Of a DNA stretch of 33,602 nucleotides, positions 1-33,602 are shown in pieces. The translations under genes and the position numbers were made by a program. Below the pieces are notes generated by a model. It was not told the origin of the DNA. It saw only the letters and a list, made by a program, of their open reading frames with translations, and did not search any database. Origin of the DNA: Bacteroidota bacterium (GTDB taxonomy: Bacteria > Bacteroidota > Bacteroidia > NS11-12g > UBA9320); the NCBI GenBank assembly GCA_018700895.1, contig JABIUV010000019.1:1-33602 (forward strand). Direction: 5' to 3'. The stretch's first letter is position 1; every line of letters begins with the position of its first letter.

Positions 1-304
1 AGATTATACTTTTTAGGCTATCTATCTCTTTATCCAAAACTATGGCATCTCCACCATTGTAGCGGAGATAAGCTATAACGCCGCGGAGCATTAGCACCTC
101 ATCTCGTTGCAACTTGGTTGGTTTTACAAAAACATATCCGTTGAACAACGGAAATTCCACCCATTTTTTGCGGTCGCTCCATTGTTGAAGCTTTTTATAC
201 AACGGTAAATAATGCTCTATTCTTGCCTCTCCAAGCTGTTTAGCTACTTGTTTTTCTTGCCTACTCGCTACATAGACTACTTTCCAGCTATCTTCTTCTC
301 CCAT
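1..304 (-). CDS. UpxY/NusG-family transcription antiterminator, N-terminal part (cut by window edge)
   Basis: Reading the minus strand from an ATG at 304 gives an open frame of 101 codons that runs off the left edge without a stop. It begins MGEEDSWKVVYVASRQEKQV and contains the NusG N-terminal (NGN) pattern: a W-x-V-x-Y-V opening strand, a helix (KQVAKQLGEARI), HYLPLYKK, then FPLFNGYVFVK, which matches the P-L-F-x-G-Y-V-F-V core of NGN domains. In Bacteroidota such NusG paralogues (UpxY type) normally open capsule or exopolysaccharide operons and act on RNA polymerase to let it read through the leader. The operon it would control lies outside the window, so that role is inferred. The start codon is only about ten bases beyond the U-tract of the upstream terminator. 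Confidence 0.85.
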   Translation of the reverse strand, partial: MGEEDSWKVVYVASRQEKQVAKQLGEARIEHYLPLYKKLQQWSDRKKWVEFPLFNGYVFVKPTKLQRDEVLMLRGVIAYLRYNGGDAIVLDKEIDSLKSII

Positions 305-313
305 CTGTTATCC

Positions 314-345
314 AAAAAAAGTCCATCCGCCTAGGGTGGATGGAC
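314..345 (-). terminator. Intrinsic terminator of the DPP IV-POT-POT operon
   Basis: On the minus strand GTCCATCC pairs with GGATGGAC, and the stem can extend inward by a G-T and two G-C pairs to leave a three-base loop. A run of seven T follows (320-314). It lies 24 bases after the stop of the second POT gene and ends about ten bases before the start of the UpxY-like gene. Confidence 0.85.
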
Positions 346-369
346 TTCATATTTTAATGTTTAATCGTT

Positions 370-1956
370 CTATTTTATGCCGTGCATTAGTTTTTTGAGG
401 ATTGGGTTTAAGGCCATTAGCAATAACCCAGCACCAATTGGAACTAAAGTGAAAATCATAAAGAAGTAACTCATACTATGACTTTCTACGATAGCGTCTA
501 TCTGCCCGCCAACTGCCCCGGCTGCTTTATTTCCCAATCCTACGGCTATATACCAAAGGCCAAACATCATCCCGATTACCTTAGCAGGAACAAGTTTAGA
601 TACATAAGACAAGCCAACAGGCGACAAACTCAATTCGCCCAATGTATGAAACAAGTAAGCCAATATAAGCCATATTATGCTGACTGATGCCGTTTCGGCT
701 CCTTGCGGAATACCTGCCGATCCATAAGCCAAAATCCCAAAACCAAGTCCTAATAAGACCAAGCCTATTCCAAACTTGACTGGTGCCGAGGGATTATACT
801 TACTCTCCCATATTTTGGCAACCAAAGGGGCAAAAGCTATAATGAAAAATGAATTAAGAATCCCAAACCAAGAGGCAGGAATTTCAGGTTTATCCGCATC
901 CCATTGCTTCATAAGCATCCAAACTACAACACACCAAATAATCGCAAACGAGGTTCCTAAGAACAAATTGGAAGCGAAATATTTTCTGAATGTGATTTTA
1001 AATAGCTTGAACAATACATAGGTGATGATGATAAGCGGAACGATAGTCAACAGTGTATTGGCTATCCTAAATGTATTTGCTGCTGCTCCTTCCAGTACTC
1101 TGTTTGTATAATCGGCTGCAAAAATGGTCATAGAACCACCTGCCTGCTCAAAACACGCCCAAAAAAATATCGTAAATAAAGCAAGTACTCCCACCACAAT
1201 ATACCGATCAAACTGTACTGATGGACTTACTTCCTCTTGAATATCGACCTCGTCCTCATTTCCTATCTCCTCTATCGCGTCAGAAATGTCAAATTTAACA
1301 GCGGCCTTGGGGCCAAGACCAATATTTCCAAAAATCCCTTGAGCAAACCAAAACTGAAGCATACCGAAGAACATAAAAATCCCTGCAAGACCAAAGCCCC
1401 AGTGCCATCCTTGAGTTTCTCCTACATATCCACAAAGCATAATACCTAAGAAGGCACCAGCATTTACGCCCATATAAAAAATGGTAAACGCCCCATCTTT
1501 TTTCTCTTGAGCATTTTTATAAACGCCGTTTATGATAGACGTAATATTGGGTTTAAATAGTCCATTACCTGCAACTAAGAATGCTATACCGGCGTACAGT
1601 CCCCAAGGTGTGTCTAAGGCCATGGATGCGTGACCAAGTGTCATGATTAAAGCTCCTAAAGCTACTGCCCAGCGATATCCCAAAAGTTTGTCAGCTAACA
1701 GACCGCCTATGATAGGTGTGAAGTACACCAACATAGTGTAAGTGCCATATAGCCCAAGAGCTTCTTCCCTACTCCAAGCCCAACCACCATCTACTAAACT
1801 AGACGTAAGGAATAAGACCAAAAGTGCTCGCATACCGTAGTAGGAGAATCGCTCCCACATCTCGGTAAAGAATAATATAAACAAGCCACTTGGATGACCC
1901 ATTAATAGGTGTCGGTTCATTTCAGAACCTTCGAATCTGAATTTTGTTGTACTCAT
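370..1956 (-). CDS. Proton-dependent oligopeptide transporter (POT/PTR2 family), second copy
   Basis: This 528-residue inner membrane protein should import di- and tripeptides with protons. Visible family marks are the helix 1 motif ExxER (TEMWERFSYYGMRAL, about residues 32-46), the PTR2 signature around NGLFKPNITSIINGVY, and the conserved glutamate in TLGELSLSPVGLS near the C-terminus. Many hydrophobic segments agree with 12-14 transmembrane helices. It sits 23 bases downstream of a close paralogue, with a terminator after it, so it is the last gene of the operon. The N-terminus is about 12 residues longer than in the paralogue; the internal Met at residue 13 is an alternative start. The exact substrate preference cannot be read from sequence. 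Confidence 0.93.
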   Translation of the reverse strand: MSTTKFRFEGSEMNRHLLMGHPSGLFILFFTEMWERFSYYGMRALLVLFLTSSLVDGGWAWSREEALGLYGTYTMLVYFTPIIGGLLADKLLGYRWAVALGALIMTLGHASMALDTPWGLYAGIAFLVAGNGLFKPNITSIINGVYKNAQEKKDGAFTIFYMGVNAGAFLGIMLCGYVGETQGWHWGFGLAGIFMFFGMLQFWFAQGIFGNIGLGPKAAVKFDISDAIEEIGNEDEVDIQEEVSPSVQFDRYIVVGVLALFTIFFWACFEQAGGSMTIFAADYTNRVLEGAAANTFRIANTLLTIVPLIIITYVLFKLFKITFRKYFASNLFLGTSFAIIWCVVVWMLMKQWDADKPEIPASWFGILNSFFIIAFAPLVAKIWESKYNPSAPVKFGIGLVLLGLGFGILAYGSAGIPQGAETASVSIIWLILAYLFHTLGELSLSPVGLSYVSKLVPAKVIGMMFGLWYIAVGLGNKAAGAVGGQIDAIVESHSMSYFFMIFTLVPIGAGLLLMALNPILKKLMHGIK

Positions 1957-1979
1957 AAGGTCTTAATGCTACGAAGTGA

Positions 1980-3545
1980 CTATTCTACGCCATGCATCCA
2001 TTTCTTGAGTGGGAAACTAAGAATAAATAGAACGACACCCGCAGTTATTGGAATACCAACTAAAATCATAAAGAAATCTGACATCGTTGACGTCTCTGCA
2101 ATTTTCTCCATATATCCTGAGAACGAACCGGCCAGTTTATTACCCATAGCCGAAGCAAAAAACCAAACGCCGAACATAATTCCTAACAGACGCTTTGGAG
2201 ATAATTTGTTCACGTAAGAGAGCCCTACTGGAGATAAACTAAGTTCACCCATAGTATGGAGCAAGTAAGCTAATACTAAGAATATCATACTCGCCTTTTG
2301 TACTGAATCACCTCCTACATTGGCTGCTGCATAAACAAGTGGAATAAATCCTATTCCAAGCAAGAATAATCCAATGGCGAACTTCTGCGGTCCATTCGGA
2401 TTATACTTAGATGTAGCGAGTTTCTGCCAAACAAACGAAAAGAAAGGAGCTAAGGTGAAGATGAAAAATGCATTTAAACCTTGAAACCAAGTAGTTGGTA
2501 CTTCATCCGCTGAATCAGCAAAACGAGTGTAAATCATATACCCAATAAGCCCTGCTAGTGATACTACACTAAGTGCCATAAAGCCCATAGCCAAAGGATA
2601 ATATTTTCCAACTGCCTTTGTCATACCGATAAACATCCAAATTAAAATTATGACGGGTGTCGCTGAAAGCAATCCTGAAATAATATTGAATGTTAATTGT
2701 GCCCCTTCACTTAAAGTGCGATCAGTATAATCATTTGCGAAAATAGTCATACTACTACCTGCTTGCTCAAAAGCAAACCAGAATAGTATAGAGAAGAATG
2801 CTAAAACACCAACTACGACTAAGCGTTGAGTCTCAACTTTGGTTAAGGGTGCTTTTTTGACTTCCTCTACAGAATCTATGACATCTTGATTGTTATCTAA
2901 ATTTCCTTTTGTGGGAGCAAGACCTATATCTCCAAACATTTTTTGAGATAATTGAAACTGAATAAGACCGATAAACATAAAAATTCCTGCAAGACCAAAC
3001 CCATAGTGCCAGCCGTAAGTCTCACCAAGGTACCCACAAAGTATAGAACCTAAGAAAGCACCTACATTAATACCTTGATAAAAGATGGTATAACCTGCAT
3101 CCTTCTTAGGCGAACCGTCAGGATACAATTGTCCCACGATTGATGATATATTTGGTTTGAAAAATCCATTTCCTATAATGAGTAAGCCTAAACCTAAATA
3201 GAAAGCAGGTAATGGCTCAAATGCCAATGACAAATGTCCCAAAGTCATTAATACCCCACCGATAACAATGGCTTTACGAAAGCCGAATAACTTATCTGCT
3301 AAGATTCCGCCTAGTATAGGCGTTATGTATACAAGCATTGTATAATTACCATATAAATCTCCCGCTTCAGCACTTGTCCATCCTAGTCCTGCATTTTCGG
3401 CTGTCACCTTACTTACCAGATAAAGCACCAATAAAGCTCGCATTCCGTAATACGAAAAACGTTCCCACATCTCCGTGAAGAAAAGCATAAAAAGCCCCAC
3501 TGGGTGGCCGAAAATTTCTTTTTCAGTTGCTATGTTATTCGACAT
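1980..3545 (-). CDS. Proton-dependent oligopeptide transporter (POT/PTR2 family), first copy
   Basis: A 521-residue POT-family symporter for small peptides. It carries the ExxER helix 1 motif (TEMWERFSYYGMRALL), the PTR2 signature region GNGFFKPNISSIVGQLY, and the late-helix glutamate in TMGELSLSPVGLSYV. It is clearly paralogous to the neighbouring 528-residue protein along its whole length, with a more variable stretch around the cytoplasmic linker (residues about 215-240). It starts 45 bases after the DPP IV stop on the same strand and I see no convincing promoter in that gap, so co-transcription with the peptidase is likely. That arrangement suggests that at least one of its substrates is the dipeptide released by DPP IV. 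Confidence 0.93.
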   Translation of the reverse strand: MSNNIATEKEIFGHPVGLFMLFFTEMWERFSYYGMRALLVLYLVSKVTAENAGLGWTSAEAGDLYGNYTMLVYITPILGGILADKLFGFRKAIVIGGVLMTLGHLSLAFEPLPAFYLGLGLLIIGNGFFKPNISSIVGQLYPDGSPKKDAGYTIFYQGINVGAFLGSILCGYLGETYGWHYGFGLAGIFMFIGLIQFQLSQKMFGDIGLAPTKGNLDNNQDVIDSVEEVKKAPLTKVETQRLVVVGVLAFFSILFWFAFEQAGSSMTIFANDYTDRTLSEGAQLTFNIISGLLSATPVIILIWMFIGMTKAVGKYYPLAMGFMALSVVSLAGLIGYMIYTRFADSADEVPTTWFQGLNAFFIFTLAPFFSFVWQKLATSKYNPNGPQKFAIGLFLLGIGFIPLVYAAANVGGDSVQKASMIFLVLAYLLHTMGELSLSPVGLSYVNKLSPKRLLGIMFGVWFFASAMGNKLAGSFSGYMEKIAETSTMSDFFMILVGIPITAGVVLFILSFPLKKWMHGVE

Positions 3546-3590
3546 ATAGTTTTGATTTAATTTTGGGTAAAAATAATTTTAAATATTGAA

Positions 3591-5753
3591 TTACAAATTC
3601 TCTAAAACAAAATTGGTCATCTTGGTATAAAGGTGGAGTCTCGTATAGCCGCCATAAATCCCGTGATTTTTGTTGGGATAATACTCAGAATCAAAAGGAA
3701 TGTTATTCTTAATAAGCTCGTTTACCATCATCACACTATTTTCAAAATGTACGTTATCATCGCCGGTGCCATGCACTATGAGATACTTACCTTTTATATC
3801 CTTCACAAAATTGATGGGTGAATTATCATCATACCCGCTTCCATTATCCTGCGGCAATGCCATATATCGCTCGGTATATATATTATCATAAAATCTCCAA
3901 TTGGTCACCGGTGCTATAGCTATGGCCATTTTGAACACATCATTACCCTTGGCCAACGCTAAACTGCTCATATACCCTCCGTAGCTCCATCCCCAGATGC
4001 CAATTCTGTCTTGGTCTACGTAGGCGAGTCTAGCTAAGGTTTTAGCAGCACCTATCTGGTCCTCTGTTTCATATTTACCCAGTTGCTTGTAGGTCATTTT
4101 CTTAAACTCCTCTCCTCTTGCTCCCGTTCCTCTGTTGTCTACTGATACTATTATCATATCATGCTTATTGGCCAACATCTGGTGCCAGTAAAAATTGCTA
4201 TACCCAAAACTATTTTTCACGGTTTGTGAACCGGGACCACCATATACGTGCATTAGCATAGGGTACTTTTTGGCACTATCAAAATTAGCCGGTTTTATCA
4301 TCCAATAATTGAGCTCCTGGCCATTTATAGGGAGCGTGCTAAATGTTATGTCTCCTAAGGTAAAATCTGCATTACGCTTTGTGAAATCTTCATTGTCTTC
4401 TACCACTCGCTGGGTTTGCCATTCCGAATTTTTGATGGTATACTGATGTGGTACCGTAGCACTCGTATAACTGTGTAAGGCCAGTGAATAATCTTTACTA
4501 AACTTAGCGGTATGCCAACCCGACTCGGTAGTAAGTCGTGTTTTGTTTTTCCCAAGAAAATCAATGCTATAAATGTGTCGCTCGGTAGAAGCCACTTCGG
4601 TAGATGTAAAATAAATTTTCTCATTAGCATTGTCTATACCTAGCACTTTCTCCACTTCCCAATCTCCTTTTGTGATTTGATAAATTTGAGGTCCATCTAA
4701 TTTATGGAAGTATAGGTGCTTATGCCCATCGGACTCGCTGCTCACTATCATATGCTTTCCATCCTTTAGAAAGAAAATATCATCGGTAATATCCACGTAG
4801 TATTTGCTTGTCTCTTCTAAGGATTGCTCTACACTGGTTCCTGTAACCATAAGTAACTCCCATTTATTCTGTAACCTATTGAGCCGCTTTACAGATAATA
4901 CATTGGGGTCTGTTGTCCACTTAATACGAGGTAGATACTGATCATTTTCACTGCCCAACTCAAGTTTTGTACTTTTTCCTTTTGCGGCATCTGCTATGTA
5001 TACGTCTACTACACTATTTGCCTCTCCAGCTTTCGGATATTTGAACTTATACTGCTCCGGATATAAGTCTCCATATGTGGTCATTTGCCATTGTTTCACG
5101 GCACTTTCGTCAAATCGGAAATAAGCCAGCTTCGTACCATCGGTGTTCCACTCAAATCCGCGACTCATACCAAACTCTTCTTCGTACACCCAATCAACCG
5201 CTCCGTTTATAATCGCGTTGTATTCACCGTCTTTGGTTATTTGTTTGGTTTTGCCTTTGGCCAAATTTAGCGTATATAGATTATTACCTTTTACATAGGC
5301 CACCATCTTTCCGCTAGGATTCATAGTGGGATAACGTACTTGCTCGGCTTTACCCAAAAGAGCATTATTAGCCAAACTTACCACCACGAAATCACCTCGA
5401 CTAGAGTGACGGTAAATAGATTTAGAGTTGTAGTACAATAAAACTTTCGACTGGTCATCATTAAACGTATAGGAGCTAAAACCCACTTTCTGACCGTTAA
5501 ATACATTCTTAGCATTCATTAGTTCCTTTACCTTTTTACCTGATATATAATCGTATTGATTGATAACATCAAAACCATCCTCGTCTTTTTCCTGAATACA
5601 ATAACTCTTACCATCATTCAGATTCACAAAACCACTAATGGTCTTTGGGTAAAATGTGCTACTGGCCCATATATCGGTAAGTTCAATATTTCGCGTTTGG
5701 CTATTGGCCCCAAATGAACACACAACTAATATGAATAAAACTATGTTTCGCAT
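3591..5753 (-). CDS. Dipeptidyl peptidase IV (S9B family), secreted or periplasmic
   Basis: A 720-residue serine peptidase that should remove N-terminal Xaa-Pro (and Xaa-Ala) dipeptides. The first 19 residues (MRNIVLFILVVCSFGANSQ) look like a Sec signal peptide. The beta-propeller domain holds the double-glutamate motif that binds the substrate N-terminus (DWVYEEEFGMSRGFEW). The C-terminal alpha/beta hydrolase domain shows the nucleophile in GWSYGG (Ser590), the acid in HGTGDDNVH, and the base in NKNHGIYGG (His697). Length is typical of bacterial DPP IV. It is first in an operon with two POT transporters, so extracytoplasmic dipeptide release and uptake are linked. A -7-like element lies at 5773-5780. 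Confidence 0.95.
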   Translation of the reverse strand: MRNIVLFILVVCSFGANSQTRNIELTDIWASSTFYPKTISGFVNLNDGKSYCIQEKDEDGFDVINQYDYISGKKVKELMNAKNVFNGQKVGFSSYTFNDDQSKVLLYYNSKSIYRHSSRGDFVVVSLANNALLGKAEQVRYPTMNPSGKMVAYVKGNNLYTLNLAKGKTKQITKDGEYNAIINGAVDWVYEEEFGMSRGFEWNTDGTKLAYFRFDESAVKQWQMTTYGDLYPEQYKFKYPKAGEANSVVDVYIADAAKGKSTKLELGSENDQYLPRIKWTTDPNVLSVKRLNRLQNKWELLMVTGTSVEQSLEETSKYYVDITDDIFFLKDGKHMIVSSESDGHKHLYFHKLDGPQIYQITKGDWEVEKVLGIDNANEKIYFTSTEVASTERHIYSIDFLGKNKTRLTTESGWHTAKFSKDYSLALHSYTSATVPHQYTIKNSEWQTQRVVEDNEDFTKRNADFTLGDITFSTLPINGQELNYWMIKPANFDSAKKYPMLMHVYGGPGSQTVKNSFGYSNFYWHQMLANKHDMIIVSVDNRGTGARGEEFKKMTYKQLGKYETEDQIGAAKTLARLAYVDQDRIGIWGWSYGGYMSSLALAKGNDVFKMAIAIAPVTNWRFYDNIYTERYMALPQDNGSGYDDNSPINFVKDIKGKYLIVHGTGDDNVHFENSVMMVNELIKNNIPFDSEYYPNKNHGIYGGYTRLHLYTKMTNFVLENL

Positions 5754-5761
5754 TGTTCTTA

Positions 5762-5769
5762 TAAATTTG
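5762..5769 (+). promoter_or_regulatory. Putative -7 element for the FAD-linked oxidase
   Basis: TAAATTTG is an exact match to TAnnTTTG, 24 bases before the chosen ATG at 5794. The -33 half-site is unclear. Only 40 bases separate this gene from the divergent DPP IV gene, so the two promoters must overlap. Confidence 0.45.
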
Positions 5770-5772
5770 CTT

Positions 5773-5780
5773 CAATTATA
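5773..5780 (-). promoter_or_regulatory. Putative -7 element for the DPP IV operon
   Basis: On the minus strand TATAATTG matches the Bacteroidota -7 consensus TAnnTTTG in seven of eight positions, 19 bases before the DPP IV ATG. It lies in a 40-base divergent gap and partly faces the element of the opposite gene. Confidence 0.4.
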
Positions 5781-5793
5781 CGTGTTTTATAAA

Positions 5794-7185
5794 ATGGATT
5801 GGGTACAAGAATTGGTAAATTTAGTCGGTGATAAAATTATATCCGTTGATAAGGAGACCTTAACGGCCTACGCTAGCGATTATACCGAAGACTTGGTACA
5901 TCTGCCCGATGTAGTGGCTAAACCAACCACAGTAGAAGAAGTGTCTTCTATCTTAAGATATTGCAATGCTAATGGCATACCCGTAACCCCACGCGGGGCA
6001 GGCACGGGTTTGAGTGGTGGCAGTTTGCCCACTCACGGAGGTGTTTCACTTTCTATGGAAAAATTCAATAAAATCCTCGACATAGACGAAGCCAATTTTC
6101 AAGCGACGGTAGAAAGTGGTGTGATAAATGAAACTTTTCAGCAGGCTGTTAAGGAACGTGGACTTTTTTATCCTCCCGACCCTGCCAGTAAAGGAAGTTG
6201 TTTTTTGGGCGGTAACATTGCTCATAGCAGCGGAGGCCCAAAAGCTCTGAAGTATGGAACTACTAAGGACTATGTGCTCAACTTAGAAGTAGTAATGGCC
6301 AATGGCGAAATCATATGGACAGGTGCCGATACACTCAAAAATAGCACAGGATACAATCTTACACAGCTTATAATAGGCAGTGAAGGTACACTAGGGGTAG
6401 TGACCAAAATAGTTTTCAAACTACTTCCTCTACCCAAACACGACTTACTAATGCTCGCGAAATTTGGCAGTATAGAAGATGCGTGCAAGGCAGTACCACA
6501 AATATTCATCAATGGAATAAGTCCTAGTGCTATAGAGCTGATGGAACGAAATGCCGTAGAGTATGTGACAAAACATAGTGGCCTATCCCTTGACCCCTCT
6601 CAGCAGGAAATGGGAATAAAAGCATATTTACTCATTGAAGTAGATGGAAATGATATGGAGCAACTCTTTTCGGATTGCGAAGGAATAAATGAGGTGTTGG
6701 AGGCCAATAATGCGTTGGAAGTGCAATTTGCCGATACGGCTGAGCAAAAAGAGCGTCTGTGGAAAATACGCCGAACGATAGGCGAAATGGTAAAACTGCA
6801 CAGCATCTATAAGGAAGAAGATACCGTGGTAAAACGGGCAAACCTACCTGCTCTGATGCACGGTGTAAAAGCAATCGGCAAAGACTGTGGTTTTGAAAGT
6901 GTGTGCTATGGACACGCTGGAGATGGGAATTTGCACATCAATATCCTCAAAGGAGAGATGAGCGATGAACACTGGGATGGACCACATTTGGAAGAGGGTA
7001 TTCGCAAGATATTCAGGCTTTGCAAAAAACTAGGAGGAACCATAAGTGGAGAACACGGTATAGGATTGGTACAGAAAAAATACATGAATGAGGTACTGGA
7101 ACCTATTCACATTGAACTCATGAAAGGGATTAAAAAAACATTTGACCCAAAAGGAATTTTGAACCCTGGGAAGATATGGGAGTAG
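5794..7185 (+). CDS. FAD-linked oxidase, glycolate oxidase GlcD / D-lactate dehydrogenase type
   Basis: A 463-residue flavoprotein that should oxidise a 2-hydroxy acid such as glycolate or D-lactate. The N-terminal FAD_binding_4 domain includes PRGAGTGLSGG (residues 67-76), the pyrophosphate-binding loop. The C-terminal oxidase domain contains CYGHAGDGNLHINI and ISGEHGIGLVQKKYM, both hallmark His-bearing motifs of GlcD-like enzymes. The open frame extends upstream to 5656, but that part overlaps the divergent DPP IV gene and encodes nothing familiar, so I start at MDWVQELVN. No iron-sulfur partner (GlcF) lies nearby, so electrons may go to another acceptor. Substrate cannot be fixed from the sequence. 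Confidence 0.9.
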   Translation: MDWVQELVNLVGDKIISVDKETLTAYASDYTEDLVHLPDVVAKPTTVEEVSSILRYCNANGIPVTPRGAGTGLSGGSLPTHGGVSLSMEKFNKILDIDEANFQATVESGVINETFQQAVKERGLFYPPDPASKGSCFLGGNIAHSSGGPKALKYGTTKDYVLNLEVVMANGEIIWTGADTLKNSTGYNLTQLIIGSEGTLGVVTKIVFKLLPLPKHDLLMLAKFGSIEDACKAVPQIFINGISPSAIELMERNAVEYVTKHSGLSLDPSQQEMGIKAYLLIEVDGNDMEQLFSDCEGINEVLEANNALEVQFADTAEQKERLWKIRRTIGEMVKLHSIYKEEDTVVKRANLPALMHGVKAIGKDCGFESVCYGHAGDGNLHINILKGEMSDEHWDGPHLEEGIRKIFRLCKKLGGTISGEHGIGLVQKKYMNEVLEPIHIELMKGIKKTFDPKGILNPGKIWE

Positions 7186-7188
7186 CCG

Positions 7189-8394
7189 TTATCGTGGATC
7201 AGAAATACGACCTATAAACAGAATATTGTCAGCCTTATTATCTGCCAACACAAAAATGTATGGTGAATTGAAATCTACCTGAGGTGGCAGACTGGTAAGG
7301 ACTGCACCCGCGGCTGTAACGGCAGCACCCTCCGTACCTCTCTCATCTACAGTCATAAATGTTTTATGCACTACACGAGATATTGCCACATTATTCTGCT
7401 CTGCCATTTTGGATAAATCTGCCCCGGAGGTAAACATATCCTCTATTCCAAGTACTCTCAAGGCATCTTTGATAGTTTCATTTTTATACTCAACAGTGAA
7501 CTTAGGCATGGTAAACATTAGTCGTTTTTGTGCTAAGCCTTCTTTCACCGCTTTAAACGTATCGTAATCAAAGTTGGCTATCAATTCATTCACATCTCCG
7601 CTCTGTGGCTTTATGAGAAACATCGAAATTTCTTCTCCCTTGTACGGTAGCTCTACAGCCACAAGTTCATTATCAGTATAGGTGCTGAATGTCCTATCTG
7701 CAAAAAGTGTTGGTGTTTGCACAACTTCACTGCTTTGTAAGGTAAAATCCCGATCTCGGGTACTTTGTTCTACGAATCCATCTTTCCAGTCTGCCTTCAG
7801 ATAGAGGGCATTTACTAAAAACATCACCTCATCACTCGCTATATTATCTAGTATGGTGGGGATTCGAGTCTTGGTTTTATCACTTACCCAACCGTTAATG
7901 GCATTGAGCGACTGTTCCTCGTTGCTAAAATCTTGACTTAAGATAGTAGCATTAAAATTGCTTACTAAGTCTTGTTCATATTGTGGCAACAAGTTTAATC
8001 TCTTTTCATCATAAAATGCCGCATTGCTAAGCTCTATCACGGCGTGTCCATTGCGTGAGTTCAACCAAGTATTAAACTCTTTAGCCGATTGTAAAATATC
8101 GTCTTTAGATTCGCCATTGGCCAATGCATTGGCGAGCTCATCAGCCGTATTGCCGTCGGCACCTTGCAATATCATTTGTATAACCGAGGAAACCGAGGAA
8201 GGAGAAATTATAACATTCTTATCCTCAGGCTCTTGACTTATAATGGTCATAAACAGATTGGTAGAAAAATCAGAAGTCAAACTCATTTCAATGTTCGGTG
8301 TACTTGGGTTAGGTGTGGATGGAGTGCTTTCCTCGCAGCCAGCACCTAGTAAACTTATGATGGTCAAAACCACTAGAACAGATAAATTTTTCAT
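7189..8394 (-). CDS. Serpin-family protease inhibitor, predicted lipoprotein
   Basis: A 401-residue protein starting MKNLSVLVVLTIISLLGAGC, where Cys20 lies in a lipobox, so it should be membrane-anchored after export. A Thr/Pro/Ser spacer follows and then a full serpin fold. The reactive-loop hinge ERGTEGAAVTAAGAV (from residue 351) has the small residues expected of an inhibitory serpin, and the C-terminal serpin signature is seen in SPYIFVLADNKADNILFIGR. Counting 17 residues from the hinge glutamate puts P1 at Thr367 with Leu366 at P2 and Ser368 at P1', suggesting an elastase- or chymotrypsin-like target. The ATG at 8394 is chosen because a -7 motif lies 6 bases upstream. It ends 3 bases from the convergent oxidase. 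Confidence 0.93.
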   Translation of the reverse strand: MKNLSVLVVLTIISLLGAGCEESTPSTPNPSTPNIEMSLTSDFSTNLFMTIISQEPEDKNVIISPSSVSSVIQMILQGADGNTADELANALANGESKDDILQSAKEFNTWLNSRNGHAVIELSNAAFYDEKRLNLLPQYEQDLVSNFNATILSQDFSNEEQSLNAINGWVSDKTKTRIPTILDNIASDEVMFLVNALYLKADWKDGFVEQSTRDRDFTLQSSEVVQTPTLFADRTFSTYTDNELVAVELPYKGEEISMFLIKPQSGDVNELIANFDYDTFKAVKEGLAQKRLMFTMPKFTVEYKNETIKDALRVLGIEDMFTSGADLSKMAEQNNVAISRVVHKTFMTVDERGTEGAAVTAAGAVLTSLPPQVDFNSPYIFVLADNKADNILFIGRISDPR

Positions 8395-8400
8395 GATGGT

Positions 8401-8408
8401 CAAAATTA
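8401..8408 (-). promoter_or_regulatory. Putative -7 element of the serpin gene, 6 bases before the ATG
   Basis: TAATTTTG on the minus strand is an exact TAnnTTTG match. With transcription expected to begin a few bases after the G, the mRNA would start at or next to the ATG. I see no good -33 half-site. Confidence 0.45.
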
Positions 8409-8467
8409 CGAATACAACGTTGTTGAAGACTCATCAATTCGTCATAAATTGATAGTACTAATGACTA

Positions 8468-11077
8468 TTAGTCTGTTGAAGCCACATTCTCAAACACAAA
8501 TTGCTTGTTTTTTACATCCATTTTGATGACACTATTTGCCGATATTTTACCAGATAAAATATCTTTAGATAGTGGATTGAGTACCTCACGCTGCATAGCT
8601 CGCTTGAGCGGTCGTGCACCAAACTGTGGGTCGTAACCTATCTCACCTAGCCAATCCAGTGCTTCGCTGCTTGATGTAATCTCCACACCTTGGTGTTCGA
8701 GCATTTTTTGTAAACTACGGAATTGGATATCTACGATACCGCGTATGTTTTCGCGAGTAAGTGGTTTGAACATCATAATCTCGTCTATGCGATTGAGAAA
8801 CTCTGGACGAATAGATTTTTTGAGCAATTCGAACACCTCCAACTTGGTTTTCGCTTCTATCTGCTCGCCATTGGTATCATTTACCTCGGCAAATCGCTCT
8901 TGAATCAAATGACTACCAATATTACTCGTCATTATCACAATGGTATTCTTAAAATTGGCTACACGGCCTTTGTTATCTGTAAGTCTGCCGTCGTCTAATA
9001 CTTGCAGTAAGATATTAAACACATCAGGGTGAGCCTTTTCTATTTCGTCTAGCAATATGACCGAATACGGCTTTCTTCGGACGGCCTCTGTAAGCTGCCC
9101 ACCTTCATCGTACCCCACGTATCCTGGAGGAGCTCCTACGAGTCTGCTTACGGTATGTTTCTCTTGATACTCACTCATATCTATACGCACAAGTTCATCC
9201 TCTTTATTGAATAGATACTCCGCTAGAGCTTTGGCCAATTCTGTTTTTCCTACTCCCGTAGTACCCAAGAATATAAAGGAACCAATTGGCTTATCGGGGT
9301 CTGATAGTCCTGCTCTGCTTCTGCGTATGGCATCGGATATGACTCCTATGGCGTCCTCCTGCCCTACTACTCTATTATGTAATTCTGTTTCTAAGTTTAG
9401 CAATTTTTCGCGTTCGCTTTGGAGCATACTTTGCACTGGAATACCCGTCCATTTGCTCACCACTTCGGCTATATCTTCGCTTGTTACTTCTTCTTTTACC
9501 AAGCTACTGTTCTCTTGCTTTTCGAGCAATTCGGCTTTGAGTTTATCCAGTTCTTCTTCGGTTGTTTTTATCTTGCCGTAGCGTATCTCCGCTACTTTAC
9601 CAAAATCACCTGCACGCTCGGCTTGGTCGGCCTGCATACGCAGCGATTCTATCTCCTTTTTCTTATTTTGTATTCCGTCTACTACGGCTTTTTCTTCTTG
9701 CCATTTGGCTTTTAGCTGATTACGTTCTTCGGATAGGTTGGCTATTTCTTCGGATAGCAGCGATAGTTTCTTTTCGTCTTTCTCCCGTTTTATGGCTTCA
9801 CGCTCTATCTCCAGTTGCATGATACGGCGTTCTATCTCATCCAGTTCTTCGGGAACAGAATCTATCTCTAGTCGCAGTTTTGCCGCCGACTCATCCATTA
9901 GGTCTATCGCCTTATCAGGCAAAAATCTATCTGAAATATAGCGTTGCGATAACTCTACTGCGGCAATAACCGCCTCGTCTTTGATACGCACCTTGTGATG
10001 TACCTCATACTTTTCTTTTATTCCTCTAAGTATTGATATAGCATCTTCTTGGCTTGGCTCGTCTACCAGTACCGTTTGGAAACGACGTTCCAAAGCCTTA
10101 TCCTTTTCTATATATTTTTGGTACTCGGCGAGTGTGGTCGCCCCAATGGCTTTCAGTTCACCACGTGCTAGGGCCGGCTTGAGAATATTGGCAGCGTCCA
10201 TTGCTCCTTCTCCACTTCCTCCTGCACCTACAAGCGTATGTATCTCGTCTATGAAGAGTACAATCTCACCATCGGCATTCGTCACTTCCTTGATTACGGC
10301 TTTTAGTCGTTCTTCAAACTCGCCTTTATACTTTGCACCTGCTATGAGTGAACCCATATCTAGGCTATAGATTTGTTTGCTTTTTAGGTTTTCGGGCACA
10401 TCACCGCTTATTACGCGATGGGCTAGTCCTTCGGCTATGGCAGTTTTTCCTACCCCTGGCTCGCCTACTAGTATAGGATTGTTTTTGGTTCGTCTACTCA
10501 GTATTTGCAACACTCTTCGTATCTCCTCGTCTCTGCCGATCACAGGGTCTAGCTTGCCACTTTTGGCTTCATTATTCAAGTTGCGAGCATATTTACCCAG
10601 TGAATTATACTGGCCCTCGGCACTGCTACTCGTGGCTCTGCTTCCTCCCCTCAATTCTTTGAAAGCCCTCATCACATCTTTCTTAGCCACACCAGCATCT
10701 TTGAGCAGATTGGCTACTTGGTCACTGCCTTCTATGAGGGCAAGAAAAATATGTTCGATAGTCACAAACTCATCGTCAAAATCTTTGAGATAAGAATTGG
10801 CTTTAATAATAGTTTGTTGGCTAGCGTTGCTCAGGTATTGACTTCCAGCACCGCTCACTTTAGGGTAGCTATAGAGTATTCCATCTAGTGCCTGGGTAAT
10901 CCGTTGTGTATTGGCATTTACTTTTTTCAATGCATAAGCAACAATATCCTCGTCTACAACAAATAGAGCCTTTAAAATGTGCCCCGTTTCTATAGCTTGT
11001 TGCTGACCTATCATGGCTAGTTCCTGTGCTTTTTGAATCGCCTCTTGGCTTTTTATGGTAAAGTTTTTAGTATCCAT
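8468..11077 (-). CDS. clpB: ClpB protein disaggregase
   Basis: An 869-residue Hsp100 ATPase that, with DnaK, pulls apart aggregated proteins in the cytoplasm. The N-terminal Clp repeat domain covers about residues 1-145. The first AAA+ domain has Walker A GEPGVGKT (205-212) and Walker B VLFIDEIH. The coiled-coil middle domain spans about 405-525 and is rich in charged heptads, which separates ClpB from ClpC. The second AAA+ domain has Walker A GTTGVGKT (605-612), and the C-terminal domain contains [12 protein letters not shown]-like sequence ([12 protein letters not shown]). Length is normal for the family. A perfect inverted repeat lies about 100 bases upstream; no CIRCE-type element is visible. 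Confidence 0.98.
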
Positions 11078-11175
11078 TATATGCTAATCTTTAGTGAAGA
11101 GTTAATCGCTATGAATGTTAAACTCCAATTAACTTTCGATTCTACAACTTACATTGCAATTAGGAATCCAACGTA

Positions 11176-11202
11176 AGTTTTGAGACAAAAAGTCTCAAAA
11201 CT
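11176..11202. repeat. Perfect 11-base inverted repeat with five-base loop, upstream of clpB
   Basis: AGTTTTGAGAC and GTCTCAAAACT are separated by AAAAA. No continuous T-run follows directly on either strand, so it is not a clean intrinsic terminator. It lies about 100 bases before the clpB start and about 85 bases after the end of the decayed gene, so it could be an operator, an mRNA leader hairpin or a weak terminator. The rest of 11078-11287 holds no gene that I can see. Confidence 0.6.
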
Positions 11203-11287
11203 CGTTTTAATCTTTTGGTTTTTAGGACATTATGTCTTAGTTGCTAGTCTTTACGATTAGATAGGTGACATTTTTTCTATTCAAAAA

Positions 11288-11642
11288 CTATTTGAGATAT
11301 CCTCTACCTCGTAACTCTTTATGAACTTCTGCAATATTTTCTGGCCATTCACCTTGAATGAGCCAATTTACGTCCAATCCGTGATAGATGGCTGTTTCCA
11401 TTAATCGATGTGTGTGAGCAAATAACAACCTTAGTTCGTGCAGGCCTTGTTTATAATCCAGCCATTCATCTTCATGCATTTTGGCAATCATTAGCAGTAT
11501 TTTGCATGCTCTAGCTACTATGTATGTACACAGTTTCCAACTTTTACCCTTGGTAGTTTCTCAATAACCGTAAAACCATTTTATCTTTTTCTTTGTCTGG
11601 TAATCGGCTCAGTGCTGTTTAAAATTCTTTTGTGAATGTCAT
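11288..11642 (-). pseudogene. Decayed gene of a conserved Bacteroidota hypothetical protein
   Basis: Protein-like sequence continues across three broken pieces on the minus strand. From an ATG at 11642 the reading is MTFTKEF, a TAA stop (11621-11619), then TALSRLPDKEKDKMVLRLL and NYQG in the same frame. The frame then shifts, and from about 11555 a second frame gives GKSWKLCTYIVARACKILLM followed by a helical segment and a conserved-looking end, DVNWLIQGEWPENIAEVHKE to RGRGYLK, closing at 11288. The junction is much shorter than I would expect for the full protein, so a deletion is likely too. From memory, Bacteroidota carry a roughly 200-residue uncharacterised protein with this N- and C-terminal pattern; that identification is unverified. 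The 67-codon open frame at the 3' end is only its tail. Confidence 0.75.
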
Positions 11643-11687
11643 ATATTATTTCTTTATACGAACAAAAATAACACACGTTTAATTCTT

Positions 11688-11695
11688 TAACTTCG
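11688..11695 (+). promoter_or_regulatory. Putative -7 element of the M3 peptidase gene
   Basis: TAACTTCG matches TAnnTTTG in seven of eight positions and lies 7 bases before the ATG. The same octamer occurs before the aminotransferase gene at 17071. No clear -33 half-site. Confidence 0.35.
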
Positions 11696-11702
11696 CCGCT
11701 CC

Positions 11703-13775
11703 ATGAATCCATTTTTCGAACAATACACCACACCATTTGGTGCGATACCTTTTAGCCAAATAAATATAGACAACTATGTACCTGCTGTACTACAAGGTAT
11801 AGAAGATGCCAAGGCAGAAGTAAATGCCATAGTGAATAATGCTGCTCCACCTACATTCGAAAATGTAATAGAAGCAATAGAAAAAAGTGGTGAATTGCTT
11901 GGCAAGGTGACTTCTGCATTTTTTAACCTAAACAGTGCCGAAACGAGTGATGAGATGCAAGCTATAGCACAAGAAATATCGCCGCTACTCACCGCTCACG
12001 GCAATGAAGTAGCTATGAATGCCGCTTTATTTGCCAAGGTAAAAGCCGTTTATGATGGTGGTTTTGATGGGTTGACGATCGAGCAAAAAACATTACTAGA
12101 AAAGAGCTACAAAGGATTCGCGAGAAATGGGGCGAACTTGAACGTAGCTGACAAAGAAAAACTGAAGGCCATTGACACCAAAAAATCACAACTCTCTCTC
12201 ACCTTCGGCGAAAATGTACTGAAGGAAAGTAATGCATTCCAAATGCACCTGACCAACAACGAGGACCTAGACGGACTACCAGACGGGATAAGAGAAGCTG
12301 CAGCCGTAGCTTATAAGTCTAAGTTTAAGGATAAATCTAAGTCTAAAGATGAGTCTAACGACTCATCTAACAACTGGTTATTTACCCTAGACTATCCGAG
12401 TTACCTTCCGTTTATGACCTACAGCACCCGCAGAGACTTACGTCAGAAGATGCACAGAGCCTTCGGAAGTAAAGGATTTCAAGATAATGAGAACAACAAC
12501 GAGACAATCATACAAGAACTTGTAAAGCTACGTGCCGAACGTGCACAATTACTCGGATACGAGAGTCACGCTCACTATGTACTGGAAGAGCGTATGGCAC
12601 AATCTCCGAGCAACGTGTACGACTTCCTCAACAACATTCAAGAAAAGGCTTTGCCTTTTGCTAAAAAGGAGTTCGAAGAACTGGAAGCTTATGCCAAAAA
12701 GATAGACGGCATAGACCAATTGCAAAAGTGGGATTCGGGTTACTACTCCGAGAAACTGAAGAAAGAGAAATTTGCGATAGACGATGAGCTGCTCCGCCCT
12801 TACTTTCAGCTAGAGAAAGTAGAACAAGGCGTGTTCCTAACGGCCGAAAAACTATTTGGAATCACATTTCATAAACGTACCGACATAGACAAATACCACG
12901 AAGATGTAATCACCTACGAGGTCAAAGATGAAAATGGTGAGCACCTTGCTGTATTCTATGCCGATTACTTCCCACGCCCGGGCAAACGCCAAGGTGCTTG
13001 GATGACAAGTTTCCGAAGTCAGAAAATAGAAAACGGTAAAGACCAACGCCCTCACGTGAGCATTGTATGCAACTTTACTAAGCCTACGGACACAAAGCCT
13101 TCGCTACTTACATTTAATGAGGTGACGACGCTCTTTCACGAGTTTGGGCACGCATTGCACGGAATGCTAGCAGCTGGCACGTACTCAAGCTTGAGTGGTA
13201 CAAGTGTTTTCTGGGATTTTGTAGAGCTACCCAGCCAACTAATGGAAAACTGGTGCTACGAGAAAGACTGTTTAGACCTATTTGCCAAGCACTACGAAAC
13301 AGGAGAAGCTATACCAGAGGAATACATTCAAAAGATAAAAGACTCGTCTAACTTTATGGCCGGAATGGGTACTGTGAGGCAAGTGAGTTTGGGTAAAATT
13401 GATATGGGTTTTCATAGCTTAAATGCTGAAAGCCAAAAGCTAAAAAGTATTAAGGAAATGGAGACAGAAGCTATAAAAGGCCTAGACTTTTATCCTGGGG
13501 TCGCGGAGACGTGCACGAGTACGAGTTTCTCGCACATTTTCCAAGGAGGATACAGCAGCGGATACTACAGCTACAAGTGGGCCGAAGTGCTGGATGCAGA
13601 TGCTTTTGAAGCATTTAAAGAAAAGGGTATATTTAATAAAGCCACAGCCAAGAGCTTCCAAAAGAACATCTTATCTGCTGGTGGTACAGAACATCCATCT
13701 ATTCTTTATAAACGATTTAGAGGTAGAGATGCAGAGCCAGATGCGTTGCTGAAGAGAGCTGGGTTGGTGAAGTAG
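11703..13775 (+). CDS. M3-family zinc oligopeptidase (oligopeptidase A / peptidyl-dipeptidase Dcp type)
   Basis: A 690-residue metallopeptidase that degrades short peptides. It has no signal peptide, so it should act in the cytoplasm. The zinc site HEFGH is at residues 479-483, with the likely third ligand Glu508 in FVELPSQ. The C-terminal substrate-binding segment is seen in HIFQGGYSSGYYSYKWAEVL. Length is normal for the family. An unusual Lys/Ser/Asp-rich insertion (residues about 204-222) precedes the conserved WLFTLDYPSYLPFM segment and is encoded by repeated TCTAAG/TCTAAA-like hexamers. It may finish the breakdown of peptides imported by the POT transporters, though it is a separate transcription unit. 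Confidence 0.95.
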   Translation: MNPFFEQYTTPFGAIPFSQINIDNYVPAVLQGIEDAKAEVNAIVNNAAPPTFENVIEAIEKSGELLGKVTSAFFNLNSAETSDEMQAIAQEISPLLTAHGNEVAMNAALFAKVKAVYDGGFDGLTIEQKTLLEKSYKGFARNGANLNVADKEKLKAIDTKKSQLSLTFGENVLKESNAFQMHLTNNEDLDGLPDGIREAAAVAYKSKFKDKSKSKDESNDSSNNWLFTLDYPSYLPFMTYSTRRDLRQKMHRAFGSKGFQDNENNNETIIQELVKLRAERAQLLGYESHAHYVLEERMAQSPSNVYDFLNNIQEKALPFAKKEFEELEAYAKKIDGIDQLQKWDSGYYSEKLKKEKFAIDDELLRPYFQLEKVEQGVFLTAEKLFGITFHKRTDIDKYHEDVITYEVKDENGEHLAVFYADYFPRPGKRQGAWMTSFRSQKIENGKDQRPHVSIVCNFTKPTDTKPSLLTFNEVTTLFHEFGHALHGMLAAGTYSSLSGTSVFWDFVELPSQLMENWCYEKDCLDLFAKHYETGEAIPEEYIQKIKDSSNFMAGMGTVRQVSLGKIDMGFHSLNAESQKLKSIKEMETEAIKGLDFYPGVAETCTSTSFSHIFQGGYSSGYYSYKWAEVLDADAFEAFKEKGIFNKATAKSFQKNILSAGGTEHPSILYKRFRGRDAEPDALLKRAGLVK

Positions 13776-13801
13776 GAAAACCCCTAACTCACCATCCCAC
13801 A

Positions 13802-13833
13802 ACATTGCAACTAACAACATGGTAAGTTACCCC
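13802..13833 (+). repeat. Imperfect direct repeat, left copy
   Basis: This stretch, centred on ATTGCAACTAACAAC, matches 24 of 32 bases with a copy at 14207-14238. The two bracket the ATPase remnant between the M3 peptidase and LysR genes. Confidence 0.5.
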
Positions 13834-14193
13834 CACCTTTTGGGAGAGATAAGAATAAGGTTTATGCTGTTGTTGCATTAAATGATGAGCATATACAAAA
13901 CACCGTAAACTCCATCATACAGAACAATGAATGGCGGTTTATACATCAATTTGAGCCATTGACACAAACAACGCAAAACACTCATTGCTCTTATGGAAAA
14001 CGGAGACAAAGGAATCACATCTACAGCCGTAATATCCAAATATAATCTAGGCTCATCTGCCACCGTATTGCGGAGTATAGAAGCATTGCAAAATGCCGAA
14101 ATAGTAGAACGATAGGGCAATAGCATACAATTGCTAGACCCAGTATTTGAAATGTGGCTTGTACACAAACTTGGACTTCATGATAAGCTATAA
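13824..14193 (+). pseudogene. Remnant of an AAA-type ATPase, C-terminal winged-helix part
   Basis: Two frames carry protein-like sequence. Frame one (about 13824-13970) ends in VYAVVALNDEHIQNTVNSII and NNEWRFIHQFEPLTQ. After a frame change near 13970 the second frame reads KTLIALMENGDKGITS, SKYNLGSSATVLRSIEALQ, NAEIVER, a TAG stop at 14113-14115, then IQLLDPVFEMWLVHKL to a final stop at 14193. The order 'NLGSS-x-V-x-R-x(I/L)-x-x-L', then 'IVER', then 'DPxFxxWL' is the C-terminal winged-helix pattern of the stand-alone AAA ATPases common in Bacteroidota. No P-loop is left. The 96-codon open frame on the opposite strand is a shadow. This accounts for most of the 504-base gap between the neighbouring genes. 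Confidence 0.7.
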
Positions 14194-14206
14194 TTCACAA
14201 GTTACC

Positions 14207-14238
14207 GTATTGCAACTTACAACCTTGTAACCTAACCC
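14207..14238 (+). repeat. Imperfect direct repeat, right copy
   Basis: Centred on ATTGCAACTTACAACCTTG; matches the copy at 13802-13833 in 24 of 32 bases. It is also part of a loose inverted repeat (GTTAC at 14201 with GTAAC at 14227). Confidence 0.5.
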
Positions 14239-14279
14239 GAACAGAAGAATACTTTAGCTAGATTGTACATACTCCAAAC

Positions 14280-15191
14280 CTAGGAGTAAAACTTGGCAAA
14301 AGATTCAGCTACAATACTATCTTTTTCTTCTTCTAGATAAGCAATTAGTGCTTTGGCAGCAGGAGAAAGTCGTTTTTGCTTATCATACACCAAATTCCAA
14401 ATCGTACGCAAGGGCAAATCGGATAATGAGTTGATTTTGATAGAACCAATTTGCAGCTCCGTCATAAGCCCAATGTGTGGCATAATACTATATCCTAATC
14501 CAGCAATTACCGCCTGTTTTACCGCTTCGTTAGATACAAGCACCATCTTTTTATAGCCTTTCACCTTATGAAGTTGGAGATAGGCCTCCATAGCTGCTCG
14601 CGTAGCGGATCCATTTTCCCTGAATATCAGCAATTTATCACTTAGCTCTTGGGGGCTTGTAACAGTGGGCATCTTGCTACTGCATACCAAGTTGAGTTCA
14701 TTCTGCATCAGACTCGTAGCATTTAGATTTATAGAATTAGGCAGTACCGACACCATAGCGAAATCACACAGATTCTCTTCCAAACTCTTGACTACCTTGC
14801 CCTTATTGGTAACGTCTATATCAAGCTCCACTCCTGAGTATTTTTTCATGTATCCTTCTAAGAAAAAAGGCAACACATACTTAGCTGTAGACACAATGGA
14901 GATTTTGAGTTTACCAGTTACTAATCCTTTATAGCTGCTTACTGTTTCTTCTATTCTATCGGCATTGGCCATTATAATAGCACAATCCTCTGCCACTTTT
15001 TTCCCAAAGTCTGTAATAAACACCTTTCTACCTAAAATTTCTGTCAATGGAATTTCAAACTGTGTCTGTAACTTTTTTAGCTGCATAGAAACCGCAGGTT
15101 GCGAGAGATTGAGCTTTTCGGCAGCTAATGTAATGCTACCCATTTCTGCCACTGTGTGAAAAATCCGAAGTTGATTAAGTGTATAATTCAT
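14280..15191 (-). CDS. LysR-family transcriptional regulator
   Basis: A 303-residue regulator. The N-terminal winged helix-turn-helix is plain in LNQLRIFHTVAEMGSITLAA followed by KLNLSQPAVSMQLKKLQ (residues 6-45). The rest is the periplasmic-binding-protein-like effector domain with segments such as GKLKISIVSTAKYVLPFFLE and AVIAGLGYSIMPHIGLM. Length is normal. The gene is divergent from the 84-residue open frame at 15280, and an exact 14-base palindrome lies between them. That is the usual place for a LysR site, so the small protein is the best candidate target. The effector is unknown; the CbbR/CysB-like look of the DNA-binding domain does not settle it. Confidence 0.95.
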   Translation of the reverse strand: MNYTLNQLRIFHTVAEMGSITLAAEKLNLSQPAVSMQLKKLQTQFEIPLTEILGRKVFITDFGKKVAEDCAIIMANADRIEETVSSYKGLVTGKLKISIVSTAKYVLPFFLEGYMKKYSGVELDIDVTNKGKVVKSLEENLCDFAMVSVLPNSINLNATSLMQNELNLVCSSKMPTVTSPQELSDKLLIFRENGSATRAAMEAYLQLHKVKGYKKMVLVSNEAVKQAVIAGLGYSIMPHIGLMTELQIGSIKINSLSDLPLRTIWNLVYDKQKRLSPAAKALIAYLEEEKDSIVAESFAKFYS

Positions 15192-15203
15192 AAACGTTGC
15201 TTA

Positions 15204-15217
15204 TGTTATGCATAACA
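15204..15217. promoter_or_regulatory. 14-base palindrome, candidate LysR operator
   Basis: TGTTATGCATAACA is its own reverse complement. It lies 13 bases before the lysR-type start and 62 bases before the divergent 84-residue open frame. An AT-centred dyad is typical of LysR boxes, but no strict T-N11-A pair was required for this call. Confidence 0.5.
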
Positions 15218-15249
15218 AAAATAAATATAAATTTATGTATTAAAGAGTC

Positions 15250-15257
15250 AACCTTTG
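15250..15257 (+). promoter_or_regulatory. Putative -7 element of the 84-residue gene
   Basis: AACCTTTG matches TAnnTTTG in seven of eight positions, 22 bases before the ATG at 15280 and 32 bases after the candidate LysR palindrome. Confidence 0.35.
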
Positions 15258-15279
15258 TACGGAACCAAGAATATAATGT

Positions 15280-15534
15280 ATGAAACTATCCGTGCCATGC
15301 TGTAATACAGCACATCAATCTAAAGAATCTACAAAGGAAGTTTTGAATAGGCTACTGAATGAAGTATTGGAAGAAAAGAATCTCAAAGGAAGCCATAACC
15401 CCTTGTGGATAGATGAGAAAACACTTGATACAGACACCATACCTCCATTGGCCCTACATTCATTTTTATTACGCGTGGAGCAATTAGGAATAAGCTTTGC
15501 TACGGAGAGAAAAGTAACGGTTTCATTCGCATAA
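15280..15534 (+). CDS. Uncharacterised 84-residue protein, divergent from LysR regulator
   Basis: I do not recognise this protein. It begins MKLSVPCCNTAHQSKESTKE, with a Cys-Cys pair at residues 7-8 and an adjacent His, continues with an amphipathic helix (EVLNRLLNEVLEE) and ends in LLRVEQLGISFATERKVTVS. There is no signal peptide or membrane segment. Support for it being real comes from its position (divergent partner of a LysR gene), a plausible -7 motif upstream, an ATG start, and the lack of any open frame on the other strand of comparable quality. It could also be the surviving 5' part of a longer lost gene, since 160 bases without a gene follow it. Confidence 0.55.
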   Translation: MKLSVPCCNTAHQSKESTKEVLNRLLNEVLEEKNLKGSHNPLWIDEKTLDTDTIPPLALHSFLLRVEQLGISFATERKVTVSFA

Positions 15535-15695
15535 AAGAACAGGTGACTCTATTTAATCATAGGGGTTAGTCATTACCTACCTCTATCGCAACATACTGAA
15601 TGATGAAGATTTTTTTATTTCCCTTTAATTAAATTTTGTAATTAGACGTTAGTTGTTTCTACATAAGTATCGTACAAGTTACGGTGCTTATTTTG

Positions 15696-16343
15696 TTAAG
15701 AGGTCAAGATTGCCAACCTTTTAGATAAACCGTGTTTAGCACTTTTAGCTAACGGTTTAAGTTGAATTGCTTGTTCTAGCTCTACTATATTTAATTTGTT
15801 TGAGTGATACCTCAACCAATAAATGCGTGCCATCGAAAATTCACTTTGCACTCGTTTTAACAATACCATCTTATCTCCTTTTCTCACCTCTCCATTTCGC
15901 AATACACGAACATACACACCACAATGAGGCTGATTGATAAATGGTTTTAAAACTTGCTGTGTCCCAAAACGCACTCCGAGTTTGTAACACGGTTCACGAG
16001 GCTCAGACACCTCAACTAATGTCTTTCCAATTTCATACTGATCTCCGATGTAGATCTTACGCTCATCTAACCCAGCAACTGTTAGATTTTCACCAAACAT
16101 CCCCAAAGACCAATCAGCCTCTGGAAATTTTTTTTTCCAAGCGTCGTATATATCGGCAGTGAATAAGTAGCATGCTTTGTCTTTGCCTCCATGGTATTTT
16201 CTGTCTACTACAGCATCTCCTACTACATCTTCATTTCCCAAGAAAATACCATTAACCGGCTTTTTGAAAATCCCCGTCTGCTCCTCCTTCCCGTTCCAAA
16301 CAATTGTTTTAGGCTTAGATATATTGGTAGATACTATGACCAT
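15696..16343 (-). CDS. MOSC domain protein, YiiM-like
   Basis: A 215-residue cytoplasmic protein with a MOSC (molybdenum cofactor sulfurase C-terminal) domain. Visible marks are GIFKKPV near the start, the glycine-rich MFGENLTVAGLDE, the conserved cysteine in VSEPREPCYKLG, and the strand pair GVYVRVLRNGEVRKGD. The tail (residues about 155-215) is the small helical 3-alpha domain found in YiiM. YiiM-type proteins bind molybdenum cofactor and reduce N-hydroxylated compounds; that function is known of the family, not shown here. The frame opens at 16382, but I start at the MVIVSTNISKPK methionine because the upstream 13 residues are not family-like and a TTTATTTG element lies 13 bases before it. 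Confidence 0.88.
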   Translation of the reverse strand: MVIVSTNISKPKTIVWNGKEEQTGIFKKPVNGIFLGNEDVVGDAVVDRKYHGGKDKACYLFTADIYDAWKKKFPEADWSLGMFGENLTVAGLDERKIYIGDQYEIGKTLVEVSEPREPCYKLGVRFGTQQVLKPFINQPHCGVYVRVLRNGEVRKGDKMVLLKRVQSEFSMARIYWLRYHSNKLNIVELEQAIQLKPLAKSAKHGLSKRLAILTS

Positions 16344-16403
16344 TTGTATTATGAAACAAATAAACGACTTATAGCCAAGCAATCAAAAGTCAATACACTT
16401 CAT

Positions 16404-16411
16404 TACTTTTA
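16404..16411 (+). promoter_or_regulatory. Putative -7 element of the 195-residue lipoprotein gene
   Basis: TACTTTTA matches TAnnTTTG in seven of eight positions, 5 bases before the ATG. Its context CATTACTTTT is identical to that before the PL6 lyase gene (22587-22596). Confidence 0.35.
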
Positions 16412-16416
16412 CACAC

Positions 16417-17004
16417 ATGAATAAATTAACAATATTCTGCTTTATTGGACTGTTTGCATCTTGCAGCAGCTATCAAAAAATTCATATCACACCTCAAAGT
16501 ACTGTCACTGTTCCTACGAGGGACAACCATGACTATTCGCGAATAATGTTGCACAACAAGTCGATGCAGGAGCTTCGAGCGTCTATCTACAGCACAGCTA
16601 CAGATACTTCAACCGGCGGATTCGGCATAAACAAGCTTGCAAAAATCGAACTCACACTTAACAAATCTCAGCAACTTAAAATCACCAACCCTACAAATAC
16701 CAAAGTAAAACTTAGTTACATAAGTTATAAGGCAGATGCCCCAAAGCAAACCGACAACGAGTACGTTTCATTTACCCTTCACAATAGTTCAGCGAAATCC
16801 ATACCACTTATTATACCTGGCGTTATGAATCCTAACCTAAGTCCAATTAGCAATAGTGGCGTAGACTTAAAGGTAGGTCACGAGATCTTATTCAAGCAAA
16901 AAGGTAAGACGTATGTGCTGTTAACTGTGGATAATAGCTACGCAAATAAAAAGGTTGATGTAGCCAAAATACTAAGACTTAGAAAGGAAGAATTGGGGAT
17001 ATAA
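16417..17004 (+). CDS. Uncharacterised lipoprotein
   Basis: A 195-residue protein I cannot place in a family. The start MNKLTIFCFIGLFASCSSYQ is a clear lipoprotein signal with Cys16 in the lipobox. The mature part is Thr/Ser/Asn-rich and beta-strand-like, with repeated short hydrophobic strands (KIELTLNKSQQLKITN, KTYVLLTVDN) and a basic tail (RLRKEE). It is divergent from the MOSC gene with a 73-base gap and is followed by the aminotransferase, which has its own promoter-like motif. No operon partner suggests a role. Confidence 0.85.
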   Translation: MNKLTIFCFIGLFASCSSYQKIHITPQSTVTVPTRDNHDYSRIMLHNKSMQELRASIYSTATDTSTGGFGINKLAKIELTLNKSQQLKITNPTNTKVKLSYISYKADAPKQTDNEYVSFTLHNSSAKSIPLIIPGVMNPNLSPISNSGVDLKVGHEILFKQKGKTYVLLTVDNSYANKKVDVAKILRLRKEELGI

Positions 17005-17070
17005 TCACTGTTGTTTAAAAGTATTCTAAAAATTATTTTGTATTCAATTATTTCACCCATTTAAAAGTAA

Positions 17071-17078
17071 TAACTTCG
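17071..17078 (+). promoter_or_regulatory. Putative -7 element of the aminotransferase-kinase pair
   Basis: TAACTTCG, seven of eight matches to TAnnTTTG and identical to the element before the M3 peptidase gene, lies 9 bases before the ATG at 17088. Confidence 0.35.
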
Positions 17079-17087
17079 CTTTTTAAA

Positions 17088-18272
17088 ATGAATTTCAGCG
17101 ACAGAATTAACAGAGTTGAGGAGTCCCTAACGATCGGGATGGCCAAAAAAGCAAGAGAGTTTAAAGACTTAGGAAAGGATGTAATTAGTCTGAGTCTTGG
17201 TGAGCCAGATTTCGACACGCCAAATCACATCAAAGAAGCGGCTATCCAAGCGATAAACGATGGTAAGACCAAGTACACTCCAGTAGGTGGAATACCTGAG
17301 TTGAAAAAAGCTATATGTGATAAGCTAGCTAGAGACTACAAAATAAAATACGCTGCCAATGAGGTAATGGTAAGTAATGGTGCTAAACAGTGTATTATGA
17401 ATCTGATGCAATGTCTTATACAGGAAGGTGACGAAGTCCTCATTCCTCTTCCCTACTGGGTGAGTTACTCTGCTATGGCTGAATATAGTGGTGGGAAGTG
17501 TGTATACATCCCATCCAAATTTGAAGAAGGATTTGCCTTAGATTTAGACGTATTAGAGCAAAGCATCACTCCTCGCACTAAGGTAATCCTATTTAGTAGC
17601 CCAAACAACCCAGCGGGTTCTATGCTAAGCAAAGAACAATTATCCAAAATGGCTGGCATCGTTGCTAAGCACCCTCAAATAACGGTAATCAGCGATGAGA
17701 TTTATGAGCATCTGGTTTTTGAGGAAAAACACGAAAGTATATCTCAATTTGAAGAAATAAGAGACCAAGTAGTCATAGTAAATGGTGTATCCAAAGGATT
17801 TGCTATGACGGGATGGCGGATAGGATGGATGGCAGGACCTGCAGCTATTATCAAAAAATGTGATGTCTTACAAGGTCAATTTACCAGTGGAGCAAATAGT
17901 ATCGCACAGTGGGCATCCGCCGCAGCACTAAATAGCGACCTAAAACCTACCTATGAAATGGTAGAGGTGTATAAGCAACGAAGAGAAATGATGCGTGAAC
18001 TTTTGGGTGAGATAGAAGGAATGGAACTAGACCAACCCAAAGGGGCCTATTACTTATTCCCCCGTGTATCGCATTTCTTTGGCAAAACGCTAAATGGTGT
18101 ACTTATAAAAGATAGTCTGGACTTGAGTATGTATATACTAGAGCAAGGACTCGTAAGTACCGTGCCAGGTGTTGCTTTCGGTATGAACGATCATATCCGT
18201 ATAAGCTATGCCAATAGTGAAGCTGAACTCCGCGAGGCGGCAAAAAGAATGAAGGAAGTTTTGAGCCTATGA
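17088..18272 (+). CDS. aspC: Class I pyridoxal-phosphate aminotransferase, aspartate aminotransferase-like
   Basis: A 394-residue PLP enzyme of the aspartate aminotransferase subgroup found in many bacteria (thermophile-type AspC). Visible marks are the N-terminal ISLSLGEPDFDTPNHIKEAA, GKTKYTPVGGIPELKKAI, the cofactor-contacting NNPAGS and SDEIYEHL, the PLP lysine Lys236 in NGVSKGFAMTGWRIGW, and the C-terminal arginine in HIRISYANS. Length is normal. It should transfer the amino group between aspartate and 2-oxoglutarate; some relatives act on other amino acids or prephenate, which cannot be excluded. Its stop overlaps the start of the next gene by four bases (ATGA), so the two are translationally coupled. 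Confidence 0.92.
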   Translation: MNFSDRINRVEESLTIGMAKKAREFKDLGKDVISLSLGEPDFDTPNHIKEAAIQAINDGKTKYTPVGGIPELKKAICDKLARDYKIKYAANEVMVSNGAKQCIMNLMQCLIQEGDEVLIPLPYWVSYSAMAEYSGGKCVYIPSKFEEGFALDLDVLEQSITPRTKVILFSSPNNPAGSMLSKEQLSKMAGIVAKHPQITVISDEIYEHLVFEEKHESISQFEEIRDQVVIVNGVSKGFAMTGWRIGWMAGPAAIIKKCDVLQGQFTSGANSIAQWASAAALNSDLKPTYEMVEVYKQRREMMRELLGEIEGMELDQPKGAYYLFPRVSHFFGKTLNGVLIKDSLDLSMYILEQGLVSTVPGVAFGMNDHIRISYANSEAELREAAKRMKEVLSL

Positions 18273-19258
18273 ACATAGGCCAGCTCTTTCAGCAGTTTGA
18301 AAATACCAAGATATTGGTACTTGGAGATATAATGGTAGATGCTTACTTCTCTGGAAGTGTCACTCGTATTAGTCCTGAAGCACCGGTACCCATTGTAAAC
18401 TTGCGTAATAAAGAGCAACGACTCGGTGGTGCCGCTAATGTGGCTCTCAACTTAAAATCGCTTGGAGCGGAACCTATTATTTGCAGTGTAAAAGGCAATG
18501 ATGCCGACGGTAACATTCTAAAAGAACTATGTAGCAAAGAGGGCCTCCTGACCCACGCCTTAATCAATGATTATAGCCGACGCACCACGGTAAAAACACG
18601 CATAATCGGCAACAATCATCAGCTGCTTCGTGTAGACGAAGAGGATACTGAACCTATAGAAGAATCGGTAGAAGACTTGGTATATGAGGCTGTGAAGAGT
18701 CTTATTACGGAGATAGACGTACTTATCTTTCAGGACTATAACAAAGGACTGCTTACTCCATCGCTTATTGCACGTGTGATTACGCTTTGCAAAAAAGGGA
18801 ACGTACCTATGGTGGTGGACCCTAAGTTTCATAATTTTTATGAGTACCAGGGAGTTACTCTATTTAAGCCCAATAAGAAAGAGATTACTGAGGCCGAAAA
18901 TATCATCGACAAACTAGGTTTAGACGATATAAAAAAGGTAGCTCAAGTAGTACGCAAAAAATTAAATGCGGAACGTATAATGACCACATTGTCCGAAGAT
19001 GGTGTACTTATAGATACTGCTCATGAAACGGTACATCTTCCTGCTCATCCACGAAAGATTGTGGACGTAAGCGGTGCTGGAGACTCTGTACTATCCGTTG
19101 CAGCACTGTGTGTAGCTGCTGGCGTAAGTAATGAAATCACCGCTGCACTATCTAACTTAGCAGGTGGCATTGTGTGTGAACAAATCGGGGTAGTTCCTAT
19201 AGACCGCGATCTCTTATTCAGTGAAGCAATGGAGCTTACAGTGAGTGAGAGTTACTAA
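18269..19258 (+). CDS. rfaE1: PfkB-family sugar kinase, D-glycero-beta-D-manno-heptose 7-phosphate kinase type
   Basis: A 329-residue kinase matching the kinase half of HldE/RfaE. Marks are ILVLGDIMVDAYFSGSVTRI, the RfaE-like substrate region PEAPVPIVNL and RLGGAANVALNLKSLGAE, LIFQDYNKGLLT, and the catalytic base Asp272 in VDVSGAGDSV. The nucleotidyltransferase half of HldE is absent, so this is the single-domain form, whose known job is making the 1,7-bisphosphate on the way to ADP-heptose for lipopolysaccharide or other glycans. No other heptose genes are in the window. Start overlaps the aminotransferase stop by four bases. A related carbohydrate kinase activity is the main alternative. 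Confidence 0.88.
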   Translation: MNIGQLFQQFENTKILVLGDIMVDAYFSGSVTRISPEAPVPIVNLRNKEQRLGGAANVALNLKSLGAEPIICSVKGNDADGNILKELCSKEGLLTHALINDYSRRTTVKTRIIGNNHQLLRVDEEDTEPIEESVEDLVYEAVKSLITEIDVLIFQDYNKGLLTPSLIARVITLCKKGNVPMVVDPKFHNFYEYQGVTLFKPNKKEITEAENIIDKLGLDDIKKVAQVVRKKLNAERIMTTLSEDGVLIDTAHETVHLPAHPRKIVDVSGAGDSVLSVAALCVAAGVSNEITAALSNLAGGIVCEQIGVVPIDRDLLFSEAMELTVSESY

Positions 19259-19291
19259 TTGTCTCACATAGAAATCTTAATAAGCTATAAA

Positions 19292-19310
19292 ATCTCAGAA
19301 AACCTGAGAT
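19292..19310. terminator. Small hairpin between convergent genes, possible weak bidirectional terminator
   Basis: ATCTCAG and CTGAGAT form a 7-base perfect stem around AAAAC, between the converging kinase and trmD genes. There is no following T-run on either strand, so a terminator role is uncertain. Confidence 0.35.
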
Positions 19311-19326
19311 ATAGATTCAGGTGAGG

Positions 19327-20004
19327 TTATTCCAATAAATCTGGTCTTCGTTCTTGTGTTATTTTGAGGGCTTGCTCTTCTCGCCATTCAGCAATCTTAG
19401 CAAAGTGACCGTTCTTTAGCACATCGGGCACTTGTAAGCCACGATACTCAGCTGGACGCGTATATACGGGCGGTGCTAACAGACCATCCTGAAAAGAATC
19501 AGTAAGAGCACTCTCCTCGTCAGAAATTACGCCGGGTATCAATCTGCAAATACTATCAGCTACCACTACCGCCGCTAGCTCTCCCCCACTCAGTACATAA
19601 TCTCCTATACTAATTTCTTTGGTGATTATCTCATCACGTATGCGTTGGTCTATTCCTTTATAATGACCACAGAGTATGATTATATTCTTCTTTAGCGAAA
19701 GTTGGTTGGCTTCACTCTGATTATAAACTACGCCATCGGGACACATATAGATTATCTCATCATACGTTCGTTCGTTTTGTAGTTTTTCTATACAATCAAA
19801 TACAGGCTCGCAGCGAATAACCATTCCGGCTCCTCCACCGTACACGGTATCATCCACCTGCTTGTACTTACCCAAGCCATAATCCTTGAGATCGTGTAGT
19901 ACAATCTCTACAATGCCTTTATCCTTAGCACGTTGTACAATACTGTGGTTCAATGGACTTTCCATTAGCCGCGGCTGTACCGATATGATATCTATTCTAT
20001 GCAT
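19327..20004 (-). CDS. trmD: tRNA (guanine-N1)-methyltransferase TrmD
   Basis: A 225-residue SPOUT methyltransferase that methylates G37 next to the anticodon of certain tRNAs and guards against frameshifting. Marks are the start [30 protein letters not shown], the trefoil-knot S-adenosylmethionine site [28 protein letters not shown], and [10 protein letters not shown]. The frame opens upstream at 20040, but the ATG at 20004 gives the family N-terminus and overlaps the rimM stop by one base (TAATG), so translation is coupled. It is last in the rpsP-rimM-trmD operon. Confidence 0.97.
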
Positions 20005-20504
20005 TATAAGTCGAGTAATCCCTCGGGGAGTTGTAGCCAAATTTCCTTATTTTCCTCTGATATGTAGTCGATAAAGTCTTCTACCAAGGGAATATATTTT
20101 TCCTCGCCATTATACTCTACCGTGAGCATCAGCTGTTGCGGCATTTCTTGTACATCGAGCACCTTACCTATGGTTCCTAGTTTTTTATCTATAAGTTCAA
20201 AACCTATGAAGGTAAGCTCTGACTCTAGGGGCAATACTTCTTGATCGGTAAATAGTTCACTACCACTAATCTCTTGAGCATATTCATAAGTATCTACAAA
20301 CCGAAACTTAATCACTGGCTCATCTGGTTTGCCTTTCAGATTATCTACTCTGAAAGGGATATACTGACCGTCAAGCTCTATAAAAACAAAATCGTCTCGC
20401 TTTAGCGAGACGATTTTGCGTTCCAACCTAAGTTGGACTTCACCTTTATAGCTATGTGGACGACTGATGTATCCTATAGATATCAGACTATCCTTATTTA
20501 TCAT
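20004..20504 (-). CDS. rimM: 16S rRNA processing protein RimM
   Basis: A 166-residue factor for maturation of the 30S head, acting near ribosomal protein S19. The N-terminal beta-barrel domain starts [18 protein letters not shown], the typical RimM opening. The C-terminal PRC-barrel-like part contains [18 protein letters not shown] and [12 protein letters not shown]. Length is normal. It begins 15 bases after the rpsP stop and its own stop overlaps the trmD start. Confidence 0.96.
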
Positions 20505-20519
20505 AGCGTAGTGTATATA

Positions 20520-21176
20520 TTATTCTGCTGGGATTTCAGTAGCTTCCTCTGCTGAAGCCTCAGGTGCTTCAGTTGCCTCTGCTGCTGGAGCTTCCACTGC
20601 TGCTTCATCAGTAGCTTCAGGTGCATCACCTTCTGCCGCTGCTTCCACTGCTGCTTCATCAGTAGCTTCAGGTGCATCACCTTCTGCCGCTGCATCCGCT
20701 GCATCTTCTGCCACACCTTCAGGTGCATTTTTCTCAGCAATTGCTTTTTCACGAGCGATACGAATTTCTTCTTCACGTTTATGAGCTGCTGCCGCTTGTT
20801 CCGCTGCCGACTGAGTTAGTCCTTCTGCTTTTGAGGCTATCTTGTCTGCCTTTTCTTGCATCCACGCATCAAATTTAGCTGCTGCTTGCTCTTCCGTTAA
20901 TGCACCCTTAGTTACACCCTTGTTCAGGTGATGCTTGTACAAAGCACCTTTGTAAGAAAGTATTGCTCTACAGGTGTCAGTAGGTACTGCACCATTACCT
21001 AACCAACGAACCGCATCGTCTAGGTTAAGATCAATTGTTGCTGGATTTGTGTTCGGATTATACGAACCAATTCTCTCAATAAATCGACCATCCCTAGGAG
21101 CTCTTGCATCCGCCGCCACAATGTAGTAGAAAGGTTTTCCTTTTCTTCCTTGTCTACGAAGTCTTAATTTTACCAT
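20520..21176 (-). CDS. rpsP: Ribosomal protein S16 with long acidic C-terminal tail
   Basis: A 218-residue S16. Residues 1 to about 85 are the ribosomal domain: [34 protein letters not shown], and the segment through [12 protein letters not shown]. After that come a charged helical linker (about 90-150) and an Ala/Glu/Asp/Pro-rich tail (about 150-218) that contains a 17-residue unit repeated perfectly twice. S16 is usually near 80-90 residues, so the tail more than doubles it. Extended S16 proteins occur in Bacteroidota, but the exact DNA-level duplication looks recent. The frame opens further upstream at 21269, but the ATG at 21176 gives the correct S16 start. First gene of the rpsP-rimM-trmD operon. 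Confidence 0.97.
20590..20691 (-). repeat. Perfect 51-base tandem duplication inside rpsP
   Basis: Bases 20590-20640 and 20641-20691 are identical by eye. The unit encodes 17 residues of the acidic tail (containing [14 protein letters not shown]), so copy-number change keeps the frame. Confidence 0.92.
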
Positions 21177-21194
21177 TTTGTTATTATTTTTAAT

Positions 21195-21221
21195 CCCGAA
21201 GGTTCTCCTTGTTCCTTCAGG
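21195..21221 (-). promoter_or_regulatory. Hairpin in the rpsP leader RNA, possible autoregulatory site
   Basis: On the minus strand CCTGAAGG pairs with CCTTCGGG (one T-G wobble) around an 11-base loop containing AAGGAG. It lies immediately after the predicted transcription start and about 18 bases before the rpsP ATG. Confidence 0.5.
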
Positions 21222-21225
21222 GCTG

Positions 21226-21256
21226 CAAAAGTGGCCTTTTATTTTTACTTTACAAA
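21226..21256 (-). promoter_or_regulatory. rpsP operon promoter, Bacteroidota -33/-7 type
   Basis: On the minus strand TTTG (21256-21253), 19 bases, then CACTTTTG (21233-21226). This matches the TTTG-N19/20-TAnnTTTG layout with one mismatch. It would give a leader of about 43 bases that starts with the hairpin. Confidence 0.65.
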
Positions 21257-21326
21257 CACTTTTTAACACTTAGCCATAATAGCCCAGAATGTATGAATCA
21301 ACGATCACTCACAAGCGGATTTTGGC

Positions 21327-21992
21327 TTACCTGCAGCCCAAGATAATATCTGTTTTCACTATACCAACACTGTGTTTGAGTTGCATCAGCTTAGTTTCAT
21401 CATAGTCATCTAGGTATGTGTCTATAAGTAGTTTTATCCATGACAATTCTGCCTTTAGTTTCCAGTGTTCACCATCCTTTTTGTGCAAAACCAAAAATAA
21501 TCTGTTTGCTTGGTGAAATCTTGCTTGCTTACTTTGGTTGACATACAGCCATTTAGCTAGGTCTGTGGGGTCCGATATTGCGACATCCACAGGTTTATCA
21601 TATCCCGCCGGATAAACACTCGTTTTAAGGTCAAAAGGAATGCCGTCTATGTAAAAGTCTTTTTCGCGGTCTTTTGAGTATTGCACCTTACGTACTCGTT
21701 TGTGCTCATTGAAGATCTGTTCTACCGCTATAGAACTTTGAAAGTTGTACCATCTGTTGAGGGCGTAATTCCGAATAGCCTTATAATGACTATGTGAGTG
21801 AAATACCGTCGCTATTTTGGTAAGCACATCATCAAAATTTGGGATAGTATAGATAAAGTTAGTCTGCGAATCCCAAATATTGGCCTGCCTCCTTCCCCAC
21901 TTATAGTCCACCGACCAGCGTTTCTTCAATTGTGTTTCTACGTGTAATAAATCCACTCTTTGCAAAGAAAAGTGTTGCTCATAGATATACAA
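21327..21992 (-). CDS. Uncharacterised protein with a PD-(D/E)XK nuclease-like core
   Basis: A 221-residue protein of unknown family. Its central part, AVEQIFNEHKRVRKVQ then KDFYIDGIPFDLKTSVYP, fits the PD-(D/E)XK nuclease fold: helix glutamate Glu91, a first acidic residue (Asp112 or Asp116), and D-x-K at Asp121-Lys123 on the next strand. A hydrophobic strand (RLFLVLHKK) follows as expected. It has no signal peptide. The start appears to be TTG at 21992: a TGA stop is immediately upstream and there is no other methionine until about residue 203, so an atypical start or a lost N-terminus must be considered. It has no methyltransferase or toxin-like neighbour, so it is not an obvious restriction enzyme. 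Confidence 0.75.
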   Translation of the reverse strand: MYIYEQHFSLQRVDLLHVETQLKKRWSVDYKWGRRQANIWDSQTNFIYTIPNFDDVLTKIATVFHSHSHYKAIRNYALNRWYNFQSSIAVEQIFNEHKRVRKVQYSKDREKDFYIDGIPFDLKTSVYPAGYDKPVDVAISDPTDLAKWLYVNQSKQARFHQANRLFLVLHKKDGEHWKLKAELSWIKLLIDTYLDDYDETKLMQLKHSVGIVKTDIILGCR

Positions 21993-22056
21993 TCATATTC
22001 ACTCGTATTTCTTAATCTAGATTAATTTCAGAATTAAAATAAGCGTGCATATTTGT

Positions 22057-22473
22057 ATGATGAATGATAAAGTAAAAAACAATAAGATCCTTAATATCCT
22101 TTTATGGATTGCTCAAGCGTTAATGGCAGCCATGTTTATTATGGCTGGAGCATCCAAAACTTTTCAGCCTATCAAAGCTCTTGCGGAATCTATGCCTTGG
22201 GTAAATGATGTCTCGAGTATGATGATACGATTTATTGGAGTAAGTGAACTGCTTGGAGGTATCGGGATTATACTCCCTTCTCTTTTGAGAATCAAACCTA
22301 AACTTGCAGTGTATGCAGCATTAGGCTTAGTAGCAGTAATGATAATGGCTGCTGGCTTCCATACGATGCGTGGCGAATATCCTGCTATCGGGGCTAACGT
22401 AATATTCTCAGCGATACTTGGGTTTATAGCTTGGGGCCGCAGTGCCAAAGTACCTGTTGCCGCTAAGGCATAG
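22057..22473 (+). CDS. DoxX-like small membrane protein
   Basis: About 138 residues with four hydrophobic segments: ILLWIAQALMAAMFIMAGAS, an amphipathic ESMPWVNDVSSMMIRFIGVS leading into LLGGIGIILPSLL, YAALGLVAVMIMAAG, and VIFSAILGFIAWG. The pattern AGxxK in the first helix and GxxELLGGIGL-like second helix is typical of DoxX/DoxX_2 proteins. Function in this group is not well defined; links to redox stress or quinones are reported for some members. The frame opens at 22045; two ATGs at 22057 and 22060 are better starts, and a CATATTTG -7-like motif sits just before them. A strong terminator follows. Confidence 0.85.
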   Translation: MMNDKVKNNKILNILLWIAQALMAAMFIMAGASKTFQPIKALAESMPWVNDVSSMMIRFIGVSELLGGIGIILPSLLRIKPKLAVYAALGLVAVMIMAAGFHTMRGEYPAIGANVIFSAILGFIAWGRSAKVPVAAKA

Positions 22474-22498
22474 TCTACTTCTTTAAGAATATAAAATT

Positions 22499-22533
22499 AG
22501 GCTTTGCTCAAACATTTGGGTAAAGCCTTTTTT
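22499..22533 (+). terminator. Intrinsic terminator after the DoxX gene
   Basis: AGGCTTT pairs with AAAGCCT and the stem continues inward through GCTCAA/TTGGGT with wobble pairs to a four-base loop. A run of six T follows (22528-22533). It separates the DoxX gene from the lyase gene. Confidence 0.85.
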
Positions 22534-22589
22534 ATGGATGTGAACACTGTAAACTCCATTCATCTGGTTAACCAATTCTGCAATTTCAT

Positions 22590-22597
22590 TACTTTTG
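22590..22597 (+). promoter_or_regulatory. Putative -7 element of the PL6 lyase gene
   Basis: TACTTTTG is an exact TAnnTTTG match, 4 bases before the ATG at 22602, so the transcript would start at about the first codon. The -33 region is unclear. Confidence 0.45.
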
Positions 22598-22601
22598 TGA
22601 T

Positions 22602-25184
22602 ATGAGTAAGTTCATGGTATCCCCAACATTCCTATTTACCTATGTTGCTCTTCTAATCGGTGCTTATACCCAAGCACAAACAACCTATAACATCACCACG
22701 CCAAAACAACTAGAAGACCAGACGTACGCTCCTGGCGATGTAATAATATTGGCGGATGGCACATATAACACCGATGAACTCATTGATTTTGTGGGAGATG
22801 GCACAGCGGCCAACCCTATTACTTTCAGACCTGAAACTCCAGGTGGTGTGAAATTCACCGGAGGACTACGGATGAATATAGGTGGTGACTATGTGGTAGT
22901 AGACGGTTTTCACTGGCAAGGCGGATATGGGGCAAGTAATTTTATTCAATTTCGCAATGGTACCGACTACGCCAATCACAGTAGCATACAAAACTGTGTG
23001 ATAGACGGACTAGCCATAGAACCAGATGATGTAGCAGACGATTTAGCCGAAGGATCTAAAACAAAGCACCGTTGGATAGTGCTGTATGGCACCTATAACA
23101 ACGTAATCAACTGTACGTTTATGAATAAAAATAGTGCAGGGGCACTCATCCTTACAGAGTATCAATACAATGCTGAGGCAGATAGATGTGCCAACGTAGG
23201 CCATACGATAAGCAACAATTATTTTTATAAGTATGCCAAAGTAGACCCAACCTTAAGTAACTCCGGCGATAGTGAGACCATACGTATAGGTACAAGCGAA
23301 TACCAAAACGTGAACAGCAACGTAGTAGTAAGCAACAACTATTTTGTGGAGGCTGATGGTGAAAATGAAATCATAACCAATAAGAGCAAAGGGAATACGT
23401 ATGAAAATAACACCTTCAGACGATGCCGAGGCTCCTTGGTACTTCGTCACGGCTCAGACGCTACGGTAAGTAGCAATTATTTTATAGGAGAAAATATAGA
23501 TGGAACTGGCGGAATACGCATCACTGATAGTGACCACACCATTACCAACAACTATATACAAGATTGCATCACGGTATTGAGCCAAGCCAAATGGAACAAC
23601 GGAATAACCTTCCTAGGTGGTGGCGATAATGCAGCTGTACCGTGTACTTCTACTAGTGTTTCCAATGGTTACCAAAAATCACAAAATATCAATGTATCTA
23701 ATAACACCTTTGTAAATACCAATGCACCCTTGTTTTACAACACCGACAAAGGTTCTACCGACCCAACGGGAACAGTAGCTAATAATCTCATCTATTTTGC
23801 AACGGGAAATGCCAATACCTCGGATGTGATAAGCGGCGATGATGCCTCAGCATACGCCAATTTGGGCACAGCTCTTACTTACAGTGGCAATGTGTTCACT
23901 GGCACATCACTGGGTGCTACCAATGAAGGTTTTTCACTTGAATCTGGAATTACGGCAACCGCAGAAGGTGAGATTTACACTTTTTCGGGTAGCGGAGCAG
24001 CAGGTAAAGGTGCTAATATGGAAAGCTACACTCCTATAGCCGACAGTATGGTAGGTTACGGCATCGGAGCTTGTTTTGTAAACTACCTTGGCACAGGAAT
24101 AACCGATGGAAATTGTACCATAAAAATTGGCGACAGACTTACGGTGAGCACTTTACCCATCCTAACCTCCGATGCGAGTGATAATGAAGTAACGGTGAAT
24201 GCCAATGTGAGTTGGACGGCAGTGAGTAATGACAAGTGGATAACCATAGACCAAGCATCGGGAACTGGTGATGCTACACTTTCACTATCTGTAACGGCAA
24301 ATACAACTACCACTAGCCGCACAGGTACGGTCACCTTCACCCAAGATGCAGGTGGCGATGATATCGTACGGGTATTATCTGTTTCGCAAGATGGTTTAGA
24401 GCTAACCGACCTTTATGGTTTGATAAATAATGGAACAGGACTACCAGAAGATAAGGTGAAGGTATACTCATTCTCCAAAGAAGAGGTAAATGGGTTGAGT
24501 AAGTTTAACTATGCTAAAAACACACTCGATAAAAGTGCAAGCAGTGTATGGGCTGCCGATGATGGTTCTGTTTTGGATGGTGACTATAAAGGTGATGGCG
24601 AATACATTATTTTCGATTTAAGCACCTTACACACTATTAAACTCATACAATTTAGCACTACGAACAAATCAGACCCATTTGGCTACCAAATTTGGGTCTC
24701 GACCACGGGGACGGAGGATGCAGACTTTACTCAAGTATTACCCACATCAGAAGACCTTTTACTCACAGAAGCAAACACTACCGATTTTAATCAATACTTA
24801 ATAGACGCTACCGAAGCGAGGTATGTAAAACTAATCGGCTTCGGCAGGTTTAATAGCGATGGAGATACACGTACTAGTGCGTGGAGTGCCGTGTCGGAGA
24901 TTGAATTTTATGGTCCGAAGAGTAGTAGTAGTACATATGATCAAGAATTTACCGGCCAACTAGCCATTTACCCTAATCCAGCAAACGATAGATTACATAT
25001 TAAAAACACTACCACGGTAAAATCTGTAGCCATTTACAGCTTAACTGGAAAAAAATTACTACAACAAGATGTAAATGGAGCAACCACCGAAATTGATGTA
25101 TCGGACTTGCCCGATGGAGCATACACCGTGCTCATAAAAGGAGAGCAGTTTACCGAAACACGCTTTGTGGTTATTTCAAGCTAG
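22602..25184 (+). CDS. PL6 polysaccharide lyase (alginate lyase / chondroitinase B type), secreted by T9SS
   Basis: An 860-residue multidomain enzyme. A signal peptide ends near residue 26. Residues about 28-480 form the right-handed beta-helix of family PL6 (PGDVIILADGTYNTDELIDF, many N-N-x-F/Y turns). The catalytic pair is visible as Lys261 in ITNKSKGNTYENNTF and Arg282 in GSLVLRHG, the PL6 signature. Then come a BACON domain (about 512-597), an F5/8 type C-like domain (about 625-770, suited to binding carbohydrate), and a T9SS sorting domain (about 785-860, IYPNPANDRLHI). It should cleave a uronate polymer, most likely alginate, outside the cell. Its TAG stop overlaps the stop of the convergent outer membrane gene. 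Confidence 0.92.
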   Translation: MSKFMVSPTFLFTYVALLIGAYTQAQTTYNITTPKQLEDQTYAPGDVIILADGTYNTDELIDFVGDGTAANPITFRPETPGGVKFTGGLRMNIGGDYVVVDGFHWQGGYGASNFIQFRNGTDYANHSSIQNCVIDGLAIEPDDVADDLAEGSKTKHRWIVLYGTYNNVINCTFMNKNSAGALILTEYQYNAEADRCANVGHTISNNYFYKYAKVDPTLSNSGDSETIRIGTSEYQNVNSNVVVSNNYFVEADGENEIITNKSKGNTYENNTFRRCRGSLVLRHGSDATVSSNYFIGENIDGTGGIRITDSDHTITNNYIQDCITVLSQAKWNNGITFLGGGDNAAVPCTSTSVSNGYQKSQNINVSNNTFVNTNAPLFYNTDKGSTDPTGTVANNLIYFATGNANTSDVISGDDASAYANLGTALTYSGNVFTGTSLGATNEGFSLESGITATAEGEIYTFSGSGAAGKGANMESYTPIADSMVGYGIGACFVNYLGTGITDGNCTIKIGDRLTVSTLPILTSDASDNEVTVNANVSWTAVSNDKWITIDQASGTGDATLSLSVTANTTTTSRTGTVTFTQDAGGDDIVRVLSVSQDGLELTDLYGLINNGTGLPEDKVKVYSFSKEEVNGLSKFNYAKNTLDKSASSVWAADDGSVLDGDYKGDGEYIIFDLSTLHTIKLIQFSTTNKSDPFGYQIWVSTTGTEDADFTQVLPTSEDLLLTEANTTDFNQYLIDATEARYVKLIGFGRFNSDGDTRTSAWSAVSEIEFYGPKSSSSTYDQEFTGQLAIYPNPANDRLHIKNTTTVKSVAIYSLTGKKLLQQDVNGATTEIDVSDLPDGAYTVLIKGEQFTETRFVVISS

Positions 25185-27985
25185 TCATCCTTAGGCTCGC
25201 TCTCTCTGAATTTTCTAAGATTGTAAGAGAACGACAACATTACATAACGAGTAAGCACGTTACCATTGGTTTCCTCATAGTAACTATCGTAAAAGTTTTG
25301 AGCTACGTTATTATTCTGACCGAGTATATCATACATGCTCAATTGCACTTCTCCTCGCTTATTCTCAAACACTTGCTTTCCTATACCTGCTGTCCAAAGC
25401 AGCACTCTATTATTGAGCAAATCACTCAACCCAAAGTACTCTTGGTGCTGTAATTGAGTTCTGAAGGTAATACCCAATGGCATAATCCAATCGTACTTGA
25501 TCTTGCTTGTTTGTACGAGGTATTGATTATCCAAATCGCTATTCAATGAGTTGCTACTCACTACGTAATTACTCTCCGTGCTAATGGTGAAGTCAATGTT
25601 CTCCGATATATTACTACTTAACACAAAGCCCAATCCGTAGTTATGATTAAAGGTATTTACCTCCTCATCATTAATCATTGAAGGAATATTAGTGATACCC
25701 GTATTGAGGTTCATATTCAGATTACTTTTCAATTTCGCAAGTGGGAAACCGTAGGTTACAAAAGCATTGGCAGTATACTGTCCATCCAAATTAACGGGAT
25801 TTGATAATTGACCACCTCTAGGGATACTCACACCGTAGTACAGGGTGTCACTTATCGCCGTAAACGTACTTTGCCCGATATAATTTTTGGCTACACCACC
25901 ATTTATCATGGCATAAAAGATAGAGTTCTTCTTGGCATTGGTCACATTATATTTACTCATAAACCAATGACCATATGTTTGTGAGAGAGCTATATTACCC
26001 GTACTCAGCTGGAGGGCATTACTATTATCAATAGTCGTGGTGAGCTGACTAGCCTGAGGCTTGGTGGTATATGTTCGATACATCGCAAACCAAGATGCCT
26101 TATTAGCCAACCGTGCACGATACAAGGCAAAAGGCAATATATTTTGAAAGCTTTGATTTACATTTTCACGGGCTGGCACTGTTTGCACATTGTCTAAGGT
26201 AGCAATTTCATACTTCACCCTGGCTACAAAACCACCCTTACGATTAAACTTACGCACCCCAATACCAGCCTGATGGGTATTCCAATCGTTGTTATACCGT
26301 GACGATAGTGTGGAATCAAACGTACCCACTCCCGGAGCTATCACTCCGCTAAAAGTTTGTTGGTTCTGTACATTTTGACTATTGCTAAAGTCATAGCTAA
26401 CGAATGACCCTATTCCTTTGTCACCTAGCGGTTCGCTGAACATAATGCTCGTTTTAATTCCATCGGTGTTTTCGTCTAAGTCGCCTACCTGATCTATGTT
26501 ATCTGTAATAACACCATTTCTATTAACGGAATTGAGTTGATTATCCCCATCGGTGCGGTCTATGTCGCTTTTCACTTGCACAAAAAGGCTTCTCCCGCGT
26601 TTTTCACCATTGTAACGCATCATGAGGTTATTACTCATTTTGAGAGCAAAGAGATCACTCTTGAATGTTTGGTTTAGGGCATTAATTACCACACCTTCTT
26701 GACTGGTATTACCCAGCAAAGCACTCTCGCCATCATTTAGCTGAATGGTGGCACTCGGTATGTAAAAAAACGAAAGTTTAGGATTCACTTTATAAACTAT
26801 TTTAGCATTGAGCTTGTGATTAACATTGGTACTCAAACTACTATCCTGCTCATCATACTCCTGACCATTATCTATCAAGTAATACTGCTGATACGTTTTG
26901 TTAACAGCCTCATTTTGTCCTTGGTTGTAAAAATAACTGCTGCTTATGTCTATTTTCTTTCCCCATTTATCTTGATAGTTGAGTCCGCCAGCTACGGTCT
27001 CCGTTATACCACCCGCACTACTTACCTGAAAATCACTCGCACTACCTCCTGCACTAAATCCGCTTAGGAACGATGGTCTTCCGCTTCTGCCGGGTCCTCT
27101 TCCGCCTCTTCCTCTACCACCACCGCTATTGTCTCCTACTACACCAAGTAAGTCTTCTGCACTGAAATTTTGCTGATTAATGTTATTCACCTGCCCAAGA
27201 ACGGAGAGTCTTCGTTCTCCTCTAAACATATTTATGTTTCCTCCTGCACTATACCGCTCATCTGTTCCTCCACCAGCATACACCTTACCAAACTCGCCAT
27301 TACGCATGTTAATTTTGGTTACGATATTAATGGTCTTGATACGCGTACCATCATCTATACCACTTGCCTTGCTTTGCTCACTCTTATCATCAAAGATTTG
27401 AATCTTGTCTACTACTTCGGCAGGCAGTGTAGTAAGTGCAGTTTTGGGATCCTGACCAAAAAACTGTTTGCCATCTACGAGTACTTGTTGCACTTTTTCT
27501 CCTTGTGCTTTTATCTCCCCATTATCGTCCTGTACACCTGGCATTTTTTCTAACAAGTCTTTTGCATTCGCATTTTGATTGGTTTTATAAGCCTTGGCAT
27601 TAAAACTAGTGGTATCTCCTTGCGTCGTGGCCTGTAAAGATTGCTGACTTACCTTCACCCCTTCTAGCTCCGTCGCCTTTTCAGAAAGAAATATAGTTCC
27701 AAGGTAATCATCCCGCCTTACTCGCAAAGGTTCTGAGTATGGTTGAAGTCCGAGGTAGTTAATTTTGATGGTATACTCCCCTTTATTGAGTTCCACGGTA
27801 AAGTTCCCTTTCGCATCGGAAACGGCTCCAGCTGCGATAGTGCTATCTCGTTTCAGCACAAAAATTGTAGCCCCTACTATCGGTTCTTTGGTTTCAGCAT
27901 TTTTGAGCTTTCCGCCTATGGGATAGGTTTGGGCGGCAGCTAACGATGCTATGGATAAGGCGAGGAGTAATAAGATGTTTTTCAT
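25181..27985 (-). CDS. Outer membrane beta-barrel protein with carboxypeptidase-regulatory and plug domains (TonB-receptor-like)
   Basis: A 934-residue outer membrane protein. Residues 1-18 are a signal peptide. A carboxypeptidase-regulatory-like domain (about 22-100) contains EPIVGATIFVLKRDSTIAAG. The plug (about 125-225) contains AKDLLEKMPGVQDDNGEIKA and QQVLVDGKQFFGQDPKTAL, typical of the outer membrane beta-barrel family related to SusC and TonB receptors. A long strand-rich barrel follows. No SusD partner is next to it, so it is not a classic SusCD pair. A Gly/Arg-rich stretch lies at residues 287-304. Whether it serves the neighbouring lyase is unclear, since they converge rather than share an operon. 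An exact TAATTTTG -7 motif is at 28003-28010. Confidence 0.9.
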   Translation of the reverse strand: MKNILLLLALSIASLAAAQTYPIGGKLKNAETKEPIVGATIFVLKRDSTIAAGAVSDAKGNFTVELNKGEYTIKINYLGLQPYSEPLRVRRDDYLGTIFLSEKATELEGVKVSQQSLQATTQGDTTSFNAKAYKTNQNANAKDLLEKMPGVQDDNGEIKAQGEKVQQVLVDGKQFFGQDPKTALTTLPAEVVDKIQIFDDKSEQSKASGIDDGTRIKTINIVTKINMRNGEFGKVYAGGGTDERYSAGGNINMFRGERRLSVLGQVNNINQQNFSAEDLLGVVGDNSGGGRGRGGRGPGRSGRPSFLSGFSAGGSASDFQVSSAGGITETVAGGLNYQDKWGKKIDISSSYFYNQGQNEAVNKTYQQYYLIDNGQEYDEQDSSLSTNVNHKLNAKIVYKVNPKLSFFYIPSATIQLNDGESALLGNTSQEGVVINALNQTFKSDLFALKMSNNLMMRYNGEKRGRSLFVQVKSDIDRTDGDNQLNSVNRNGVITDNIDQVGDLDENTDGIKTSIMFSEPLGDKGIGSFVSYDFSNSQNVQNQQTFSGVIAPGVGTFDSTLSSRYNNDWNTHQAGIGVRKFNRKGGFVARVKYEIATLDNVQTVPARENVNQSFQNILPFALYRARLANKASWFAMYRTYTTKPQASQLTTTIDNSNALQLSTGNIALSQTYGHWFMSKYNVTNAKKNSIFYAMINGGVAKNYIGQSTFTAISDTLYYGVSIPRGGQLSNPVNLDGQYTANAFVTYGFPLAKLKSNLNMNLNTGITNIPSMINDEEVNTFNHNYGLGFVLSSNISENIDFTISTESNYVVSSNSLNSDLDNQYLVQTSKIKYDWIMPLGITFRTQLQHQEYFGLSDLLNNRVLLWTAGIGKQVFENKRGEVQLSMYDILGQNNNVAQNFYDSYYEETNGNVLTRYVMLSFSYNLRKFRESEPKDD

Positions 27986-28002
27986 TTATTGAAATATGGA
28001 GG

Positions 28003-28010
28003 CAAAATTA
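28003..28010 (-). promoter_or_regulatory. Putative -7 element of the outer membrane protein gene
   Basis: TAATTTTG on the minus strand, an exact TAnnTTTG match, 17 bases before the ATG at 27985. Confidence 0.45.
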
Positions 28011-28052
28011 GTTGGTATGGTTATTAAACTTTAAAAAAGGATATAATGTTTA

Positions 28053-28080
28053 TTGGACGACAATATTCGTCCTATATTTG
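28053..28080 (+). promoter_or_regulatory. Putative promoter of the LamG repeat protein gene, abutting its ATG
   Basis: TTG (28053-28055), 17 bases, then TATATTTG (28073-28080), an exact -7 match. The ATG is at 28086, 5 bases later, predicting a leaderless message. Confidence 0.5.
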
Positions 28081-28085
28081 AGATA

Positions 28086-30233
28086 ATGAAAAAATGTTTA
28101 ATCCTTGGTGTAGTTAGCTTGCTTTCTATCCTGAATTATGCTCAAACCAGTCAGAACGCTTTAGATTTTGATGGGAGTAATGACTACGTTCAAACTACCT
28201 TTGGTGGTGTTGCAGGCACCGCAAATAGAACTTTTGAGGCGTGGGTATATCTAACAAGTGCCCCTAGCGGCAACTCCTGCATTTTAGATTATGGTGCTAA
28301 TGCCGTAGGATCTAGAAATACTTTTTTTGTGAATACTAACCGTGCGATAGGGTATATCTCAGGAGGTACTAACTCAAATATTACTTCTTCTACCAACGCC
28401 GTGCCGCTTAATACTTGGACTCACGTGGCATTTGTATTAGACAATGGCACAGGTTATCTGTACGTAAATGGACAACAAAAAGGAACAGGCAATTTGTCTA
28501 CGGTAAACACGGGAACTGGAGGTACAAACCTTCGTATAGGTGAGCGTGTACCTGGAGGCTCTATCCCTTTTGATGGTATCATAGATGAGGTACGTATATG
28601 GAATGTAGCGAAAAGTGCTACGCAATTAACAGCTTTGAAAGATGAAGAGCTATGCTCTAGCCAAACAGGCTTAGTAGCCTATTACCGATGCAACGAAGGA
28701 ACCGCAAATGGTTCTAACACTAGTATAACAACGCTACCAGACAACTCCAACAGCAGTAATAATGGAACACTAACTAATTTTGGGTTATCGGGTTCTTCAT
28801 CTAATTGGGTAAATGGTGCTCCCCTTACCGCCGCTCCAAACACAGATACTACCTTAAACATTGAATCCTGTGGGAGTTATTTCACTCCAGGCGGTCAATT
28901 TGTAAATACGAGCAGAACGGTGACCGAAACCATAAGTAATAGCGTAGGATGCGACTCGCTTATCACCTTGAACATAACCATAAAACAAACGTCTTTTTCA
29001 AGAGATACTATAGTGGCGTGCGATAGTTTTAGAACGCCAACGGGCATTCTATATACAAGCTCACGGATTTACAATGAAACTTACACAAACACGGTGGGCT
29101 GCGATAGTGTAGTCCAGAGTTTACTACTCATAAACTACACACAACGCGACACCCAAAATATTACCTCTTGTGGTTCTTATCAATTACCTTCTGGTTTAAC
29201 AATTACGGCATCTGGGACCTATTCCGACAGCTTATCATCCTCAGCGAGTTGTGATAGCTTTGTCACCTACAACATTAACATTACGCAACCATCATCCTCT
29301 GTCTTAGCAGATACTACCTGTGGCACTTACATAAGCCCACGAGGAAATATTTACACCGAATCGGGCACATATCGAGACACGCTTATAAATCACTTAGGAT
29401 GCGACAGTGTTGTTATCCAAAACATTATAGTGAATCACCCTTCTGATACACTCCTCCAAAAAGTAGGCTGCGATAGCCTAGTGTCTGAAAGTGGTCAAAA
29501 CACGTGGTTTTTATCGGGCGGGTATAGTGAAATGTTCAGCAATCAGCAGCAATGCGATAGCACAGTACGGTATGACGTTTCGATCAATTTTAGCAGCCCT
29601 GGGGTGTTTTTTAGCGACACCATCGTTTGTGGCGAGAGCTACATCTCCCCTCTTGGCCAGTCCATAGGCAGTACTCAGATTATTACAGAAACAACCCAAA
29701 ACAGGTTTGGCTGTGATAGCTCGTATCAAATATCGGTAAAATTCCACAGTGTGGAGGCCCCATCGATACTCGTACAAGAAAAGGACACGCTTATTGCTAG
29801 TAATGCGTACGGGACCCAATACCAATGGTACAATTGCGATAATTTCACCAACTTGAGCAACGCTCAAACCAGCAAAATATCGTGGAAGGACCATTCCACA
29901 ACGTTGAACTTTGGTGTAGCAGTGGCTAATAGTCGTGATAATTGTGTAGACTCTCTGTGTATAAAACCAGATATGACAAACTCCATCTCCAAAACACCGG
30001 TTAACCATATCATTATTTATCCCAATCCGAATAATGGGATTTTCACCATATCTAATGCAAGTAGCATTAGGAGTATTGAAATTTTCAATACCTACGGTGC
30101 ATTGATAGAGAAACTAGAAAAAACAAACCACGGCAAAATTGACATGTCGCATCTTCCGAAAGGGAATTATTTTATCAAAATAGAGACGCGTTCTAACCAA
30201 GTACAGCACTCCAAAATAAGTTTCTCTTTGTAG
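28086..30233 (+). CDS. LamG-domain cell-surface protein with six Cys-rich 50-residue repeats and T9SS sorting domain
   Basis: A 715-residue exported protein. The start MKKCLILGVVSLLSILNYAQ is a signal peptide; the frame opens 11 codons earlier but that part precedes the signal. Residues about 23-200 are a concanavalin/LamG domain (LDFDGSNDYVQTTFGG, FEAWVYLTS, NTWTHVAFVLDNGTGYLYVN, FDGIIDEVRIWN). Then come six repeats, each opening with Cys (as in SCGSYFTPGG) and holding a second Cys in (G)CDS about 27 residues later. The C-terminal about 75 residues are a T9SS sorting domain (IIYPNPNNGIFTIS ... LPKGNYFIKIE). It is probably a surface adhesin or glycan-binding protein; the ligand is unknown. 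Confidence 0.9.
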   Translation: MKKCLILGVVSLLSILNYAQTSQNALDFDGSNDYVQTTFGGVAGTANRTFEAWVYLTSAPSGNSCILDYGANAVGSRNTFFVNTNRAIGYISGGTNSNITSSTNAVPLNTWTHVAFVLDNGTGYLYVNGQQKGTGNLSTVNTGTGGTNLRIGERVPGGSIPFDGIIDEVRIWNVAKSATQLTALKDEELCSSQTGLVAYYRCNEGTANGSNTSITTLPDNSNSSNNGTLTNFGLSGSSSNWVNGAPLTAAPNTDTTLNIESCGSYFTPGGQFVNTSRTVTETISNSVGCDSLITLNITIKQTSFSRDTIVACDSFRTPTGILYTSSRIYNETYTNTVGCDSVVQSLLLINYTQRDTQNITSCGSYQLPSGLTITASGTYSDSLSSSASCDSFVTYNINITQPSSSVLADTTCGTYISPRGNIYTESGTYRDTLINHLGCDSVVIQNIIVNHPSDTLLQKVGCDSLVSESGQNTWFLSGGYSEMFSNQQQCDSTVRYDVSINFSSPGVFFSDTIVCGESYISPLGQSIGSTQIITETTQNRFGCDSSYQISVKFHSVEAPSILVQEKDTLIASNAYGTQYQWYNCDNFTNLSNAQTSKISWKDHSTTLNFGVAVANSRDNCVDSLCIKPDMTNSISKTPVNHIIIYPNPNNGIFTISNASSIRSIEIFNTYGALIEKLEKTNHGKIDMSHLPKGNYFIKIETRSNQVQHSKISFSL
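28869..29745 (+). repeat. Six tandem Cys-containing protein repeats, 150-base period
   Basis: The first cysteine codon of the units is at 28869, 29019, 29169, 29319, 29469 and 29628, so the spacing is 150, 150, 150, 150 and 159 bases. In the three units checked the second cysteine (in CDS) is 81 bases after the first. DNA between units is diverged. Confidence 0.85.
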
Positions 30234-30336
30234 TCAAATAAAACTTCAAAGCCTTTCCTAAGTCGTGTAATTTGATTTATGCCTTTTTGAAAATATTTAA
30301 TACCAGAATACCTCGTACTGCGTTACTCTCCATATC

Positions 30337-31146
30337 GTGAATATCCCATACTACATTTTCGCTTTCCTACTTCTTAACTGCACTGGGGCACCGAACAACC
30401 GCACAGTCTTAGAAGTTGAACCGCAGATAGTAGCTGTAGAAGCGGCAGATTCTTTAGATAGCACTATTTCAAGGAGATTCAGAGCCCCGCAAGGTTACTC
30501 CAGCATCTTATCCGATTCTAATAGTTTTGGATCCTATCTGAGTCGTCTTAAGCTCAAGCCCATAGGCACTAAGGTGAAATATTATAATAGAACAACTAAA
30601 CCAAATTACAATGTCTACTGTGCAGTGGTAGATATGGATATAGACCCGCAGGACCTACAACAATGTGCCGATGCAGTAATGCGACTCAGAGGTGAATACC
30701 TATACCAGCACAAAAGATACGATGAAATAAAATTCAATTTTCTTTCTGATGGCAAGCCACGTTATTTCGTAGATTACGCCAAAGGAGATTTAAGTTATAC
30801 CAAATTCAGAAAGTATATGAAGTATGTATTTGCCTACGCCAATACTCGCTCACTTCATGCTGAACTAACGCCACGAGATATCAAAGATATGCAAATAGGC
30901 GATGTATTCATACAAAAAGGAAATCCCTACGGACACGCTGTAATAGTTGTAAATATGGCACAAGATAAAGAAGGCAATAAGCTATATATGCTCGCACAAA
31001 GTTATATGCCCGCTCAGGAGACTCAGATTCTCATAAATCCAACCGATCCGTCTCTAAGTCCTTGGTATCGATTAAAAGAAGGAGATATACAAACCCCAGA
31101 ATGGTTATTTAACAGCGGTGATTTACGGTCATTTCATACCAAATGA
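30337..31146 (+). CDS. DUF4846-family lipoprotein
   Basis: A 269-residue protein of the DUF4846 type, from memory of the family pattern: RFRAPQGYSSIL, SFGSYLSRLKLKPIGTKVKY, DLQQCADAVMRLRGEYLY, FRKYMKYVFAYANTRSL, IGDVFIQKGNPYGHAVIVVN and MLAQSYMPAQETQIL-NP. The start MNIPYYIFAFLLLNC has a short lipobox with Cys15, so it should be membrane-anchored. The start codon is GTG at 30337; no in-frame ATG gives the signal. The function of DUF4846 is unknown; the conserved GHAVIVV and AQSYMPAQ segments look like an enzyme or NlpC-like site, but that is only an impression. It is a little shorter than the relatives I remember. Confidence 0.85.
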   Translation: MNIPYYIFAFLLLNCTGAPNNRTVLEVEPQIVAVEAADSLDSTISRRFRAPQGYSSILSDSNSFGSYLSRLKLKPIGTKVKYYNRTTKPNYNVYCAVVDMDIDPQDLQQCADAVMRLRGEYLYQHKRYDEIKFNFLSDGKPRYFVDYAKGDLSYTKFRKYMKYVFAYANTRSLHAELTPRDIKDMQIGDVFIQKGNPYGHAVIVVNMAQDKEGNKLYMLAQSYMPAQETQILINPTDPSLSPWYRLKEGDIQTPEWLFNSGDLRSFHTK

Positions 31147-31209
31147 ATGTTTTGGACGACGCTTAATAGGGTTCTTATACTCAAAAACGAGCCAGGAATA
31201 TTATTTTAG

Positions 31210-31764
31210 TTAAAATGCTACCTGTTTACCCGCAATAGTATCATAGTACATCGTCACCTCTTTAAATTTCAAGTGACTATTATCACCTAAATAGACCCTA
31301 CACTTGTGTATAGGCTTCATGTAGAGATGTAACGTCATTGCAACCTCAGTAGTAGTGTTTTTTAAACTATGAAAGAACGAGGACTCGTCTGCATTAGTAA
31401 TTTCAAAAGTGCCAAGCGTTCTAGAACCAGTAGGTGTCATTACATCATCTTCATAAGTATACATCTCCTCTAAGAAAGTACCTTGGATTACTTTCACCCA
31501 ACACTCCTTATCATCGTGACAGTGAATGGCGGTTTGCTGGCCTGGTTGCCAGCATAATAACACAAGCTCATACGCATCGTTGTGCGATATGCAATTGCGA
31601 GTATAACGATCTGCTTTCCAAGTAGCATATTGAATAAACTGTTCAGCCGACAATGCGACAGACCCCAATTGATTAGTAACAGATTCAAAATCCCCGTCAT
31701 TTAAACGGGCCACCAACTCTTTAAGGTTTGAAACTTTCTGATGTGTTTTTTCTTGAAAAGACAT
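31210..31764 (-). CDS. Cysteine dioxygenase
   Basis: A 184-residue cupin enzyme that oxidises L-cysteine to cysteine sulfinate using non-haem iron. The iron ligands are His81 and His83 in TAIHCHDDKECWVKVIQG and His132 in SSFFHSLKN. Arg56 in YTRNCISH matches the carboxylate-binding arginine that distinguishes cysteine dioxygenase from mercaptopropionate dioxygenase. Cys88 and Tyr148 (in TLHLYMKP) occupy the positions of the Cys-Tyr thioether cofactor of mammalian enzymes. The frame opens far upstream at 32088, but the start at 31764 gives the correct family length and avoids overlap with the divergent gene. It is divergent from a group II decarboxylase with 100 bases between them. Confidence 0.93.
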   Translation of the reverse strand: MSFQEKTHQKVSNLKELVARLNDGDFESVTNQLGSVALSAEQFIQYATWKADRYTRNCISHNDAYELVLLCWQPGQQTAIHCHDDKECWVKVIQGTFLEEMYTYEDDVMTPTGSRTLGTFEITNADESSFFHSLKNTTTEVAMTLHLYMKPIHKCRVYLGDNSHLKFKEVTMYYDTIAGKQVAF

Positions 31765-31776
31765 ATAAAAAGAAGA

Positions 31777-31784
31777 CAAATTTA
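31777..31784 (-). promoter_or_regulatory. Putative -7 element of the cysteine dioxygenase gene
   Basis: TAAATTTG on the minus strand, an exact match, 12 bases before the ATG. Confidence 0.45.
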
Positions 31785-31809
31785 GCTTATTACCGCAAGA
31801 TTCTGAGTA

Positions 31810-31840
31810 TTTGGTCTTAGTTTTTAACAATCTACGCTTT
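31810..31840 (+). promoter_or_regulatory. Putative promoter of the PLP decarboxylase gene
   Basis: TTTG (31810-31813), 19 bases, then TACGCTTT (31833-31840), six of eight matches to the -7 consensus, 24 bases before the ATG at 31865. Both this and the dioxygenase promoter fit in the 100-base divergent gap. Confidence 0.4.
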
Positions 31841-31864
31841 TTCTTGCTAACCCCATTTAATACT

Positions 31865-33241
31865 ATGACGTTTGACGAAGAAAGAATGAAAGCAGAATTA
31901 GATTTTTTTAACGAACTCGTAAATAAACTTTTAGAACAAGAAGAAAACGAACCAGTAGTATCCCCTATTCCTGCAGGCGACGTTATAAAAGAGCTACATT
32001 TAGGCTTTGATGATGCCCCATTAGAGCTTAGCGAATGGAAAAAAGTGGTAGAGACCGCCGTAATGAATACACCACGTACCGCATCCAAGCTGTTTTTTAA
32101 TCAACTTTTTGGCGGAAGGCAACCTAAAGCAGTAATTGGCGACCTCTTGGCAGTACTGCTCAACAACAGTATGTACACTTATAAAGTTGCTGGACCACAA
32201 GCAGGTATAGAAATAGCAATACTTCAGGAAGTGTGCAAACTCGTAGGATACGAAGATGGAGATGGCACAATGCCTCCAGGTGGCAGTATGAGTAACTATA
32301 TGGGACTTGTAATGGCTCGTGATGCTAAGGATAATACCGTACGTTATTCGGGTGTGACTAAGCGAATGACGCTCTACACATCCAATACATCACATTATAG
32401 TACACCAAAAAATGCCGCGTTTGCTGGAGTAGGTCGTGATAACATACGCTATATCAATAATGATAACGAAGGCAGAATGGACCCAGCTCACCTAGAAAAA
32501 TGCATTCAGAAAGATCTCGCTCACGGGCATACTCCTTTTTATGTAAATGCCACGGCAGGCACTACTGTTTTGGGGGCATTTGACGATATAAATGCCTTAG
32601 CAGATGTATGCCAAAAGTATAGACTTTGGCTACACGTAGATGGTGCCTATTGCGGTGCGGTTATATTCAGCAAAAAGTACAAGCACCTTGTAGCAGGAAT
32701 AGAGCGAAGTGATAGCTTTAGTTTCAATGCCCACAAAATGCTCGGCACTCCACTCAGTAGCTCCATCATCGTAACCAAGCATAAGGAGCAACTCGTAAAA
32801 TCATTTAGTAACGAAGCCGACTACCTATATCAAACGGGAGACGAAGATTTTGACTTAGGGAGAACAAGCATACAATGCGGCCGTCGAAATGACGCCCTGA
32901 AACTATGGACTCTATGGAAAGCCGTGGGCACTAGTGGACTCGAAAAAATAGTAGACCAACAATTTAAACTAGCAGAAGTAGCTCGTGATTATATACGGAG
33001 TAATTCGGACTTCACTTTATACAGCCATCCTAATTCTATATCGGTATGTTTTAATTATAAAAAATTAGACCCAAAGGTGCTCTGCACACAGCTATACGAG
33101 GATGGCTCACTGATGGTAGGTTATGGTAAGTTTAAGGGACAAGAGTTTGTAAGATTGGTGACTATAAATGCTACTAACACCAAAGTTGATATATTGCAAT
33201 TTTTCAAAGCACTGGAAGAAGGAGCTAAACATATTGGTTAA
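31865..33241 (+). CDS. Group II PLP-dependent decarboxylase, cysteine sulfinate decarboxylase-like
   Basis: A 458-residue enzyme of the glutamate/cysteine sulfinate/aromatic amino acid decarboxylase group. Marks are ASKLFFNQLFGG, MPPGGSMSNYMGLVMARD, the cofactor strand LWLHVDGAYCGA, the PLP lysine Lys291 in SFSFNAHKMLGTPLSSS, and the C-terminal EFVRLVTINATNT. In the substrate region the sequence LNNSMYTY is closer to mammalian cysteine sulfinate decarboxylase (LNTSQYTY) than to glutamate decarboxylase (ANTNMFTY), both recalled from memory. Together with the divergent cysteine dioxygenase this points to hypotaurine formation. The frame opens at 31811, but the ATG at 31865 avoids the promoter region and gives the family start. 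Glutamate or aspartate as substrate remains possible. Confidence 0.88.
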   Translation: MTFDEERMKAELDFFNELVNKLLEQEENEPVVSPIPAGDVIKELHLGFDDAPLELSEWKKVVETAVMNTPRTASKLFFNQLFGGRQPKAVIGDLLAVLLNNSMYTYKVAGPQAGIEIAILQEVCKLVGYEDGDGTMPPGGSMSNYMGLVMARDAKDNTVRYSGVTKRMTLYTSNTSHYSTPKNAAFAGVGRDNIRYINNDNEGRMDPAHLEKCIQKDLAHGHTPFYVNATAGTTVLGAFDDINALADVCQKYRLWLHVDGAYCGAVIFSKKYKHLVAGIERSDSFSFNAHKMLGTPLSSSIIVTKHKEQLVKSFSNEADYLYQTGDEDFDLGRTSIQCGRRNDALKLWTLWKAVGTSGLEKIVDQQFKLAEVARDYIRSNSDFTLYSHPNSISVCFNYKKLDPKVLCTQLYEDGSLMVGYGKFKGQEFVRLVTINATNTKVDILQFFKALEEGAKHIG

Positions 33242-33248
33242 ACAACCC

Positions 33249-33256
33249 TACATTCG
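33249..33256 (+). promoter_or_regulatory. Putative -7 element before the His/Cys-rich protein gene
   Basis: TACATTCG matches TAnnTTTG in seven of eight positions, 6 bases before the TTG start, and is followed by CCG as in the M3 peptidase promoter (TAACTTCGCCG). Confidence 0.35.
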
Positions 33257-33262
33257 CCGTTC

Positions 33263-33565
33263 TTGAAACGATTAGTTTCCATATTACTCATACTTAGTCT
33301 CGGTTTTACTGGAGGCAGTAGTATTTTGCATCAGCTAGAGCAAGATGAAAATCACACGCATGAGGCTGGAACACACCTCTGCGAGGAAGATGCTCATCAC
33401 CACTGCTCACTTTGCGACACTCTTATGACCTTTGGTCTGGTGACTGCAAAACAGGAAAATAACGAGTATATCGCCTGGAACTCAACGTACCGCGTAGCAC
33501 AAACATCTTTGTACTACTCTAACTACCCATCAAACACTCAGGGTAGAGCTCCACCTATGAAATAA
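33263..33565 (+). CDS. Exported His/Cys-rich protein, probable DUF2946-like metal-linked protein
   Basis: A 100-residue protein beginning MKRLVSILLILSLGFTGGSS, a signal peptide. The mature part has a metal-binding look: His31, His33, His38, Cys40, His45-47, Cys48 and Cys51 (the stretch HLCEEDAHHHCSLCD), and it ends RAPPMK, close to the R-G-P-P end I remember from small Bacteroidota proteins encoded before copper- or metal-related TonB receptors. The start codon is TTG at 33263, 21 bases after the decarboxylase stop; a -7-like motif directly upstream supports that start. The next gene, which could confirm the context, is outside the window. Confidence 0.8.
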   Translation: MKRLVSILLILSLGFTGGSSILHQLEQDENHTHEAGTHLCEEDAHHHCSLCDTLMTFGLVTAKQENNEYIAWNSTYRVAQTSLYYSNYPSNTQGRAPPMK

Positions 33566-33602
33566 TTGACTAGATACTCTCAGTTAATTTTCATTTCATA
33601 AA

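Follow-up and report, generated by a model that had tools for sequence, protein, structure and literature searches.

A divergent cysteine dioxygenase and CSAD-type decarboxylase gene pair as a likely hypotaurine-forming route in a Bacteroidota bacterium

Two divergently transcribed genes at the right end of a 33,602-nucleotide stretch of Bacteroidota DNA (here called the window) very likely constitute a bacterial route that forms hypotaurine from cysteine. The first gene product is a predicted cysteine dioxygenase (CDO), which would use a three-histidine iron site and O2 to convert L-cysteine to cysteine sulfinate. The second is a PLP enzyme of the cysteine sulfinate decarboxylase (CSAD) type, which would convert cysteine sulfinate to hypotaurine. 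Hypotaurine would most likely build up and serve as both compatible solute and antioxidant; its conversion to taurine, if it occurs at all, would proceed by chemical (nonenzymatic) oxidation or through some other enzyme. We infer the substrates, flux, and use of the pathway from features read in the sequence, namely, the identity of the two enzymes, their active-site residues, the selectivity motif of the decarboxylase, and the joint conservation and joint loss of the genes.

Contig C47, which makes up the window, belongs to a genome of 2.4 Mb with a completeness estimate of 100%, whose close relatives are uncultured Bacteroidia metagenome bins; the source bacterium is probably marine. The genome was examined by single-family searches, which found a single CDO gene and a single PF00282 gene. 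Two given single-copy genes would be adjacent by chance in about 1 of 1,000 genomes of such size, and the CDO/decarboxylase pairing was seen again in dozens of genomes. The 100 bp described earlier as a shared divergent region does separate the two start codons (Table 1). A mechanical call that began the decarboxylase at TTG 31811 was replaced by the start given in the table.

Table 1. Features of the CDO/decarboxylase locus in window coordinates
Feature	Coordinates	Strand	Basis
Predicted cysteine dioxygenase (CDO), 184 aa	31210..31764	-	Pfam, PDB match, residue alignment
Divergent intergenic region, 100 bp	31765..31864	.	Promoter-like element
Predicted CSAD-type group II PLP decarboxylase, 458 aa	31865..33241	+	Pfam, PDB match, motif, tree
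21-bp gap, site of the PutP-like symporter gene in L028 to L031	33242..33262	+	Comparison with near relatives

The CDO_I model of Pfam matched the predicted CDO with 76.2 bits (cutoff, 23). Its top PDB match was mammalian CDO1 (E value, 4e-18), and solved bacterial CDOs matched at 4e-7 or weaker. Alignment to rat CDO1 confirmed the four residues named in the preliminary description: H81, H83, and H132 of the iron site align with rat H86, H88, and H140, and R56, the carboxylate anchor, aligns with rat R60. In addition, C88 and Y148 are the counterparts of the Cys93-Tyr157 pair that forms a thioether cross-link in animals. Thus, the three-histidine site, Arg60, Tyr157, and Cys93 of mammalian CDO1 (PDB 2b5h) are all kept, whereas overall identity is low and Thr144 stands in place of Ser153 in the S-H-Y motif. 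The active site is complete and of the Arg type in all 68 CDOs from such clusters, and the three histidines, the arginine, and the equivalents of Cys93 and Tyr157 are invariant in a 69-row alignment of these 68 proteins and rat CDO1. The Arg type marks CDOs, in contrast to the Gln type of 3-mercaptopropionate dioxygenases (PMC8050391). On these residues, the window protein is predicted to be an Arg-type CDO with every catalytic residue present. Bacterial CDOs are said to work with an unmodified tyrosine (PMC8050391); the cluster CDOs possess the residues required for a predicted Cys-Tyr cross-link. The Cys93 equivalent also occurs in a Vibrio CDO (L114), which ruled out its being unique to the cluster CDOs, and a Priestia CDO has glycine at this position.

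Replacement of the window CDO gene by a foreign copy was considered, since the CDO is 41% and the decarboxylase 82% identical to the respective proteins of the related locus L003. This explanation was set aside because CDO evolves fast across the genus (L003 and L005 share 51% identity in CDO and 80% in the decarboxylase), so that rapid divergence is enough to account for the low identity.

The Pyridoxal_deC model of Pfam matched the decarboxylase with 262 bits, and the top PDB sequence match was human CSAD (E value, 2e-81), followed by mouse CSAD, GADL1, and glutamate decarboxylases (GADs). The catalytic set consists of the Schiff base lysine K291, H177, D259, the loop tyrosine Y320, and R430. 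Published mutagenesis (PMC4754659, PMC8153620) assigns a role in substrate selectivity and kcat to a motif defined as X1-19aa-X2-aa-X3 (PMC4754659). CSAD has F/S/Y at these three positions, and fish CSDs of low activity have F/N/F (PMC4754659). In our alignment, the motif is S/N/F in animal GAD and Y/S/Y in animal GADL1. The window enzyme carries F82/S102/Y104, which is exactly the CSAD type: the segment LNNSMYTY, noted earlier as more like CSAD than GAD, is present and completes the motif with Phe82. Relative to human CSAD (PDB 2jis), core identity is about 41%, and F/S/Y and the catalytic lysine, histidine, aspartate, and loop tyrosine are common to both enzymes; compared with animal CSAD, the catalytic loop of the window enzyme is 3 residues shorter. 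These features point to cysteine sulfinate as the probable substrate. The enzyme does not conform to the animal GAD type, as it lacks S/N/F and is not placed with GAD65/67.

Assignment to other group II families was not favored by the scores. The model of the PLP aspartate decarboxylase PanP (NCBIfam TIGR03799) gave 143 bits against a cutoff of 606, and the L-2,4-diaminobutyrate decarboxylase model (NCBIfam NF052646) gave 173 bits against a cutoff of 900. A Pantoea homologue that adjoins a diaminobutyrate transaminase gene has a motif unlike that of the window decarboxylase. Plasmid-borne matches were rejected as relatives: even the best share no more than about 30% identity with the decarboxylase, and the ones retrieved are other group II decarboxylases without a CSAD motif. 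No relative was found on viral contigs. An AlphaFold model of the decarboxylase (mean pLDDT, 82; active-site loops poor in the monomer) matched CSAD, GADL1, and GAD alike, with Z scores of about 40, so the fold search cannot split CSAD from GAD.

In a maximum-likelihood tree, which included neither insect aspartate decarboxylases nor the characterized bacterial CSAD of Synechococcus PCC 7335, the Bacteroidota decarboxylases formed one clade with support of 100/100. The enzyme did not group with glutamate or aspartate decarboxylases, an outcome that does not refute the earlier CSAD-like assignment; its PanP and diaminobutyrate decarboxylase scores were likewise far below the cutoffs. This clade was sister to animal CSAD, GADL1, and GAD together (support, 89/80, with a long-branch warning) and was not nested within CSAD. 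All clade members examined have F/S/Y or Y/S/Y and keep the Schiff base lysine, stacking histidine, aspartate, loop tyrosine, and C-terminal arginine. The early-branching L027 also has F/S/Y, and the motif may perhaps be just ancestral.

Conservation of the pair, which the preliminary description had left to a survey of relatives, was found at several levels. Both genes are present in 13 of 18 genomes of the same genus and neither is present in the other 5, showing that the pair is kept or lost jointly in this genus. Across 57 relatives, 21 have both genes, 34 have neither, and each gene occurs alone once (Fisher P value, 2e-13, with shared ancestry ignored). CDO is adjacent to the decarboxylase in 58 of 94 distinct loci and absent within at least 4 kb in 24, with the remaining 12 unscored; this state changed only 4 times on the tree, versus at least 15 times in shuffles. 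The layout varies among marine Bacteroidota: it is divergent in the window's genus and in Psychroflexus, whereas Polaribacter, Tenacibaculum, Lacinutrix, and others have both genes in one operon with CDO first. CDO-CSAD operons had reportedly already been noted by Agnello and coworkers in 2013. The route is rare in the phylum as a whole: of 295 genomes, 6 have the decarboxylase and 3 of those have a CDO of the cluster type.

Winogradskyella and its relatives mostly carry the F/S/Y decarboxylase without CDO. Several Winogradskyella-type genomes contain an F/S/Y decarboxylase and PanD but no CDO anywhere, a combination recorded for loci of Winogradskyella and Ulvibacter (L052, L054, L062, L105, and L041) and for the genomes G283 and G175. 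Among cultured carriers, no CDO was found in Winogradskyella luteola, and CDO adjoins the decarboxylase in Psychroflexus planctonicus. Because of these genomes, the F/S/Y motif is no proof of a CDO-supplied substrate.

In relatives, a third gene often accompanies the pair. It encodes an SSF family symporter that is similar to the sodium/proline symporter PutP (SSS family) and yet falls below the PutP equivalog cutoff (TIGR02121, 331 bits against 515.5). Of 49 named loci with CDO, 26 have the symporter gene close to the pair, in most cases directly adjoining it, and two arrangements occur. Colocation with CDO and CSAD was recorded at L028:6634-8133, at L067:3604-5136, and at 27 other loci. Among the relatives, all 15 genomes that carry the symporter have both enzymes. 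Exclusive linkage was refuted at the phylum level, where the symporter is also found in genomes without CDO, and its neighbors in those genomes gave no pointer to its substrate. It probably moves some substrate or product of the hypotaurine route. The PutP-like symporter was not found anywhere in the window genome, where its position in L028 to L031, between the decarboxylase gene and the next small open reading frame (ORF), corresponds to a gap of 21 bp; this genome either lost the symporter or never had one.

The expected product is hypotaurine. No FMO-like protein was found in the window genome in the search for an FMO-type hypotaurine oxidase, and no Xsc protein scored above the cutoff. 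Hypotaurine is therefore the likely direct end product, and taurine catabolism of the Xsc type is not expected. Of the cysteine-to-hypotaurine/taurine route first proposed for this locus, the two genes would cover the part up to hypotaurine, and no FMO-type step onward to taurine was found. The route is of the animal type, as had been suggested, but bacteria were already known to have it. A taurine pathway consisting of CDO and CSAD was published in 2013 for marine bacteria, namely, Synechococcus sp. PCC 7335 and its relatives (Agnello et al., ACS Chem Biol 8:2264, as cited in PMC12585060, PMC8153620, and PMC4754659), and a 2025 paper names marine cyanobacteria and marine flavobacteria as carriers of the route (PMC12585060; also PMC8153620). 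For this reason, we regard the pair as a further example of a known route. The two enzyme activities are expected to be the same as in Synechococcus PCC 7335 and the F/S/Y motif is shared, whereas the phylum differs, the genes in the window's genus are divergent rather than operonic, and relatives have a symporter partner.

Dissolved taurine is described as a notable carbon and energy source of marine prokaryotes (PMC7891661). Its origin is usually sought in animals and phytoplankton. If marine Bacteroidota have a conserved pair for its biosynthesis, bacteria would be a source besides a sink, and hypotaurine may be what they produce; the linked symporter and the branches that lack CDO provide testable leads to the purpose of the route. 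Osmolyte or antioxidant use is the most likely function in view of the chemistry and a probably marine habitat, although the sequence does not discriminate among the osmolyte, sulfur store, and host signal roles named in the preliminary description. More speculatively, and with odds that we judge to be against it, CDO, the F/S/Y decarboxylase, and the PutP-like Na+ symporter could form a three-gene module for compatible solutes in marine Bacteroidota, which would both make and import hypotaurine or taurine, with CDO carrying the animal-type Cys-Tyr cross-link and CDO-free branches being fed by cysteate or environmental sulfinates.

A different purpose for the same chemistry would be the disposal of surplus cysteine, with hypotaurine exported as waste. 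CDO controls cysteine levels in animals. Moreover, CDO has been termed a bacterial cysteine degradation route (Dominy 2006, as cited in PMC8050391). This purpose is compatible with the main chemistry; however, the Na+-driven symporter linked to the pair in relatives suits uptake better than export, and we consider disposal an unlikely main role.

It is more doubtful still that the decarboxylase acts chiefly on another acidic amino acid, forming beta-alanine from aspartate or gamma-aminobutyrate (GABA) from glutamate, and that CDO serves cysteine breakdown through the sulfinate to pyruvate and sulfite. Many Flavobacteriaceae do have F/S/Y decarboxylases without CDO, and the PDB labels animal GADL1 (Y/S/Y) as an acidic amino acid decarboxylase, indicating that the family can be promiscuous. 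Against this, the motif is unlike that of GAD, CDO and the decarboxylase are gained or lost jointly in the genus, and PanD is present in the window genome and in 18 of the 19 genomes tested (CDO bearing and CDO free mixed), which makes beta-alanine supply an unlikely role. Least probable is that the enzyme acts chiefly on cysteate, which could be diverted from the supply that Bacteroidota make for sulfonolipids, to yield taurine directly, with CDO a secondary supplier: this would account for the CDO-free lineages, and CSAD-type enzymes accept cysteic acid as well, but CDO coupling is tight in the window's own genus and no cysteate-forming gene was seen among the genes neighboring the pair.

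The gene pair also shares an upstream feature with several relatives. The intergenic region contains a Bacteroidota-type -7 element, TAnnTTTG (TAAATTTG), with its last base 12 nt upstream of the start codon of CDO, and the same element is found 10 to 12 nt ahead of the CDO start in the relatives L003 to L008 and L011. This spacing suggests that the CDO transcript may be leaderless or almost so.

Several other features of the window were recorded. A conserved His/Cys-rich ORF of about 100 aa (window positions 33263 to 33565), for which Pfam gave no match, directly follows the decarboxylase gene or, in L028 to L031, the symporter gene; it closes with a GRAPP motif common to the window and L028 to L031. 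A serpin (Pfam, 305 bits) is encoded on the minus strand at 7189 to 8403 and has an N-terminal signal and cysteine, giving it a lipoprotein-like look. On the plus strand, positions 22602 to 25184 encode a secreted chondroitinase B-like polysaccharide lyase with a BACON domain and a type IX sorting tail.
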